Positions 1 through 64,000 of a stretch of 64,000 nucleotides of DNA are shown piece after piece (within the stretch, counting starts at the first letter, position 1; each line of letters starts with the position of its first letter). The notes beneath the pieces were generated by a model. It worked only from the letters and a program-made list of their open reading frames with translations, was not told the origin of the DNA and made no database searches. The DNA is from Flavobacteriaceae bacterium PS02337 (GTDB lineage: Bacteria > Bacteroidota > Bacteroidia > Flavobacteriales > Flavobacteriaceae), in NCBI GenBank assembly GCA_029959285.1, contig JASCOE010000001.1, forward strand, positions 1 through 64,000. The letters run 5' to 3'. The translations under genes and the position numbers were made by a program.

Positions 1-68
1 CCCTCGACTTGCATGTGTTAAGCCTGCCGCTAGCGTTCATCCTGAGCCAGGATCAAACTCTTCATCGT
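1..68 (-). rRNA. 16S ribosomal RNA, 5' end only
   Basis: Read on the minus strand, this is the conserved start of bacterial 16S rRNA. The universal 27F primer site (AGAGTTTGATCCTGGCTCAG) lies at 42-61, followed by the usual GATGAACGCTAGCGGCAGGC. Placing the 27F site at E. coli position 8 puts the mature 5' end near 68. The rest of the rRNA operon lies beyond the left edge. The GATGAACGCTAGCGGCAGGC variant fits Bacteroidota. Confidence 0.97.
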
Positions 69-235
69 ATATTTTAATATTATATAGTCGATGCTTTCCT
101 ATCGGTTCTTTTCGAATCTTTCAATTCTATTACTCTTATTTCTTTTGTTCTAACATCTCTGTTAAAACGGCTGTCAATTCAATATGTCTACGAACGTGTC
201 TTCTTTTGTTTTTTGCCTGTATCTCAAAGCGGGTG

Positions 236-267
236 CAAAACTAAAACTTCTTTTTGTTTCTCGCAAG
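236..267 (-). promoter_or_regulatory. rRNA operon promoter P1 (proximal)
   Basis: On the minus strand CTTG is followed after 20 nt by TAGTTTTG. This matches the Bacteroidota sigma factor consensus (TTG-type -33 element, TAnnTTTG -7 element). It is followed by CACCCGC, as in the two promoters upstream. Transcription would start near 230, about 160 nt before the 16S 5' end. Activity is inferred; the motif and its repetition are seen. Confidence 0.8.
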
Positions 268-358
268 AAAAATTTAAAAAATTTTGAAACTTTTTTTTGT
301 CTCATTTTTCCAATTCCTCTCCCAATATCCCAATGAACTTTCCCTGTTTTGCGGGGTG

Positions 359-390
359 CAAATGTAAATGCATTTTTCAAATCTCGCAAG
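359..390 (-). promoter_or_regulatory. rRNA operon promoter P2 (middle)
   Basis: The minus strand reads CTTG, 20 nt, TACATTTG, then CACCCCGC. The element lies 123 bp upstream of P1. The CTTGCGAGA around the -33 box is the same as in P1. Confidence 0.8.
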
Positions 391-480
391 CTTTTCCGAA
401 TCTTTTTTTTCAAGAATTTCTTCCCTTCCGATTCTTCCCTACTGCCAGTATTTCGATGAACGCCTTCGCTGTTGCGGGTG

Positions 481-511
481 CAAAAGTACACAACAATTCC
501 AGTTATGCAAG
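481..511 (-). promoter_or_regulatory. rRNA operon promoter P3 (distal)
   Basis: The minus strand reads CTTG, 19 nt, TACTTTTG, then CACCCGC. It lies 122 bp upstream of P2. The A/T-rich stretch further upstream (about 512-545) could serve as an UP-like element, but that is only inference. Confidence 0.78.
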
Positions 512-782
512 CCTTTTTTTAAAGTATTTTTAATATTTTTTATAAGTAGCTGGTTTAGCGTTTTTTACAATACAAAGTTTTTTTCGTGGTTTTGGGGTTA
601 ATTAGGTTTTCAACCATTTTGCTTTATTTTATCTGGTTCTGCCGCGAATCCCTTAAGCGGTAAAGACTGGTTTTTTCTCTATTTTTTTATTCCCGCACAA
701 CCGCTGAAGCCTAAAATTTTCTTTCTCTGCTTAGTTTTTTCTTCTGAAAGCCTCCATTGTTCCCTTTTTTTATTCTGAAAAC

Positions 783-870
783 TGACGCCCTAGCCCCGAT
801 AGTAGCGGAAATCCTTTTTGTGCCGGGGTTCGGCGCAAAAAGATTGCAGCGGATAGCGGGAAACAGCTCC
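783..870. repeat. Intergenic palindromic repeat element near rrn
   Basis: A structured element in the gene-free stretch 69-1030. Its centre is a hairpin (CTTTTTGTGCCG, 5-nt loop, CGGCGCAAAAAG). The flanks read GCCCCGATAGTAGCGG on the left and GCAGCGGATAGCGGG on the right. From memory, elements of this general form are common between genes in Flavobacteriaceae, but I could not check that here. No coding potential is apparent. Outside this element and the promoters I see nothing definable in 512-782 or 871-970. Confidence 0.6.
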
Positions 871-970
871 TTATTATATAAAAGAAACAATAAGATACGC
901 ATGAGAAGCACTGCGGTGCGCCTCTACAGAAAATCGGTTTTAATTTTGTCCTTATATATGTATAAAAATA

Positions 971-1001
971 AACCCGACAGGTTTTGGAAACCTGTCGGGT
1001 T
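971..1001 (-). terminator. Rho-independent terminator of the FtsX-like permease gene
   Basis: A strong stem (AACCCGACAGGTTT paired with AAACCTGTCGGGTT) ends 29 nt after the stop codon at 1031. On the minus strand it is followed by a T-rich run. Nearly the same hairpin recurs at 29602-29634, and a relative at 62333-62363. Confidence 0.85.
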
Positions 1002-1030
1002 GGACACTATGATTAAATAAGTGATTTTAT

Positions 1031-2266
1031 TTAGTCGAAGCGAATTGCTTTTACTGGAGATATCTTCGTTATTATATAGGACGGAATTAAAAGAACCAGA
1101 AAACAAATTGTTACCGTGAGAAGATTTAATAAAAGAATATATATCCAGTTTAAATATACGGGCGCTTGATTTACATAATAGTTTTCTGGATTTAACTGAA
1201 CCAACCCAAATTGCTGTTGTATTAGTAAAATTGAAATACCAATTAAATTACCCCAAAACAATCCGCGGAGAATTAAATAGAAAGCGTTGTATAAAAATAT
1301 TTTTCGGACTGACCAATTATTAGCTCCCATCGATTTTAAAATTCCAATCATTTGAGTTCTTTCTAAGATAAGAACCAACAAAGCGACTACCATATTAATT
1401 GTAGCCACCAAAATCATTACTGCTAAAATAACCACTATATTGAAATCGAATAATTGAAGCCAGTCGAATATATAACTGTATTTTTCTATAATGGTTTTGG
1501 TATCGAGATTAGACGATGTTTGATCGTAAATTTGATTCCCTACTGATTTGATATTATCAAAATCTTTTACAAAAACTTCAAATGCACCAATCTGGTTTTC
1601 GTCCCATTTATTAATTCGCTGAATATGGCGAATATCTCCTATTATATAAGTTGCATCAAAATCTTGAAATCCTGAATTAAAAATTCCGGCAATTTTAAAT
1701 CTGCGACTATTTGGAAGTTTTCCCTGTTCTTCTTTAATAAAAAAAGTATTGAATTGATCTCCGATTTTCAAATTTAGCCGATCAGCAAGAAATCTGGAGA
1801 TAATAACGTCTTCATTTAATGATTTAGAAAAATCAGGCAATTTACCTTCTACAATATATTCTTTGATATTATTCCAATCATAATCTGCTCCCACTCCTTT
1901 GAACACAATTCCTTCGAATGCATTTTCTGTTCTTATAATTCCAGCTTTACTAGCAATTGCCTGAATATGGCTAACTTCTGGAACTGTTTTGAAATTTGGA
2001 TAAAAATCTTGTTTTTTTGAAATTGGAACTGTTGTAATTTCAGAATTATTGTTGTCGTAATTTGAAATTATAATCTGTCCGTTGAAAGCCGAAACTTTAT
2101 CGCGAATTTTTTTCTGCAGGCCAATCCCAGTTGCAACAGAAACAATCATCATTATTATTCCGATTGCAATTGCAGAAATGGCAATTTTTATAATAGGCGC
2201 CGAAATACTGCTTTTATAATCTTTTGCAGTAATAAGTCTTTTGGCTATAAAATATTCTAACTTCAA
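1031..2266 (-). CDS. FtsX/LolC-like ABC transporter permease
   Basis: The 411-residue inner-membrane protein has the MacB/LolC layout: one N-terminal membrane helix (about 24-47), a periplasmic domain of about 220 residues, and three helices in the C-terminal FtsX domain (about 275-400). Family members move lipoproteins or other substrates out of the inner membrane together with a separate ATPase. No ATPase gene is adjacent, so the substrate is unknown. The start appears to be TTG (2264-2266): the frame has no ATG upstream before a stop, and the N-terminus (KLEYFIAKRL) is typical of the family. A terminator follows at 971-1001. Confidence 0.85.
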   Translation of the reverse strand: MKLEYFIAKRLITAKDYKSSISAPIIKIAISAIAIGIIMMIVSVATGIGLQKKIRDKVSAFNGQIIISNYDNNNSEITTVPISKKQDFYPNFKTVPEVSHIQAIASKAGIIRTENAFEGIVFKGVGADYDWNNIKEYIVEGKLPDFSKSLNEDVIISRFLADRLNLKIGDQFNTFFIKEEQGKLPNSRRFKIAGIFNSGFQDFDATYIIGDIRHIQRINKWDENQIGAFEVFVKDFDNIKSVGNQIYDQTSSNLDTKTIIEKYSYIFDWLQLFDFNIVVILAVMILVATINMVVALLVLILERTQMIGILKSMGANNWSVRKIFLYNAFYLILRGLFWGNLIGISILLIQQQFGLVQLNPENYYVNQAPVYLNWIYILLLNLLTVTICFLVLLIPSYIITKISPVKAIRFD

Positions 2267-2361
2267 TTTATAGGTGCTTGGGTTATCTAATTATTCTTTT
2301 ACTCAAAAGTACGTTTTAAAAAGAGAAAACAGGAACTCTTGAAAAAAATACAATTTTTAAT

Positions 2362-2856
2362 TTATAGAGGCAGTCTCTTTTTCATTTCTTCTACAATATT
2401 AAAAGCCGCGGGACAAATTTCTACATTTTTTAATGTTAGATTAGAAATCTGATGAAATTTGTTTCGATCTGTATGCGGAAATTCTCTACAAGCTTTTGGG
2501 CGAACATCGTAAATCATGCAGTAATTTTCATTGTCTAAAAAAGTGCACGGAACACTTTTCAAAACATAATCTTTGTCTTCATCAATTCGAAGATATTGTT
2601 CTATAAATTGTTGTGGTTTTTGCCTAAAATGTTTTGAAATGCGTTCGATATCAGCCAAAGTAAATAGTGGCCCCGTTGTTTTGCAACAATTAGCGCATTT
2701 CAAACAATCGGTTCTTTTAAATTCTGCATTATGCAAATCCTGCATAATGTAATCTAAATTCTTTGGCTGTTTCTTTTTGAGCTTATCGAAATACTTTTTA
2801 TTTTCGTTATGCTTATCTTTGGCCAACTTGCCTAAGTTATTTAAAATCTGTTTCAA
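2362..2856 (-). CDS. YkgJ-family cysteine cluster protein (putative metal-binding)
   Basis: The 164-residue protein carries the CxxCxxCC motif at Cys51, Cys54, Cys57 and Cys58. Three further cysteines follow (about 104, 113 and 123) in the context CTFLDNENYCMIYDVRPKAC. This is the zinc/iron-chelating domain of the YkgJ family (PF03692 type), whose biochemical role is poorly defined. The protein is cytosolic, with no signal peptide. The first 50 residues are Lys-rich. It lies divergently from the methyltransferase gene at 2929. A DUF3109 protein at 55300-55869 is a second Cys-rich protein with a similar metal-binding appearance. Confidence 0.85.
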   Translation of the reverse strand: MKQILNNLGKLAKDKHNENKKYFDKLKKKQPKNLDYIMQDLHNAEFKRTDCLKCANCCKTTGPLFTLADIERISKHFRQKPQQFIEQYLRIDEDKDYVLKSVPCTFLDNENYCMIYDVRPKACREFPHTDRNKFHQISNLTLKNVEICPAAFNIVEEMKKRLPL

Positions 2857-2928
2857 GTTTAAAATTTAAAGTTGATCTGCAAAATTAAGCAACTTTAAAC
2901 TCGAAACCTTAAACTTTAAAATAAAACA

Positions 2929-3636
2929 ATGAAAGATCTTTTTGGAAAAGCGATATTTGATTTTTATACGAATAATTCGCCTGAAGATATTATTACCGAA
3001 ACTTCAATTTCTGAAGAAGACGAAATGAGCGTTGAATACCTTTTTCGCAATTATAATGAAATGCCAAAAATTGAGCAAAAAGCACTTCAATTGGCTCAAG
3101 GAAAAATATTAGATGTGGGCTGTGGGGCAGGAAGTCACGCTTTATCTTTACAAAATGAACGCAATTTAGATGTTACTGCTATCGATATTTCAGAAAAGGC
3201 AATTGAAACCGCTCAGCTTAGAGGCGTTAAAAAAGCTGAAGTAAAAAATATTCTAGATTTTGAAAGCGAAAAATTTGATACTATTTTAGTTTTAATGAAT
3301 GGAACTGGAATTTTTGGAAAATTAAAAAATTGCAATAACTATTTATCAAAACTAAAATCATTATTAAATCCAGGAGGACAAATTTTAATTGACAGCTCTG
3401 ATATTATTTATATGTTTGATGAAGATGAAGATGGCGGAAAATGGATTCCTTCTGAAAATGATTATTATGGAGAACTTACTTTCAATATAAAATATAAAGG
3501 AGAAAAAGAAGAATCTTTTGATTGGCTATACCTAGATTATAACACACTTCAAAATGCTGCAATTGCAAATGGATTAAAATGCGAGCTTATTCTTGAAGGT
3601 GAACATTACGATTATTTAGCAAAACTTTCTGTTTAA
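2929..3636 (+). CDS. Class I SAM-dependent methyltransferase
   Basis: The SAM-binding motif I (ILDVGCGAGSHAL) lies at about residues 60-72, followed by the acidic end of beta-2 (VTAIDIS). This marks a Rossmann-fold methyltransferase of 235 residues. The substrate cannot be read from the sequence. The gene runs 22 nt ahead of the DinB/YfiT-like gene at 3658 and is probably co-transcribed with it. The start ATG at 2929 follows an A-rich leader, as is usual in these genomes. Confidence 0.85.
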   Translation: MKDLFGKAIFDFYTNNSPEDIITETSISEEDEMSVEYLFRNYNEMPKIEQKALQLAQGKILDVGCGAGSHALSLQNERNLDVTAIDISEKAIETAQLRGVKKAEVKNILDFESEKFDTILVLMNGTGIFGKLKNCNNYLSKLKSLLNPGGQILIDSSDIIYMFDEDEDGGKWIPSENDYYGELTFNIKYKGEKEESFDWLYLDYNTLQNAAIANGLKCELILEGEHYDYLAKLSV

Positions 3637-3657
3637 AAACAAAACCAATTCAGTCTT

Positions 3658-4203
3658 ATGAAAGAATTAGATTTAGAAAAATTAAAATATCCTATCGGGA
3701 AGTTTCTTATTCCAGATAATTATTCAGGAGAATATCTTTCTTCCAAAATCAAAGAAATCGAAACATTCCCAAATAGATTAGAAAAAGAAGTAAGTCATTT
3801 GACCAACGAACAATTAGATACGCCATATCGTCCAGATGGATGGACCGTTAGACAGGTTATTCATCATTGTGCCGAAAGTCATATGAATTGTTATATCAGA
3901 ATTAAATGGGCATTAACAGAAAATAATCCTGTTATTAAAGCTTACGATGAAGTACTTTGGTCTGAATTAAACGATAATTTAACAATGCCAATTCAGCCAA
4001 CTCTTGATTTATTGAAAGGATTACATTTCAGATTGGCGTATATCATGAAAAATCTATCTGAAGCTGATTTAGAAAAGACATTTGTACATCCTTCTGATAA
4101 TTTTGAAAATAAAATAAAGAAAATTATTGGAACATATGCATGGCATGGAAATCATCATTTGGCTCATATCACAACTTTAAAAAAGTATAACAACTGGAAA
4201 TAA
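3658..4203 (+). CDS. YfiT/BstA-like DinB-superfamily protein (putative bacillithiol S-transferase)
   Basis: The 181-residue protein begins with YPIGKF and carries the DinB-type metal-binding histidines: HH at 69-70 (WTVRQVIHH) and HxxxH at 166-170 (HHLAH). The length and the N-terminal and C-terminal motifs match the YfiT/BstA group, described as metal-dependent thiol transferases using bacillithiol. Whether this organism makes bacillithiol is not shown here. The gene follows the methyltransferase closely and ends at a bidirectional terminator shared with queE. Confidence 0.8.
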   Translation: MKELDLEKLKYPIGKFLIPDNYSGEYLSSKIKEIETFPNRLEKEVSHLTNEQLDTPYRPDGWTVRQVIHHCAESHMNCYIRIKWALTENNPVIKAYDEVLWSELNDNLTMPIQPTLDLLKGLHFRLAYIMKNLSEADLEKTFVHPSDNFENKIKKIIGTYAWHGNHHLAHITTLKKYNNWK

Positions 4204-4241
4204 AACGTTTCTTTTTTACTCGTATGTGTACATTAATAAAC

Positions 4242-4271
4242 AAAAAATCTCTTCATCTGAAGAGATTTTTT
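4242..4271. terminator. Bidirectional terminator between the YfiT-like gene and queE
   Basis: A near-perfect hairpin (AAAAAATCTCTTCA, TC, TGAAGAGATTTTTT) has A-runs on one side and T-runs on the other. It can therefore terminate both converging genes. Confidence 0.88.
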
Positions 4272-4275
4272 TTAT

Positions 4276-4908
4276 TTATGGTATATTTAAATACTTGTGC
4301 GTCTGTAATGAAACTCTCCATTTTGGATTATTCATCACATAATCGACAATAAGTGGTGTCATTTCTTCTTTTTTACTCCATTCTGGCTGCAAAAACAAGA
4401 TTGCATTGTCATTAACCAATTCTGCTTGTTCTTCAGCAAAAATAAAATCATGTTTATTATAAATAATCACTTTTAATTCGTGAGCATTATCATAAACTGT
4501 TTTTGTTGGTAATTTATTTTTTTTAGGAGAAAGACAAATCCAATCCCAAGTACCTGATAATTCAAAAGCTCCAGAAGTTTCAATATGAACTTTTAGATTT
4601 CTTTCTTTTAATCGATTTGTTAGAAGCGTCATGTCCCAAGATAATGGTTCTCCACCTGTAACCACAACTGTATCGGCATATTTTGCCGCATTATCTACAA
4701 TTAAATCAATACTCGTTGGCGGATGAATTTCTGCATTCCAGCTTTCTTTCACATCACACCAATGACATCCAACATCGCATCCTCCAATTCTAATAAAATA
4801 AGCAGCCCGACCCGTATGCGAACCTTCTCCTTGAATGGTGTAAAATTCCTCCATCAAAGGAAGCATAGCTCCTTTATTTACTTCTAATTGTATTTCTTTT
4901 GGTAACAT
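4276..4908 (-). CDS. queE: 7-carboxy-7-deazaguanine synthase
   Basis: A radical SAM enzyme of 210 residues that converts 6-carboxytetrahydropterin to 7-carboxy-7-deazaguanine on the way to queuosine. The FYTIQGEG motif at about 22-29 is characteristic of QueE. It is followed by the cluster-binding CX3CX2C at Cys44, Cys48 and Cys51 (CDVGCHWC). A GGEP motif further on is the usual SAM-binding strand. A likely promoter lies just upstream on the minus strand (TATCTTTG at 4927-4934, with TTTG 17 nt before it). queA of the same pathway is at 29654. Confidence 0.93.
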   Translation of the reverse strand: MLPKEIQLEVNKGAMLPLMEEFYTIQGEGSHTGRAAYFIRIGGCDVGCHWCDVKESWNAEIHPPTSIDLIVDNAAKYADTVVVTGGEPLSWDMTLLTNRLKERNLKVHIETSGAFELSGTWDWICLSPKKNKLPTKTVYDNAHELKVIIYNKHDFIFAEEQAELVNDNAILFLQPEWSKKEEMTPLIVDYVMNNPKWRVSLQTHKYLNIP

Positions 4909-4956
4909 TCTAATATTTTAAGAGTGCAAAGATAGTCAATAAAATAGATAACAAAA

Positions 4957-4985
4957 AAACCGATAGTTTTTTGAACTATCGGTTT
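4957..4985 (-). terminator. Terminator at the end of the TonB/TPR operon
   Basis: The hairpin AAACCGATAGTT / AACTATCGGTTT, followed on the minus strand by a T-run, sits 24 nt after the TPR gene stop. It closes the exbB-to-TPR operon. It also lies close to the -33 region of the queE promoter. Confidence 0.85.
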
Positions 4986-5008
4986 CTTAATTTATTTTAA
5001 AATCTAAA

Positions 5009-6676
5009 TTATTTTAAAGATTTAATAGATTGCGCTGCGTAAGCATTTGCAGGATCTAACACTAAAGTTTTATTGAAATATTCAAGAGCTTTAGCTTTGT
5101 CTGTATTAGCGTAAGCTGCACCAATACTGTTGTAAGCTTCTACAAACTTTTTAACTACAGCTGGTTTTGCTACTTCTTCAGCACCTTTTGCAGTGATTTT
5201 AGTAACATAATCTTCATAGTTTTTAATAATCATATCATCTTTGTCTAATAAAGAATTGATTCTTGCTTTGTATAAATATGCTTCATCATAACTCGGAGCA
5301 GTAGTCAAAATTTTATCAAAAACTGCATCAGCTTTAGCTAAAGCAACAGCATCACGACTTTCTTTTGGCTTGCTTGCATTACCATAATACAAAGAAATAC
5401 CATAATAAACACTATCATCTAAATAATTTTTAGACTCAGGATTGTTTGATCCAAGTTCAAAAATAGAAGCCGCTTGAGCATATTGTTTTTTACCGAACAA
5501 TTCTTTTCCGAAATCAGCAAATTCCTCAACTACTAATGGCTCTAATTCAATTGCTTTTTTGATATCAGCTAAACCTGAATCAAAAGCAGCTTGATCAATT
5601 GTACCGTCAGCAGCTGTTCCTTTTTTAATTTTAGATAATCCTAAATAGTAGTAATCTCTACCAATTACTTTATTTCCTGGAGCTTTAATGTAATCTTCAA
5701 TAGATTTAATAGCTACATCAACATTTCCGTTTTCGTAAGCAGCATATCCTAAATATCTGTAGATTCTAGGATTTACTTTATCCTGAGCAATCATTTTGTT
5801 TGCAACAGTTTCTAATTGTTTGTAATCTTTAACCAAGATCAAGAAATCTGCATGACGCATTTTAGAATCAAGAGAGTAATCCGTTAAACTTAAATACTTC
5901 TCGTAGTTTGTAATTGCATTTTGCAAATTAACTTTAGCAGTAGAAGGTTTGTTTCTTGCCCACTTGTAATATGTTTCAGCAAGCTCTCTGTAAACTGGTC
6001 CGTAGTTAGCATCTAAAGCAATGACTTCATTAAATGATTTAATTGCTTCGTCGTAAGATTTAGCTCCTTTCAATAAAACTCCTAATTGCATTTTTGCTCT
6101 TAGCAAAGTATTGTCAGCTGTAAAAGCATCACGGTAAGCTTTGTAAGCATCATTTTGATTGTTTGAACCATAATATGCATCACCAATAGCTAAAAGCGCT
6201 TGAGCATTTTGAGGATCAACTAATAATGCACGTTTTAAAACTTCAACTGCATTTTTATAATCTGGATTCTCAGAATTCATATAAGCTCTAGCGATATAAA
6301 TAAATTCATTTACATCTTTCTTTCTGATGTCTTTAGTCGCTAAAGCAAAGTTTGCCTGAGCTGCCGCTGTATTTTTAGCATCAAGATCTAATTGTCCTAG
6401 ACCAATGTAGCTCAAGTTTTTCTTATCTGAAGCTTGTAATCCATTATTGTAATAGATTTTAGCAGAGTCTACTACAGACTGATTTAAATAAACGTTACCT
6501 AAAACAAAATTTGCTTCACCATCTGAAGGTTTAGCTTTGATGATTGATTTAAGCAAACTTTTTGCTTTATCAAATTGCTCTGCATCAATTGCCTTTTTTG
6601 CTTGGTTGATGTCTTGCGCTTTTGCCGCAGTAGCCGAAACCACTAATGCAAGACTAAAAATTTTAAATTTATTCAT
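5009..6676 (-). CDS. Secreted tetratricopeptide repeat protein, end of the TonB operon
   Basis: The 555-residue protein starts with a Sec signal peptide (cleavage likely after AKA, about residue 20) and is then built almost wholly of TPR helices. Repeat units such as AQALLAIGDAYYGSNNQNDA recur throughout, so it is probably a periplasmic scaffold. It is the last gene of a run transcribed from exbB, 16 nt after the PstS-like lipoprotein gene. It may assemble or sense the TonB complex, but nothing in the sequence proves that. Codon use looks like that of its neighbours. Confidence 0.85.
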   Translation of the reverse strand: MNKFKIFSLALVVSATAAKAQDINQAKKAIDAEQFDKAKSLLKSIIKAKPSDGEANFVLGNVYLNQSVVDSAKIYYNNGLQASDKKNLSYIGLGQLDLDAKNTAAAQANFALATKDIRKKDVNEFIYIARAYMNSENPDYKNAVEVLKRALLVDPQNAQALLAIGDAYYGSNNQNDAYKAYRDAFTADNTLLRAKMQLGVLLKGAKSYDEAIKSFNEVIALDANYGPVYRELAETYYKWARNKPSTAKVNLQNAITNYEKYLSLTDYSLDSKMRHADFLILVKDYKQLETVANKMIAQDKVNPRIYRYLGYAAYENGNVDVAIKSIEDYIKAPGNKVIGRDYYYLGLSKIKKGTAADGTIDQAAFDSGLADIKKAIELEPLVVEEFADFGKELFGKKQYAQAASIFELGSNNPESKNYLDDSVYYGISLYYGNASKPKESRDAVALAKADAVFDKILTTAPSYDEAYLYKARINSLLDKDDMIIKNYEDYVTKITAKGAEEVAKPAVVKKFVEAYNSIGAAYANTDKAKALEYFNKTLVLDPANAYAAQSIKSLK

Positions 6677-6692
6677 CTTTATCGTAATTAAT

Positions 6693-7616
6693 TTATTCTT
6701 TATCTTTTATAATATCATTTCTTATTTTAAGTTTTCTTCCTGGTGTTTTATATGGAAGCAAACCAGATTTCAAAACGATTCTTTGTCCAATGTCACCAGC
6801 TACAAAAGAAGCAAATCCCATTCCCAATCCTGAGTAACCCTGACAGTTGATTATAAACAAATCACGTGCCAAAGGATATTTCTCTTCTCCCAGATCATTT
6901 TGCGTTGGACTGTAAAACCCTCCACCTTTTAATCCCTGAACACTTAAAATATTTATTTTTTTAATAGTTTCTGTCATGTCTGGGGTAGGTTGATACAGCC
7001 AATTAACACCAATCACACCAATCATTCCGTCATTTTCAGAAACAAATTTGATTACTTCATTATTTTTTTTAAAAGAAAAAATTCCAGCTTTAGACAATTC
7101 TTTAACCTTTGCCAAGTCTTTCATATAACGAACTGTACTTGAATTCGGATTATCGAAAACCAAACCTTTAATTTTTGAATCTGACTTACCTTGCAAAAAA
7201 TCAATCACAGTTTTCAACGCAATTAATGTATCATTATTGTTCTTGTTTGAAATAAATGCAATTGCATCGTGAGCAAAAGGCGTAACACGTGGGTTTATCT
7301 TGCTTTTATCAAAGCGAGTTAATTCTTCTTTTGTTAAATTTCTAGTTGTTACTGCAACCTTAGTCTTTTGATTCAACAAATCATTAATAACTTCAGCTTC
7401 TGATTTTGCTTTAACTATAATTTTTGCATCATAATAAGTTCCTTCAAAAACAGCAACTTCATCGTCTACAATTTGTTTTACTGTTTCATCTACCGCAACA
7501 TCAATTGATCCTTTTAAAATAGTTTCTTTCTCAGCTTCATTTTTGCTTTTTTGGTTACACATGGCAAACAAAAAGACAAAAACTATCAAACCTAAAGCTT
7601 TACTATATTTCAACAT
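6693..7616 (-). CDS. PstS-like substrate-binding lipoprotein in the TonB operon
   Basis: The 307-residue protein has a lipoprotein signal ending at a lipobox Cys (VFLFAMCNQ, Cys about 20). The PBP-like domain that follows resembles phosphate-binding PstS proteins: the first strand reads GSIDVAVDE, a VAVTTRNLTKEEL stretch follows, and the end reads SFVAGDIGQRIVLKSGLLP. No PstCAB transport genes are near. Its place between the 76-residue membrane protein and the TPR gene suggests a role tied to the Exb/TonB machinery rather than classical phosphate import. That role is inference. Confidence 0.78.
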   Translation of the reverse strand: MLKYSKALGLIVFVFLFAMCNQKSKNEAEKETILKGSIDVAVDETVKQIVDDEVAVFEGTYYDAKIIVKAKSEAEVINDLLNQKTKVAVTTRNLTKEELTRFDKSKINPRVTPFAHDAIAFISNKNNNDTLIALKTVIDFLQGKSDSKIKGLVFDNPNSSTVRYMKDLAKVKELSKAGIFSFKKNNEVIKFVSENDGMIGVIGVNWLYQPTPDMTETIKKINILSVQGLKGGGFYSPTQNDLGEEKYPLARDLFIINCQGYSGLGMGFASFVAGDIGQRIVLKSGLLPYKTPGRKLKIRNDIIKDKE

Positions 7617-7618
7617 AA

Positions 7619-7849
7619 CTATTGTTCTTTTTGATTAATTAATCTTAAAAATCTAATACCCGAATATACTATCAGTAATCCTCCGAAAGCATATCTGTAT
7701 TTAGGTTCCATGTCTAGCGGAAGCTTTTTCCAAAACATAATCATTAAACCGAGTACAAGATAAATTAAAAAAAACAGTATTCCTAAAACAAGAAGAAATC
7801 GCTCTTTGAGCGATTTCTTCTGAATATTATTAAGCATATCTTTTAACAT
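7619..7849 (-). CDS. Small two-helix membrane protein in the TonB operon
   Basis: This 76-residue protein has two predicted membrane helices (about 20-42 and 51-68) and basic ends. Its start codon overlaps the tonB stop codon by one base (TAATG), which indicates translational coupling. I do not recognise a family. Its position between tonB and the PstS-like gene suggests an accessory part of the same complex. Confidence 0.75.
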   Translation of the reverse strand: MLKDMLNNIQKKSLKERFLLVLGILFFLIYLVLGLMIMFWKKLPLDMEPKYRYAFGGLLIVYSGIRFLRLINQKEQ

Positions 7850-8652
7850 TATTCTGCAGATGCTATAGTAATAGGAAGAGAGTATAATACCCTAACTTTT
7901 TTACCATTTTGCTCGCCAGGAGTCCATTTTGGACATTTTTTAAGAACACGAATTGCTTCTGCTCCTGTACCGTAACCGATATCCCTTAAAACTTTAATGT
8001 CGGTTAATGAACCGTCTTTTTCAACTACAAACGTAACGTAAACTTTACCTTTTAATCCTTCTTCCTCTGGAGTTTTATAATTGTTTCCTACGAATTTGTA
8101 GAATTTATCAATTCCTCCTGGGAAATCTGGTTTCACTTCGATACCAGCTGTATTATATACATTGTTATCTTCTGCTACTACCTCTGATACTGGACCTTTT
8201 CCAACTGGCTCATCTACAGTTAAAACTGCATCTGGATCTCCTTTGATAGTTTCAGCACCAACTTTTTTGTCCTTCAAATCCACAATTTTTGGTGGATCTT
8301 CAGTTACTTCTTCTGCTTTCGCAACCACCGGTTTTACGAATTTCACCTGATCCACTTTTGGTGGTGGTGGTGGTGGTGGTGGTTGATTTGGTTTAATTTC
8401 CTCTTTTTTCTTTGGAGGTAATTTTACCGTTGCAATCTTAATATCGTTATTCTCTTCTACTTCCGAAGAATCAGGTAAAAAACTTGCAATAAGAGGTGCA
8501 GCAACAGCAAAGCTAAAGATAAGTGAACCGATTACAAGTGCTTTCACAGTTGTTTTTCCGTTCGATTTTCTCAGCTCGTATGCTCCATATATCTTATTAC
8601 GTCCTTCGAATACGATATCAAGCCACTGATTTTTTATAATATCTAATTTCAT
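7849..8652 (-). CDS. tonB: Energy transducer TonB
   Basis: The 267-residue protein has a cytoplasmic N-terminus with the EGRNKIYGAYELRKS motif typical of Bacteroidota TonB. One membrane helix follows (about 36-58). Then comes a periplasmic linker with eight consecutive prolines (91-98) and a C-terminal TonB domain (about 185-267: VYVTFVVEKDGSLTDIKVLR). It transmits proton-motive force from ExbB/ExbD to outer-membrane TonB-dependent transporters. It overlaps the following small gene by one base and follows the second exbD by 38 nt. Confidence 0.93.
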   Translation of the reverse strand: MKLDIIKNQWLDIVFEGRNKIYGAYELRKSNGKTTVKALVIGSLIFSFAVAAPLIASFLPDSSEVEENNDIKIATVKLPPKKKEEIKPNQPPPPPPPPKVDQVKFVKPVVAKAEEVTEDPPKIVDLKDKKVGAETIKGDPDAVLTVDEPVGKGPVSEVVAEDNNVYNTAGIEVKPDFPGGIDKFYKFVGNNYKTPEEEGLKGKVYVTFVVEKDGSLTDIKVLRDIGYGTGAEAIRVLKKCPKWTPGEQNGKKVRVLYSLPITIASAE

Positions 8653-8690
8653 ATCTCTTGATTTTTAATTTGATAAAAATAAGACTGCTC

Positions 8691-9251
8691 TTATTTTTTA
8701 TCTATTAATTTCGTTTCCTCTGGTGAAAATTCAGGAACAATAGCATAAGTATCTACTCCTGTAATTGCCATCTCATCCAAAATATCAACCAAATTACGGT
8801 AATTTGATTTCTTAGTTGGTTTAATGATAACGATAATTCCGTTTTTAGGTTTCCCTAAACCTGCAGAATAAGCTAAAACATTTTTCTTTTGTTTTAACAA
8901 TTCTCTACGAATTCCATCTTTACCATAAGCAATATCTTTTGGTCCTACTTTAGGACTAGCCAATAATCCCATGTAATAAACCACTTTATTATCTCCACCT
9001 AACATTACTGTCATAGTACGATTTTCATCTACTTTGGTGTCAACTTTTGGTTTATTAGGATCATCATCTTTATCTGGCAACGACAAATCCATCGATTGTG
9101 GTTTTGACAACGAAGTAGTTAACATAAAGAATGTGATCAATAAGAATGCCAAATCCACCATTGCCGTTAAATCGACTTTTGAATTCTGCTTTTTACTTCT
9201 TACTTTACCACCTTTACCTCCACCGCCGTCGCCGGTATTTAATTCAGCCAT
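8691..9251 (-). CDS. exbD: ExbD/TolR-family biopolymer transport protein (second copy)
   Basis: The 186-residue protein has a Gly/Lys-rich N-terminus, then the ExbD signature KVDLTAMVDLAFLLITFFML (about 25-44) within its single membrane helix. The Asp in that helix (MVD) is the proton-path residue of the family. A periplasmic domain completes it. Its close relative lies just upstream at 9270. Bacteroidota operons often carry two exbD genes, whose products may form a heterodimer. Confidence 0.92.
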   Translation of the reverse strand: MAELNTGDGGGGKGGKVRSKKQNSKVDLTAMVDLAFLLITFFMLTTSLSKPQSMDLSLPDKDDDPNKPKVDTKVDENRTMTVMLGGDNKVVYYMGLLASPKVGPKDIAYGKDGIRRELLKQKKNVLAYSAGLGKPKNGIIVIIKPTKKSNYRNLVDILDEMAITGVDTYAIVPEFSPEETKLIDKK

Positions 9252-9269
9252 TTAGTGTATATTTTTTAA

Positions 9270-9881
9270 TTAAAAGTCTTTCCCTCTCGTACCTGTAACT
9301 AAGTTAAAGGAATTGATTTTCTGATCTTGCAAAATATCCATAATCTTTTTAATTCTTGGATATTCTTCCTTAGCATCTCCTTTAATAGCAATCTGTAATT
9401 CTTTGTCATCTAAATCGATTGTAGCTCTTCTAGAAATTAGAAGCCATTCTTTCAATTGATTATCTAATGAATCTAAAGGAATTCCAGGTTGATTTGCTTT
9501 GGTTCTGTCCGCCGCTTTCATACCAATGATTTGCTTTAATCCTGTAACTGGAACACCAAAATCGTCCATCAATGCAAATTTGGTTTTATCGTCTTCAGAG
9601 AATTCGATACCATATTTTGCACCAATTCCTTCAAGAGTTCTTTTACGAACCTCTCTACCTTTGATGTCAAAAAATACTTTTCCTTGTCCAACTGTAATAA
9701 TTGCCAAATCTGAATCTGGTAATTTTGTTTGTACAGTAGATGCAGGAGTATCTACAGGAAGTGCTTCTGGCACTTTAGCAGTAGCGGTCAAAATAAAGAA
9801 CGTTAGCAAAAGGAATGCAACATCACACATCGCAGTCATATCTGTCGATGTCGACTTTTTTTTCATTTTTATTTTAGCCAT
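9270..9881 (-). CDS. exbD: ExbD/TolR-family biopolymer transport protein (first copy)
   Basis: The 203-residue protein has a Lys-rich cytoplasmic start. The membrane helix carries the signature STDMTAMCDVAFLLLTFFIL (about 11-30), including the Asp of the proton channel. A periplasmic domain with a long insert follows. It lies between exbB (43 nt upstream) and the second exbD (18 nt downstream). Confidence 0.92.
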   Translation of the reverse strand: MAKIKMKKKSTSTDMTAMCDVAFLLLTFFILTATAKVPEALPVDTPASTVQTKLPDSDLAIITVGQGKVFFDIKGREVRKRTLEGIGAKYGIEFSEDDKTKFALMDDFGVPVTGLKQIIGMKAADRTKANQPGIPLDSLDNQLKEWLLISRRATIDLDDKELQIAIKGDAKEEYPRIKKIMDILQDQKINSFNLVTGTRGKDF

Positions 9882-9924
9882 TATCTTTTTATTTTATGTT
9901 TTTGATATAAATATCAAAAATTAA

Positions 9925-10749
9925 TTATTGTCTTAAACTTCCTCTGAATTTTCTGTAAGTATTAACGATAGTAGTACCAGCCTCATCGATAGAGTAAGTT
10001 AAATCGTCAATTTTAGCAGTAAAGAAGTTGTAAGAAACAATTGCTAAGATAGATGTAGAGATACCTGTCGCAGTGTTGATAAGTGCCTCAGAAATACCTG
10101 TTGCAAGAGCAGCTTGGTCAGGAGTACCAGCAGAAGCTAACGCACCAAACGCTTTAATCATACCAGATACAGTTCCTAATAATCCTCCTAATGTACCTAA
10201 AGATACTAAAGTAGAGATAATAGTCATGTTTTTCTCTAACATTGGCATTTCTAATGAAGTTGCCTCTTCAATTTCTTTGTGGATTACTTCTGAAGCTTCT
10301 TCGCTATTGAATCCTTCTTTTTTAACATCTTGGTATTTTACCAAAGCAGATTTAATTGCGTTTGCAACTGAACCTTGTTGTTTGTCACATGAAGCGATAG
10401 CAGCCTCGATGTTTCCTTCTTTAATACTTCCTTGTACATTTTTCATAAATGCATCTAGGTTAGTTTTTCCAGCAGCTTTACCGATAACAATAAATCTTTC
10501 AATAGAAAAAACAACAACCATTAAAAACATACCTAATAATACCGGTACGATAAAACCTCCTTTATATACTTGTCCTAATGTATTGATTGGATGTCCAGTT
10601 TCTGGATTACCTCCTTCGAAGTTAGCAGAATCCCCCATGATTACTTTCCAAATAAACACCCCTACTAAGATACACGCAACAATAATGATTCCAGTAATCA
10701 TTCCTCCCCCATTTGAAGTGCTTTCTTTTTTAACTTTAACGTTTGCCAT
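9925..10749 (-). CDS. exbB: MotA/TolQ/ExbB proton channel protein
   Basis: The 274-residue inner-membrane protein has three helices (about 18-38, 66-86 and a C-terminal pair region about 175-245). The conserved ExbB/TolQ stretch is STLVSLGTLGGLLGTVSGMI. With the two ExbD proteins it forms the proton channel that powers TonB. It is the first gene of the operon. A fair -7 element (TAAATTTG, 10814-10821) lies 65 nt upstream on the minus strand. Confidence 0.93.
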   Translation of the reverse strand: MANVKVKKESTSNGGGMITGIIIVACILVGVFIWKVIMGDSANFEGGNPETGHPINTLGQVYKGGFIVPVLLGMFLMVVVFSIERFIVIGKAAGKTNLDAFMKNVQGSIKEGNIEAAIASCDKQQGSVANAIKSALVKYQDVKKEGFNSEEASEVIHKEIEEATSLEMPMLEKNMTIISTLVSLGTLGGLLGTVSGMIKAFGALASAGTPDQAALATGISEALINTATGISTSILAIVSYNFFTAKIDDLTYSIDEAGTTIVNTYRKFRGSLRQ

Positions 10750-11129
10750 TTTTTTTAATTTTAATAGTTTTAAATAATTTTTATTTTTTAGTTATATTTA
10801 ACTTGTAGAGGAGCAAATTTATACGTTTAGTTTAAATAAAAAAACTTTTTTTAATTTAATTGACCGAAATTTAACTTCAATTTAAAAAATATCTCATTAA
10901 ATTGGTCGCATCATTTTTTAGATAAAACAAAAAAAGGGGCGATAATTAGAAAAATTACAACGTTTTAGTAAATATTCAAAGATTCCGTTGATATCTTCTT
11001 AAAAAGCTGCGAATTTTTTTTTATTAAATTTTCAATCAAAAAAAGCTTTTTCTTACTAAAAAAAACCATAATAAAAGTGCCCAAAAACAAGCAAATACTC
11101 ATATAACCATCTAAATTACAAATAAAAAC
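10750..11129. promoter_or_regulatory. Divergent promoter region between exbB and the HerA-like gene
   Basis: This 380-nt A/T-rich gap separates two divergent genes. On the minus strand TAAATTTG (10814-10821) matches the -7 consensus for exbB, but no good TTTG stands 19 nt before it. I saw no clear promoter for the plus-strand gene, and no repeat or coding potential. Confidence 0.4.
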
Positions 11130-12647
11130 ATGAATAAAAAAGACAATTTTATTGCAGATATAAATACAGGGTATTCTTCAAAGGGCGATAGCATCATCTT
11201 AGGCGGCGCAATGCTTGACGGTGAGCCACTTGCAGAAGCACATGTAAAAATTCCGTTAAAAACTTTAAATCGTCATGGTTTAATTGCTGGTGCTACTGGA
11301 ACCGGAAAAACCAAAACAATTCAAGTCTTTTCGGAACAACTTTCTAATGCTGGAATTCCTGTTTTAATGATGGATATAAAAGGGGATTTTAGCGGTATTG
11401 CAAAAGAAGGTAAAGAGCAAGGTTTTATTACAGAACGTCATGCTAAAATGAACATACCTTATAATACAGCTTCATTTCCTGTTGAGTTAATGTCTTTATC
11501 TAAACAAAATGGTGTTCGTTTGCGCGCAACGGTTTCTGAATTTGGTCCAGTTTTATTTTCTAGAATACTAGACCTTAATGATACGCAAGCCGGTGTTGTT
11601 GCTGTTATCTTTAAATATTGTGACGACAATCAGATGCCTTTGTTAGATTTAAAAGACATTAAAAAAATCATTAATTATATTACGGAAGAAGGAAAAGAAG
11701 AAATTGCTGCGAATTATGGGAAAATTTCGACCGCTACAACGGGAACGATTCTGAGAAAAATTATCGAATTGGAACAACAAGGCGGTGATTTATTTTTTGG
11801 CGAATTATCTTTTGAAACCGATGATTTAATGCGAATCGACGAAAACGGAAAAGGCTACGTAAATATCATCCGCTTGACGGATATTCAAGATAAACCGAAA
11901 TTATTTTCGACTTTTATGTTAAGTCTTCTGGCTGAAATTTATCAAAAAATGCCTGAGAAGGGAGATGCAGACCAACCTGAATTGGTGATTTTTATTGATG
12001 AAGCGCATTTAATTTTCAACGAAGCGAGCAAAGCATTATTAGAACAAATTGAAACGATTGTAAAATTGATTCGTTCGAAAGGTGTCGGCGTTTATTTTGT
12101 AACGCAAAATCCAATGGATGTTCCGAGTGGTGTTTTAGCGCAATTGGGTTTAAAAATTCAGCATGCATTAAGAGCCTTCACTGCAAATGATCGTCAAGCG
12201 ATTAAGAAAACGGCTGATAATTACCCAACTTCAGAATATTATAAAACAGATGAATTACTGACAAGTTTAGGAATTGGTGAAGCTTTGGTAACTGCACTTA
12301 ATGAAAAAGGTATTCCTACGCCATTAGTGGCAACTATGATGCGCGCTCCAATGAGTAGAATGGATATTTTAACGAATGAGGAAATTGAAGAAATAAACGG
12401 AAAATCAAAATTAGTTAAGAAATATGTTGAAGAAATTGATCGCGAAAGTGCTTATGAAATTCTAACCAAGAAAATCGAAGAAGCAACACAAGCTGCGACA
12501 GAACAGGAAGAACAAGCTCCGACAAGATCTTCAAAAGCAGAACCAAGTACAGCAAGCGTTGTTGGAAAATCGGTTTTGAAAGTGGTTACAAGCGCTACTT
12601 TTATAAGAGGTGTTTTTGGTGTTTTAACGAAAATCTTTAAGAAATAA
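11130..12647 (+). CDS. HerA-like ATPase (DUF853/YjgR family)
   Basis: The 505-residue P-loop ATPase of the HerA/FtsK superfamily has a Walker A motif GATGTGKT at 54-61 and a Walker B around residue 290 (ELVIFIDEAHLIF). A conserved DIKGDFSGIA follows the first strand. The DUF853/YjgR group is widespread and often called a nucleoside-triphosphatase or helicase-like protein. Its substrate is not established. No NurA nuclease gene is adjacent, so a HerA-NurA end-resection role is not supported here. The C-terminal 50 residues are a charged linker and an amphipathic tail. Confidence 0.85.
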   Translation: MNKKDNFIADINTGYSSKGDSIILGGAMLDGEPLAEAHVKIPLKTLNRHGLIAGATGTGKTKTIQVFSEQLSNAGIPVLMMDIKGDFSGIAKEGKEQGFITERHAKMNIPYNTASFPVELMSLSKQNGVRLRATVSEFGPVLFSRILDLNDTQAGVVAVIFKYCDDNQMPLLDLKDIKKIINYITEEGKEEIAANYGKISTATTGTILRKIIELEQQGGDLFFGELSFETDDLMRIDENGKGYVNIIRLTDIQDKPKLFSTFMLSLLAEIYQKMPEKGDADQPELVIFIDEAHLIFNEASKALLEQIETIVKLIRSKGVGVYFVTQNPMDVPSGVLAQLGLKIQHALRAFTANDRQAIKKTADNYPTSEYYKTDELLTSLGIGEALVTALNEKGIPTPLVATMMRAPMSRMDILTNEEIEEINGKSKLVKKYVEEIDRESAYEILTKKIEEATQAATEQEEQAPTRSSKAEPSTASVVGKSVLKVVTSATFIRGVFGVLTKIFKK

Positions 12648-12660
12648 CAATATCAAAAAT

Positions 12661-12710
12661 CAATTACAATATCAAAAATCAATTTTAAATTGACATTGAT
12701 ATTGTAATTG
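12661..12710. terminator. Convergent hairpin between the HerA-like gene and kmo
   Basis: Perfect 15-bp arms (CAATTACAATATCAA at 12661-12675 and its complement at 12696-12710) enclose a smaller inner palindrome. The left arm is partly duplicated just upstream (12648-12660). Placed between two convergent stop codons, it can act as a bidirectional terminator, although it lacks G/C. Confidence 0.6.
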
Positions 12711-12718
12711 ACATTGAT

Positions 12719-14059
12719 TTATCTTTGAAGTAAATCAAGAATCTTATTTTCGACTTCTGGTGTATTCCAAATGTTTTCGATGTTTTCAAGTTTTAAAACT
12801 TCTTCCATAATTCCGTTTTGAAAATCTCCAATTGCCAAGGCTTCGGCATACGGACGATCACTGAAAGTAACTCGGCTGTAAAGCGGAATCCATTTATCTG
12901 GATGTTTATCTGAGAATACTTTTTCTATTTTCTTTTGCAATAAGAATTTTTCATCTGCCGTTTTGGTACTCATTTCCATGAAATTTCGATACGAAAGCTC
13001 TGCAATTGCATCGGCATTTGGTTTTCTTGAAAGTTGATATTCCGAAAAAATCTTTTTCCAATCGTCTTGGTACTTTTCAATCATTTCATTTAAAATCGTA
13101 ATATCTTCAAAACCTGCATTCATTCCTTGTCCGTAAAACGGAACAATGGCGTGACAGGCGTCTCCAATTAAAGCAATTTTATTTTCAAAAGTCCAAGGAA
13201 AACATTTCATGGTTACCAAAGTACTTGTTGGATTTTTAAAGAAATCATTTGCCAATTCTGGAATTACTTCTATAGAATCGGGGAAATTTTTCTCAAAGAA
13301 ATCTTCAACCATTTTTCGGTCCGTCAATGATTCAAAAGAATTTTGACCTTCAAAAGGCATAAACAAAGTACAGGTAAAACTTCCATCAAGATTTGGAAGC
13401 GCAATTAACATATACTCGCCTCTTGGCCAAATATGAAATGAGTTTTTATCTAATTTATGCGTTCCGTCTGCATTTGCTGGAATATTCAATTCTTTATATC
13501 CCATATTCAAAAACTCTTGCGAATAATTGAACATACTCTGACGCTGCATTCTGTGGCGAATTCTAGAAAAAGCGCCATCAGCTCCAAAAACCATATCAAA
13601 TTTTCTTTCTTCCCACTCGCCTCTTTCGCTTTCGCCAATGTGTAAAGTTGCATCGCTTAAAGTTACATCCCAAACTTTTTGTTCAAAATGAAATTCAGCT
13701 CCAGCTTCTTCAGCCAAATCGATCATTTTTCGATTTAGTTTTCCTCTAGAAATCGAATAAATAGATTCGCCTTCTTGACCGTAATTCTGAAAATTCAATT
13801 TATCTACCAAATGAATGGCGCGCTTGTCCATCGGAATCGCAATTTCACGAACCGAATCGCCAACACCAACAGCATCGAGCGCTTTCCAACCACGATTGGA
13901 CATTGCCAAATTAATGGAGCGTCCAGAGAAATTTATTTTTCTAATATCAGGGCTGCGATCATAGACATGAACGGTATGGCCAGCTTTTTTAAGATAAATT
14001 GCCAGTAGCGATCCTACAAGTCCAGAACCAACAACTGCAATTTTTAATGAGGTTTGCAT
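12719..14059 (-). CDS. kmo: Kynurenine 3-monooxygenase
   Basis: An FAD-dependent aromatic hydroxylase that converts kynurenine to 3-hydroxykynurenine with NADPH and oxygen. The dinucleotide motif (AVVGSGLVGSLLAIYL) is at the N-terminus. The kmo-specific GRSINLAMSNRG follows at about 45-56, and the second FAD motif GDACHAIVPFYGQGMNAG at about 310. I place the start at 14059 (MQTSLKIAV): the longer frame to 14128 adds 23 residues ahead of the FAD motif that the family lacks. With kynU at 28040 it suggests kynurenine-route NAD synthesis or tryptophan breakdown. Confidence 0.93.
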   Translation of the reverse strand: MQTSLKIAVVGSGLVGSLLAIYLKKAGHTVHVYDRSPDIRKINFSGRSINLAMSNRGWKALDAVGVGDSVREIAIPMDKRAIHLVDKLNFQNYGQEGESIYSISRGKLNRKMIDLAEEAGAEFHFEQKVWDVTLSDATLHIGESERGEWEERKFDMVFGADGAFSRIRHRMQRQSMFNYSQEFLNMGYKELNIPANADGTHKLDKNSFHIWPRGEYMLIALPNLDGSFTCTLFMPFEGQNSFESLTDRKMVEDFFEKNFPDSIEVIPELANDFFKNPTSTLVTMKCFPWTFENKIALIGDACHAIVPFYGQGMNAGFEDITILNEMIEKYQDDWKKIFSEYQLSRKPNADAIAELSYRNFMEMSTKTADEKFLLQKKIEKVFSDKHPDKWIPLYSRVTFSDRPYAEALAIGDFQNGIMEEVLKLENIENIWNTPEVENKILDLLQR

Positions 14060-14253
14060 CGAGGGAAATCTAATATATTGGGACGTAAAAATAAGTAATA
14101 AATACAGACAAGCTTTAAAATAAGCCAATTATTTGCTATTCACATATCGCAATGATTTAAAAAATACAACAAAATGTTATTTTAATTGATTTATCTGAAG
14201 AAATTAAACATTTACTTTTGTTTATAGTTTTAATTTACATTTAAATCAGAATC

Positions 14254-14847
14254 ATGAACAGCGAAATTTTACAATCGGAAATTATTTTAGAAAACGAACG
14301 AGTATTATTAATTCCGTTTGAAAGCCAAAGAAACATCGAACTCAAAGAAATCATTTTTGATGATGAAATCTGGAAATACATGGGAATGTATGTGAGAAAT
14401 GATTCCGGATTTGAAAGTTATATTCAAAATACACTGAAACAAAAAAAAGAAGGTATTTGTTATCCTTTCTTAATAATTGACAAAATCGCTAACAAAGTTG
14501 CAGGAAGCACGCGTTATGGATATTTAAATCATGCAAGTCAAAAATGCGAAATTGGCTGGACTTGGTATGGAAAAGATTTTCAAGGAACTGGTTTAAACAA
14601 AGCATGCAAATTTGAATTGCTAAATTTTGGTTTTGAGAAAATTCAATTTAGAAGAATACAATTTAGTGCCGATCTTGAAAATACAAGATCGCAAAAAGCA
14701 ATTGAAAAACTGGGTGCTGTAAAAGAAGGTATTTTTAGAAATAATTACATCGATTCTGAAGGAAAAAGCAAAGATGATGTTTATTTCAGCATCATATCAG
14801 AAGAATGGCAAAATACCAAAAAAGAATATTTTCCGGAACTTGTTTGA
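14254..14847 (+). CDS. GNAT family N-acetyltransferase (RimJ/RimL-like)
   Basis: The 197-residue protein has the GNAT fold: LVPFESQ-type beta-1, a central strand KCEIGWTWYGKDFQGTGLNK carrying the acetyl-CoA pyrophosphate-binding turn, and the late ENTRSQKAIEKLGAVKEGIFR motif typical of RimJ/RimL-type enzymes. The acceptor substrate is unknown. A TACTTTTG -7 box lies at 14213-14220, and a terminator follows at 14868-14889. Confidence 0.85.
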   Translation: MNSEILQSEIILENERVLLIPFESQRNIELKEIIFDDEIWKYMGMYVRNDSGFESYIQNTLKQKKEGICYPFLIIDKIANKVAGSTRYGYLNHASQKCEIGWTWYGKDFQGTGLNKACKFELLNFGFEKIQFRRIQFSADLENTRSQKAIEKLGAVKEGIFRNNYIDSEGKSKDDVYFSIISEEWQNTKKEYFPELV

Positions 14848-14867
14848 GACTTCAGAAATAAAAAAAC

Positions 14868-14889
14868 AACCCAGTTTTTAAGCTGGGTT
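14868..14889. terminator. Terminator between the GNAT gene and the DUF1254 gene
   Basis: The hairpin AACCCAG / CTGGGTT has an A-rich left flank and T-rich right flank, 20 nt after the acetyltransferase stop. It probably works in both directions. Confidence 0.8.
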
Positions 14890-14899
14890 ATTTTCTGAA

Positions 14900-16340
14900 T
14901 TAATTAACCTTTTCGATATCATTCAATTTCCAAGACTGATCAAACAATGCTGGAGTTGGCCCATAGAATCTTGCTAGTATTTCAAAATCTCCTTTTGGAT
15001 CTGTAGGAACCCAATTGTTTTCTCCTTCTGGTGGTGGTTTTGGTCCAAAATATAGCGTAACTGTTCCATCAGAATTCTTTTTAATTCCAGGCGTTTGCGA
15101 CGAGCGTGCTGCCCATTTTGAATCTCGAATAAAAGTATGCGTCTCACGATTATAAACTGTCATTGACCAATATTGTTTTACAGGAACATTTGCAGGTACT
15201 GTAACTTTATAAGAAGAGTCGCCTTTCAATAAATTACCTTCTTTATCCTTTATCGACATAAGATAATATTGAGATTCTCCAAGATGTTTTGCGCTAAAAA
15301 AAGCAATCATATAACAGACGCCTCTATTATCAATTGGGTAAATTTCTTTTATACCAAAAGAACTCTTTATACTCATTACATTCTCTTTATCTGCTGGAAA
15401 AAACCAATTAGAATTTCCGTAAAAAGGTTTTATATTTTCGTAGTTATAAACTAGCCAGTCCTTTGCTTCATTAACCGCCGCTTTAAAAATTTCTTTAGTT
15501 CTTGCATCTGGGCTAAAGTTTTGCCCTCTATTTATCCCAATTGTTCTTAGAGGATCAATCATTACTCTATCACGTTCTAGAAAAGGCTCTTGCTGCACGA
15601 TTTCGTTTAAAGTTGAGAAAAAACTATCATCATATTTAATAGCGGAATCATAAACTGCTTTTGAAGCATCTACAAATGTTGTTTTGGGCGAATTTGAAGC
15701 TTCAGAATAAGGATATAATTTTACTCTTTTACTATAATCAATGGCGCTTTTAACATCTTCAGGGCTTCCACTTTTTAACACGGAACGTAAAAGAGCATAA
15801 CCACGATACGTATCAGACTGCATTACAAAATAACCAGACGGAATTTTACTTTTATCATAACCTGGCGGTAGAATAATATATTTTCCGCCCTTTCTCCATT
15901 CCTCCGGGTCCAACGTCTTCAATAGCTGCTTGCCAGTAATTCATCACACTTCCGTTAAAGACACCATTGTCTGCAGGAGGAATTTCTAAAACTATTGGAC
16001 CTTTTTCAGTATTGAAAAAAGGCATCAAATAAATAACATCTGGATTTGGAGTAAGAGTTTGATTTTTCCAATTTAATAAACCCGGCCAATACACAACTTG
16101 GTTGTAAGAACCGTTAAGTTTTTCCATCTCTTTGTACATAAGCTGAAAATTGACTGCCGGCAATCCCCAAATAGCGGCTTCGACAGCTCTATTGTACAGC
16201 ATTTTTTCTTTTATATTTTCAGGCTGAAAACTGGTTTGAGGAGTTTTTCCAATCTGATTAACTGTCGTTTCTTTATTTTCTTTTTTACAAGCTGTAATTA
16301 AGCACATTAACAAAAATATACTAGGAATAATTTTTTTCAT
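14900..16340 (-). pseudogene. DUF1254/DUF1214 lipoprotein gene broken by a frameshift
   Basis: Two overlapping frames together make one DUF1254 protein. The first (16340 to about 15888) begins with a lipoprotein signal (CLITACKKE) and ends its family match at AAIEDVGPGGMEKG. The second resumes with GGKYIILPPGY and runs through the DUF1214 part to 14900 (TVTLYFGPKPP). Removing one G from the GGG complementary to 15888-15890 restores EKGGKYI, exactly the family sequence. The gene is therefore a single-base insertion mutant or carries a sequencing error. There is no premature decay elsewhere. Members are secreted proteins of unknown function. Confidence 0.85.
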
Positions 16341-16503
16341 TGTTTCTGAGTTAATTCGTTAGACATGAATTTCTAATCAAATGTAAAGTATGCAAGGAAA
16401 ATAAAATTATTCTCACAGTTCTATTAGGTTTCACTTTATAAAATGAAACCATTTTTTGGCTTAAATTTGAAACAGAATAGGAGTTTTTAATTCAGAAAAA
16501 TAA

Positions 16504-17298
16504 ATGCAGTTATATTCAGAACATTATGTAAGTCCGAAAACCGAAAGATTCGTCAATAAAATTTGGTGTTTGGATAACAGCTTCGGCGAAAGCCTGATTG
16601 AAAACAAACTCGTTTTACCAAACGGCTGTTTTAATCTCGCCATTGTTTCTGGAAATGTAATTGAAGTTCATACGAGTAAAAACAAATACGAAATGAACGA
16701 AGGAATTTACTTTTGTTCGCAAATGACAAATAAAGTTTTGGTGAATATTCAACCTAAAACAAAAGTCACTATAATTCAATTTCACGCCTCAACTCTTTCC
16801 TTTTTTCCAAAATACGATTTGAGCAATTTTACAGATTCAATTATAAAAATTGATTTTGGTGAATTGCCTTTTGAAATTAAAATTGAATCTGATATTGCAG
16901 AATTATTAAATACAATTAATCATTATTTTGAAGAATTATCAGATTTAAATTCAGATAAAAATCTTGTGGAAAAAATCTGTGAGTTAATTAAAATTCATAA
17001 CGAAGAAATTTCGGTTGCAGAAATTGGGCAACTTCTAAAACTTTCTCAGCGACTAATTCAAATTAAATTTAAGACAGCAACTGGGCTAACTATCAAAAAG
17101 TATATTCAGATTTTAAAATTCAGAAAATCAGTAGATCAAATGATAAATGCCGATTTAGAAAAAATGAATCTGACTGAAATTGCACTTTACAACAAATATT
17201 TTGATCAGTCGCATTTTATAAAAAAGTTTAAAGACGTGACCAAAATAACTCCAAAAATGTTTAATCCAGAAATGTATTTTCTTTCACAAAAAAGATAA
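16504..17298 (+). CDS. AraC-family transcriptional regulator
   Basis: The 264-residue protein has an N-terminal sensing domain (about 1-150) and a C-terminal AraC-type double helix-turn-helix (about 165-260). The latter includes ISVAEIGQLLKLSQRLIQIKFK and the second-helix signature FDQSHFIKKFKDVTKITPKMF. It stands 71 nt ahead of the serine hydrolase/DUF4440 genes on the same strand and may regulate them, but no operator was identified. A TAAATTTG box is at 16462-16469. Confidence 0.88.
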   Translation: MQLYSEHYVSPKTERFVNKIWCLDNSFGESLIENKLVLPNGCFNLAIVSGNVIEVHTSKNKYEMNEGIYFCSQMTNKVLVNIQPKTKVTIIQFHASTLSFFPKYDLSNFTDSIIKIDFGELPFEIKIESDIAELLNTINHYFEELSDLNSDKNLVEKICELIKIHNEEISVAEIGQLLKLSQRLIQIKFKTATGLTIKKYIQILKFRKSVDQMINADLEKMNLTEIALYNKYFDQSHFIKKFKDVTKITPKMFNPEMYFLSQKR

Positions 17299-17369
17299 GA
17301 TTTCGCATTTGTACAATTTTGTTATTCTTGATTGATTTATTTTTGCAAAATCATCAATCAATCAACAAA

Positions 17370-18902
17370 ATGAAAATCATCAATCACATTCATTTTCAAT
17401 TAAAAACCTTCTTAATTGGAATTTTAGCTTTTTCTTTTCAAACTGTTTTTTCACAAGAAGAAAAAAACTCAGAATTGTACAAAACCATAATGTCGCTCGA
17501 CAGTCTTCTTTTTAATGTCGGTTTTAATACCTGTGACATTTCTGTATCTGAAAGCCTTTGCAGCGATCAATTAGAATTTTACCATGATAAAAACGGACTT
17601 TCGAATAAAGCGGATTTTGTAAAAACAATGAAAAGCGGTTTATGCGCTTCTCCGTCAACGTATCAATCTAGAAGAGAACTTGTTGAAGAAAGCACGAAAA
17701 TTTATCCGTTATATAAAAACGGCGTTTTATACGCTGCTTTACAAACTGGAATTCATTATTTCTATGAAAATAAAACAAACAAAGGTGAGCCATTTTCAAA
17801 GCAAAATGAAAAACTAGTTGGAAAAGCAAGGTTTTCACATCTTTGGGTTTTAGAAAATAACGTTTGGAAACTAAAACGAATTTTAAGTTACGATCATCTA
17901 GCTACCAATTCGATAGATGAAAAAAGTAGCCTTTTTGACAATGATGCAGAAACTGAAAAATGGCTGAAAGAAAATAATGTTCCGACTTTAGGACTTGGAA
18001 TTATTTCTGACGGTAAACTAAAACAGGTAAAAGTTTTTGGCAATCTTAAAAGAGGCGTTTCTGCGCCATATAATACAATTTGGAACGTCGCTTCGCTGAC
18101 CAAACCTGTTACGGCAATGGTAACTTTAAAATTGGTTTCGCAAGGAAAATGGGATTTAGACGAACCGCTTTATAAATATTGGACAGATCCTGATATTGCA
18201 AAAGATCCGTATTTAAAATTATTGACGACTAGAATTATTTTGAGTCATCAAACCGGTTTTCCGAATTGGAGATATTTTAATGAATCTAAAAAACTAGATT
18301 TTAAGTTTAAACCCGGAACGCAATATCAATATTCGGGCGAAGGTTTTGAATATCTGAGAAAAGCTTTAGAAAAGAAATTTCATAAAACTTTAGATCAATT
18401 GGCTTCAGAATTAATTTTTGAGCCTTTGAAAATGAATGATTCTCAATTGGTTTGGAATGACAAAATTGATCTTTCGAGATATGCCGTTAATTATGATAAA
18501 GACGGAAATGCCTACGAACCAACAAAAAACAAAACCGCAAGTGCTGCCGACGATTTATTGACAACTATTCAAGATTACGGAACATTTTTGTGTAGCGTAA
18601 TGAATAGCGATGGCTTAAACAAAAAGGTTTTTGACGACATGATTTCGCATCAAGTTGCAACAAAAAAAGACAAATATTTTGGTCTTGGTTTTGAAATTTA
18701 TGATTTAGGAAACGAGAATTATGCTCTTTCGCATGGCGGCGCAGACAAAGGTGTTCAGACTATTTTTATTTTACTTCCAAAAACAAAACAGGGTTTAGTC
18801 ATTTTTACTAATGTCGACGACGGCTATAAAATTTACGAAAAGATCATCGTGAATTATTTGGGAGAAAACGGCAGAAAGATAGTTGATATAGAAACAAAAT
18901 AA
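17370..18902 (+). CDS. Serine hydrolase (beta-lactamase fold) with N-terminal DUF4440-like domain
   Basis: The 510-residue secreted protein has a signal peptide (to about residue 28), then a DUF4440/NTF2-like domain (about 35-175), then a class C beta-lactamase-type hydrolase (about 195-500). The hydrolase SxxK is Ser242-Lys245 (SLTK), the catalytic Tyr is Tyr321 (YSG), and the late motif is SHGGADKG. The start is set at MKIINHIHF; the longer frame from 17319 lacks a plausible signal peptide. The N-terminal domain closely resembles the whole next gene product. Such enzymes are often peptidases or esterases; the substrate is unknown. Confidence 0.88.
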   Translation: MKIINHIHFQLKTFLIGILAFSFQTVFSQEEKNSELYKTIMSLDSLLFNVGFNTCDISVSESLCSDQLEFYHDKNGLSNKADFVKTMKSGLCASPSTYQSRRELVEESTKIYPLYKNGVLYAALQTGIHYFYENKTNKGEPFSKQNEKLVGKARFSHLWVLENNVWKLKRILSYDHLATNSIDEKSSLFDNDAETEKWLKENNVPTLGLGIISDGKLKQVKVFGNLKRGVSAPYNTIWNVASLTKPVTAMVTLKLVSQGKWDLDEPLYKYWTDPDIAKDPYLKLLTTRIILSHQTGFPNWRYFNESKKLDFKFKPGTQYQYSGEGFEYLRKALEKKFHKTLDQLASELIFEPLKMNDSQLVWNDKIDLSRYAVNYDKDGNAYEPTKNKTASAADDLLTTIQDYGTFLCSVMNSDGLNKKVFDDMISHQVATKKDKYFGLGFEIYDLGNENYALSHGGADKGVQTIFILLPKTKQGLVIFTNVDDGYKIYEKIIVNYLGENGRKIVDIETK

Positions 18903-18936
18903 TTCTTCTGAAAGTCAATATTTTAAATTTACAGCT

Positions 18937-19413
18937 ATGGCAAAAATGTTTAATATAATGGTTCTCTTTATGCTGTTTTTAAAAAGAGAAGCTGTTGCGC
19001 AAACCAATTCAGAAGTTTTAAAAATGGATCTTTTAAAAACTGAAATTATTAAAATGGACAGTTTGCTTTTTGATGTTGCATTTAATCAATGCGATGCTGC
19101 TCTTTTTAAAAAAATAATTTCAGAAGATGTTGAGTTTTACGATGACCGTTCTGGATTGAACAACTCTCAGGAAAACGAAATCAAATCGTTGATTTCAATA
19201 TGCGAGAGTCCGCAAAAATTAACTAGAAAATTAAATTCTTGTACAATTGATAAATTAGGCGATTTTGGAGCTGTACAACTGGGAGAACATACTTTTTATG
19301 TAAATGGAATTCCAAAGGGAACTGGGAAATTTGTTCATATTTGGGAAAGAAATGGTACCGATTGGAAATTAAAACGAATTGTTAGTTATGAGCATAGACC
19401 GTACAAAAATTAA
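18937..19413 (+). CDS. Secreted DUF4440-like protein
   Basis: The 158-residue protein has a signal peptide (to about AVAQ, residue 22) followed by one DUF4440/NTF2-like domain. Its motifs parallel the N-terminal domain of the preceding hydrolase: MDSLLFDVAFNQCD against LDSLLFNVGFNTCD, and WKLKRIVSYEH against WKLKRILSYDH. The gene begins 34 nt after that hydrolase and is probably in the same transcript. It looks like a duplication of the domain; whether it binds a ligand or the hydrolase is unknown. Confidence 0.8.
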   Translation: MAKMFNIMVLFMLFLKREAVAQTNSEVLKMDLLKTEIIKMDSLLFDVAFNQCDAALFKKIISEDVEFYDDRSGLNNSQENEIKSLISICESPQKLTRKLNSCTIDKLGDFGAVQLGEHTFYVNGIPKGTGKFVHIWERNGTDWKLKRIVSYEHRPYKN

Positions 19414-19628
19414 CTTTTGGTTTATGCTCGGATTCGTTTTTTAAATTAAATCAAAAAAAAAATGATTGTTTGTGAAACCAAATCGTAAATCGGTCGTCTA
19501 AACTTTGAGGACACAAATTAAATTCTAGTAAAAAAAATCGTACTTTCGATTAACCTACTGAATATCTTTTTGTTGCCAAGTTTCAATCATCAATCAAAAA
19601 AACATTTCATTAATCCAAAACCATCATC

Positions 19629-21077
19629 ATGAAAAAATCAATCAAACTCATTGCGCTTTTCGTTGCTTTTCAACTCTTCAGTTTAAGCACTTTTGCTCAA
19701 GAAAAAGCAAAGCAAATCGAACAGCTTTTAAACAAATACAACGAATACGGACAATTTAACGGTTCGGCTTTGGTTGCCGAAAACGGAAAAGTAATTTTCA
19801 AAAAAGGTTTCGGCTCTGCTAACATGGAATGGAATATTCCAAACCAGTCTGACACTAAATTTAGATTGGGTTCTATCAGCAAACAATTTACTGCGCTTTT
19901 GATTGTAAAATTGGCCGAAGAAGGAAAATTAAAATTAGATGTTCCAATCACCACTTATTTAGCAGATTATCCAAAAGAAAACGGAGCTAAAATCACAGTT
20001 CATCATTTATTGACACATACTTCTGGAATTCCAAATTATACCAATGCGCCAAATTTCTTTAAAGACAAATCACGAAATCCTTACACGCCTGAAGAATTTG
20101 TAAAAACATTTTCAAGTCTTCCGCTTGAATTTACTCCTGGCGAAAGATTCAATTACAGTAATTCTGGTTATTTTTTATTGGGTTATATTATCGAGAAAGT
20201 TACAGGCAAAACATACGAACAATATTTACAGGAAGTTATTTTTACGCCTTTAAAAATGGCTAATTCTGGTTACGATCACAGCGATGTAATTTTAAAAAAC
20301 AGAGCCGCTGGTTACGAAAAACACGGCAAAAAAATTGTAAATGCGGCATATCTTGACATGAGTATTCCGTATGCGGCGGGATCTTTATATTCGACAGTTG
20401 AAGATTTGTATTTATGGGATCAAGCGCTTTACACCAATAAATTGCTTAACGCAAAAAGTATGGAATCGCTATACAAACCGTACATTTCTGCTGGAAGAGC
20501 TTTTTACGGTTACGGATGGTTTATCGATGATGTTGAAAATGGCGACAAAGGCAAACTAAAAACTATCGGACACGGCGGCGGAATTAATGGTTTTAATACC
20601 ATTATTTCAAGATATCCTGCAGATAAAAATCTGATTGTTTTATTGAATAATACTGGCGGAACTGTTTTAGGTGAAATGAACGACGCAATTCGTGCAATTT
20701 TATACAATCAGCCTTTTAATCAGCCGAAGAAATCTCTGGCTTTAGATTTATTAGATATTTATAATGAAAAAGGGGCGGCAACTGGAACTGAAACGTATAA
20801 AAAGCTAAAAAATGATCCTTCTTACGCAATTAAAGAAAATGACATGAATCGTGTTGGATATCAGTTGTTGCAAGATGGAAAAAAGAAAGAAGCGATCGAA
20901 GTTTTCAAAATAAATACTGAAACTTTCCCAAAATCTGGAAATGCATACGATAGTTTAGGCGAAGCTTATTTGGCTGATGGAGATAAAAAATTGGCTATCG
21001 CGAATTATAAAAAATCCGTAGAATTGGATCCAAGTAACGAAAACGGAAAAAAGGTTTTAACTGAGATTTCGAAGTAG
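19629..21077 (+). CDS. Serine hydrolase (beta-lactamase fold) with C-terminal TPR
   Basis: The 482-residue secreted protein has a signal peptide (cleavage near FAQ, residue 24). The hydrolase domain has Ser82-Lys85 in SISK, Tyr176 in YSN and the HGGGINGF motif. After about residue 350, two or three TPR-like helices follow (AYDSLGEAYLADGDKKLAIA). Class C beta-lactamase relatives of this sort act on peptides or esters. It has its own 215-nt leader, in which I see no further feature. Confidence 0.88.
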   Translation: MKKSIKLIALFVAFQLFSLSTFAQEKAKQIEQLLNKYNEYGQFNGSALVAENGKVIFKKGFGSANMEWNIPNQSDTKFRLGSISKQFTALLIVKLAEEGKLKLDVPITTYLADYPKENGAKITVHHLLTHTSGIPNYTNAPNFFKDKSRNPYTPEEFVKTFSSLPLEFTPGERFNYSNSGYFLLGYIIEKVTGKTYEQYLQEVIFTPLKMANSGYDHSDVILKNRAAGYEKHGKKIVNAAYLDMSIPYAAGSLYSTVEDLYLWDQALYTNKLLNAKSMESLYKPYISAGRAFYGYGWFIDDVENGDKGKLKTIGHGGGINGFNTIISRYPADKNLIVLLNNTGGTVLGEMNDAIRAILYNQPFNQPKKSLALDLLDIYNEKGAATGTETYKKLKNDPSYAIKENDMNRVGYQLLQDGKKKEAIEVFKINTETFPKSGNAYDSLGEAYLADGDKKLAIANYKKSVELDPSNENGKKVLTEISK

Positions 21078-21112
21078 ATTTTTTTTTGAAAGGGACAGAG
21101 TTACAAAGAAAC

Positions 21113-21150
21113 AAAGGTTCAGAGGTTTTTATTGAAACCTTTGAACCTTT
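21113..21150. terminator. Convergent terminator between serine hydrolase and acylase genes
   Basis: Sixteen-base arms (AAAGGTTCAGAGGTTT and AAACCTTTGAACCTTT, one G-T pair) are followed by T's on the plus strand. The hairpin lies between two convergent genes. Confidence 0.75.
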
Positions 21151-21192
21151 TTCTATTAAGCTTCAAATCAACTTGAAACTTTAAACATGAAA

Positions 21193-23583
21193 CTATTTCT
21201 TAGGCTTAAAAATCAACTTTGTCGAAGTTTTTATAATTTCATCTTTATTTAATTTCATTTTTCTAAACTTTCCAGCGTTGTACATTTCTGCCTGATCGTC
21301 GTAATGTTTGCTGAACGGATTTCCAGATTGTCCTGTTGGTAAAATACTCCAGCTGTTTTCCACATCAGAGAAATCTATAATTCTTCTCGTTGAAGGTCCG
21401 CCTTTAGTATAATATTTTCCTTCATCGTTAAATCCGAAAAATAAATTATTAATTACTTCGTTTGATCCTGGCGAATTAAAAGGTCCAACATTAAATAATC
21501 CGCGAAGTGCCGCCACTTTTCCTAACGGATGTTCGTGTTCGACTGTATGCACTTTTCCCCAATTCCATTCTGAAATATTTTCTCCCAATTGATTTTGTAA
21601 CGAAGCAACGGCATCGTGAAATGCTTTTGAAACAATTTCTGTTCTTGTTTCTTTTACATTTTTGGTTTTAATATTATCCCACCAAACCGAATTTTCATTT
21701 TTAATTTGATTCGCGATAACTTGTTTTCCCAGAGAAATTCCCAAAAACAAATTGAAGTTTTCTTTCCCCATTTCATCTTCAAAAGTATTTTTCAGATATA
21801 AATAAATCCATTTGTTATAAATCGTTGGCGCAACGTCTTCTAGATTTGTTGTTCCTTTCCAAGTTTTCAAAACTGTAATTACTTCTTTTTCTTTGTTTGA
21901 AAGCGGTTTTTCATTCAAACTTGAAATTAAATCTTTCACAACTCCAACGGCAACATCAGACGTATTATCATAAATCATTTTACTGATTGCTTCTTTATCC
22001 CAATCTGATTTTGCATCTAAAATTCCTGAAATTCTTTTTGCGCGATCTTCTGGCAAATAATATCCAGGATATAAATAACCATTGTCAATTGCTTGTGGCT
22101 GATTATTTGCTGAATAAACATATCCCCATTTCGGGTTTTCTGCTGACGGATTCTGTTCAAAATCTAAAAACTTTGTAATATCGTCTTTACCGCTTGCACC
22201 GTCTAAAATTAAATGTGTATTAACACCTTCATTGTGTCGATACAATTTTCCGCTCGCCAACCAACCAACATTTCCTTTTGCATCGCCATACATTACGTTA
22301 AGTCCTGGCGCAGCAATTAAACTGACTGCTTTTTTAAAATCGGTTGTATTTTTAGCATGAGATAGTCCGTAAGCGGCATCTAAAATCTGAATCGGTTCTC
22401 TAGTGTAAGTCCACGACATTGCAATCGGATTTTTCTTTTCTAGACGTTCCATCAAATCATTCATAATTGGACCATGACGTGTTATTTTAAAAGTCATAAC
22501 AACATCTGAAGAATCTTTTACTTTTATCGTTTTCTTTCTAATTTCATATTTGCTAAAACCATTTGGCGTTTGATATTGAGATGCATCGTCTGCTTTATTT
22601 TTTTCTTGGTAAAAATCAATATCATCATTTTCAAACATCGTTAAACCATATGCATAATCACGATTGTGCGCCAAAAGCGGAAATGGAGTTCCAGCCAAAT
22701 AACAGCCATACAATTCTTGTTTTGGCGTTACGATATGCGCTTCATACCAAGTGGCGGGCTGCGAAAATCCAATATGCGGATCATTCGCAAAAATAACTTT
22801 TCCTGTTTTTGATTTATGAGGTCCAACCACCCAACTATTACTTCCAACAAAAGGCGGAATTGGAGATTGATCTAACATTGCCGTTATTGTTTTTGAAATC
22901 TCGGTATATTCTTCTGTTTTTTCTTTTGAGATTTTGATTTTGGTGTTATTAAATTCGCCTTCAATTCCTAAATCTTTCAAATACTCGACGCCATATTTAT
23001 TTTTAATATCCGTCAGCAAAGGATCCGTTTTCTGGGCCATTGCAAAACTAAAAGACATATATCCGAAAATATTATAAACGTCTTGTATAGTGAATTTTTG
23101 CTTTTTTACTCCAACCAAAGTAAACTCAATTGGCGTTGTTCCTTCATCCAAATATTGATTAATTCCATCCAAATACGTTTGAGTCAATTTATAACTTTCA
23201 CTGTTTTTATCCAATTTGGCAATGGCTTTTGCCGAAGCTTCTTCGATACCAATTCCAGCAAAAAATTTATCATTTTTAAGTGCCACTCCGCCGAAAATTT
23301 CCGATAAACGTCCTGGTGCAATTCTGCGCAATAATTCCATTTGCCACAATCTTTCCTGCGCATGTACATAACCTAAAGCTGTCATGGCATCTTTTTCAGA
23401 ATCTGCATAAATGTGAGGAATTCCAAAATCATCAAAATAAACTGTGGTTTCTTTTTCTAGATTTTTAAGTTGTGCTTCGCCTTCATATTTTGGTTTTAAA
23501 TGAAAAATATAAGCAAATAAACCAATTGCAATCAACACCACAATAACCAATAAAGTCAGCAGGATTTTTTTAATTATTTTCAT
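21193..23583 (-). CDS. Penicillin acylase family protein (N-terminal nucleophile hydrolase)
   Basis: The 796-residue protein has an N-terminal membrane anchor (about 5-27), an alpha-chain region (FGIPHIYADSEKDAMTALGY) and the autocatalytic processing site GSNSW. The last makes Ser248 the probable N-terminal nucleophile of the beta chain. It is followed by FANDPHIGFSQPATWYEAHI. Family members hydrolyse amide bonds of beta-lactams or acyl-homoserine lactones; the natural substrate here is unknown. The length fits the family. Confidence 0.9.
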   Translation of the reverse strand: MKIIKKILLTLLVIVVLIAIGLFAYIFHLKPKYEGEAQLKNLEKETTVYFDDFGIPHIYADSEKDAMTALGYVHAQERLWQMELLRRIAPGRLSEIFGGVALKNDKFFAGIGIEEASAKAIAKLDKNSESYKLTQTYLDGINQYLDEGTTPIEFTLVGVKKQKFTIQDVYNIFGYMSFSFAMAQKTDPLLTDIKNKYGVEYLKDLGIEGEFNNTKIKISKEKTEEYTEISKTITAMLDQSPIPPFVGSNSWVVGPHKSKTGKVIFANDPHIGFSQPATWYEAHIVTPKQELYGCYLAGTPFPLLAHNRDYAYGLTMFENDDIDFYQEKNKADDASQYQTPNGFSKYEIRKKTIKVKDSSDVVMTFKITRHGPIMNDLMERLEKKNPIAMSWTYTREPIQILDAAYGLSHAKNTTDFKKAVSLIAAPGLNVMYGDAKGNVGWLASGKLYRHNEGVNTHLILDGASGKDDITKFLDFEQNPSAENPKWGYVYSANNQPQAIDNGYLYPGYYLPEDRAKRISGILDAKSDWDKEAISKMIYDNTSDVAVGVVKDLISSLNEKPLSNKEKEVITVLKTWKGTTNLEDVAPTIYNKWIYLYLKNTFEDEMGKENFNLFLGISLGKQVIANQIKNENSVWWDNIKTKNVKETRTEIVSKAFHDAVASLQNQLGENISEWNWGKVHTVEHEHPLGKVAALRGLFNVGPFNSPGSNEVINNLFFGFNDEGKYYTKGGPSTRRIIDFSDVENSWSILPTGQSGNPFSKHYDDQAEMYNAGKFRKMKLNKDEIIKTSTKLIFKPKK

Positions 23584-23700
23584 ATTCTAAAAACGTAAAA
23601 AGGATAAAAAATTCAAAATGATATAACTTTTCTCTAAAATCTTATAAAAGAAAACGCGCTTTAAAAGTCTAAATTTATGTATTTAAAATCAATACTATAA

Positions 23701-25257
23701 ATGTCAATCTATAAAAAAATAGCGATTGGAGTAATTTCTTTACTCGTAATTCTACTTCTGGCGAATGTAGGACTGAATTACTGGATCAAAAAACAGCTTC
23801 CTATTATCATTCACGAGAAAAATAAAACGGCATATAATATCAATTATGAAAAAATTGAAGTTTCGCTTTTTTCTCGAAATATCTACGCCCAGACATTATT
23901 GGTAAATCCTAAAAATGAACCTAAAGATAGTAAAAATGGACTTTTTTCTAAAATTGAATCGATTACTATAAAACATTTCAATATTTGGGATTTGGCTTTT
24001 CGCGATATTATTCAGGCAGAAAGTATTATCATCAACAAACCGAGAATTATTTTATATAAAAAAGGTGAAAAATTAATCAACAACAGTAAAAGTATTCAAA
24101 AGGAAATTGTTGATCCTTTTCGTAAAATTGTTGCTGTTTCAAACATTTACATCAATGACGGAACTGTTGATGTCGTTTCTTTAGACACTCAAAAACCGAT
24201 TTTCAGCGTTAAAAAAATCCTCTTAAAACTAGAAGGAATTTTAATCACCGATGCTACTTTAAAAGAAAAAATTCCGATTCAATACAAAAGTTACGCTTTG
24301 GTTGTTGACAGTTTATTTTACAGACCAAGCGCTTTTTATCATATTAATATTGGAAAAATAAGTACCGAAAAAAACTTTCTAAAAATCAATAATTTTTCTC
24401 ATATTCCACAGTTTAACAGACGAGAATTTACAAAACGATTAGAAAAAGAAAAAGATATTTATACCTTAAAATTCGATTCGGCTCAAGTTTCAAAAATGGA
24501 TTGGGGATTTAAAGATGATCGTTTTTTCTTCAAAGCAAATTCATTAGTAATCAATCATTTTAACGCCAATATTTATCGCGGAAAAATGCCGAAAGACGAT
24601 TTAAGCAAAAAATATCTTTACAATCATTTATTGCGAAATATTAAATTTCCGTTACAAATTGATACACTTCAGGTTTTAAAATCTAAATTGGTTTACGAAG
24701 AAGAAATTGATTTTTCTAAAGGTCCAGGAATTTTAAATTTTGATAAATTCAACTTGCAAGCAACTAATCTTAGAAGCGGTTTTGGATTGAAAAAAATGGC
24801 CGATGTAAAAATCAAAGTCAACTGTATTTTCATGAAAGAATCTCCCTTAAATGTCGATTGGAGTTTTAATGTTTTGGATAAAAATGACGGTTTTCATATT
24901 CAAGGTGTGATTTCGAATTTTAGTGTTGCAGCGATGGGACAATTCAGCAAACCTTATATGAATGCTTCTTTTACAGGAACTTTCAATAAATACCGTTTCA
25001 ATTTCTACGGAAACGACAATGTTTCAAAAGGAAATGCTTCTTTAGATTATGACGATCTTAAAGTCAAATTATACAAAAAGAAACATCCCGAAAAAGAAGC
25101 CAAACTGAAATCTGCGATTGCTAATTTATTAGTTAAAAATGATTCTAAAGACAAAGCTAAAACCGCCGAAGTTGAAATAGAAAGAATTCAGGAAAAATCG
25201 TTTTACAACTTTTTATGGCGAAGTATTGCAGAGTCTTTGAAGAAAATTTTGATATAG
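23701..25257 (+). CDS. AsmA-like membrane-anchored protein of unknown function
   Basis: The 518-residue protein has one N-terminal helix (about 8-27), then a long periplasmic region. That region is rich in beta strands of the AsmA/DUF748 style (VSLFSRNIYAQTLLV, NIYINDGTVDVV), with a Lys-rich C-terminal tail. AsmA-like proteins are linked to outer-membrane lipid transport, but the similarity here is one of layout only. It lies divergently from the acylase gene and is followed by an inverted repeat at 25264-25333. Confidence 0.6.
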   Translation: MSIYKKIAIGVISLLVILLLANVGLNYWIKKQLPIIIHEKNKTAYNINYEKIEVSLFSRNIYAQTLLVNPKNEPKDSKNGLFSKIESITIKHFNIWDLAFRDIIQAESIIINKPRIILYKKGEKLINNSKSIQKEIVDPFRKIVAVSNIYINDGTVDVVSLDTQKPIFSVKKILLKLEGILITDATLKEKIPIQYKSYALVVDSLFYRPSAFYHINIGKISTEKNFLKINNFSHIPQFNRREFTKRLEKEKDIYTLKFDSAQVSKMDWGFKDDRFFFKANSLVINHFNANIYRGKMPKDDLSKKYLYNHLLRNIKFPLQIDTLQVLKSKLVYEEEIDFSKGPGILNFDKFNLQATNLRSGFGLKKMADVKIKVNCIFMKESPLNVDWSFNVLDKNDGFHIQGVISNFSVAAMGQFSKPYMNASFTGTFNKYRFNFYGNDNVSKGNASLDYDDLKVKLYKKKHPEKEAKLKSAIANLLVKNDSKDKAKTAEVEIERIQEKSFYNFLWRSIAESLKKILI

Positions 25258-25263
25258 TTTTTC

Positions 25264-25333
25264 GCCACGAATTCACGAATTATTTTTAAAATCCTGCGAA
25301 TAAAAATTCGTGAAAATTCGTGTGATTCGTGGC
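25264..25333. repeat. Inverted repeat with GCCACGAATTCACGAATT arm
   Basis: The left arm GCCACGAATTCACGAATT (25264-25281) pairs almost fully with the right arm at 25315-25333, around a loop of about 33 nt that contains another AATTCGTG. It starts right after the AsmA-like gene and could act as a terminator or be a REP-like element. Confidence 0.65.
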
Positions 25334-25415
25334 AACCAATCTACAAACCTGACAATTATCAGCTTTTAAAAAAAAATATTGTTTTTCATTTGCTTCTATT
25401 TTAATCTGAAAACAA

Positions 25416-27212
25416 ATGACAAAAACGCCTTTACACACTTTTCATATTCCTGTAATGGGTCTTGCGTATACAATTGACAGTCCGATTCGCGTGGCACAAT
25501 ACGGAATTTCGTCTGTTGTGGCTCTCGCTGATGATGATTTAATTGAAAAGATGCGTGATTTTTATAGCCAAAAGTTTAATATTCCTTACGAAGAAATCAC
25601 ACAGAAATTTCATGACTATCGTGCCAAAAGAATTACTTCTTACTTAAATCTAGTTGATAAAATCGTAAAAGAAAAATTCGAGAATTTCAAAACGGAACTT
25701 GCAGAAAGTAAAATGGCACTTGAAAATTTTATATCAATGCTGCCGAATACTTCTGACATTAAAAAAGGATTTCAAAATTTGCTCGACGATGGAATTGCTT
25801 TTAAAGAAAACATTCAAAACTACATTGAATCTCATCTTTTTCCTGGAGAAATCGACGTTAACATTATGACGAAATTAGATAAAGATAATTTCATCAAAAA
25901 CGAACAACTTCCAATTGAATTTAATGACGCGCATGCCGCTTTAAGAGGTTTTGCAAATAGTAATTTAGAATCTTCAGTTGTACTTTCTGCTGGAATGAAC
26001 CCGAGGTTATTTAGCTATTTTGAAAATTTTGCATCCTTTTTTCCAAATGAAAATAACGAACTTAAAAAGAAAATTATTCTTAAAGTAAGCGATTTTAGAT
26101 CGGCTATGATTCAGGGAAATTTCCTTGCTAAAAAAGGTCTTTGGGTTTCAGAATACCGAATCGAATCTGGATTAAACTGCGGCGGACACGCCTTTGCAAC
26201 CGATGGACTTCTTTTAGGGACCATTTTAGAAGAATTCAAGCAGAAAAAAGAACAATTGATACAATCGACCCATGATTTAATGATTAAAGCTTTACAGCTA
26301 AAAAACCAGCATTTTCCCGATAATCCTTTAGAGATTAAAATAACAGTTCAAGGCGGTGTTGGAACTGCAGAAGAACACGAATTTTTATTAGACAAATATC
26401 AAGTTGATTCAGTTGGCTGGGGATCGCCATTTTTATTAGTTCCTGAAGCCACTTCTGTCGATCAGGAAACCCGAAATTTATTGATGAAGGCTAAAGAAGA
26501 TGATTTTTATTTAAGTAATATTTCACCTTTGGGAGTTCCATTTAATACTTTAAAAGGCACCACAAACGAATTTTTAAAACAAAAACGTATTCACGAAAAC
26601 AAAGCAGGAAGTTCTTGCCCTAAAAAATTCTTGGCCCTAAGCAAAGAATATGATCCACACGGAATTTGTACCGCTTCCAAAAAATATCAGGATATTAAAT
26701 TGGAGGAATTAGAAAGTAGAAAAGGAAATTTATCTGCTGATGTATTTGAGAAAAGCAAAATCAAAATAACAGAGAAATCGTGTTTATGTGTTGGTTTAGC
26801 AAATGCGTCTTATCTTGAAAATGATATAAAAGTAAAAGGCCAAGCGCAAGGTGTTGTTATTTGTCCAGGTCCGAATTTGGCTTACTTTGATCAGGAAGTT
26901 TCTTTAAAAGAAATGATTCAGCATATTTATCAGGGAAAATCTATTTTAAAAACAGACCGTCCGAATTTATTTGTGAAAGAATTAAAAATGTATGTCGATT
27001 ATTTTAGAAATGAAATTCAATCTGTTTCTGGAGAGTTAACCAATGCTCAACTTAAGAAATGGAAAACTTTTAAATCTAATCTGTTAGATGGAATTGAGTA
27101 TTATAAAAATTTGTTTGAATCGACAATCCCCTTTAAAGGTGACTTAAATCAACTCGATTTTTGTAAATCAGAATTAGTTGGTATTAAAATTCCCGTTTCA
27201 GAGTTGGTTTAA
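25416..27212 (+). CDS. Conserved-looking Cys-rich protein, possible TIM-barrel flavo/iron-sulfur enzyme
   Basis: A 598-residue protein that I cannot assign to a named family. The start (HIPVMGLAYTIDSPIRVAQYGI) and a mid segment (KITVQGGVGTAEEHEFLLDKY, then VDSVGWGSPFL, about 309-340) resemble the first strand and phosphate-binding loops of FMN-type TIM barrels such as nitronate monooxygenases. Cysteines at 255 (NCGGHAF), 401 (SSCPKK), 418 (GICTAS), 456 and 458 (SCLCVG) and 483 (ICPGP) sit in Gly/Pro contexts and could hold an iron-sulfur cluster or metal. Residues about 55-150 look helical. There is no signal peptide. It is flanked by a repeat and a terminator, so it is probably monocistronic. 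Confidence 0.5.
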   Translation: MTKTPLHTFHIPVMGLAYTIDSPIRVAQYGISSVVALADDDLIEKMRDFYSQKFNIPYEEITQKFHDYRAKRITSYLNLVDKIVKEKFENFKTELAESKMALENFISMLPNTSDIKKGFQNLLDDGIAFKENIQNYIESHLFPGEIDVNIMTKLDKDNFIKNEQLPIEFNDAHAALRGFANSNLESSVVLSAGMNPRLFSYFENFASFFPNENNELKKKIILKVSDFRSAMIQGNFLAKKGLWVSEYRIESGLNCGGHAFATDGLLLGTILEEFKQKKEQLIQSTHDLMIKALQLKNQHFPDNPLEIKITVQGGVGTAEEHEFLLDKYQVDSVGWGSPFLLVPEATSVDQETRNLLMKAKEDDFYLSNISPLGVPFNTLKGTTNEFLKQKRIHENKAGSSCPKKFLALSKEYDPHGICTASKKYQDIKLEELESRKGNLSADVFEKSKIKITEKSCLCVGLANASYLENDIKVKGQAQGVVICPGPNLAYFDQEVSLKEMIQHIYQGKSILKTDRPNLFVKELKMYVDYFRNEIQSVSGELTNAQLKKWKTFKSNLLDGIEYYKNLFESTIPFKGDLNQLDFCKSELVGIKIPVSELV

Positions 27213-27217
27213 AATGA

Positions 27218-27248
27218 AAACCCCAAATTAGAATCTAATTTGGGGTTT
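27218..27248. terminator. Bidirectional terminator
   Basis: A perfect 15-bp stem (AAACCCCAAATTAGA and its complement, one-base loop), followed by T's on the plus strand, separates two convergent genes. Confidence 0.9.
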
Positions 27249-27272
27249 GTTTTTATTTTGAGAATTCTATTG

Positions 27273-27707
27273 TTACTTTTTGCTTTTGCTGTCAATAACT
27301 GCTCCAGTTCCTGTTCCTAATGCCGCTCCGGCTAAACCACCAATAATAGCGCCTTCACCTTTTTTCTTACTGACAATTGCTCCAGTAGCAGCACCAACTC
27401 CAGCACCAATTACAGCACCTTTAGCAGTTGCACTCCAACCTTTCTTTTTCGTTGTGGTTGTAGTTGTGTTTCCGTTTGCAGCTTGCTGATGTACAACAAC
27501 AACTTTTTCTTTTTCAGTTTCAACTCTTTGTTCCTCTTTTATCTTAGCCATTTCAGTCTTCATTGAATCGATAACGCGTTGTTTGTTAATCTCAACTTTC
27601 ATTGAATCAATACTGGCTTGTTTGGCTTTATTTATATCTTCTTTGCTTTGTTGTTGTTGGCAAGAAGTAAAAATTATTGCTGCTAATAAAATATATAAGC
27701 CTTTCAT
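27273..27707 (-). CDS. Glycine-zipper lipoprotein
   Basis: The 144-residue protein has a short lipoprotein signal (FTSCQQQ, Cys about 16) and a charged coiled region with repeated IDSMK. The C-terminal Gly/Ala segment (GAVIGAGVGAATGAIVSKK and GAIIGGLAGAALGTGTGAV) is typical of YMGG/glycine-zipper proteins. Such segments insert in or pack against membranes. Function is unknown. Confidence 0.82.
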   Translation of the reverse strand: MKGLYILLAAIIFTSCQQQQSKEDINKAKQASIDSMKVEINKQRVIDSMKTEMAKIKEEQRVETEKEKVVVVHQQAANGNTTTTTTKKKGWSATAKGAVIGAGVGAATGAIVSKKKGEGAIIGGLAGAALGTGTGAVIDSKSKK

Positions 27708-27899
27708 GATTGTAGTTTTTAAAATTATACACTACAAAATACGGAATATCTGCTATAATGCTTATTACAGAATTTTTTAGAAAGTTTATAAGATTTGAAG
27801 ATTTTGAGGATTTGTCGAAGAGTATTTACTTTTAAAGTTTAATTATTTAATCTCGAAAAGGCGCAGAGGCGCAAAGTTTTTTTGACAAACTTCACATTT

Positions 27900-28007
27900 A
27901 GTTTGTCATTTCGAGGAACGAGAAATCTCCACGAGAAGCTCTACAAAGATTGGATTTTCGTTGCGGAGTTACTTGCGGAGATTTCTCGTTCCTCGAAATG
28001 ACAAACT
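27900..28007. repeat. Long inverted repeat of the TCATTTCGAGGAACG family
   Basis: Perfect 31-bp arms lie at 27900-27930 and 27977-28007, around a 46-nt loop that also contains related fragments. The core GTCATTTCGAGGAACGAG is the same family as the repeat at 44560-44634. It occupies most of the gap between the glycine-zipper gene and kynU. The rest of that gap (27708-27899) shows nothing definite. Confidence 0.85.
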
Positions 28008-28039
28008 GTACGTTTACTATTATTCTTTTAAATAAAATC

Positions 28040-29314
28040 TTATTTCCCTAAAATTCCTTTTTTCAGAATTTGCCCAAAATCATACATATCTTCATAAGAA
28101 CAATACAGCGGAACAGGCGCCAGACGAATTACATTTGGTTCACGCCAATCTGTAATAACTCCATTTTTCATTAAATAATCAAATAATGTTCTTCCTTCTC
28201 CATGAAGAAATACAGATAATTGAGAAGCTCTTTCTTCAGAATTTGAAGGTGTTATAATTTCAAAATTACCTGCAACTTCTTTATCAATTTCATGAAGAAT
28301 AAATTCTAAATAAGAAGTAATATGATCACGTTTTGCAATTAAATTTTCCATTCCAACCTCAGCAAACATTTCAACTGAAGCCAAATATGGTGCTAATGAT
28401 AAAACTGGTAAATTACTAATTTGCCATCCATCAGCTCCATGAACTGGATCAAAGTTTGGTTCCATTTTAAAACGGCGTTCTTTGTTGTGTCCCCACCAGC
28501 CAGCAAATCTTGGCAAATCTGAATTATGGTGTCTTTCATGAACAAAACAGCCAGAAGCATTTCCTGGTCCTGAATTCATATATTTATAACTGCACCAAGC
28601 AGCAAAATCGACATTCCAATCGTGAAGTTCTAATTTGATATTTCCAGCGGCGTGTGCCAAATCCCAACCTACTTTTGCTCCGGTTTTTTGTCCAGCTGCA
28701 GTTATAGTTTTTATGTCGAAAACTTGTCCTGTGTAATAATTAACTCCACCAATTAAAACTAAAGCCAATTCATCGCCAACTTCTTCAATTTTTGCTAGAA
28801 CATCTTCCAAACGAATATTGTGTTCACCTTCACGACGTTTAATTTCTACGATTGCATCTTCTGTTTTGTATCCATGAAAATGAACTTGACTCTGAAACAT
28901 ATATTGGTCTGATGGAAATGCTTTTTCTTCGCAGATAATTTTGTAACGTTTCCCTTTTGGCTGATAAAAAGAAACCATCAACAAATGAAGATTCACAGTC
29001 AAAGTATTCATAACCGTAACTTCAGACGGAAGCGCCCCAACAATTTTACTCAACGGTTCTGCAAATCTTTCCTGATAATCCCACCAAGGTTTTTCGGCAT
29101 AAAAATGTCCTTCAACAGCCAAATTTGCCCAATCATTCATTATTTCATCAACGTAACTTTTGGTACGTTTTGGTTGTAATCCTAAAGAATTTCCTGTAAA
29201 GTAAATCACTCGTTTATCATTAACTTTTGGGAAAATAAATTCTTGTTGATAGTGATTTAATGTGTCTTTCGAATCTAGCTCTCGTGCAAATTCGCGTGTA
29301 TTTTGAAAAGTCAT
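28040..29314 (-). CDS. kynU: Kynureninase
   Basis: A PLP enzyme of 424 residues that cleaves kynurenine or 3-hydroxykynurenine to anthranilate or 3-hydroxyanthranilate plus alanine. It shows the family's YFTGNSLGLQPK near the N-terminus and WDLAHAAGN (aspartate contact to PLP). The lysine motif SYKYMNSGPG follows, then the FAGWWGH active-site segment. I set the start at 29314 (MTFQNTREF), since the longer frame from 29377 adds an unrelated tail. Its partner enzyme gene kmo is at 12719. No dioxygenase genes of the pathway are in the window. Confidence 0.95.
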   Translation of the reverse strand: MTFQNTREFARELDSKDTLNHYQQEFIFPKVNDKRVIYFTGNSLGLQPKRTKSYVDEIMNDWANLAVEGHFYAEKPWWDYQERFAEPLSKIVGALPSEVTVMNTLTVNLHLLMVSFYQPKGKRYKIICEEKAFPSDQYMFQSQVHFHGYKTEDAIVEIKRREGEHNIRLEDVLAKIEEVGDELALVLIGGVNYYTGQVFDIKTITAAGQKTGAKVGWDLAHAAGNIKLELHDWNVDFAAWCSYKYMNSGPGNASGCFVHERHHNSDLPRFAGWWGHNKERRFKMEPNFDPVHGADGWQISNLPVLSLAPYLASVEMFAEVGMENLIAKRDHITSYLEFILHEIDKEVAGNFEIITPSNSEERASQLSVFLHGEGRTLFDYLMKNGVITDWREPNVIRLAPVPLYCSYEDMYDFGQILKKGILGK

Positions 29315-29370
29315 TGTGTTTTTGTTTTGGATGCTAAAATAACAAAAAATGTTTGTTTTGTTTTGTTTCG

Positions 29371-29583
29371 GTTTCAAGTTTCAGGTTTCAGGTTGATCTG
29401 CTTTGTGTACTTAACTGCAAAGTTCGCAAGGATTTTTTATCGAGGTTAACATTTACAAACGCTAAGTTCGCAAAGCTTTGCGTTCTTTTTCATTTGGCAA
29501 ACACAAACTGAACAAAAATCCTTGCGAACTTTGCGTTTAAATTTAGCACCGAATGTCAAAACTTGAAACTTGAAACCTGAAAC
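29371..29583. repeat. Nested inverted repeat upstream of kynU
   Basis: Outer arms of the GTTTCAAGTTTCAGGTTTC type (29371-29393, with the complement at 29561-29583) enclose inner arms. The inner arms are about 25 bp (CTGCAAAGTTCGCAAGGATT at 29414-29433, complement near 29514-29534). The inner arm resembles the CGCAAAGTT repeat at 55935-56040. The gap 29315-29653 holds only this and the queA terminator. Confidence 0.75.
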
Positions 29584-29601
29584 AAAAATATTAAAAACAG
29601 A

Positions 29602-29634
29602 AAACCCGACAGGTTTTAAAAACTTGTCGGGTTT
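29602..29634 (-). terminator. queA terminator
   Basis: The stem AAACCCGACAGGTTTT / AAAACTTGTCGGGTTT lies 19 nt after the queA stop, with T's following on the minus strand. It is nearly identical to the hairpin at 971-1001. Confidence 0.85.
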
Positions 29635-29653
29635 CTTATAAGATAAATTCTAA

Positions 29654-30703
29654 TTAAAGAATTAACATCGCATCTCCATAAGAATAGAATTTGTATCCTT
29701 CTTTGATTGCTTCGTCGTATGCTTTTTTCATTAAATCATGACCACAGAAAGCAGAAATCATCATTAATAATGTTGATTTTGGTGTGTGGAAATTTGTAAT
29801 CATACAGTTTGCAATACTAAAATCGTGAGGAGGGAAAATAAATTTATTTGTCCATCCTTCATAAGGATTTAAAGTATTTGCAGAAGAAACAGAACTTTCA
29901 ATTGCACGCATAGAAGTTGTTCCCACTGCACAAATACGTTTTTTCTTTGCTTTTGCTTCGTTTACGATATCACAGGCTTCTTGATTAATAATCAATTCTT
30001 CTGAATCCATTTTGTGTTTAGATAAATCTTCAACCTCAACTGGATTGAAAGTTCCTAAACCAACGTGTAAAGTTACTTCAGCAAAATTTACTCCTTTGAT
30101 TTCTAATTTTTTCAAAAGGTGTTTTGAAAAGTGTAAACCAGCAGTTGGCGCCGCTACAGCTCCTTCTTCTTTTGCGTAAATCGTTTGGTATCTTTCAGCA
30201 TCCTCAGCAGTTACTTCTCTGTTGATATATTTAGGAATTGGAGTTTCTCCAAGTTCTGTCAATTTGTTTCTGAATTCTTCATAAGAACCATCGTATAAGA
30301 AACGTAAAGTTCTACCACGAGAAGTTGTATTGTCAATTACCTCAGCAACTAACGAATCGTCATCACCAAAATAAAGTTTATTTCCAATACGGATTTTTCT
30401 AGCTGGATCAACTAAAACATCCCATAAACGTTGCTCAGAATTTAATTCTCTTAATAAGAAAACCTCAATTCTCGCTCCAGTTTTTTCTTTGTTTCCGTAC
30501 AAACGCGCAGGGAAAACTTTTGTATTATTTAAAATTAAAACGTCTCCGTCATCAAAATAGTTGATAACGTCTTTAAACATTTTATGTTCGATAGTTTGTT
30601 TTTGACGGTCAATTACCATTAAACGAGATTCATCTCTATTTTCTGCTGGAAATTCAGCCAAAAGTTCTTTCGGTAAATTGAAATTGAAGTGTGATAATTT
30701 CAT
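29654..30703 (-). CDS. queA: S-adenosylmethionine:tRNA ribosyltransferase-isomerase
   Basis: The 349-residue enzyme transfers and isomerises the ribosyl moiety of SAM onto preQ1-modified tRNA, making epoxyqueuosine. Family motifs visible include [28 protein letters not shown], and the C-terminal [16 protein letters not shown]. Length matches the family. The gene is preceded by a possible -7 box TATATTTG at 30767-30774. It shares the queuosine pathway with queE at 4276. Confidence 0.95.
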
Positions 30704-30869
30704 ATTTGAAGTTAGATTTTAAAAAATAAATCTTAGACTTTTTTATCTAAAATTTTAAATCGAATGCAAATATACGATTGTGAGATAGGCGTTGTCAAGT
30801 GTTTTGACGTTTATTTTCAAAAGTCCTTGATTTTGTGCGGTTTTGAGAACCATTAAAAATGTTTTTTCT

Positions 30870-31047
30870 AACCATATAAGTTATATAAGTTCATTTAATT
30901 TGATTTTCACATGCTGTTTAAACCCTGTTTTAAAAAACCTTTCGAGTTTCTGAATAAAAAAACCTCTAGTTGAAACCAGAGGCTATATTTTTTATTAAGC
31001 TTTGTATTGAACTTTTATTTAAATGAACTTATATAACTTATATGGTT
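30870..31047. repeat. Long inverted repeat AACCATATAAGT around the aroA terminator
   Basis: Perfect 29-bp arms (30870-30898 and 31019-31047; first bases AACCATATAAGTTATATAAG) flank about 120 nt that include the aroA terminator. The arm next to aroA begins 8 nt after its stop codon. The same family occurs at 57678-57750 and in degenerate form at 42560-42579. The remainder of the 30704-31055 gap is A/T-rich with no other clear feature. Confidence 0.85.
30963..30982 (-). terminator. aroA terminator
   Basis: On the minus strand CCTCTGGTT GA AAC..AGAGG forms a stem with one mismatch, followed by seven T's. It is a standard Rho-independent terminator about 75 nt after the aroA stop. Confidence 0.85.
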
Positions 31048-31055
31048 CAAAAATT

Positions 31056-32285
31056 TTATAATTCTGAAATTTGAAAGTTTAAAGCTTTTAAGTCATTCCA
31101 AAAATCTGGATATGATTTAGAAACTACTTCAGCATCATCAATAATAATTGGAACTTTTATCGCTAAAGGCGCAAATGCCATTGCCATTCTGTGATCATTG
31201 TAAGTTGCAATGTGAATATCGTGTTTGATATCGTCAGACTTTACTAAAGTCAAACTATCATTTGTTACCGAAATATTAGCGCCTAATTTTGTCAACTCGG
31301 TTTTTAAAGCTTCAAGTCTGTCTGTTTCTTTAATTTTTAAAGTATGAAGACCAGTCAAATGACATCCAATTCCTAAACCTAAACACGTGACTACGATTGT
31401 TTGAGCGATGTCTGGAGTATTATTTAATTCAAAATTTACATCTTGATAATTAAATCCAGGTACTTTTTCCAAAGTCATTTTATTGTTTTGGAAAGTCGTT
31501 TTTACACCCATTTTTTCATAAAGAGAAACTAATTCTGAATCTCCTTGTAAACTATTTTCTTTATAACTGCTTAACGTAATTTTTGCAGCATCAGATAATG
31601 CAACTAAACTAAAAAAATAAGAAGCTGAACTCCAGTCAGATTCTACAACCATTTCTTTTGTTTCAACTGCTTCTTTTGGATATACTTTAATTACATTTCC
31701 TTCAAAACTAGTTTTAATATCTAAATCAGCTAACAAAGCCAAAGTCATTTTAATATACGGAATCGAAGTAATTTCTCCTTCTAAGGTCAATTCTAAACCA
31801 TTGTCAAGTTTTGAAGCCACTAATAAAAGCGCCGAAATATATTGGCTGCTTACGTTTGCTGCCAAATTTACTTTTGAAGCTGTAACTTTTTTTCCTTTAA
31901 TTCGAATTGGCGGATAACCAACTTCTTTCTCATATGAAATTTCAACTCCTAATTGTGCCAAAGCTTCAACCAAAATTTTAATTGGACGTTCCTGCATTCT
32001 GCTAGAACCTGTTAAAACTACTTCTCTGCCTTCATTAACAGAAAAATAAGCCGTAAGAAAACGCATTGCAGTTCCAGCGTGGTGTATGTCTACAATTTCG
32101 TCGTTTCCTGCCAAAGCTTTTTGCATTACTTCGCTGTCATCTGAGTTAGATGTATTGGCTAAAGTAATGTTTGGAAACAATGCTTTTAGTAACAATAAAC
32201 GATTGGTTTCGCTTTTTGATCCTGTGATATTTAGATTCGAATCATCAATAGTGAATATTGAATTCGTGCTTAATTTTAAATTCAT
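31056..32285 (-). CDS. aroA: 3-phosphoshikimate 1-carboxyvinyltransferase (EPSP synthase)
   Basis: The 409-residue enzyme of the shikimate pathway joins shikimate 3-phosphate and phosphoenolpyruvate. Recognisable motifs are GSKSETNRLLLL near residue 22, HAGTAMRFLTAYFS (about 70-83), SSRMQERPI, and the C-terminal KETDRLEALKTEL and DHRMAMAFAPLA. It sits apart from the pheA operon but on the same strand, 134 nt after the MazG-like gene. Confidence 0.95.
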   Translation of the reverse strand: MNLKLSTNSIFTIDDSNLNITGSKSETNRLLLLKALFPNITLANTSNSDDSEVMQKALAGNDEIVDIHHAGTAMRFLTAYFSVNEGREVVLTGSSRMQERPIKILVEALAQLGVEISYEKEVGYPPIRIKGKKVTASKVNLAANVSSQYISALLLVASKLDNGLELTLEGEITSIPYIKMTLALLADLDIKTSFEGNVIKVYPKEAVETKEMVVESDWSSASYFFSLVALSDAAKITLSSYKENSLQGDSELVSLYEKMGVKTTFQNNKMTLEKVPGFNYQDVNFELNNTPDIAQTIVVTCLGLGIGCHLTGLHTLKIKETDRLEALKTELTKLGANISVTNDSLTLVKSDDIKHDIHIATYNDHRMAMAFAPLAIKVPIIIDDAEVVSKSYPDFWNDLKALNFQISEL

Positions 32286-32419
32286 TTTATTAATTGTAAG
32301 TTGTGAATTATGAATTATGAATGATTAGAAACATAATTCAGCCCCGCAATTTACCACTCCCCATTCATAATTCAAAATTCAAAACTCATAATTCAAAACT
32401 TATGAGTGATATTTCACAA

Positions 32420-32746
32420 TTATTTCAATTTATCGTTGTTTTTGTGACGATCTTTATCTCTAACCGATTTTAAGTCCATTTTTTTGTCAAAAGCCGCTTG
32501 CAAATCAATTCCCGTTTGGTTGGCTAGACAAAGAACTACAAAAACAACATCTGCCAATTCTTCTCCTAAATCTTTATTTTTATCGCTTTCCTTCTCTGAT
32601 TGTTCTCCGTAACGGCGCGCTATAATTCTGGCAACTTCTCCAACTTCTTCTGTAAGTTGCGCCATATTTGTCAATTCGTTAAAATATCGAACGCCGTGTT
32701 CTTTTATCCAAGTATCTACATCTAACTGTGCATTTTTCAAGTCCAT
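32420..32746 (-). CDS. MazG-like nucleotide pyrophosphohydrolase
   Basis: The 108-residue single-domain protein carries the MazG metal-binding pattern: LTEEVGEVARIIAR (EExxE type) near residue 33, then LGEELADVVFVVLCLA near residue 63. These supply the acidic residues for Mg2+. Such enzymes hydrolyse nucleoside triphosphates, often damaged ones. It begins 3 nt after the last DUF3857 gene and is part of that operon. Confidence 0.88.
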   Translation of the reverse strand: MDLKNAQLDVDTWIKEHGVRYFNELTNMAQLTEEVGEVARIIARRYGEQSEKESDKNKDLGEELADVVFVVLCLANQTGIDLQAAFDKKMDLKSVRDKDRHKNNDKLK

Positions 32747-32749
32747 CTT

Positions 32750-34714
32750 CTATGTCTTTTTTAGTATTATTTTGTCGCTTTGAATCTCGATTATTTTCTG
32801 AAAAAAGTCTCTTATCATATCATAATCATCAACTGCAAAGATAGCTTTACTTACTTCTTGAGTCACTTTAATTTGAATTTGATTTTCATCAGACATAATA
32901 TTCATGGTGTATGAAGCAGCTTTGTCTTCCATTACAATTCGTATTGGAGAAGGCAATGATTCTACTTTGTAACCAGACGGAATTTGCAGAAAAACATTGA
33001 ATTTCTGTTGTTCTGGATAACCAAAATAAATTGGCATTTGTCTTTTTTCTAATTTGAAAGGATTGCTTTTATAGGCAAAAAACAACATCGGATTTACAAA
33101 TATTTTCCCTCCAATTATATCATACGCTTTATCGGTAGTAAAAGTAGCTTTTTCAAATACTGGTTTAGATAAGTTTTGATTTTCAGCTTTATATTCTCCA
33201 ATTTCAATACCGCCAAATTGATTTTCTATTTTTTCAATGTTATTTTCATTGGTTTTGATTCCAAATTTTTCTCTAAAAACAAGTGCATTGTAATCTGATT
33301 TTTGTAGAGATAAAGTACCTTCCAATTTTGCCGATTCAGGAATTATTGATGCACTTATAGTATTATTGTTTACAGAAAATTTAGTCGGAATTAATTCGAC
33401 TTCTTCGCTAGTTCCATTTTCTTTAATCAATCTTCCTTTCCAGTTTAAAACATTTAGCGGAAGAATATTCGGAACCGTAAATTTGCTAGTTGCATCTAAT
33501 AAAATTTGTTCTCCATCAATTTCAACAGCAGCGATCAGGTAATTAAAAACCGTTCGATTAGGAAATACTGGAACACCATTTTCTACTGTACTTACTAAAA
33601 CAGGATGAACTTGTATTTTGGCAGTTTTCAGCATCGAAATCAATAACAAATTGATTTCTGCTGTATTACCTGTTTTTTCTTCGTAGGCTTTTTTTACTCC
33701 TTTATCAACATAATATCCTTTCTTTTTATTCCAATTCATTCTGTTTTGAACAAACTTGAAAATAGTATCCATTCGTTGTTTTGGAGAATTTATGTTTGAT
33801 AAAATCTTTTTTAAATCTTCTTCAAAATAACCTTTATCAGATAATTCTTTTACCAGATTAGCGTCTTTGTATGTACTTGCTGCAAGTCCTTCCCAAGTTT
33901 TGGTATAATTTACAACTGGTTTATCTGGGAATCTTTTTAGTTCTAATTCGTTCTGAATAGAACCTTTGTAGTTATCAATATTATTTACAAAACTTTCTTC
34001 TTTGAGCGACGGAACATCTTTACCCGTGTACAAACTGTTAATCTGTTTGTAATTGCTCGCATAAACTTGTTTAATCTGACCAACATCTCCACTCATTTCA
34101 GGTTTAAAAGTCCCAACAAGTAATGTTTTATAAATAAAAAACTCAGGAATTTCCGATTTGTATTCGAAGTAATTAACCGGAATCTCGTATTGAAATTCAA
34201 AATCTGGAAGACGAACCAAATTCTCAGATTTCAATGTATATTTAAATTCAATTACAGAACCTTCTTTTACATTTGGTAAAGTAATAGAAGCCGTATTCCA
34301 ATATTTATTAACTTTTTCTTTAAAATTACCGTCGCTATTTAGTTTCGTTTTTACAATTTCTCCATTTTCGAGATTGTAAGTCGCTGCATCCGAAAAAGAA
34401 ACTTTATCATCTCTTAAATTTTCATATCCAACATAATAGGATACTTTTTGAGTTGCCCAGCTTAATCCTTCTTTTTTGTAGATTTTAATTCTAAACTCGT
34501 ATACATGATTCGCAAGAAAACCACTTTGTTCATTGTAAGTAAAAAAAGTTTTTCCTTTTTTTGCAAAAATAGCGGCAGGTGCAAAAGTGTCTTTTGGATT
34601 CTCTTTTTCTTGTAATTCTTGAATTGTAACTTTTCCTAATTCAAAATTTTGAGCATTAATTTCTGTGAAAGAAAAAATTAAAAACAATAAAAAAGCAAGG
34701 GAACGAGAAATCAT
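32750..34714 (-). CDS. DUF3857 protein with inactive transglutaminase-like domain (copy 4 of 4)
   Basis: The 654-residue secreted protein has a signal peptide to about residue 21, an N-terminal beta-rich DUF3857 domain (about 50-250), a transglutaminase-like domain (about 270-420) and a C-terminal DUF2569-like beta region. Where active members carry GDCK, this one reads TGNTAEINLLL, so the catalytic Cys is Ala. The His position reads Asn (VFNYLIA), while the Asp segment LDATSKF is kept. It is probably a binding or structural protein. It lies 4 nt after the next paralogue and 3 nt before the MazG-like gene. Confidence 0.82.
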   Translation of the reverse strand: MISRSLAFLLFLIFSFTEINAQNFELGKVTIQELQEKENPKDTFAPAAIFAKKGKTFFTYNEQSGFLANHVYEFRIKIYKKEGLSWATQKVSYYVGYENLRDDKVSFSDAATYNLENGEIVKTKLNSDGNFKEKVNKYWNTASITLPNVKEGSVIEFKYTLKSENLVRLPDFEFQYEIPVNYFEYKSEIPEFFIYKTLLVGTFKPEMSGDVGQIKQVYASNYKQINSLYTGKDVPSLKEESFVNNIDNYKGSIQNELELKRFPDKPVVNYTKTWEGLAASTYKDANLVKELSDKGYFEEDLKKILSNINSPKQRMDTIFKFVQNRMNWNKKKGYYVDKGVKKAYEEKTGNTAEINLLLISMLKTAKIQVHPVLVSTVENGVPVFPNRTVFNYLIAAVEIDGEQILLDATSKFTVPNILPLNVLNWKGRLIKENGTSEEVELIPTKFSVNNNTISASIIPESAKLEGTLSLQKSDYNALVFREKFGIKTNENNIEKIENQFGGIEIGEYKAENQNLSKPVFEKATFTTDKAYDIIGGKIFVNPMLFFAYKSNPFKLEKRQMPIYFGYPEQQKFNVFLQIPSGYKVESLPSPIRIVMEDKAASYTMNIMSDENQIQIKVTQEVSKAIFAVDDYDMIRDFFQKIIEIQSDKIILKKT

Positions 34715-34718
34715 TTAT

Positions 34719-36710
34719 TTATATTTTTTTGAGAACAATTTTTTGATTTTGACTACTAATCATTTTCTGAAAAATGACTTTTAAGGAATCGTAGTATTCT
34801 GAAACAAAAATACTACTGTTTATTTCTTTAGAAAAACTAAATTGAATTTTGTTTCCTTCATTAACAACATTCATCATCATCGCGACTGAATTGTCATCTA
34901 GCGAAAATCTCGCTGGCGTAGGAAGCGTTTCTACAACATAGCCTTCTGGAATTTCTAAATTAATGAGAAATTTTTTCTGACTTGGATAACCAAAATAAAT
35001 TCCCATTTGTCTCTTTTCCTGAACAAATGGATTTTTAGTCTGCGTGTAAAACAACATCGGACTTATAAATAATTTTCCGCCAATACTTTCAACAAGATTA
35101 TTGGTTTCAAAACCAAAACTTTCCATAATTGGATCTGAAAGATTTGTGTTTTTATTATTTATTGAATAATCCGAAATTTTCAAATCGCCCAATTCTTGTT
35201 CTAATTTTTCAATATAATTCTCCTGATTTCTGGTCGCATTTTGAACTCTAAATTTATAAGCATCGTAATCTGTACGCTGAATTCTAATTTTACCATCTAT
35301 CTTTCCATTTGCATTTATTACAGCTGTTATGCTAGAATTTTCTCGTGAAGGTTTACTTGGCATCAAATCAATTTGCTTAGAACTTCCATCGCTTTTAACC
35401 AATCTTCCATTCCAATTTAAGACATTCAAAGGCAGAATATTTGGTGACGTATATTTTTTAGAAGCATCTAATAAAATTTGTTTTCCATCGATTTCTACGC
35501 CTGCAATTAAATAATTAAATCCCGCTCTTGTCGGGTAAATAGGAACTCCATTTTCTACTGTACTTACTAAAACCGGATTGGCATCTACGCCCGCCAATTT
35601 CAGCATATTTATTAAGATAAAATTAATTTCTGCAACATTTCCTGTCTGATCTTTATACGCTTTTTGAATTCCATCTTTTGAATAACAACTATTAACCTCG
35701 TTCCAATTCATTTTGTTTTGAACGAACTTAAAAATGATATTTGTTCTTTCCGTCAAGGATTCGACATTCGGCAATAATCTGCGTACATCTTCTAGCAGAA
35801 AATCTTTTTTATTGAGTTCTTTGCCAAAATTATCGTCTTTAAAAATTGTTGTTGCAACGCCTTCCCAAGTCACTGTATAATCTTTAACAGGCTGCTCTGG
35901 CATTCTAATTCTTTCTAATTCGTGTTTGATCGCGCCTCGATAATTTTCTAAATTATTAACATAAGGTTCTTCAACTAAAGCGGGAATATCTTTTCCAGAA
36001 TAAAAAGCATCAATTTGTGTGTAGTTAAAACTGCGCGTTTGGTTATATTGATTGGCGTAACTTTGGCTTCCGTTAGATAATTTAGAATTATTTTCTATTT
36101 TGTTCTTTCCTACCAAAAGAGTTTTGTAGATATAAAACTCAGGAAACTCTGTTTTGTATTCGAAATAATTTAATGGAATATCAAACTGAAAGTCAAAATC
36201 TGGAAAAACACTAATATTTTCAGACTTTAGAACATATTTATATTCGATAATAGATCCAACTTTAACATTTGGAAGTGTTATTGTTTTCTCGTTCCAATAT
36301 TCATTTATTTTTTTCTTGAATGCACCACTACTTTCTAGTTTTGTTTTTTCGACTTTAGCGTTTTCTAAATTATAAGTTACCGCATTAGAAAATTCGAGCA
36401 AGTCTTCATTTAGGTTTTTATAACCTACATAATAGGCCACTTTTTGATTGGCCCATTTTAATCCTTCTTTTTTGTAGATTTTAATCTTAAACTCATAAGT
36501 ATGAACGGCAGAAAACCCCGTTTTTTCGGTATACGTAAAAGTTGTTTTTCCTTTTTTGAATAAAATTGCAGCTGCCGCCGAAGAATCTATTGGATGTATT
36601 TTTTGTTCCAATTCGGCTACAGTAACTTTTCCAAGCTCATATTTCTGAGCTTGGATATTTAGTACATTGTAAAATAATACAATACAAAACAGAAGTTTTT
36701 TTAACTTCAT
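34719..36710 (-). CDS. DUF3857 protein with inactive transglutaminase-like domain (copy 3 of 4)
   Basis: The 663-residue paralogue of its neighbours shares the signal peptide and order of domains. The shared opening motif is YELGKVTVAELEQKIHP and the shared IKIYKKEGLKWANQKVAYYV follows. The catalytic position reads TGNVAEINFIL, again without Cys. One nucleotide separates it from the preceding gene and four from the next, so the array is surely co-transcribed. Confidence 0.82.
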   Translation of the reverse strand: MKLKKLLFCIVLFYNVLNIQAQKYELGKVTVAELEQKIHPIDSSAAAAILFKKGKTTFTYTEKTGFSAVHTYEFKIKIYKKEGLKWANQKVAYYVGYKNLNEDLLEFSNAVTYNLENAKVEKTKLESSGAFKKKINEYWNEKTITLPNVKVGSIIEYKYVLKSENISVFPDFDFQFDIPLNYFEYKTEFPEFYIYKTLLVGKNKIENNSKLSNGSQSYANQYNQTRSFNYTQIDAFYSGKDIPALVEEPYVNNLENYRGAIKHELERIRMPEQPVKDYTVTWEGVATTIFKDDNFGKELNKKDFLLEDVRRLLPNVESLTERTNIIFKFVQNKMNWNEVNSCYSKDGIQKAYKDQTGNVAEINFILINMLKLAGVDANPVLVSTVENGVPIYPTRAGFNYLIAGVEIDGKQILLDASKKYTSPNILPLNVLNWNGRLVKSDGSSKQIDLMPSKPSRENSSITAVINANGKIDGKIRIQRTDYDAYKFRVQNATRNQENYIEKLEQELGDLKISDYSINNKNTNLSDPIMESFGFETNNLVESIGGKLFISPMLFYTQTKNPFVQEKRQMGIYFGYPSQKKFLINLEIPEGYVVETLPTPARFSLDDNSVAMMMNVVNEGNKIQFSFSKEINSSIFVSEYYDSLKVIFQKMISSQNQKIVLKKI

Positions 36711-36711
36711 T

Positions 36712-38724
36712 TTAGATGCGTTTTAAAACTATTTTTTCTGTTTGTTTTGCAATCATTCCTTTATAATATTCTTTTAGCATTTCATATTGTTCTGTCGTAA
36801 TAATGGCTTCATTTATTTGATTAATAACCATTAACTGCAAAACATTATCATTTGCTAAAATATTAAATTTGAAAGTTCCCAAGTTGTTTTCCATATTATA
36901 AGCAACTGGCGTAGGCAATGTTTCTACAGCAAAACCATCTGGAATTTTAATCGTGATATTGAATTTATCTTGAAAAGGATAACCAAAATCTACAGGATAT
37001 TCACGCACATCTTGCTTAAATGGGTTTTTCTCTTGAGCAAAAAACAACATCGGATTTACATAAATTTTTCCGCCGATAATTTCGCACAAATCATTACCTT
37101 TAAAAGAATAGGTTTCAATTGTTGGAGATAATAATTCTTTTTCGTTTGTTCTAGAATATTCGCTTACTTCAATCTTTCTATTATTATTCTCAAGTTTTTC
37201 TAGATATTCTTCTTCTTTCAATTTTTCGAAGTTTTCTCTACTTAGCATTGCTCTGTAGTCTGTACATTGTCTTCTGGTTTTACCTGAGACTTTACCTTCT
37301 GCATCGATATCATAATTCATAAAAACAATATCATTTGATGTTTTATGAGGCATTAAATCTATTTCTTGAGAAGAACCATCTTTTCTAATTAACCTTCCAA
37401 GCCAATTTAGCGTTCTAAAAGGAAGAACATTTGGAGTTGAAAATTTATCGGTAGCATCTAATAAAATAAAACCTTCTGGCGTTTCTACTGCGGCAATTAC
37501 ATAATTAAATGCATTTCTATTTGGGAATAAAGCAATTCCGTTAGAACGCGTACTTACTAAAACCGGATTTGCCGTTAGTCCCGCAGAACGCAACATTGCG
37601 GTAAGCATTAAATTGATGTCTGCTGTATTTCCTGTTTTGTCTTTATATGCTTTTTTAACGCCATTGTCACAGCTATAACCTGTATATCCGTTCCATTTTA
37701 CATTTGCTTTTACAAAATTAAAAATTGTTAAGATTTTTTCAGGCTGATTGTTGGTTCCTGCTAATACTTTTTTAAGATCTTCTTCAAAATAACCCGTTTT
37801 ATTTAACTCTGGTCCAAAATCATCATAATCATAAATAGTTTTCACTACAGAATTCCAATTGGTAGAATATTCTTTTACTGGTCGATTAGGAAATTGAGTT
37901 AAAGATAATTCATGCTCAATACTTGAAGTGTAATTATCAATATTATTTACGAAGCTCTCTTCTTTCAAAGCTGGAAAATCTTGCGCTACATAGGTAACTT
38001 CTGTTTCTGTATAATCTAATTTATCATTATAAAATTCAGTTTTAGAAACAAGTCCTGTTCCTCTTTCTTTGCTTGTAAATGTTATGCTTTTAGGATTTTT
38101 TGTTGTTGTAATTTTAGGAAATATATACCCTTTTTGTCTCGGTTTAAAAACATAATATTCTGGGTAGGCTACTTTAAACTCACAATAGTTAACTGGAATA
38201 GAAGTTTGAAAATCCCAATCGCGAATTATGCCATCACTAGGACATCTTATCGAATAGTGGTATTCAATTACACTTCCTTCTTTTACATTAGGCATTGTAA
38301 TTTTCTTTACACCTCTAAATTTAGTTAGAACTTCATCAAAAGATCCGTCGCTCTTTAGCTTTGTTTTTTCTATTTTTCCGTTTACCAGATTATATGTAAT
38401 TGCATCTGAGAAAAAAACTCTCTCTTTTAAATTCGTATAATTATAATACCAAACATTTTGATTCGCCCATTCGTACCCTTCTTTTTTATAAATCTTAATA
38501 CGTGCTTCGACATCAGTAATAATGCAGAATCCTTCATTTTGATCATACTCCATTCTAGAAACTCCTTTTTTATACAAAATCGCAGCGGGAGCAGCAGAAT
38601 CTTTTGGATGAACTTTCTGTTCTAATTCAGCAACAGAAACTTTTCCTAATTTAAATTCCTGTGAAATCGCTTTGGGAGCGACCAATAAAATCACAGACAG
38701 ACTAAGTAGTTTAATAATTTTCAT
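36712..38724 (-). CDS. DUF3857 protein with inactive transglutaminase-like domain (copy 2 of 4)
   Basis: The 670-residue secreted paralogue opens its mature part with FKLGKVSVAELEQKVHP, matching copies 3 and 4. The transglutaminase-like segment reads TGNTADINLMLTAML, lacking the Cys. The LDATDKFSTPNVLP segment is conserved. It follows copy 1 by 35 nt. Sequence identity among copies 2-4 by eye is much greater than to copy 1, which points to local duplication after loss of the Cys. Confidence 0.82.
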   Translation of the reverse strand: MKIIKLLSLSVILLVAPKAISQEFKLGKVSVAELEQKVHPKDSAAPAAILYKKGVSRMEYDQNEGFCIITDVEARIKIYKKEGYEWANQNVWYYNYTNLKERVFFSDAITYNLVNGKIEKTKLKSDGSFDEVLTKFRGVKKITMPNVKEGSVIEYHYSIRCPSDGIIRDWDFQTSIPVNYCEFKVAYPEYYVFKPRQKGYIFPKITTTKNPKSITFTSKERGTGLVSKTEFYNDKLDYTETEVTYVAQDFPALKEESFVNNIDNYTSSIEHELSLTQFPNRPVKEYSTNWNSVVKTIYDYDDFGPELNKTGYFEEDLKKVLAGTNNQPEKILTIFNFVKANVKWNGYTGYSCDNGVKKAYKDKTGNTADINLMLTAMLRSAGLTANPVLVSTRSNGIALFPNRNAFNYVIAAVETPEGFILLDATDKFSTPNVLPFRTLNWLGRLIRKDGSSQEIDLMPHKTSNDIVFMNYDIDAEGKVSGKTRRQCTDYRAMLSRENFEKLKEEEYLEKLENNNRKIEVSEYSRTNEKELLSPTIETYSFKGNDLCEIIGGKIYVNPMLFFAQEKNPFKQDVREYPVDFGYPFQDKFNITIKIPDGFAVETLPTPVAYNMENNLGTFKFNILANDNVLQLMVINQINEAIITTEQYEMLKEYYKGMIAKQTEKIVLKRI

Positions 38725-38759
38725 TGGTAATTCTTGGTTTGTTTTTGGTTATTATTACT

Positions 38760-40664
38760 TTAGTTCTTGGTAAGTATTATTTTGGCATTATCATTTCTAG
38801 AAACTTGTTCCATGAATAAGCGGTATTCGTCATATTCTTTATTCGAATAATTTCCTTTATTCAAAAACATTGATCTTTTATAAGTCAATTTGTTGTTTTC
38901 TTTTTTTACGATTTCGGTTTTGTATTCACCAAATTTTCCTTTCAATTCATAGTTTGATGGAAGAAATTCAATACTGAAACCTTCTGGAAGATTAATTTCA
39001 ATTTCATCAGTATCTAAATAACCACGCTGAATTTGAAATGGATTTTTTCGGTTTCTCATTCGTTTCACATTTGATGAAGATTGATTAAATGCATCAACCA
39101 CAAAAATCATTTTATTCCCAGAAATCGTCCCATAATTTGATGCGCTTAAGTTAACATCTTCAATAAAACGAATATTTTCTTTATCGTTTGTAAAAGTTAT
39201 TTTACCCAATTTTAAATTATTGATATTATCCCAATATTCTTTGTAATGTTCTTCTTTCTCATTTGGTTGCATGGTTTCAACACGAGATTTGTTTGCGTAT
39301 TGACTTCCTTCTGAAGCTATTTTTAAAATACCCACAAAATTTCCGTCCTTGTCAATCGTGTAATTTCCTTTTCCTAATTGTGTATTGCCTTTATCATCAT
39401 AGATTTTAGTTCTCACAATTTCTCCTCCTTCAGGTTTTACGACCAAAACATCTCTGTCGTCTGTAAAAATTCCTTGATATCCAAAAGGATCATCTTGACT
39501 CGTGCATTCTAACCAAACATAATTATTGCCATTAGGAATTGCGAGAATCATATGATTTCCTTGCATCGAAACAAAATCAGATTGAATGTTTGTTTTGTAT
39601 CTATTTCCATATAAAATGGTGTTGTAAGACGGAACATCTACAACCTCTAAAAGTGCTTTTGTATAATTTGATAATGCTTTACAATCGCCATAACCTAAAC
39701 GGTCTACATCGTTGGCTAGCATTGGTTTCCAGCCGCCAATACCAACTGCAATATTTACATATCTAGATTTTTTTTGAACATAATCGTAAATAATTTTGGC
39801 TTTCTTAATCGGATCTTTTTCGTCTCCAACAAGCGCTTTTATTTTTGCTTTGGTGTCTTCAGTTAAAACTGTTGTTCCTGTCAAGATTTTTTCGCCGTAC
39901 CATTTTCCAAATGCTTCCCAAGTAGTTGCTTTTCCATCGACTCCTTCCAAATGAAAGTTTTCTAATCCCATCATTACTTTTGGAAAAAGATCGCCATAAG
40001 GACTCAAATCTTCTGGTTTTTGAGCTTGAATATTTGTTGCTGTATAACTCAGCTGCGTATCGGTTTCAGCTGTTTTTTTAATGTTAAAATCAGAAAAACG
40101 GAATTCTTTCTTTTTAAACCCTAATTCTTTTGGAAAAGTTACATTCAAAACACACTTTTCAACACTTAAATAAAAATCTCCCAAAAAATACCATTGCGGA
40201 ATAAAAGCTGTGTTTGAAGTTTCAACTTCGCAATTATAAACAACCGTAAAAGGATATGAAATTGGAGTATAATCTAGATAAATAATACGGTTGTCAGAAA
40301 AAAGAGTGCTGCCGCTTACTGCGCTCTGATCTCTAAAATCTTTTCGTTTGATTTTCTTGATTTCATTACCGAATGCATCGTAAACAATCGCTTCGATACT
40401 TTTTACAGAAGTAGATTTGTCATAATACTGACTCGCATCAATATTATCTAAACCTTTATTATTTAAAACAGTTACAACTTTTTGTTGTTTGATATTCATG
40501 CTTCTTTGCGATGCAATTGTAATATCCATTTGATCTAAACGAAGAACCGCATTTGCATTTTCTTTTAAACTATCAGAAATAGATAGTATCGAATAATTGC
40601 TCTTTTGAGCAGAAGAATTAAGGACAAATAAGAGAAAAAATAATGCGCAAAAACCGTTTTTCAT
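38760..40664 (-). CDS. DUF3857/transglutaminase-like protein, catalytic Cys present (copy 1 of 4)
   Basis: The 634-residue secreted protein has a signal peptide to about residue 19, a DUF3857 domain, and a transglutaminase-like domain. That domain keeps the probable triad: Cys in LGYGDCKALSNYTKALL, His in GNHMILAIPNG, and an acidic residue in WLECTSQ. It may act as a protease or transglutaminase in the periplasm. It is first in the array of four and starts 64 nt after dtd. Confidence 0.85.
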   Translation of the reverse strand: MKNGFCALFFLLFVLNSSAQKSNYSILSISDSLKENANAVLRLDQMDITIASQRSMNIKQQKVVTVLNNKGLDNIDASQYYDKSTSVKSIEAIVYDAFGNEIKKIKRKDFRDQSAVSGSTLFSDNRIIYLDYTPISYPFTVVYNCEVETSNTAFIPQWYFLGDFYLSVEKCVLNVTFPKELGFKKKEFRFSDFNIKKTAETDTQLSYTATNIQAQKPEDLSPYGDLFPKVMMGLENFHLEGVDGKATTWEAFGKWYGEKILTGTTVLTEDTKAKIKALVGDEKDPIKKAKIIYDYVQKKSRYVNIAVGIGGWKPMLANDVDRLGYGDCKALSNYTKALLEVVDVPSYNTILYGNRYKTNIQSDFVSMQGNHMILAIPNGNNYVWLECTSQDDPFGYQGIFTDDRDVLVVKPEGGEIVRTKIYDDKGNTQLGKGNYTIDKDGNFVGILKIASEGSQYANKSRVETMQPNEKEEHYKEYWDNINNLKLGKITFTNDKENIRFIEDVNLSASNYGTISGNKMIFVVDAFNQSSSNVKRMRNRKNPFQIQRGYLDTDEIEINLPEGFSIEFLPSNYELKGKFGEYKTEIVKKENNKLTYKRSMFLNKGNYSNKEYDEYRLFMEQVSRNDNAKIILTKN

Positions 40665-40728
40665 TAGTAAGTATTTTCGTCAAATATATATTATTTTCAG
40701 AAAACCTTAACAAATGTTTAGTAATTTT

Positions 40729-41181
40729 TTACTCTCTATTTTTGCTATCCGTCAAAATGGTTACAGGACCATCATTTAGTAGATTTACTTTCATATCTGC
40801 ACCAAAAATTCCGGTTTGAATTTTCTTTTGAAATTCGTTTTCTAAAGTTTGAACAAACTTTTCATACATCGGAATTGCAAAATCTGGTTTTGCAGCTTTT
40901 GTATAAGAAGGGCGATTTCCTTTTTTGGTTGAAGCATGAAGTGTAAATTGGCTAACCACAATAATATCGCCGTCAATGTCTTGAACTGAGCAGTTCATAA
41001 CATCATTTTCGTCGCCAAAAATTCTCATTTTTACGATTTTTCCAGCGAGCCAGTCAATATCTTCCTGAGTATCGGCATCTTCAATTCCGACTAAAATCAA
41101 TAATCCTTTTTTAATATCGGCTGTTTTTTTGCCATCAACTGTTACAGATGCCTCAGAAACTCTTTGTATTACAACTTTCAT
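40729..41181 (-). CDS. dtd: D-aminoacyl-tRNA deacylase
   Basis: The 150-residue protein hydrolyses D-aminoacyl (and glycyl) esters from mischarged tRNA. It has the two family signatures: SQFTLHA (about 77-83) and NDGPVT (about 136-141), which form the active site across the dimer. Length is standard. It precedes the DUF3857 array on the same strand. Confidence 0.96.
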   Translation of the reverse strand: MKVVIQRVSEASVTVDGKKTADIKKGLLILVGIEDADTQEDIDWLAGKIVKMRIFGDENDVMNCSVQDIDGDIIVVSQFTLHASTKKGNRPSYTKAAKPDFAIPMYEKFVQTLENEFQKKIQTGIFGADMKVNLLNDGPVTILTDSKNRE

Positions 41182-41337
41182 TCTTTACTTTAATTTTTAG
41201 CCACAGATTACAAGTATTAAAAAGATTTTAAAATCAACACTTTAGATGCACTACAGTGTATCTCTACATTTAATATTGTTATTTTTTAATTAAGAAATGA
41301 AATTCATAATTAACAACTAACAATTCACAATTAATAA

Positions 41338-42315
41338 TTACTTACGTGTTTCATCACTTGCTGCACGATCTTCACCGTAAGTATCGGTACGATAATGTTC
41401 TTCGTCGCCTTCGAGGATTTTAAGATAACTGTTGTAGCGTGACCAAGCAATTTCATCTTTTTCTAAAGCTGCTTTTATGGCGCAATGCGGTTCTTCTTTG
41501 TGCAAACAATTGTTAAACTTGCATTGATCTTTTAATTTGAAAAATTCTGGAAAATAACCACTAATTTCTGTTGGTTCCATATCAACGATTCCGAAGCCTT
41601 TAATTCCTGGTGTATCAATAATTCGGGCATCAAAAGACAAATCATACATTTCTGCAAAAGTTGTCGTATGCTGACCTTGTTTGCTTTGTTCTGAAATTAC
41701 AGTCGTTTTTAAATGAAGACTTGGTTCCATCGCATTTACCAAAGTAGATTTTCCAACTCCAGAATGTCCAGAAAACATACTTACTTTTCCAATCATCATT
41801 TCTTTTAGTTTATCGACGCCTTTGTTTTCTGTTGATGAAATTCTAAGACATTTATATCCTATTTCCTGATAAATGTGTTGTAAATAAAGCTGATCGTCTA
41901 AAGTCTGATCATTTAAAGTATCGATTTTATTAAAAATCAAAACGGCTTCAATTCCGTATGCTTCTGCAGTAACCAAAAAACGATCGATAAAACTTGTAGT
42001 TGTTGGCGGATTATCAATCGTAATCAGTAAAAAAACCTGATCGATATTAGACGCAATAATATGAATCTGTTTCGATAAGTTAACCGATTTACGAACGATG
42101 TAATTTTTTCTTTCGTGAATATTATGAATTGTACCCGTAATGGCATCAGAAGTTTCATCCAATTCATAATCGACAATATCGCCTACAGCAATTGGGTTGG
42201 TACTTTTTATACCTTTAATTCTAAATTTCCCTTTCATACGGCATTCCACAAAATCGCCTTTTTCAGATTTTACGGTATACCAGCTTCCTGTAGATTTATA
42301 AACGAGTCCTGTCAT
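41338..42315 (-). CDS. rsgA: Ribosome small subunit-dependent GTPase A
   Basis: The 325-residue circularly permuted GTPase helps 30S maturation. It has an N-terminal OB fold (about 1-70), then G4 NKID at 129-132, G1 GHSGVGKST at 183-191 and G3 DTPG at 234-237. A C-terminal zinc site of Cys265, Cys270, His272 and Cys278 follows. The order G4-G1-G3 is the mark of this family. It has its own leader after the pheA-aroG operon terminator. Confidence 0.96.
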   Translation of the reverse strand: MTGLVYKSTGSWYTVKSEKGDFVECRMKGKFRIKGIKSTNPIAVGDIVDYELDETSDAITGTIHNIHERKNYIVRKSVNLSKQIHIIASNIDQVFLLITIDNPPTTTSFIDRFLVTAEAYGIEAVLIFNKIDTLNDQTLDDQLYLQHIYQEIGYKCLRISSTENKGVDKLKEMMIGKVSMFSGHSGVGKSTLVNAMEPSLHLKTTVISEQSKQGQHTTTFAEMYDLSFDARIIDTPGIKGFGIVDMEPTEISGYFPEFFKLKDQCKFNNCLHKEEPHCAIKAALEKDEIAWSRYNSYLKILEGDEEHYRTDTYGEDRAASDETRK

Positions 42316-42453
42316 TCAATTCAAATTGTTGATTTTAGATTTCTGATTTTAGATTAGAGATTCTAACCTTAAAACCTCTGCAAAGATAAATGAATAATTT
42401 TAACCGTATGAGTAATATAAGGTAATATAACGTAGGTGTATTTCGAAAACAAA

Positions 42454-42487
42454 AATCCCCACTACTTATTTCAAAGTAATGGGGATT
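42454..42487 (-). terminator. Terminator of the pheA-aminotransferase-tyrA-DAHP synthase operon
   Basis: The hairpin AATCCCC...GGGGATT, with an inner ACTT/AAGT pairing, is followed on the minus strand by a T-rich run. It lies about 100 nt after the DAHP synthase stop, beyond a degenerate copy of the AACCATATAAG element. Confidence 0.75.
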
Positions 42488-42559
42488 CTTAAAAACAATC
42501 TATTTTTAACTAATGCTATAAGAAAACTTTTAAATAATGTTTTGTAAAACTAAAATTTT

Positions 42560-42579
42560 CTTATATCACTTATATGTTT
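42560..42579. repeat. Degenerate copy of the AACCATATAAGT element
   Basis: On the minus strand AAACATATAAGTGATATAAG begins exactly 8 nt after the DAHP synthase stop codon, as the better copies do after aroA and the FAD protein gene. A shorter pairing (ATAAGAAAA with TTTTCTTAT) with upstream sequence could still form a hairpin. Confidence 0.55.
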
Positions 42580-42587
42580 AAAGAAAA

Positions 42588-43670
42588 TTATGCGTTGAAA
42601 ATTTTCTCTTGGTGACCAATACTTTCTTGGTGAATTGCTTTGAACATTCTTAAAACGAATTCTTCAGTAAGACCTTTTTTCTCGCCTTCCAAAATCATTT
42701 TTCCTAAGATTTCATTCCAACGGTTGTTTTGAAGAATCGCAACGTTTGCATCTTTTTTCACCTGACCAATTTCGTCAGCCACTTTCATACGTTTTCCTAA
42801 CAATTCTAATAAGTTAGCATCCAAAACATCGATGTTAGCTCTTAATTTTGTCATTTTTTGGCTGTACTCATCTGTAGTATCATCCGTTTTTCTGATAGTC
42901 AAATCTTTAATGATTTGTTTCAAAGAATCTGGAGTTACTTGCTGCGCAGCATCAGACCAAGCGTTATCTGGATCGAAGTGCGTTTCGATAATCATACCAT
43001 CGTAATTCAAATCTAAAGCCTCTTGAGTTACTTCAAAAATCATTTTACGATCTCCAGTAATATGAGATGGATCGATGATTAATGGTAAATCAGGGAATTT
43101 ATTTTGCAATTCGATAGCAATCTGCCATTCTGGAATGTTTCTGTATTTTGTTTTTTCGTAAGTAGAGAAACCTCTGTGGATAACTCCTAACTTCTCGATT
43201 CCAGCCATATGTAAACGCTCAACACCACCTAACCATAAAGCTAAATCTGGGTTTACAGGGTTTTTAACCAAAACGATTTTATCAGTTCCTTTTAAAGTAT
43301 CAGCAATTTCCTGAACAGCGAAAGGGTTTGCCGTTGTACGTGCACCAACCCATAATACGTCGATATCGTGTTCTAAAGCCAGTTTACAGTGCGCTGCAGT
43401 TGCAACTTCAGTTCCCATTAATAAACCAGTTTCAGCTTTTGCTTTTTGTAACCATTTCAAACCAATTTCTCCAACACCTTCAAATCCTCCCGGACGTGTT
43501 CTCGGTTTCCAGATTCCGGCTCTGAAAACACTTACTTTTGAATTTTTCAATTCGTGAGCAATTTTCAATACTTGATCTTCAGTTTCTGCACTACATGGTC
43601 CAGCTATCACAAGTGGGTGATTTAAATTGAAATCTTCTAACCACTTTCTCATTTCTTTCTTATTTTCCAT
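42588..43670 (-). CDS. Bifunctional DAHP synthase / chorismate mutase
   Basis: The 360-residue fusion has a KDSA-like DAHP synthase (about 1-255; motifs AGPCSAETEDQ, GIWKPRTRPGGFEG, IDPSHITGDR). A type II chorismate mutase follows (about 262-350; LRANIDVLDANLLELLGKRM). It supplies the first committed step of the shikimate pathway and the step chorismate to prephenate. Fusion in this order is common in Bacteroidota. It is the last gene of the pheA operon, 13 nt after tyrA, and so lies under the proposed attenuator. Confidence 0.94.
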   Translation of the reverse strand: MENKKEMRKWLEDFNLNHPLVIAGPCSAETEDQVLKIAHELKNSKVSVFRAGIWKPRTRPGGFEGVGEIGLKWLQKAKAETGLLMGTEVATAAHCKLALEHDIDVLWVGARTTANPFAVQEIADTLKGTDKIVLVKNPVNPDLALWLGGVERLHMAGIEKLGVIHRGFSTYEKTKYRNIPEWQIAIELQNKFPDLPLIIDPSHITGDRKMIFEVTQEALDLNYDGMIIETHFDPDNAWSDAAQQVTPDSLKQIIKDLTIRKTDDTTDEYSQKMTKLRANIDVLDANLLELLGKRMKVADEIGQVKKDANVAILQNNRWNEILGKMILEGEKKGLTEEFVLRMFKAIHQESIGHQEKIFNA

Positions 43671-43683
43671 CTTAATTCTAATT

Positions 43684-44544
43684 TTACTTTTTAGTTGTTG
43701 TTAATCCGTTTAGTATTTCTTTTATTTTATTTGTGCTTTCCATTTCTTCAAAAATGGCATTATAATCTTCTTCTTTCAACAAATCCCTAAACCGACTGAG
43801 ATTTGAAATATATTCTTCTAATGTTTCCAGAACGTGTTCTTTATTCTGCTTAAAAATCGGCGTCCACATTGCTGGCGAACTTTTTGCTAAACGAACCGTG
43901 CTTTCAAATCCACTTCCCGCCATATCAAAAATATCCTGTTCGTCTTTTTCTTTGTTCATTACCGTTTTACCGAGCATAAACGAACTGATGTGCGACAAAT
44001 GCGAAACGTAAGCAATATGTTTATCGTGTGAAGTCGGGTCCATATATCGAATCCTCATTCCGATTTCGCTGAAAAGTTTTAATGCTTTTTCCTGCAATTT
44101 GAAAGTGGTTTTTTCCACTTCGCAAATAATGTTTGTTTTTCCTTTAAACAAACCTTTTATTGCCGCCGAAGGTCCTGAAAACTCCGTTCCTGCTATTGGA
44201 TGCGTGGCAATAAAATTTCTTCTTTTTGGGTGATTGGCAACTGCTTCACAAATTGGTTTTTTCGTCGAACCTACTTCAAAAACAATTGTTTTATCTCCTA
44301 CCGAATCCAGAACTTTTGGTAAAACCGTCAATGCCACATCAACCGGAACCGAAACGATTACAAAATCGGCTTCAGCCAAATCTTCAAAACTTCCTGCTTC
44401 ATCGATAACTCCTAAATTAATGGCTTCCTGCAAATGTTTTTCGTTGCTATCGATTCCAAAAATTGTCGAATCAGGATGTTGGTCTTTGATGTCCAGCACC
44501 ATCGAACCGCCTATTAATCCTATTCCTATTACGTATACTTTCAT
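43684..44544 (-). CDS. tyrA: Prephenate dehydrogenase
   Basis: The 286-residue NAD-dependent enzyme makes 4-hydroxyphenylpyruvate from prephenate. The dinucleotide motif GIGLIGGSMVLDI is at 6-18, the catalytic-region HPIAGTEFSGP at about 115-125, and HDKHIAYVSHLSHI further on. There is no ACT domain. It lies between the aminotransferase and DAHP synthase genes. The 92-nt gap upstream contains an inverted repeat. Confidence 0.94.
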   Translation of the reverse strand: MKVYVIGIGLIGGSMVLDIKDQHPDSTIFGIDSNEKHLQEAINLGVIDEAGSFEDLAEADFVIVSVPVDVALTVLPKVLDSVGDKTIVFEVGSTKKPICEAVANHPKRRNFIATHPIAGTEFSGPSAAIKGLFKGKTNIICEVEKTTFKLQEKALKLFSEIGMRIRYMDPTSHDKHIAYVSHLSHISSFMLGKTVMNKEKDEQDIFDMAGSGFESTVRLAKSSPAMWTPIFKQNKEHVLETLEEYISNLSRFRDLLKEEDYNAIFEEMESTNKIKEILNGLTTTKK

Positions 44545-44559
44545 ATTTCTTTATTTTTT

Positions 44560-44634
44560 GTCATTGCGAGGAACGGGCGCCACCTTACTAACAATTGACT
44601 CAGCAACTGAGATTGCTTCGTTCCTCGCAATGAC
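44560..44634. repeat. Inverted repeat of the TCATTGCGAGGAACG family inside the aro operon
   Basis: Sixteen-bp arms (GTCATTGCGAGGAACG at 44560-44575 and its complement at 44619-44634) surround a loop with GAGATTGCTT. It lies between two operon genes, so it must be read through. It belongs to the same family as 27900-28007. Confidence 0.85.
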
Positions 44635-44636
44635 TT

Positions 44637-45782
44637 CTAAAATCGGTCTATCGCTTCCTGTACTTTTTCTTCTTTCACACACAATGAGAATCGGATATAA
44701 CCTTCGCCGTTGCTTCCAAAAATGGTTCCCGGTGTAATGAAAATATGTTTCTCATATAATATTTCGTCAATGAACTTCTCTGCTGATTCGATTCCTTCCG
44801 GAAGTTTTGCCCAAACAAAAAGCCCAACTCCTTCTTTATACACTTTACAGTTTAACTTTTCAGCTAATTTCTCCGTTAATTCTCTACGGCGTCTGTAAAT
44901 TTTGTTTTGATCTTCGAACCAAGATTTATCACATTTTAAAGCTGCAATTGCACCTTTTTGAATTCCGTAGAACATTCCGCTGTCCATGTTGCTTTTTACT
45001 TTTAGAACTGCATCGATAATTTCAGGATTTCCTAAAACCATCCCTACTCTCCAGCCGGCCATGTTGAAAGTTTTACTTAAAGAATTCAATTCTAAAGCCA
45101 CATCTTTCGCTCCTTCAACTTGCAACAAACTCATCGGATTATCATTCAAAACAAAACTATACGGATTGTCGTTAATCAATAATATATTGTGTTTTTTAGC
45201 AAAAGATACCAATTTTTCAAATAACGCTAAACTTCCTCTTGCTCCTGTCGGCATGTGCGGATATCCCAGCCACATTATTTTTACTTTCGAAAGATCCAGT
45301 TTTTCAAGAGCTTCAAAATCTGGTTCCCATCCGTTTTCTTCTTTCAAATCATAATAAACTGGAACTGCCTGAACCAAATTGGTTACCGAAGTATAAGTTG
45401 GATAACCTGGATTCGGAATTAAAACGTGATCGCCTTCATTTAAAAATGCTAACGAAATTTGCATAATTCCTTCTTTCGAACCCATAAGAGGTAAAATCTC
45501 ATTATTCGGATTCACTTCAACACCAAACTGATCTTTATAAAAATCTGCCATCGCTTGTCTCATTTCTGGCAATCCCTGATAGCTTTGATAACCATGCCCG
45601 TTTTCGTCTTGAATTGCCGCAGCTACTGCTTCAATTACTGCTTTTGACGGACTCAAATCAGGACTTCCAATTCCCATATTGATGATCGATTTTCCTTCAG
45701 ACATCAACTGACGAACTTCTCTTAATTTTGATGAGAAGTAGTATTCTTCAACTGTGTCTAATCGTTTTGCTGTTGTAATCAT
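44637..45782 (-). CDS. PLP-dependent class I/II aminotransferase
   Basis: A 381-residue fold-type I aminotransferase with the PLP-lysine motif SLSKTFNMAGWRVGM (Lys about 235), the upstream NPGYPTY and IMWLGYPHMPTGA segments, and a C-terminal GEGYIRFSLC. From its place between pheA and tyrA it probably transaminates phenylpyruvate and 4-hydroxyphenylpyruvate. The sequence also resembles aspartate and LL-diaminopimelate aminotransferases, so substrate range is inferred from context. Confidence 0.88.
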   Translation of the reverse strand: MITTAKRLDTVEEYYFSSKLREVRQLMSEGKSIINMGIGSPDLSPSKAVIEAVAAAIQDENGHGYQSYQGLPEMRQAMADFYKDQFGVEVNPNNEILPLMGSKEGIMQISLAFLNEGDHVLIPNPGYPTYTSVTNLVQAVPVYYDLKEENGWEPDFEALEKLDLSKVKIMWLGYPHMPTGARGSLALFEKLVSFAKKHNILLINDNPYSFVLNDNPMSLLQVEGAKDVALELNSLSKTFNMAGWRVGMVLGNPEIIDAVLKVKSNMDSGMFYGIQKGAIAALKCDKSWFEDQNKIYRRRRELTEKLAEKLNCKVYKEGVGLFVWAKLPEGIESAEKFIDEILYEKHIFITPGTIFGSNGEGYIRFSLCVKEEKVQEAIDRF

Positions 45783-45862
45783 TTCTATTTTTTATTAAAA
45801 AATGCTTTAGGCTTTAGGCCGTAAGCTATATGCTTTTCTCTTTAGACTTTGGACTTTGGACT

Positions 45863-46702
45863 TTATGACTGAGCCAAAGGTTTTGTATTTTTATATTCTC
45901 CCAACACTTTAAAATATTCTGCCATTATGTTTAATAATGCTTTGGCTTTTGCAAAATCTTCGTATTTTTCAAATGTTACGTCTACGAAAAATGAATATTT
46001 CCAAGGCGTTTCAATTTTTGGAAGCGACTGGATTTTTGTCAAATTCAGTTTGCAGTCGCTCATTACATTTAAAACCGCTGCTAAGCTTCCTCTTTTGTGA
46101 TCCAATTCAAACTTAATAGACGCTCTATTGATTTCGCTTTCTGGCAAAAATGAATTTTGCTTTTTAATGATTACGAAACGCGTCATATTGTTTTTAATTG
46201 TTTGAATCGATGACGCGATAATATCTAAATCATACATTTCAGAAGCTGTTACACTTGCAATTGCAGCAATTCCTGTCAATTGTTTTTCCTGAATTCTTCT
46301 TGCTGTTTCAGCTGTATCTTTATCCTCAATCAATTTGATATTTGGATATTGTTTCAAGAAATCCATACACTGCAAAAGTGCCATTGGGTGCGAATGAACT
46401 TCTTTTATATCTTCAATTTGTTGACCTTTTAAAGCCATTAAATTCTGCTGAATGTTTAAATAATGCTCTCCAATAATGTGCAAATTATTCTTGTCAATCA
46501 AAGCATAATTCGGAATAATCGGACCTGCAATAGAATTTTCGATCGCCATAACAGCTTGATCCGATTTTCCGGCAATAAGGCTGTCGATCAATTCTTCAAA
46601 AGACAAACATTCATCAATATCCACATTTTCAGAGAAATACTCTTTCACAACCTGATGATGAAAAGATCCTTTAATACCTTGTATTGCAATTTTCGTTGTC
46701 AT
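45863..46702 (-). CDS. pheA: Prephenate dehydratase with ACT domain
   Basis: The 279-residue enzyme makes phenylpyruvate from prephenate. It has the periplasmic-binding-like catalytic fold (about 1-180), with the catalytic Thr in NMTRFVII. A C-terminal ACT domain (about 195-270; KFELDHKRGSLAAVLNVM) likely binds phenylalanine for feedback inhibition. It is the first gene of the operon. The leader upstream carries a Phe/Tyr-rich short ORF and a terminator, so it is probably also controlled by attenuation. Confidence 0.94.
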   Translation of the reverse strand: MTTKIAIQGIKGSFHHQVVKEYFSENVDIDECLSFEELIDSLIAGKSDQAVMAIENSIAGPIIPNYALIDKNNLHIIGEHYLNIQQNLMALKGQQIEDIKEVHSHPMALLQCMDFLKQYPNIKLIEDKDTAETARRIQEKQLTGIAAIASVTASEMYDLDIIASSIQTIKNNMTRFVIIKKQNSFLPESEINRASIKFELDHKRGSLAAVLNVMSDCKLNLTKIQSLPKIETPWKYSFFVDVTFEKYEDFAKAKALLNIMAEYFKVLGEYKNTKPLAQS

Positions 46703-46715
46703 ATATTCAAAAAAA

Positions 46716-46737
46716 AATCCTGATTTGCATCAGGATT
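46716..46737 (-). terminator. Attenuator terminator upstream of pheA
   Basis: On the minus strand AATCCTGAT, GCAA, ATCAGGATT is followed by eight T's, and the pheA ATG lies 13 nt beyond the stem. A terminator just before a start codon is only useful if it is conditional. The 5' arm region (46732-46739) is exactly complementary to 46784-46791 inside the leader ORF, which gives a competing antiterminator. Confidence 0.88.
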
Positions 46738-46768
46738 GTATATTAGTTTTATTTGTCTTTTATATTTT

Positions 46769-46849
46769 TCAAATAACCATAGCACAATCCTCACTTCTAC
46801 TAAAGAAGAAATAAAAGTTGTTGCTAAAATAAAAACGGTTAGTTGCCAT
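46769..46849 (-). CDS. Phe/Tyr-rich leader peptide of the pheA operon
   Basis: A 26-codon ORF with ATG at 46847-46849 and TGA at 46769-46771. Its peptide starts MATNR, then has FYF, SNN, FYFFF, and ends SRSEDCAMVI. That makes six Phe and two Tyr, with eight of the eleven codons 6-16 being Phe or Tyr. Codons E20-C22 contain AGGATTGT, which pairs perfectly with the terminator's 5' side. The SNN codons (AGCAACAA) can pair with TTGTGCT overlapping the same segment. A strong promoter lies about 30 nt upstream. The function matches E. coli pheL, but the sequence is unrelated. Confidence 0.82.
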   Translation of the reverse strand: MATNRFYFSNNFYFFFSRSEDCAMVI

Positions 46850-46878
46850 TTTGTTTGTGTTATTTTGTAAATTCTCTG

Positions 46879-46909
46879 CGAATGTATAAATTATTTTCAG
46901 CGCACCAAA
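46879..46909 (-). promoter_or_regulatory. Promoter of the pheA operon
   Basis: On the minus strand TTTG (46906-46909), exactly 19 nt, then TACATTCG (46879-46886), which matches seven of eight positions of the TAnnTTTG consensus. The predicted start (near 46875) leaves a 5' leader that holds the short Phe/Tyr ORF and the attenuator hairpin. Upstream of it, 46910-47064 shows only short direct repeats (CTAAGGTTCTTAG, 47016-47046). Confidence 0.75.
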
Positions 46910-47064
46910 AAAAATAATGCATTTTATGAAACAAAAAAGGATTTCTTAACAAATTTAGCAGGTTTTGTATGATAATATAAAAATAAGGGCTTAAAATGAG
47001 AATATTAAAATGAGGTTCTAAGGTTCTTAGTTGCTAAGGTGCTAAGGTTTTTTTCATTTTGGCT

Positions 47065-47197
47065 GAATTGCCTTCAGCTTTAGCTGGAGGTTTAGAGATT
47101 GACATTGTTCTGGCTTTAGCCAAAATCTTTGAAGTTATTTGGCTAAAGCCCAATCTTGTTCTTTTTTCATACCTCCAGCTAAAGCTGGAGGCAATTC
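47065..47197. repeat. Nested inverted repeat with CCTCCAGCTAAAGCTGGAGG
   Basis: Arms of 27 bp (47065-47091 and 47171-47197, one mismatch) read GAATTGCCTTCAGCTTTAGC on the left. Inside is a second pair (TGGCTTTAGCCAAA and TTTGGCTAAAGCC). Each arm is itself palindromic. A short plus-strand frame across it is produced by the repeat and is not considered a gene. The element sits at the 3' end of the DUF1501 gene. Confidence 0.85.
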
Positions 47198-47209
47198 ATA
47201 AAGATTTAA

Positions 47210-48376
47210 TTAAGGAAACAATCCTGAAACTGGTTTATTCATAATCCCTATTTTAGCATAATCGAAATTCATTTTTTCTTTTAATAAAGAAGCATAAACA
47301 CTTCTGAAATCAATTTCATATTTTAAATCACCATTATCTAAGTCTGCTAAATTTGGATTTTTTCCTAAAATGATTCCTTTGTTATTTCCTCCGATGACGA
47401 ACATTGGCGCTGCAGTTCCGTGATCTGTTCCGCTTCCGTTGTCTTTTACTCTTCTTCCAAATTCGGAGAAAACTACAACTGTTACGTTTTGCAATAATTG
47501 AGCTTCTTTTAAATCAGAATAAAAACTATATAAGGAATCGTTTAAATCGGTTAGTTTTCGTTCGTGAATGGAAAGCTGATTGTCGTGTGTGTCAAATCCG
47601 TTAAGTGACGTATAATATACTTTTGAATTTAGATTTCCTTTTATCAATCGCGCAATCCATTCTAGGTTTTTAGATAATTCTGTTTTAGGATAACTAATTT
47701 CTGTTTTTGATTTTGATAAAGCTTTCTGAATTTCACCCGAACCTTCGGTAACCGAATTGGCTATTTTTCGAACAAAATCTAAATGCGGATTTTTAGATAA
47801 AGTTACATCTTCATCTTTTGGTTTTACCTTAAATCGATCTGGATCTTTTACGGTTATAAAATTCGGCTCAATGCCTTTTAAAGCCAAATTATCAATCGAA
47901 TCTAAATTGATTCCCGCCGTCGCCTGATGTCCGTTGCATTGTAGATCTAAAAATCTTCCCAGCCAGCCTTCATTTATATATTTATTTGAATCAGTTGCAG
48001 TCTGCCAAATTTCCTGACTTCTAAAATGCGAACGAATCGGTTCTGGATAACCCACATTCTGAATTACCGTTAAATCTCCGTTTTGCTGCATTTGGGCAAA
48101 ATCTTTTAACGAAGGATGAAATGCCATTCCTTTATTCTTTCCGACAACCAAATCTTTGTTTAAAGCAATCTTCGTTCGTAAATCATAATATAAAGGATCA
48201 TCGTACGGAATGAAAGTATTTAAACCATCGTTTCCTCCATTTAACTGAACAAAAACAATGCATTGTTCTCCCACAATCAAATTATTCTGAGAACCGAAAG
48301 CGTGTAAAAAATCAGGAAGCACAAGTAATCCGCCTGTGAAAGTTCCTGTCAGTGTTAGAAAATTTCTTCTGTTCAT
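47210..48376 (-). CDS. DUF1501 domain protein
   Basis: The 388-residue protein starts with a twin-arginine-like signal (NRRNFLTLTGTFTGGLLVLP). The DUF1501 domain follows, with FVQLNGGNDGLNTFIPYDD near residue 45, and later FSEFGRRVKDNGSGTDHGTA (about 310-330), as in alkaline phosphatase/sulfatase relatives. It is exported. It lies 11 nt after a DUF1800 gene; the two families are almost always neighbours, but their joint function is unknown. Confidence 0.9.
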   Translation of the reverse strand: MNRRNFLTLTGTFTGGLLVLPDFLHAFGSQNNLIVGEQCIVFVQLNGGNDGLNTFIPYDDPLYYDLRTKIALNKDLVVGKNKGMAFHPSLKDFAQMQQNGDLTVIQNVGYPEPIRSHFRSQEIWQTATDSNKYINEGWLGRFLDLQCNGHQATAGINLDSIDNLALKGIEPNFITVKDPDRFKVKPKDEDVTLSKNPHLDFVRKIANSVTEGSGEIQKALSKSKTEISYPKTELSKNLEWIARLIKGNLNSKVYYTSLNGFDTHDNQLSIHERKLTDLNDSLYSFYSDLKEAQLLQNVTVVVFSEFGRRVKDNGSGTDHGTAAPMFVIGGNNKGIILGKNPNLADLDNGDLKYEIDFRSVYASLLKEKMNFDYAKIGIMNKPVSGLFP

Positions 48377-48387
48377 GATTACTGCTT

Positions 48388-49785
48388 TTAAATTAATTGA
48401 TATTCCGGAAGTTTGGTGATGTAATTAAAAAGTCTGACCACCGCAAAATCGGCGTGCGGATCTTTGGGATCAAAATCGTATTTCAAAAGATTTTCCATGT
48501 CTTTTTGTTCCGAATCATTAACTGCAAATAATAATCTATCTGACAATTCAGAAATAATTGTTTTGTTATTTCCATCCGAATCAAAAGCAACTTTTACAGC
48601 CGTTTTTTCATATTCTGATTTTTCTTTTTCAACACCATTCATCATGGTTTTCAAAACTCTTCGGTTGAGACTTTTTCCACTACATAGTAAATCGGCTGTA
48701 TTATTTCTTTGAAGATAAATTTGCGAAGTCAACCATGAATTTCCGCCATCCCAGCCTTTTACATTTACCTGATTATACAAATCCATTCCCTGCTGTTTCA
48801 TAAATGCCATAATTGCGGCGTCATTCACATTCTGAATTTGCAATTCGTCGCAAAGCTGTAAAATATAAACCAGCGGATTTTTGATTTTATTTCCAGAGTT
48901 TTCCTTTTTAAATTCTTCTGTAAAAATTTTACTCAATAAAGGTTCGATTTCAAACTTTTGCTTTCGGAAATAATCTCCATAATAAACCACCAAATCTTCT
49001 GGTGGATTATCATACATAAACCATTTCAGGATTTTTCGGGTTATTAAATACGGAATATTTTTCTGTTCGAAAATAATATCAACCAGATCGTCTGACTTCC
49101 AATTTCCTGTTTTTCCGAAATAGATTTTATCGCTGTTATCTTCGATATTTTTTCTATAAACCGCGCCTTCATCGCCAACATTTAGTCCTGCCAAAGCTTT
49201 TGCGCCATTTTTAATATCTTCTTCGGTATAATTTCCAATTCCGATTGTGAATAGTTCGAGTAATTCACGACTTAAATTTTCGTTTACTTTTCCTTTTTTA
49301 TTATCTCCATTGTCGAGATAACGAACCATTGCATTAGATTTCAGAATCTGTTTGGTCAATTCTTTAAAATTGCCAAAAGCATTTTCACGCAAAATCATAT
49401 TGTGCTGATAAATCCAGTAATTGATTTTTACTTTTTGAGAAGTCGAAACGAAATGATTGTGCCAGAAACAAACCATATTTTCACGCAATGGAAATTCATC
49501 GTTTCGCATTTTAGCAATCCACCATTTTTTGAATTCGGCAGTCGCCTGATTTTCTTTTTTCTGAATTTCCTTTTTGACTTCGGGTTCTGAAGTTTTGATT
49601 ATTTCCCGAACTTGTTTCAACTCTAAAGTGGTTTTAGGTTGATCTTGCAAAAAGCCTGGAATTTCTTTGTCAAATTTTGAATTATAAGATTGCTTTAGAA
49701 ATTTTTCTAAGCCGAGTTTTTCTATTTGAGAAGTTTGTTTTCCTGAAAAACCTAATCGTAAGGACCAAAGACTGCTTTTTTTCAT
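48388..49785 (-). CDS. DUF1800 domain protein
   Basis: The 465-residue protein has DUF1800 motifs: the opening SLWSLRLGFSG, the central MVCFWHNHFVSTSQKVKINY, NLSRELLELFTIGIGNYTEED, and KGWDGGNSWLTSQIYL near the C-terminus. The start at 49785 has no clear signal peptide, which is unusual for a partner of an exported DUF1501 protein. An 18-bp palindrome lies 65-85 nt upstream. Confidence 0.9.
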   Translation of the reverse strand: MKKSSLWSLRLGFSGKQTSQIEKLGLEKFLKQSYNSKFDKEIPGFLQDQPKTTLELKQVREIIKTSEPEVKKEIQKKENQATAEFKKWWIAKMRNDEFPLRENMVCFWHNHFVSTSQKVKINYWIYQHNMILRENAFGNFKELTKQILKSNAMVRYLDNGDNKKGKVNENLSRELLELFTIGIGNYTEEDIKNGAKALAGLNVGDEGAVYRKNIEDNSDKIYFGKTGNWKSDDLVDIIFEQKNIPYLITRKILKWFMYDNPPEDLVVYYGDYFRKQKFEIEPLLSKIFTEEFKKENSGNKIKNPLVYILQLCDELQIQNVNDAAIMAFMKQQGMDLYNQVNVKGWDGGNSWLTSQIYLQRNNTADLLCSGKSLNRRVLKTMMNGVEKEKSEYEKTAVKVAFDSDGNNKTIISELSDRLLFAVNDSEQKDMENLLKYDFDPKDPHADFAVVRLFNYITKLPEYQLI

Positions 49786-49850
49786 CGTTCAGAAATTATT
49801 ACAATAAGACTTGAGTTTCTTTTAAAGGTTTAATTTTTTAAAAGATCCTA

Positions 49851-49868
49851 TCCCGATAGCTATCGGGA
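49851..49868. repeat. Perfect 18-bp palindrome TCCCGATAGCTATCGGGA
   Basis: The sequence is a perfect palindrome upstream of the DUF1800 gene and downstream of the 89-residue ORF. It could be a short mobile palindrome or the stem of a terminator-like hairpin, but no T-run follows. Confidence 0.7.
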
Positions 49869-49951
49869 CTAAGATTCTGAGGTGCTAAGTTTTGAAAAGT
49901 CTTTGGTAATAATTAGAACGGGGAATTTTTGGGGATATTGTAGTTTATTTT

Positions 49952-50221
49952 CTAATATAAAAACTCATCTAAGAATTCTTTGTTTTCATTAACATAAAGA
50001 AAATAATTAGCGATCTTTTTTTCATCTTTAGAAAGTTCTAATTTAATTTCAATACAAGGAGTTGTAATAAAATCATGATCTAATAAAATCGAAATAGATT
50101 TTGAAACAATATTATCAAATTGAATACCTTGATATTCCTCAGAATTTATATTATGAAAATATTCCAAAGCAAGATTGTAGAACTCTTCTTTATTATGAAA
50201 TGTTTTTTCTAATAAATCCAT
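49952..50221 (-). CDS. Unknown 89-residue protein, third gene of the HigBA-like unit
   Basis: An acidic 89-residue protein with no motif I recognise; it looks mixed alpha/beta (CIEIKLELSKDEKKIANYFLYV). It begins 10 nt after the antitoxin-like gene and is probably co-transcribed with the toxin and antitoxin. Whether it adds to neutralisation or is simply an adjacent gene cannot be decided here. Confidence 0.55.
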   Translation of the reverse strand: MDLLEKTFHNKEEFYNLALEYFHNINSEEYQGIQFDNIVSKSISILLDHDFITTPCIEIKLELSKDEKKIANYFLYVNENKEFLDEFLY

Positions 50222-50231
50222 TTATTTTAAA

Positions 50232-50537
50232 TTATAATTTAATTGACAGCTCTAAATGACCCCCCAATCCGAGTTCTACAATTTTTTGAAGTGTCGAAAA
50301 TTTGACTTCTTTGACGTTATTTTCAATCTTAGAAATATATGATTTTGTTGTTCCTGCTTTTACAGCAAGTTCTTCCTGAGTCATTCCTTTTTGAAGTCTG
50401 GCTTCTTGAAGCAAAACTCCAATTTTAAAAATTTCATAACCAGCTTCTAATTCATCACGTTTTGGTGTTCCGATTTTTCCATAATGTTGCTCTTTAAACT
50501 CTTCTAAAGTTGTTAAATTCTTATTTTTCATTTTCAT
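50232..50537 (-). CDS. HigA-like antitoxin, XRE-family HTH
   Basis: The 101-residue protein has a central helix-turn-helix (GMTQEELAVKAGTTKSYISK, about 50-69) of the XRE type and an N-terminal extension. Its frame overlaps the toxin gene end by 17 nt. Toxin first, antitoxin second is the HigBA order. It probably binds the inverted repeat over the promoter at 50886-50907 and represses the unit. ATG codons at 50537 and 50531 are both possible starts. Confidence 0.83.
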   Translation of the reverse strand: MKMKNKNLTTLEEFKEQHYGKIGTPKRDELEAGYEIFKIGVLLQEARLQKGMTQEELAVKAGTTKSYISKIENNVKEVKFSTLQKIVELGLGGHLELSIKL

Positions 50538-50868
50538 ACTCCTTTTTAATTTTTAAAGCTTTTTTAATTTCTTTCTTTGGTGTTTTTTGAGTTTTCTTTT
50601 GAAATCCATTAGCTAATACAACTAATTTTCCCTCATCAAAAAAACAAAAAATTCTAAAAATGTCATTTCCTTGTTGTATTCTAATTTCATAAAGTCCATC
50701 TGCGTTTTCAATATATTTCAAATACGTTTCAGGAATCCTATCGAGCTCTTCAATTAAATCAATCGTCCAAACAATTTTTTGTTGAACTTTTTCTTTTTGC
50801 TTAACAAAAAACTCATTAAAATAATTTTTAAAAAAAATAACAGTTCTAATCTTTTGATTATTACTCAT
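50521..50868 (-). CDS. RelE/HigB-family toxin
   Basis: The 115-residue protein has the HigB/RelE-type RNase fold features: QKIVWTIDLIEELDRIPETY, then GLYEIRIQQGNDIFRIFCFF, and the Lys-rich GFQKKTQKTPKKEIKKAL end. Such toxins cut mRNA on the ribosome. I set the start at 50868 (MSNNQ). The longer frame to 50904 reads across the promoter. The promoter's predicted start site is only a few bases before this ATG. Confidence 0.8.
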   Translation of the reverse strand: MSNNQKIRTVIFFKNYFNEFFVKQKEKVQQKIVWTIDLIEELDRIPETYLKYIENADGLYEIRIQQGNDIFRIFCFFDEGKLVVLANGFQKKTQKTPKKEIKKALKIKKEYENEK

Positions 50869-50874
50869 AAAATA

Positions 50875-50907
50875 CAAATGTATAAAAGTTGCACCAAAGT
50901 ACAACTT
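50875..50907 (-). promoter_or_regulatory. Promoter and operator of the toxin-antitoxin unit
   Basis: On the minus strand GTTG, 19 nt, TACATTTG (50875-50882) matches the local promoter consensus. Between the two boxes lies an inverted repeat, AAGTTG / CAACTT (50886-50891 and 50902-50907), well placed for autorepression by the HTH antitoxin. The predicted transcript would have almost no 5' leader. Confidence 0.65.
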
Positions 50908-50942
50908 GTTAATCCTAAAAACATTTAAAACAATTAAACTTC

Positions 50943-51194
50943 CTATCTATTTGCAATATCTCGTAACACATCAGTAATAGTTATTGAATTGCTTCCTTCA
51001 TAACCCAATGCAATAGCTATAGCTTCTAACGCACTTGGATATTTATCTGATGAACTAACTACTAACCCATTTTCTAAAATTTGATTTCTTTGTATTTGAA
51101 TCGCTAATGATAAAATTTCAAAATCTGATAGTTTTGAATATTCTCCTTTTAATTGTTTTGCAATTCGATTATAATCTTCAATTTCCGATTTCAT
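50943..51194 (-). CDS. Unknown 83-residue protein
   Basis: A small soluble protein with no family I recognise; helical segments include YNRIAKQLKGEYSKLSDFEI and SALEAIAIALGYEG. The start is set at 51194, because the longer frame to 51272 begins with an unlikely Cys/Phe-rich tail. It lies upstream of the toxin-antitoxin unit on the same strand and may belong to the same small accessory island between nrdA and the DUF1800 gene. Confidence 0.5.
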   Translation of the reverse strand: MKSEIEDYNRIAKQLKGEYSKLSDFEILSLAIQIQRNQILENGLVVSSSDKYPSALEAIAIALGYEGSNSITITDVLRDIANR

Positions 51195-51320
51195 ATTTTG
51201 TACTATTTTTACTATTAAAAAACAAATATAGAATAAAAAAAAGCAGCTATCATTACAATAACTGCTTTTCATATTTTAAAAATCTAAAATCTAAAATCTC
51301 AGATCTACAATCTAAAATTA

Positions 51321-53720
51321 TTAAGACCCACACATTTCACAATCCTCAGGATCTCCAGCTTGCGCTTTTAGCAACATCGCTTTGTATTCTTCAACGCTGA
51401 TCGATTCTGTTTCTGGAACCAGAACTGCTGCCGGCGCATCTTCTTCTTTTTTATCGTTGTTTAATGTGAATTTAATCGCATCTACTGCCGCTTTTGTTCT
51501 TAGGTAATACATTCCTGTTTTTAAACCTGATTGCCAAGCGTAGAAATGCATTGACGTTAATTTAGAATAGTTTGCATCTTGCATGAACAAGTTTAACGAT
51601 TGCGATTGGTCAATAAAATAACCTCTCTGACGTGACATATCGATAATATCTTTCATCGACATTTCCCAAACTGTTTTGTATAATTCTTTTAAGTCTTGCG
51701 GAATCACATCAATGTTTTGAACAGATCCGTTATGACGCATAATTTCTTGTTTCAACGTTTCGTTCCATAAACCTCTGTCTACTAAATCGTGCAATAAGTG
51801 CTTGTTTACTACGATAAACTCTCCAGACAATACACGACGCGTGTAAATATTTGATGTATAAGGCTCAAAAGCTTCGTTGTTTCCAAGAATTTGTGAAGTC
51901 GATGCTGTTGGCATTGGAGCAACCAATAAAGAGTTACGAACTCCGTGCTCTACAACTTCTTTTCTTAATGAAGCCCAGTCCCAACGACCAGATAATTCTT
52001 CATCTTTCATTCCCCACATATTGTATTGGAATTCTCCTTGTGACATTGGAGAACCTGCAAATGTAGAATATGGACCTTCTTCTTTTGCCATTTCCATAGA
52101 AGCGGTTACAGCAGCGAAGTATAAAGTTTCGAAAATCTCTTGATTTAATGTTTTAGCTTCATCGCTTGTAAAGGGCATACGCAACATAATGAAAGCATCT
52201 GCTAAACCTTGAACACCTAAACCAACCGGACGGTGACGTAAGTTAGAATTTTCAGCTTCTTTTACTGGATAGTAATTTCTGTCGATTACTTTATTCAAGT
52301 TACGAGTTACACGTTTTGTAACATTGTAAAGCGCTTCGTGATCAAATTTTCCGTTTTCAATAAACATTGGCAACGAAATAGAAGCCAAGTTACAAACTGC
52401 GATTTCATCTTTAGAAGTAAACTCCATAATCTCTGTACACAAGTTAGAAGAACGAATAGTTCCTAAATTCTTGTGATTCGATTTACGGTTTACTGCATCT
52501 TTATACAACATATATGGTGTTCCAGTCTCGATTTGAGATTCTAGGATTTTCTCCCATAATTCACGAGCGCGGATTGTTTTTCTACCTTTTCCTCTAAATT
52601 CGTAATCCGTATATAATGCTTCGAATTCATCTCCGTAAACATCATATAATCCTGGACATTCGTTAGGACACATTAAAGTCCAAGTTGTATCTTCCTGAAC
52701 ACGTTTCATGAATAAATCTGAAGTCCACATAGCGAAGAATAAATCTCTCGCACGCATTTCTTCTTTTCCTGTATTTTTCTTTAAATCCAAGAAATCAAAG
52801 ATATCAGCATGCCAAGTTTCGATGTAAATCGCAAAACTTCCTTTACGTTTTCCACCACCTTGATCTACGTAACGAGCTGTATCGTTGAAAACTCTCAACA
52901 TCGGAACAATTCCGTTTGAAGTTCCATTTGTACCGCGAATATAAGATCCAGTCGCACGAACGTTATGAATAGAAAGTCCGATTCCTCCTGCCGATTGCGA
53001 GATTTTTGCTGTTTGTTTTAAAGTATCATAAATACCATCAATACTATCATCCTGCATTGCCAAAAGGAAACAAGAAGACATTTGCGGTTTTGGAGTTCCT
53101 GCATTAAACAACGTTGGCGTTGCGTGCGTGAAGAACTTTTTAGACATTAAATCGTAAGTTTCAATTACTGATTTTAAATCATCTAAGTGAATACCAACAG
53201 AAACACGCATTAACATGTGTTGTGGACGCTCAACGATTTTTCCGTTTATTTTTAGCAAATAAGAACGCTCTAAAGTTTTGAAACCAAAGTAATCGTAATT
53301 AAAATCTCTTGTATAAATGATATGAGAATCTAAAAAAGCAGCATTTTCCTGAATCACTTTAAATACATCATCAGCAATTAACGGTGCATCTTGACCGTTT
53401 CTTGGATTTACGTAGTGATACATATCTTTCATCGTTTCTGAGAAAGATTTTTTAGTATTTGAATGTAGATTTGAAATTGCCACACGCGCTGCCAATTGTG
53501 CATAATCTGGATGCGCAATAGTCATTGAAGCCGCTGTTTCTGCCGCAAGATTATCAAGTTCAGAAGTAGAAACCCCATCATACAATCCCTCGATAACTCT
53601 CATCGCTACCTTTACCGGATCTACAAGTTCATTTAAGCCGTAACACAACTTTTTGATTCTTTCTGTAATCTTATCAAACATTACGGGCTCTCTGTGGCCA
53701 TCTCTTTTTACTACATACAT
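51321..53720 (-). CDS. nrdA: Ribonucleoside-diphosphate reductase, alpha subunit (class Ia)
   Basis: The 799-residue catalytic subunit reduces ribonucleotides to deoxyribonucleotides. It has an N-terminal ATP-cone (about 1-90; [15 protein letters not shown]) and the active-site cysteines in [18 protein letters not shown] and [10 protein letters not shown]. The [20 protein letters not shown] loop and a C-terminal redox pair CEMC follow. It lies downstream of nrdB with a 266-nt gap that contains small inverted repeats, so the two may be separately controlled. Confidence 0.97.
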
Positions 53721-53986
53721 AAGCTTACCTTTTATAGTTATTGAAAAAATGAAAGTACTTAGAGAACGAGCTCTTGCACTTAAACATTGCGTGTTTTTAA
53801 ATTAATTTTAGAGAATTACCAAATTCTCAATAGTTACTTGTTTCAAATTCGAAAATCGAATTTAAATGCGTCATAAATTGCTATTGAACCTGCGACTTGG
53901 GGAAAGAGATTCAACCTTAAAAAAAATAAATCTGTAATCTTTTTTTAGCGTTACTGGAAGATCAGGCGCTAAAAGTATTTTGTTAC
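53721..53986. other. Gap between nrdB and nrdA with small inverted repeats
   Basis: The 266-nt spacer holds two short hairpins: GAGAATT / AATTCTC (53811-53828) and AAATTCG / CGAATTT (53845-53863). No T-run follows either on the minus strand, and no clear TAnnTTTG promoter or NrdR-type box was found. Its role is open. Confidence 0.4.
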
Positions 53987-54964
53987 CTAAAAATCTGCAT
54001 CGAATGAAATTTTCTGAGCATCGCTATCTGTGTTCATCACACCAGATTTTTGATACTCTGCAACACGTTTTTCAAAGAAATTAGTTTTTCCTTGAAGAGA
54101 GATCATGTCCATGAAATCAAACGGATTCGCTGATCCATACACACGCTCACAACCTAATTCAACCAAAAGTCTATCAGCAACGAACTCTAAGTATTGTGTC
54201 ATTAAAGTTGCGTTCATACCAATTAAACTTACAGGAAGAGATTCTGTAACAAACTGTCTTTCGATATCTAAAGCATCAACAATGATTTCTTTAATTCTAT
54301 CTTTTGGCACTTTGTTTACTAAATGGTGATTGTGCAAGTGAACTGCAAAATCACAATGTACGCCTTCGTCACGAGAAATCAATTCGTTAGAAAATGTCAA
54401 ACCTGGCATTAAACCACGTTTTTTCAACCAATAAATTGAACAGAAAGCACCTGAGAAAAAGATTCCTTCAACAGCAGCAAAAGCGATAAGTCTTTCAGCA
54501 AATGAATCTGACTCGATCCATTTTAAAGCCCATTCTGCTTTTTTAGCAATTGCAGGAAAAACTTCCAAAGCATTAAACAATTCTGCTTTTTCAGCTTCAT
54601 CTTTCACGTAAGTGTCAATTAATAATGAATACGTTTCACTATGAATATTCTCCATCATGATTTGAAATCCGTAGAAAAACTTCGCTTCAGCATATTGTAC
54701 TTCGTTTACAAAGTTCTCAGCCAAATTTTCGTTTACGATTCCGTCAGAAGCGGCGAAGAAAGCTAAAATATGTTTAATGAAATATCTTTCGTCGTCATTC
54801 AATTTGTTATTCCAATCTGTCAAATCTTGGTGTAGGTCGATTTCTTCGGCAGTCCAAAAACTTGCTTCCATCTTCTTGTACCATTCCCAAATATCATGAT
54901 GCTTAATCGGAAAAATAACGAAGCGATTTTTATTTTCTTGTAATATTGGTTCGATTTGTGACAT
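53987..54964 (-). CDS. nrdB: Ribonucleoside-diphosphate reductase, beta subunit
   Basis: The 325-residue radical-generating subunit has the di-metal ligands in [17 protein letters not shown] (including the likely radical Tyr) and [14 protein letters not shown], with [12 protein letters not shown] further on. The C-terminal end (about 20 residues) would bind NrdA. It is transcribed ahead of nrdA. Its 335-nt upstream gap is described separately. Confidence 0.97.
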
Positions 54965-55299
54965 GACAGATTCTGTTAATTTTTTTATTGAATTTTTACT
55001 GATTCAGTAGACTACAAAGATTGTCAATTACTGCCAAAAATGAAAGTCAAACTTATTCACAATTTGATGTAGTTTTTAACAACGCTAATTTTTTGAAACA
55101 TTTTTCATACAATAATTAATTTACTGTAAATGAAGCGTTTAAAATAGACAAATACACCTTGAAGCCCCGTAAAATATAGACTTTTTAATATAAAAAGCAA
55201 GAAATTTTAAAGAGTTTTAAAAAAGTTTTTTTGAGTTAAAACTTTATTTTTTTGAGTCAAAATATGTAGTCAAAATGACTATTATTTAAATGGTGGATT
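54965..55299. other. Gap between the DUF3109 gene and nrdB
   Basis: This 335-nt A/T-rich gap has no gene. A 15-nt palindrome TAGTCAAAATGACTA lies at 55267-55281, just past the DUF3109 stop. CTTTTT / AAAAAG (about 55182-55199) is a weak stem. I saw no convincing promoter for nrdB. Confidence 0.4.
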
Positions 55300-55869
55300 T
55301 TAAGAATTTTTATGTTCTTCGGCAACTTTTTCAAGCTCCAAATACCAATCTTGCCCAAAACGGCGAATAAGCGCTTCTTTGACAAATTTATAAACTGGAA
55401 CTTCTAATTCTTTTCCTAAAGAACAAGCATCGTCACAAATTTCCCATTTATCATAATTCACCGCTGCAAATTCTGTGAAGTCTTTTACGCGAATTGGATA
55501 TAAATGACAAGAAACTGGTTTTTTCCAATCTACGATTCCTTGATTGTAAGCTTGCTCGATTCCGCAAAGCGCAGTTTTTCCATCAAAAATTACGTAAGCA
55601 CAATCTTTATTATCTATTAATGTAGTTTCTAGATCTCCATCAGTTCCTTTTACCCAAGTTCCTTGCGCTTCGATTGCTGCAATTCCTTCTTTTCTTAAAA
55701 AAGGTTTTACTTTCGGATAGATTTCTTCTAAGATTTTCGTTTCAGCCTCATTCAAAGGCGCGCCCGCATCTCCATCCACACAACAAGCCCCTTTACAAGC
55801 AGACAAGTTGCAAACAAATTCTTTTTCCAGAATATCTTCTGAAATAATAGTTTTCCCTAACTGAAACAT
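55300..55869 (-). CDS. DUF3109 family Cys-rich protein
   Basis: The 189-residue protein has the family's [20 protein letters not shown] near residue 20-39, with further cysteines in [29 protein letters not shown] and CDDACSLG. This spacing suggests a bound metal or cluster. Function is unknown. A TATCTTTG -7 box lies at 55898-55905 on the minus strand. Confidence 0.88.
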
Positions 55870-55934
55870 GATATAAAATACTGTTATTTATAAAGTGCAA
55901 AGATAGTCAAAGAAAACAGATATTGTTTCTTAAA

Positions 55935-56040
55935 ATTTAACCGCAAAGTTGGCAAAGAATTACGCAAGGTTGGCAAAGAATTATTAGTTTTTTATCCTTG
56001 CGAACCTTGCGTAATTCTTTGCGGATTTTTGCGGTTAAAT
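55935..56040. repeat. Long inverted repeat of the CGCAAAGTT family
   Basis: Arms of about 45 bp (55935-55979 and 55996-56040; outer ATTTAACCGCAAA, inner TTACGCAAGGTTGGCAAAG) with a few mismatches surround a short loop. It fills most of the gap between the DUF3109 and marC genes (55870-56175). The rest is A/T-rich leader. The inner arm resembles the element at 29412-29540. Confidence 0.8.
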
Positions 56041-56175
56041 CATCAATTGTTACAAATATCACTTTTTTAGCCATTAAACCATGTTTTTATAACAAAAATA
56101 CAATCTATCGAAAAATCACCTAACTTTATTAACTACTTTTGCAGCAGTTTTTTAAACCTTAAAAATCAAAGCGAT

Positions 56176-56754
56176 ATGTTAGAAATCGATTTTAAAGAAA
56201 TCATCACAGTTGGCATGGTACTTTTTGCCGTAATTGATATTGTGGGATCTATTCCAATTATTGTGAATTTAAGAGCAAAGGTTGGACACATCGAATCTGA
56301 AAAAGCTTCTATTGTTGCCGGCGCCATTATGATTGTTTTTCTTTTTGTTGGAGAAGGATTATTGAATTTAATTGGTATCGACGTGCATTCATTCGCCGTT
56401 GCGGGATCTTTCGTCTTATTCTTTCTGGCGCTAGAAATGATTTTAGGAATTAGAATTTACCGTGACGAAGAACCAGGTTCTGCTTCTATTGTTCCGTTGG
56501 CGTTTCCATTAATTGCCGGAGCAGGAACAATGACTACTTTATTATCGCTTCGATCTCAATTTCATACTATTAATATTATAATTGCGATTTTATTAAACAT
56601 TATATTGGTTTATATTGTTTTGAAATCTTCTAAAAAAATCGAAAATTTGTTAGGAGAAAACGGACTTGGAGTAGTTCGTAAGACGTTTGGAGTGATACTT
56701 TTAGCAATTGCTGTTAAATTATTCGCCGCTAATGTTAAAGGTTTGTTTGTCTAA
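56176..56754 (+). CDS. MarC family integral membrane protein
   Basis: The 192-residue protein has six predicted membrane helices and the MarC features: AVIDIVGSIPIIVNLRAKVG near the N-terminus and VPLAFPLIAGAGTMTTLLSL around residue 105. Transport substrate is unknown; MarC itself was once linked to antibiotic resistance without proof. A perfect -7 box TACTTTTG lies at 56134-56141. Confidence 0.9.
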   Translation: MLEIDFKEIITVGMVLFAVIDIVGSIPIIVNLRAKVGHIESEKASIVAGAIMIVFLFVGEGLLNLIGIDVHSFAVAGSFVLFFLALEMILGIRIYRDEEPGSASIVPLAFPLIAGAGTMTTLLSLRSQFHTINIIIAILLNIILVYIVLKSSKKIENLLGENGLGVVRKTFGVILLAIAVKLFAANVKGLFV

Positions 56755-56858
56755 AATATATTTTTATAAATTTACCCCGTTAAATATTGTAAAATATAAC
56801 TCTAGGTTATTTTTCAGGAGTTCTACTTTATTATCTTAGACCAAACAGAAACAATCTT

Positions 56859-57062
56859 ATGAAAATTTTCACTTCAATCTTAGTGCTTTTAGCATTAGCT
56901 TTAATTGTTTTTAATATTACGCTATTAGACTTTAAAAATCCTTTTCAAGGAGACAGCATTGTAGCTTTTATTGGAATCGCCGCTTCATTTTGCGCTGTTC
57001 TAATTCTTTTGATTTTTAGAATTTCAAAAAGAATCGAGGAAAAAATGAATGACAACAGATAA
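56859..57062 (+). CDS. Small two-helix membrane protein
   Basis: A 67-residue protein with two predicted membrane helices (about 4-22 and 33-57) and a basic end (RISKRIEEKMNDNR). I recognise no family. Its stop codon (TAATATG) sits one base ahead of the MFDVLII start of the FAD protein, so the two are translationally linked. It may anchor that flavoprotein at the membrane, but this is inference. Confidence 0.7.
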   Translation: MKIFTSILVLLALALIVFNITLLDFKNPFQGDSIVAFIGIAASFCAVLILLIFRISKRIEEKMNDNR

Positions 57063-57063
57063 T

Positions 57064-57669
57064 ATGTTTGATGTTTTAATTATAGGCGGAGGAGTTTCAG
57101 GAATGTCTTGTGCTCTTGTCTTAGGATCCGCAAAAAACAAAACATTTGTTACTGACAAAAAAATCGGAATTTTTACACACCAGAAAAATTCTTCTTTACA
57201 AGAGGCAATCTTTTATAACGCTTACGGAATTACACCAGGAAAACTAGGCTCTGAACTGCTTACAGAAAGCACGCAGGATTTAGCAACAACTTATCCACAT
57301 ATTACTCAAATTGCAAATGAGAAAGTATTGAAAGTTGAAGGAAGTTATCCTGAATTTACTGTAGTTACGAACAAGAATTCATACCAAACAAAAAATATTG
57401 TTGTCGGAATTGGTTCTGCCAATACTTTTGACATTGAAGGTTTAATGCAATTTGTTGAACCTCACAAAAAAGCACTTCCAGAAAAACAACGTATTCAGCT
57501 TAAAAATGAAGATCATAAAGTTGCAGACGGCATTTACGCTATTGGAACTTTAGCAGGCTGGAGAAGTCAATTGGCAATTGCAGCCGGAAGTGGCGCTGCT
57601 GTCGCTACAGATATTCTAACTTTATGGAATAACGGCGTACAAACTCACGCTCACGATAGTATTAGATAA
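57064..57669 (+). CDS. Half-size FAD-dependent oxidoreductase, thioredoxin reductase-like
   Basis: The protein of about 201 residues has an N-terminal FAD motif (VLIIGGGVSGMSCALVLG) and the C-terminal FAD-closing motif (GIYAIGTLAGWRSQLAIAAG). The NADPH-binding domain and CxxC of thioredoxin reductases are missing between them. The frame may start at 57049 or at 57064; I prefer the latter as it begins directly at the FAD strand and follows the stop of the small membrane protein. Its electron donor is unknown. Confidence 0.82.
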   Translation: MFDVLIIGGGVSGMSCALVLGSAKNKTFVTDKKIGIFTHQKNSSLQEAIFYNAYGITPGKLGSELLTESTQDLATTYPHITQIANEKVLKVEGSYPEFTVVTNKNSYQTKNIVVGIGSANTFDIEGLMQFVEPHKKALPEKQRIQLKNEDHKVADGIYAIGTLAGWRSQLAIAAGSGAAVATDILTLWNNGVQTHAHDSIR

Positions 57670-57677
57670 AATTATTA

Positions 57678-57750
57678 AACCATATAAGTGATATAAGTTC
57701 ATTTAATTTATACGGAAAGTATAATATGAACTTATATCACTTATATGGTT
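57678..57750. repeat. Inverted repeat AACCATATAAGTGATATAAG
   Basis: Perfect 25-bp arms (57678-57702 and 57726-57750) surround a 23-nt loop. The left arm begins 8 nt after the FAD protein stop. It is the same family as 30870-31047 and 42560-42579. It may terminate both convergent genes. Confidence 0.85.
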
Positions 57751-57767
57751 TATTTTATTTTTTGTCT

Positions 57768-58085
57768 TTATTTAACCGAAACGATTTCTGTTACTTTAAT
57801 ATGATTTTCATCTTCGGTTTTCCATTTTTCTCCTTTTACAGAAACCACATCACCGATTTTTAATTGTTTGTAATTTTGAGGTCCGCCAACATTTACAATG
57901 CTAATTATGGCAAAATACACTTCTTTTGTATCTGTTGTAATTTTTGCCGTGTAACCGTCTTTTCCTCCTTCTATTGATTCGACTTTTCCTGAAACTGGAG
58001 TATTTGCATCGTTTTTCATAGTTGTACAAGAGATTGCAAAAGCCATTAAAATTACCAGTAAACTTATTTTCTTAAGATTTTTCAT
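57768..58085 (-). CDS. Small lipoprotein, possible OB-like fold
   Basis: The 105-residue protein has a lipoprotein signal (ILMAFAISCTTMK, Cys about 19). A compact beta-rich domain follows, of which GKVESIEGGKDGYTAKITTD and IGDVVSVKGEKW suggest an OB-like fold. The start at 58085 gives a proper signal peptide; the longer frame to 58181 overlaps the next gene. I do not recognise a named family. Confidence 0.7.
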   Translation of the reverse strand: MKNLKKISLLVILMAFAISCTTMKNDANTPVSGKVESIEGGKDGYTAKITTDTKEVYFAIISIVNVGGPQNYKQLKIGDVVSVKGEKWKTEDENHIKVTEIVSVK

Positions 58086-58162
58086 ATTTTGAGTTTTATT
58101 AGCAAAGAACGTGATGTTGATTGCGTTTTGCTTTACGTTATTATTAAATTTGTTTTCAAAAT

Positions 58163-58528
58163 TTATGCCAGCTGAACGCAACTTCCTGCAATTACTTTTA
58201 GATTTTTACCAACCTTTTTCCAAACTCTTATGTATTTGAAAACACCATTGATCGGATTATTATCGTAAGCTCCTTTTAACGAAACTGTAACGGCAACTAC
58301 AGCTGCGCTATCAATTATATTGACGATTTGATCGGAAGCTTCTAAAAAATCTATCTTCATTTTTCCCGAACGATACGATTGTAAATCAAATTCTTTAGTT
58401 ATCGTTTGTCCGTCGGGCATATTAAAAAGCAAATCATCATGAAGGATTGTTTCCAAAGCCAAAATATCCGATTTTTTAATGGCAGTTAGAAGTTCAATTT
58501 CTGCATCAATAACGGTTTCTATTTTCAT
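58163..58528 (-). CDS. NTF2-like / DUF4440 protein
   Basis: The 121-residue cytosolic protein has an NTF2-like layout: helices VIDAEIELLTAIKKSDILAL, then LLFNMPDGQTI and GVFKYIRVWKKVGKNLKVIAG. Such folds bind small ligands or act as subunits. It follows the S41 protease gene by 17 nt on the same strand. Two other DUF4440-type domains lie at 17370-19413. Confidence 0.78.
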   Translation of the reverse strand: MKIETVIDAEIELLTAIKKSDILALETILHDDLLFNMPDGQTITKEFDLQSYRSGKMKIDFLEASDQIVNIIDSAAVVAVTVSLKGAYDNNPINGVFKYIRVWKKVGKNLKVIAGSCVQLA

Positions 58529-58545
58529 GATATAAAAATTTGAAG

Positions 58546-60123
58546 TTATTTCTTCGGGTTCAAAATAGTTTTAATCATGGCATCGTCTTTCAAAATCACA
58601 TCATAATAATATATTTCTCCGTACAACTGACGAGCAAATTCTGCTGTAATATAGCGATCGACTAGCGCTTTGGTTTTGTCTAGTTTCAAATCTAAACCAG
58701 TCATTAAAATGTAGTTTTTAAACTTTTTAAAGTAAACATCCGAAGTTTTCATTTTAGCTAAAAACTCACTAAAACTTAGTCCTGCAAAAGCATTTCGATT
58801 TTTATCTAATTCTTCAAAAACAAAATGCCCCACAATTCCAGTTTGTAATAAATACGCAACATTTTCATTTCCATGTTCTGCTTCCATCGGAACAAAAACA
58901 TCAGGAACAATTCCGCCGCCGCCGTAGACAATTTTACCTTTTGGAGTTTTAAATTTTAAAGAATCTGCAACTTTAATACTGTCTTTTGCATACAATTCAC
59001 CAGTTTTTACTCTCCCTTCAGATTCTTTAAAATATTCTTCGTTCCCTTTTTTATAAGGTTTCTGAATCGATCTTCCAGTCGGAGTATAATAACGTGCAAC
59101 CGTTAATCTTACTGCCGATCCGTCATTAAAATCCATTTCTCTCTGAACCAAACCTTTTCCAAATGAACGTCGCCCAACAATAGTTCCGCGATCATTATCT
59201 TGAATGGCACCAGCTAAAATTTCACTCGCAGAAGCGCTGTTTTCATTAATTAAAACATATACTTTTCCAGTTTCAAAACTTCCCGCTTTTGTGGCGTATG
59301 TTTTTTCAGTTGAACCATTTTTACTTTTTGTAAAAACAATTAACTGTTTATCTTTTAAAAATTCATCTGCAATTGCAATTGCTTCTTCCATGTAACCGCC
59401 GCCATTGTCACGAAGATCGATTACAAGCGATTGGATTCCTTTTTCTTTTAATCTCGTTAAACCCGTTTTAAATTCGTTAAAAGTAGTTTCTGCAAAACGA
59501 TTAATTTTGATGTAACCTATTTTATTTCCAATCATTATAGACGCATCAACGCTTTTAATTGGAATAATATCTCGTTTTACTTTAAACTTAAGTTTCTTTT
59601 TTTCTGATTTCCTAAAAACCGTCAATTCGATTTCTGAACCTTGAAGTCCTTTCAATTTTGAAAACAAACTATCTGAAGGCAATCTTCTGCCATACAATTT
59701 TGTTTTTCCTGCAAAAAGAATTCGATCGCCAGATTTTAATCCCGCTTTCGCTGAAGGTCCGTTTTCGATTGGTTTAATGATTGCAACAGAATCTTTATAC
59801 ATATAAAAATTGATTCCGATTCCGACGAAATCGCCTTTCATACTTTCTGCAACTTCCGCTTGTTCGCTTGGCGGAATATATACAGAATGCGGATCTAATT
59901 TAGAGAGAATATTATCGACAGTAAGATTTACAATCGAATCGGTATTGACGCTATCAACATATTCTGTATTGATAAAGTCAATTAACTTATTAAGTTTTGT
60001 TTTAGAGTAATTTTTAGCCAAAAGCTGGTCGCTTGCGGGAGCATTCATAAAGCTTCCGGCAATTGTTCCAAGAGCAAAAGTTGCTCCTATTACGATTGGT
60101 AAATATTTCGAATTAAATTTCAT
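58546..60123 (-). CDS. S41 family C-terminal processing peptidase
   Basis: The 525-residue protein has an N-terminal signal or anchor helix (about 8-25), a PDZ domain (about 95-170; AIIKPIENGPSAKAGLKSGD) and the protease domain. The latter has DLRDNGGG, the Ser in NENSASASEILAGA (Ser298 probable) and Lys323 in SFGKGLVQ, giving the usual 25-residue Ser-Lys spacing. It trims C-termini of periplasmic proteins. It overlaps the dCMP deaminase-like gene by 11 nt. Confidence 0.93.
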   Translation of the reverse strand: MKFNSKYLPIVIGATFALGTIAGSFMNAPASDQLLAKNYSKTKLNKLIDFINTEYVDSVNTDSIVNLTVDNILSKLDPHSVYIPPSEQAEVAESMKGDFVGIGINFYMYKDSVAIIKPIENGPSAKAGLKSGDRILFAGKTKLYGRRLPSDSLFSKLKGLQGSEIELTVFRKSEKKKLKFKVKRDIIPIKSVDASIMIGNKIGYIKINRFAETTFNEFKTGLTRLKEKGIQSLVIDLRDNGGGYMEEAIAIADEFLKDKQLIVFTKSKNGSTEKTYATKAGSFETGKVYVLINENSASASEILAGAIQDNDRGTIVGRRSFGKGLVQREMDFNDGSAVRLTVARYYTPTGRSIQKPYKKGNEEYFKESEGRVKTGELYAKDSIKVADSLKFKTPKGKIVYGGGGIVPDVFVPMEAEHGNENVAYLLQTGIVGHFVFEELDKNRNAFAGLSFSEFLAKMKTSDVYFKKFKNYILMTGLDLKLDKTKALVDRYITAEFARQLYGEIYYYDVILKDDAMIKTILNPKK

Positions 60124-60553
60124 CTTCTTCTAAAACAGGAATATGTTCTACTTCAACACCTGCTTTTATTAAAAATTGAATTCCAGAATCATCACGATAT
60201 CCGTCTTTATAAACTACTCTTTTTATTCCAGATTGATGGATTAATTTACTGCATTCTTTACATGGAGAAAGCGTAATATACAACGTTGCACCTTCACAAG
60301 ATTGTGTTGATCTTGCTACTTTCAGGATTGCATTTGCTTCTGCGTGTAAAACATCCCAGCGTGTTAATCCGTCTTCATCTTCGCAGCAATTTTCGAATCC
60401 AGAAGGCGTACCATTGTAACCGTCTGAAATGATCATTCTGTCTTTTACGATAATTGCTCCAACTTGTTTACGTTTGCAGTAAGAAAGCTGGCTCCACTCT
60501 TTTGCAATTCGCAGATATGCTTTATCGTATTTATTTAGTTTTTTTACTTCCAT
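60113..60553 (-). CDS. dCMP deaminase family protein
   Basis: The protein of about 146 residues has the zinc-dependent deaminase motif: HAEANAIL (His and Glu) and PCKECSKLI (PCxxC). The upstream part CKRKQVGAIIVKDRMIISDG matches ComEB/dCMP deaminases, which feed dUMP for thymidylate synthesis. The start at 60553 (MEVKK) lies 4 nt after the HupE-like gene. A longer frame to 60583 would overlap it. Confidence 0.9.
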   Translation of the reverse strand: MEVKKLNKYDKAYLRIAKEWSQLSYCKRKQVGAIIVKDRMIISDGYNGTPSGFENCCEDEDGLTRWDVLHAEANAILKVARSTQSCEGATLYITLSPCKECSKLIHQSGIKRVVYKDGYRDDSGIQFLIKAGVEVEHIPVLEEDEI

Positions 60554-60557
60554 TAAT

Positions 60558-61151
60558 TTATCTGTTCCAAATTGGGCTTTCAATAATCATTGGAATAACT
60601 ACTCCAATAATAAAAGCCGACATTACAAGCGCCCAGTCGCGTTTTGAAAAACGGAAAACCGTCTGCACTATATATGAAATTACCAATACAACAAAAACAA
60701 CTACTAATTGAGCTGCTTCAATTCCTAAGGCAAACTCTCCCAAAGGTAACAATTTTGAAGTTGCAGAGCCTCCTAATATTGTTTTGAAATAATTAGAAAA
60801 TCCTAATCCGTGAATAATTCCAAAGAATAAAGTGATAAAAAACACCAAATTTACTCCGTCACTTTTTGAAGTCTTTCCAGCCGTAAATAAATGATAGAGC
60901 GCCGTTACCAAAATTGTAATCGGAATTAAAAATTCTACAAGATTTACTTTTATGGTTATGATACCGTAAACGGAAAGAATTAAAGCCAACGTATGTCCAA
61001 TTGTAAATAGAGAAACTAGTAGAAAAATTCTTTTCCAGTCTTTAAATAAATACGGAACTGTTAGGGCGATTAAAAAAAGAACGTGATCGTAAGCATTGAT
61101 ATCTAAAACGTGTTTTAATCCTATTTGAAAATAAATCCAAAATTGTGACAT
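60558..61151 (-). CDS. HupE/UreJ-like membrane protein
   Basis: The 197-residue protein has six or seven helices and His-containing motifs typical of the HupE/UreJ group: ALTVPYLFKDWKRIFLLVSL, FTIGHTLAL and FFGIIHGLGFSNYF. Known relatives move nickel or cobalt or are linked to hydrogenase and urease. No such enzyme is near, so the substrate here is unknown. It is the first gene of a run with the deaminase and the protease. Confidence 0.85.
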   Translation of the reverse strand: MSQFWIYFQIGLKHVLDINAYDHVLFLIALTVPYLFKDWKRIFLLVSLFTIGHTLALILSVYGIITIKVNLVEFLIPITILVTALYHLFTAGKTSKSDGVNLVFFITLFFGIIHGLGFSNYFKTILGGSATSKLLPLGEFALGIEAAQLVVVFVVLVISYIVQTVFRFSKRDWALVMSAFIIGVVIPMIIESPIWNR

Positions 61152-61320
61152 AGGTATATTGTAATTAAATAATTAGGGGTTGTAAACTTACAATTAATTT
61201 TCAAACTTAAAGATTTAAAGCGGTCAAATCCTGTAATAAAAAAAGTTAAATTTTATGAGAATTTTAAAATCAATAATTTAAAAATAGAATTATATTTGTT
61301 GCATAAAAACCGATTTAATT

Positions 61321-61752
61321 ATGCCATTTTCAGAATTATTTGATAACGAATTCAAACAAAGAAACAGAGGTCATTTCTCTGCAATTGTGCGTGTAGCGTT
61401 TGCTGACGGAAAAATAAGCCAAGAAGAACAAGAATTTTTAAATAAAATTGCTTCAACATTACAAATTTCAGAAGAAGAATATAAAGAGATTCTTTCAGAT
61501 CCTTGGAAACACCCAATAAATCCGCCTTATTTATATACTCAACGTTTAGAGCGTTTATATGACTTGGCAAGAATGGTACATGTTGACCACCATTTAGGAG
61601 ATTTACAAGAAGTTATGCTACGTCGTATGGGATTAGCTTTAGGTTTTACTCCAGGAAACGTAGATTTCATTGTTTCAAAAGCACTTTCTTTAGTAGATAA
61701 AAAAGTAGATTTAGATACTTTCCTTTTTGAAATGGAGAATATGAATAAATAG
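61321..61752 (+). CDS. TerB-like protein
   Basis: The 143-residue helical protein carries a TerB-type domain (about 20-130), with the acidic FADGKISQEEQEFLNKIAST and LARMVHVDHHLGDLQEVMLR. TerB proteins of tellurite-resistance loci may bind metal ions; no other ter genes are present. A TATATTTG -7 box lies at 61291-61298 and a strong terminator follows. Confidence 0.85.
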   Translation: MPFSELFDNEFKQRNRGHFSAIVRVAFADGKISQEEQEFLNKIASTLQISEEEYKEILSDPWKHPINPPYLYTQRLERLYDLARMVHVDHHLGDLQEVMLRRMGLALGFTPGNVDFIVSKALSLVDKKVDLDTFLFEMENMNK

Positions 61753-61774
61753 TATTCATTGATACTAAAAAAAT

Positions 61775-61802
61775 AAAACCCGCGATAAATATCGCGGGTT
61801 TT
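61775..61802. terminator. Bidirectional terminator after the TerB-like gene
   Basis: A near-perfect stem AAAACCCGCGAT / ATCGCGGGTTTT is followed by T's on the plus strand and preceded by A's, between two convergent genes. Confidence 0.9.
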
Positions 61803-61821
61803 ATTTTTTTAGAGAAGTTAG

Positions 61822-62211
61822 TTATTGTGATTGTTTAACACTTACCCCGTCAAAACAATTTCCGTTTTGCAAAATAAGCTTTAAAACCCTTTCTTTATTA
61901 GTAGAATTTTTATTCATGGTAATTACAATAGTTTTCTCATCTTTTCTGTTTATTTCAAAATCAGATTTTGTAATTATATAATTATTAGAGCTTGTTTCTT
62001 CAGCTGTAAAATCAATCTTTGTACCATCCAAAAAGATTTCACTAAGCCACCAATTTCTACTTTTAGTTGTTAATGTTACAGAATTAGAAGCAGCTGTAAA
62101 ATTGACTTCGTTTTTTGAAAGCCCAACTCCCTCACAGTCGCCATCTTCTCTATTGCACGAAAGCAAAAACAATGAAAACACACAAAATAAAGCAATCAAT
62201 AATTTATTCAT
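61822..62211 (-). CDS. Small lipoprotein with BACON-like domain
   Basis: The 129-residue protein has a lipoprotein signal (FSLFLLSCNRE, Cys about 19). A beta-sandwich-like domain follows, with VNFTAASNSVTLTTKSRNWW and a closing GNCFDGVSVKQSQ, as in BACON domains of Bacteroidota. The start at 62211 (MNKLL) fits the signal peptide; the longer frame to 62325 does not. Function is unknown. Confidence 0.72.
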   Translation of the reverse strand: MNKLLIALFCVFSLFLLSCNREDGDCEGVGLSKNEVNFTAASNSVTLTTKSRNWWLSEIFLDGTKIDFTAEETSSNNYIITKSDFEINRKDEKTIVITMNKNSTNKERVLKLILQNGNCFDGVSVKQSQ

Positions 62212-62332
62212 AATAATCTCTTTTTTAGTTAAATTTATTTTTAAAGCTTTCCAAATGTATTTAAAAAATAATAATAATTTTCCTATAACAGAATTATTTA
62301 ATATTAGAAAACAAAAACTTAACAAACAAAAA

Positions 62333-62363
62333 AACCTAACAGGTTTTAAAAACCTGTTAGGTT
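62333..62363 (-). terminator. fbp terminator
   Basis: The hairpin AACCTAACAGGTTTT / AACCTGTTAGGTT lies 28 nt after the fbp stop, with T's on the minus strand. It is a relative of the hairpins at 971-1001 and 29602-29634, with the C-G pair in the middle replaced by T-A. Confidence 0.85.
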
Positions 62364-62390
62364 GTCTGTGACTAAAAACTGAGACTGAGA

Positions 62391-63395
62391 CTAATTCGCC
62401 GCCATAAACTCCTCAGCTTTTTCTACCATATTATAGCTTCCGCAGAAAAACGGAACTCTTTGATGCAGTTCTGTCGGTTGAATTTCCATAATTCTACCGA
62501 AACCGTCTGTTGCTTTTCCTCCCGCTTGTTCTGCAAGAAACGCCATCGGATTACATTCATATAATAAACGTAGTTTTCCTTTTGGCGCTTTAGAACTTGT
62601 CGGATAAATATAAACACCACCTTTAATCATATTTCGATGAAAATCGGCTACTAAACTTCCGATATATCTTGAAGTGTATGGTCTGTCTCCTTCTTCGCGC
62701 TGGCAGTATTTAATGTAATTTTTTACGCCTTGCGGAAAATGAACATAATTTCCTTCATTCACAGAATAAATATTTCCATCTTTTGGAAATTTCATGTTTG
62801 GATGCGAAAGGTAAAAAGTTCCAATCGCCGGATTTAATGTAAATCCGTTTACTCCAAAACCTGTCGTGTAAACCAGCATGGTTGAAGTTCCATAAATTAC
62901 ATAGCCTGCTGCAACTTGATTGATTCCCGGTTGTAAAAAATCCTCGCTTGTTACCGGGGTTCCAATTGGAGTGATTCTTCTAAAAACAGAAAAAATAGTT
63001 CCAACCGAAACATTTACATCAATGTTTGAAGATCCGTCAAGCGGATCCATTAAGATAACGTACTTATTATTATGACAGTTGTCGCTCCCCTGAACTGTAA
63101 TAAAATCGTCGTTTTCTTCAGAAGCAATACCACAGACAATCTCACGGTTTATTAACGTCTGGATAAATACTTCGTTTGCATAGACATCTAATTTTTGCTG
63201 ATCTTCTCCCTGAATATTTTGTTCGCCCGCGGCGCCAATTATATCCACAAGTCCAGCTTGGTTTACTTTATGATTCACAACCTTGGCTGCCAATCGAATA
63301 GAGTTGATAATTCGGGAAAGTTCTCCCGAAGAATACTGAAATGCTTTTTGGTTCTCAATAATAAACTCTCCCAGTGTTTTATTGCGTTCTTCCAT
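62391..63395 (-). CDS. fbp: Class 1 fructose-1,6-bisphosphatase
   Basis: The 334-residue gluconeogenic enzyme hydrolyses fructose 1,6-bisphosphate. Metal-binding motifs ASEEND and [20 protein letters not shown] (about 115-135) are present, as are [20 protein letters not shown] and the C-terminal [19 protein letters not shown]. It has its own terminator. Confidence 0.96.
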
Positions 63396-63655
63396 TTCTA
63401 AATCGTTATAGTTTTGTTTTTAAGTCACAAATATCGCTTATTTTGTGAGAATGATTCAAAAATTATTTTGTTAGTTTGCTACTATTGTATATTTGCTAAT
63501 AATATGCGAAAAGCAACAACTAAAAAAATGCTTTTTTAGATAATAAATACTTAAAAATACGAATACAAAAAATTGTTTCTTATATAAATTCGCAAGAGCA
63601 AATCTGATAAAGGAAAAAGCGATACTATAAAGGACAAAAGTAAAATGAATTGATT

Positions 63656-64000
63656 ATGAATATTAGAAAAGGGAATCCTGAAGACATGAAATCGGTGTTG
63701 GGACTTATTCAGGAGCTGGCGATATTCGAAAAAGAACCTGAAGCCGTTGTCATTACCGAAGAAGATTTAATACGTGACGGTTTTGGAGAAAAACCATTAT
63801 TTCACGTTTTTGTGGCAGAGATTGAAAACGACGAAAAACAAAAAGAAATTGTTGGAATTGCTTTGTACTATTACCGCTATTCTACCTGGAAAGGAAAAAC
63901 AATACACCTTGAAGATTTAATTGTAAAAGAAAAAATGCGCGGCACTGGTTTGGGCTCTGCACTTTATGCTGAAATTATAAAACAAGGAAAAAAAGATGGA
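63656..64000 (+). CDS. GNAT family acetyltransferase, 3' end cut by the window edge
   Basis: The first 115 codons are present and the frame is open to the right edge. It begins MNIRKGNPEDMKSVLGLIQE. It includes GIALYYYRYSTWKGKTIHLE, and the acetyl-CoA loop KEKMRGTGLGSALYAEI gives the RGxGxG-type motif. The pattern is that of diamine/thialysine acetyltransferases. The substrate is not proven. Confidence 0.85.
   Translation, partial: MNIRKGNPEDMKSVLGLIQELAIFEKEPEAVVITEEDLIRDGFGEKPLFHVFVAEIENDEKQKEIVGIALYYYRYSTWKGKTIHLEDLIVKEKMRGTGLGSALYAEIIKQGKKDG

Follow-up and report, generated by a model that had tools for sequence, protein, structure and literature searches.

Leader-peptide attenuation is a textbook mechanism for the control of amino-acid operons. 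In the pheL-pheA system of Escherichia coli, a Phe-rich leader peptide, mutually exclusive hairpins and a terminator precede pheA. The locus described here is alike in that a Phe-rich peptide, predicted exclusive hairpins and a terminator are also found ahead of pheA. Lopatovskaya et al. reportedly predicted attenuators of amino-acid operons by comparative genomics in 2010, with a leader peptide and a terminator/antiterminator, and a study of Actinobacteria is said to have predicted amino-acid operon attenuators with the same parts. Both sets of predictions would share the leader peptide and the terminator/antiterminator with the present locus.

Within the Flavobacteriaceae, a structured 5' element before pheA is listed for Flavobacterium psychrophilum and also for other genera of the family in PMC9723704, whose authors see strong clues for leader peptide attenuation ahead of amino-acid operons. 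That element shares its gene and its genus with the leader studied here. The main-text section of PMC9723704 gives the element without its anatomy, Phe/Tyr codons, antiterminator or spread, and these are described below for the present leader.

Results

The pheA operon and its leader ORF

In the window (the whole 64,000-nt stretch of DNA analysed, from Flavobacteriaceae bacterium PS02337), four genes preceded by a short ORF lie on the minus strand (Table 1). The Pfam and NCBIfam assignments to prephenate dehydratase, aminotransferase, prephenate dehydrogenase and DAHP synthase/chorismate mutase agree with a first-pass annotation, which had placed all of the downstream genes in Phe and Tyr synthesis. 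The ACT domain of pheA scored 20.6 bits, under the cut-off of 27, and the NCBIfam prephenate dehydratase models scored pheA under their curated cut-offs. Spacing and strand suggest that the four genes form one transcript.

The same annotation had described an ORF of 26 codons, six of them for Phe and two for Tyr. This ORF is present, with Phe at codons 6, 8, 12, 14, 15 and 16, Tyr at codons 7 and 13, and no Trp codon. The ORF clusters codons of the amino acids made by the enzymes of the operon. Across the two strands of the window, seven aromatics in 14 codons are reached by four short ORFs with an ATG start, and a terminator follows the leader ORF only. The proposed promoter, TTTG-N19-TACATTCG, also reads as claimed; we take the two elements to be a flavobacterial-type promoter motif, which gives a predicted start only. 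The coordinates previously assigned to the leader elements are correct.

Table 1. Coordinates of the leader elements and operon genes in the window, in order of transcription.
Feature	Position	Strand	Basis
TTTG, -33-like element, flavobacterial-type promoter	46906..46909	-	read directly
TACATTCG, -7-like element (TAnnTTnG)	46879..46886	-	read directly; 19 nt 3' of TTTG
Leader peptide ORF, MATNRFYFSNNFYFFFSRSEDCAMVI and stop, 26 codons	46769..46849	-	read directly; conserved across family
Protector hairpin (predicted): segment 1, 46821-46807, with 46798-46784; sequesters segment 2	46784..46821	-	predicted fold
Codons 12-16, FYFFF, putative stall site	46802..46816	-	aromatic positions kept in 121 leaders
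Segment 2, antiterminator strand AGGATTGT, codons 20-22	46784..46791	-	read directly; duplex energies; covariation
Composite antiterminator hairpin (segment 2:3 and inner helix)	46732..46791	-	-14.4 kcal/mol, 0/200 shuffles as stable
Segment 3: antiterminator 3' strand, 46739-46732; terminator 5' arm, 46737-46729	46729..46739	-	sequence, terminator scan, duplex energies
Segment 4: terminator 3' arm, 46724-46716; T tract, 46717-46709	46709..46724	-	read, scan, fold
pheA, prephenate dehydratase	45863..46702	-	Pfam PF00800, E 1.1e-57; ATG at 46702
Class I/II aminotransferase	44637..45782	-	Pfam PF00155, E 3.2e-65
tyrA, prephenate dehydrogenase	43684..44544	-	NF006307, 404.9 bits, cut-off 295 exceeded
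DAHP synthase/chorismate mutase fusion	42588..43670	-	Pfam PF00793 and PF01817, both above cut-off

Distribution of the leader

The pheA upstream regions of 124 genomes from 123 genera, the window's included, were compared. This family sample was drawn from 268 genomes with a match among 299 searched and consists of the window, 63 genomes taken from the head of the pheA ranking and 60 with lower scores, with membership of the Flavobacteriaceae judged from named relatives. A short ORF rich in aromatic codons followed by a terminator precedes pheA in 121 of the 124, and the combination was not found in three (L199, L213 and L246). Among 372 dinucleotide shuffles of the same regions, 16 held such an ORF and 25 a terminator, and none held both in order. 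Similarly, no ORF with terminator was matched in 388,918 nt of non-pheA DNA around other genes (both strands, with some overlap). In 112 of the 121 genomes a TANNTTNG lies at most 80 nt 5' of the leader ATG, as against 393 of 2420 mononucleotide shuffles. The short Phe/Tyr-rich ORF, the terminator and the covarying antiterminator pairing described below are the features that the first-pass annotation had proposed to look for in relatives.

Within the genus, the leader ORF and terminator are carried by the window and by all 27 usable relatives among L002-L030; L026 and L029 were dropped for having less than 150 nt of upstream sequence, and these counts leave out eight further same-genus pheA matches. 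The named loci L031-L110 carry both elements in 80 of 80 cases, nearly all of them titled Flavobacterium, mutually close relatives and partly from the same genomes. The leader is also present at the same-genus loci L192 and L193 and absent from L182 and L186. The pheA genes of the latter two are divergent (47% and 41% identity), perhaps the result of gene replacement.

In other families of the order, 8 of 16 loci qualify and 8 do not. At one of the loci from another family (L187, genome G083), two tandem aromatic-rich stretches precede pheA, each with a terminator-like hairpin by eye; this is possibly a doubled attenuator, the start of whose first stretch lies outside the DNA read. Outside the order, 34 genomes of the class had a match, and 33 were examined after a partial match (G522) was dropped. 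The leader qualifies in 19 of the 33 at a relaxed cut of six aromatics in 14 codons and in 15 at the original cut, and 14 lack it; none of 320 shuffles of 32 regions qualified. Three loci of the class (L276, L288 and L291) have a strong leader with a terminator that is imperfect by eye. Judged from these comparisons of sequence, the element is at least family-wide and very probably older than the family.

Terminator, antiterminator and covariation

Between the leader ORF and pheA sits a predicted intrinsic terminator, AATCCTGAT-GCAA-ATCAGGATT (46737-46716, minus strand), a 9-bp hairpin running into a tract of T's, with 6 nt between the end of the tract and the pheA ATG. The hairpin and its place are as previously proposed, and the count of eight T's needs correction, since the tract has nine in total, seven of which lie past the stem. 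A terminator scan of 46600-47100 returned one site, with 0.1 expected. Folding, which the first-pass annotation had suggested as a check, gave supporting values: the whole leader RNA is more stable than its shuffles (z -3.8), and the terminator alone, at -10.8 to -11.1 kcal/mol, has a z of -5.7.

The same hairpin could in principle act on translation, by blocking initiation near the pheA start until a stalled ribosome opens it. Its position in the window, where it ends 13 nt before the ATG (46716 versus 46702), would suit such control. However, the hairpin of many genera lies too far away to mask a start codon, with its end 50-134 nt ahead of the pheA match, and a T-rich tail stands behind it in the 121 family leaders, where it formed part of the selection criterion. 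We consider translational control improbable as the explanation of this leader and treat the hairpin as a terminator.

The terminator shares segment 3 with a predicted antiterminator. As the earlier reading had it, AGGATTGT in segment 2 is the exact complement of ACAATCCT in segment 3. The antiterminator exceeds these 8 nt, being a composite hairpin with an inner helix of ten pairs. The stretch 46792-46729 has a z of -5.0, and a shorter stretch, 46791-46737, a z of -0.2. The composite hairpin is more stable than the terminator, and by its predicted fold it can form ahead of terminator completion.

In the family, the segment 2:3 duplex averages -12.7 kcal/mol, compared with -6.8 kcal/mol when segment 2 is shuffled, and it beats all 20 of its own shuffles in 82 of 121 leaders. 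Duplex energies were used because exact-complement length (mean 6.0 nt versus 4.8 nt in shuffles) is on its own a weak test. Cognate partners in the 121 genomes pair at -11.26 kcal/mol as against -8.42 kcal/mol for partners taken from other genera, with none of 2000 permutations as low. At 28 other loci, which lie outside the 121-genome set and include one same-genus locus, L192, the values are -14.14 for cognate and -9.62 kcal/mol for non-cognate partners, again with 0 of 2000 permutations as low. The change can be followed through segments 2, 3 and 4, which read AGGATTGT/ACAATCCT/AGGATT in the window, GGGATTG/CAATCCC/GGGATT in L013, CGGGACT/AGTCCCG/CGGGACT in L118 and CCGGGTT/AACCCGG/CCGGGTT in L250.

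Across the 27 aligned sequences of the genus, one outer pair occurs as A-U (15), G-C (9) or G-U (3), and segment 4 follows. RNAalifold found 11 antiterminator pairs in this alignment, 2 of them changed on both sides, with a small covariation term (-0.56) because most pairs are invariant within the genus; for this reason the permutation test across genera was used instead. The antiterminator pairing, which excludes the terminator, is conserved by covariation.

A third structure, the protector hairpin, is predicted to sequester segment 2. In the window it folds at -10.1 kcal/mol (z -2.2), and 7 of 200 shuffles are equally stable. In the family its mean z is -1.5, with 75 of 121 leaders below -1, under a definition of the last aromatic codon that misplaced this codon in several leaders, the window's included. 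Support for the protector hairpin across the family, as folded, is only moderate.

Leader codons and ribosome geometry

The 121 leaders were aligned on their last aromatic codon, which makes position 0 aromatic by construction. Over positions -5 to -1 the share of leaders with Phe, Tyr or Trp is 85, 93, 97, 99 and 98%, percentages that lean upward, given this alignment and the choice of leaders for aromatic content. The share is 0-1% over positions +1 to +5. At position +8, in or after segment 2, an aromatic codon recurs in 54% of the 67 leaders that are long enough, and it is mostly Tyr. The codons vary synonymously (TTT 427, TTC 215, TAT 301 and TAC 74 in the 121 leaders); therefore the amino acid class is what is kept. 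Compared with E. coli pheL and the Rfam family RF01859, the flavobacterial leaders differ in having Tyr in 121 of 121, Trp in the cores of 83 of 121, and a Shine-Dalgarno-like 4-mer in only 1 of 121. Given the Trp codons, much of the family may have a sensor for aromatic amino acids in general. The first-pass annotation had let its reading stand or fall with the conservation of the Phe/Tyr codons and of the complementarity in relatives, and both were found conserved in the 121 leaders.

Close relatives conserve the peptide sequence well, as would be expected if the ORF encoded a functional small protein and the terminator were separate and constitutive. Yet leader length and C-terminus vary so widely that the start of segment 2 ranges between 25 nt ahead of the stop codon and 8 nt past it, while the aromatic class and the spacing to segment 2 persist and segment 2 covaries with the terminator. 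A functional small protein is on these grounds an extremely unlikely account of the locus.

The distance from the last aromatic codon to segment 2 is nearly fixed. It measures 7-13 nt in 110 of the 121 family leaders (mode 11; shuffles 16%) and in 23 of the 28 other loci (shuffles 12%), and its standard deviation is 1.9, compared with 6.5 for the position of the stop codon. Such a distance, and a single codon class with synonymous variation, would not be needed by a ligand aptamer. The leader is highly structured (see above), as an RNA that binds a ligand or a tRNA (a riboswitch, a T-box or a protein-bound leader) with an incidental short ORF would be, but no Rfam family reached its gathering score in the leader region. 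Riboswitches, T-boxes and known Rfam leaders were rejected on this basis, with all 14 weak matches far under their cut-offs; for the Phe_leader family RF01859 the score was 17.9 bits against a gathering score of 55 (E 1.7). We regard a ligand- or tRNA-binding RNA as very unlikely here.

A ribosome with a codon in its A site should have its front edge about 10 nt beyond that codon, and the 7-13 nt spacing puts the start of segment 2 at this edge. With this assumed footprint, a ribosome stalled on the last aromatic codon would leave at least 80% of segment 2 free in 112 of 121 leaders, and one at the stop codon would cover half of it or more in 115 of 121. The stall codons are placed so as to leave the antiterminator free of the stalled ribosome, and the earlier proposal that stalling frees the antiterminator fits most leaders. 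The window's own leader scored as 0 free and 0 covered in this count, probably through extra upstream pairs taken as core, and its geometry was instead counted by hand from coordinates. Exactly 10 nt separate codon 16 (46804-46802) from AGGATTGT (46791), and by these coordinates segment 2 is predicted to be free upon a stall at codon 16. The companion proposal, that the antiterminator is covered once the ribosome arrives at the stop codon, fits most of the family leaders and is only partly true of the window's, where a 15-nt reach from the stop (46771) takes in only 3 of 8 bases. The off state of the window's leader would have to rely more on the predicted protector hairpin.

Other leaders and elements of the genome

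Elsewhere in this genome, his, trp, ilv and met genes are also preceded by similar-looking leaders. Upstream of hisG is a leader ORF with a run of His codons (L297, 2839-2898), upstream of ilvD one with a run of Ile/Val codons (L297, 17679-17753), and upstream of trpE one with WWW (L298, 786-730, minus strand), where the scan gave a longer ORF in that frame. Behind each of the three come a terminator and what may be an antiterminator segment. No copy of the leader was seen by eye upstream of the pheS domain match, including about 250 nt before the likely gene start.

A Met/Cys-rich leader ORF, MKAIAKRNMMCCKMMQNCIPHCCCQK (L296, 153-233), is followed by a terminator (264-294) and precedes a region containing homoserine dehydrogenases and an O-acetylhomoserine sulfhydrylase-like gene, names that are in part presumptive. 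Among the best-scoring 30 loci of 60 genomes, a Met-rich leader with a terminator-like hairpin was seen by eye at 4 of the 29 others (L303, L313, L321 and L327). A methionine-sensing leader peptide would be unusual.

Two further elements were recorded in the window. An imperfect palindrome at 47064-47198, with 61-nt arms that are 77% complementary, belongs to a dispersed repeat family that matches the genome at least 39 times; several of these sites were counted on both strands, and 40 of 75 candidates were scored. A Flavo-1 RNA motif (Rfam RF01705) lies at 788-867 on the plus strand (78.6 bits).

Discussion

The first-pass annotation proposed a pheL-type attenuator, and a conserved aromatic ORF, a terminator, a covarying antiterminator and a near-fixed spacing support that reading. 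On anatomy, conservation, covariation and spacing, all taken from the sequence, we consider it highly likely that the leader is a ribosome-mediated, pheL-like transcription attenuator through which the operon would respond to charged Phe and Tyr tRNA. The genes of the operon would probably be switched on only under shortage of Phe or Tyr.

In the mechanism that we infer, transcription start, leader translation, termination and the amino-acid response are all predicted steps. When Phe- and Tyr-tRNA are plentiful, the ribosome would pass the aromatic codons, and segment 2 would be masked by the ribosome and afterwards by the protector hairpin. With segment 2 masked, the terminator would form and transcription would stop about 160 nt from its start. 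When Phe or Tyr is scarce, the ribosome would stall in codons 12-16 with segment 2 just beyond its front edge. The exposed segment 2 would then pair with segment 3 while segment 4 is still to be transcribed, and RNA polymerase would enter pheA.

Leader anatomy, spread in the family and class, and the spacing rule were not found in print among open-access papers, supplements excluded. Since a structured pheA element is already listed in the part of PMC9723704 that deals with it, the kind of system was already known, and the present finding is a detailed confirmation and extension and no new kind of system.

The comparative evidence points to classic ribosome-mediated attenuation as widespread before pheA, in a group for which the open-access papers searched say little about it. 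The ribosomes of these bacteria largely do without Shine-Dalgarno sites. If the attenuator acts as proposed, RNA polymerase must have the lead ribosome close behind it in these leaders, which nearly all lack Shine-Dalgarno-like sites, and transcription-translation coupling in this group would be directly testable with a simple reporter. Additionally, the near-fixed spacing between stall site and antiterminator provides a rule for finding switches for other amino acids. We give an even chance to a broader picture, in which the pheA attenuator senses aromatic amino acids generally (Phe and Tyr, plus Trp in roughly two of every three family leaders examined) and dates back to the ancestor of the class. 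In this picture it would belong, with the his, trp, ilv and unusual Met/Cys leaders, to a set through which these bacteria regulate the synthesis of amino acids by coupling transcription tightly to translation.
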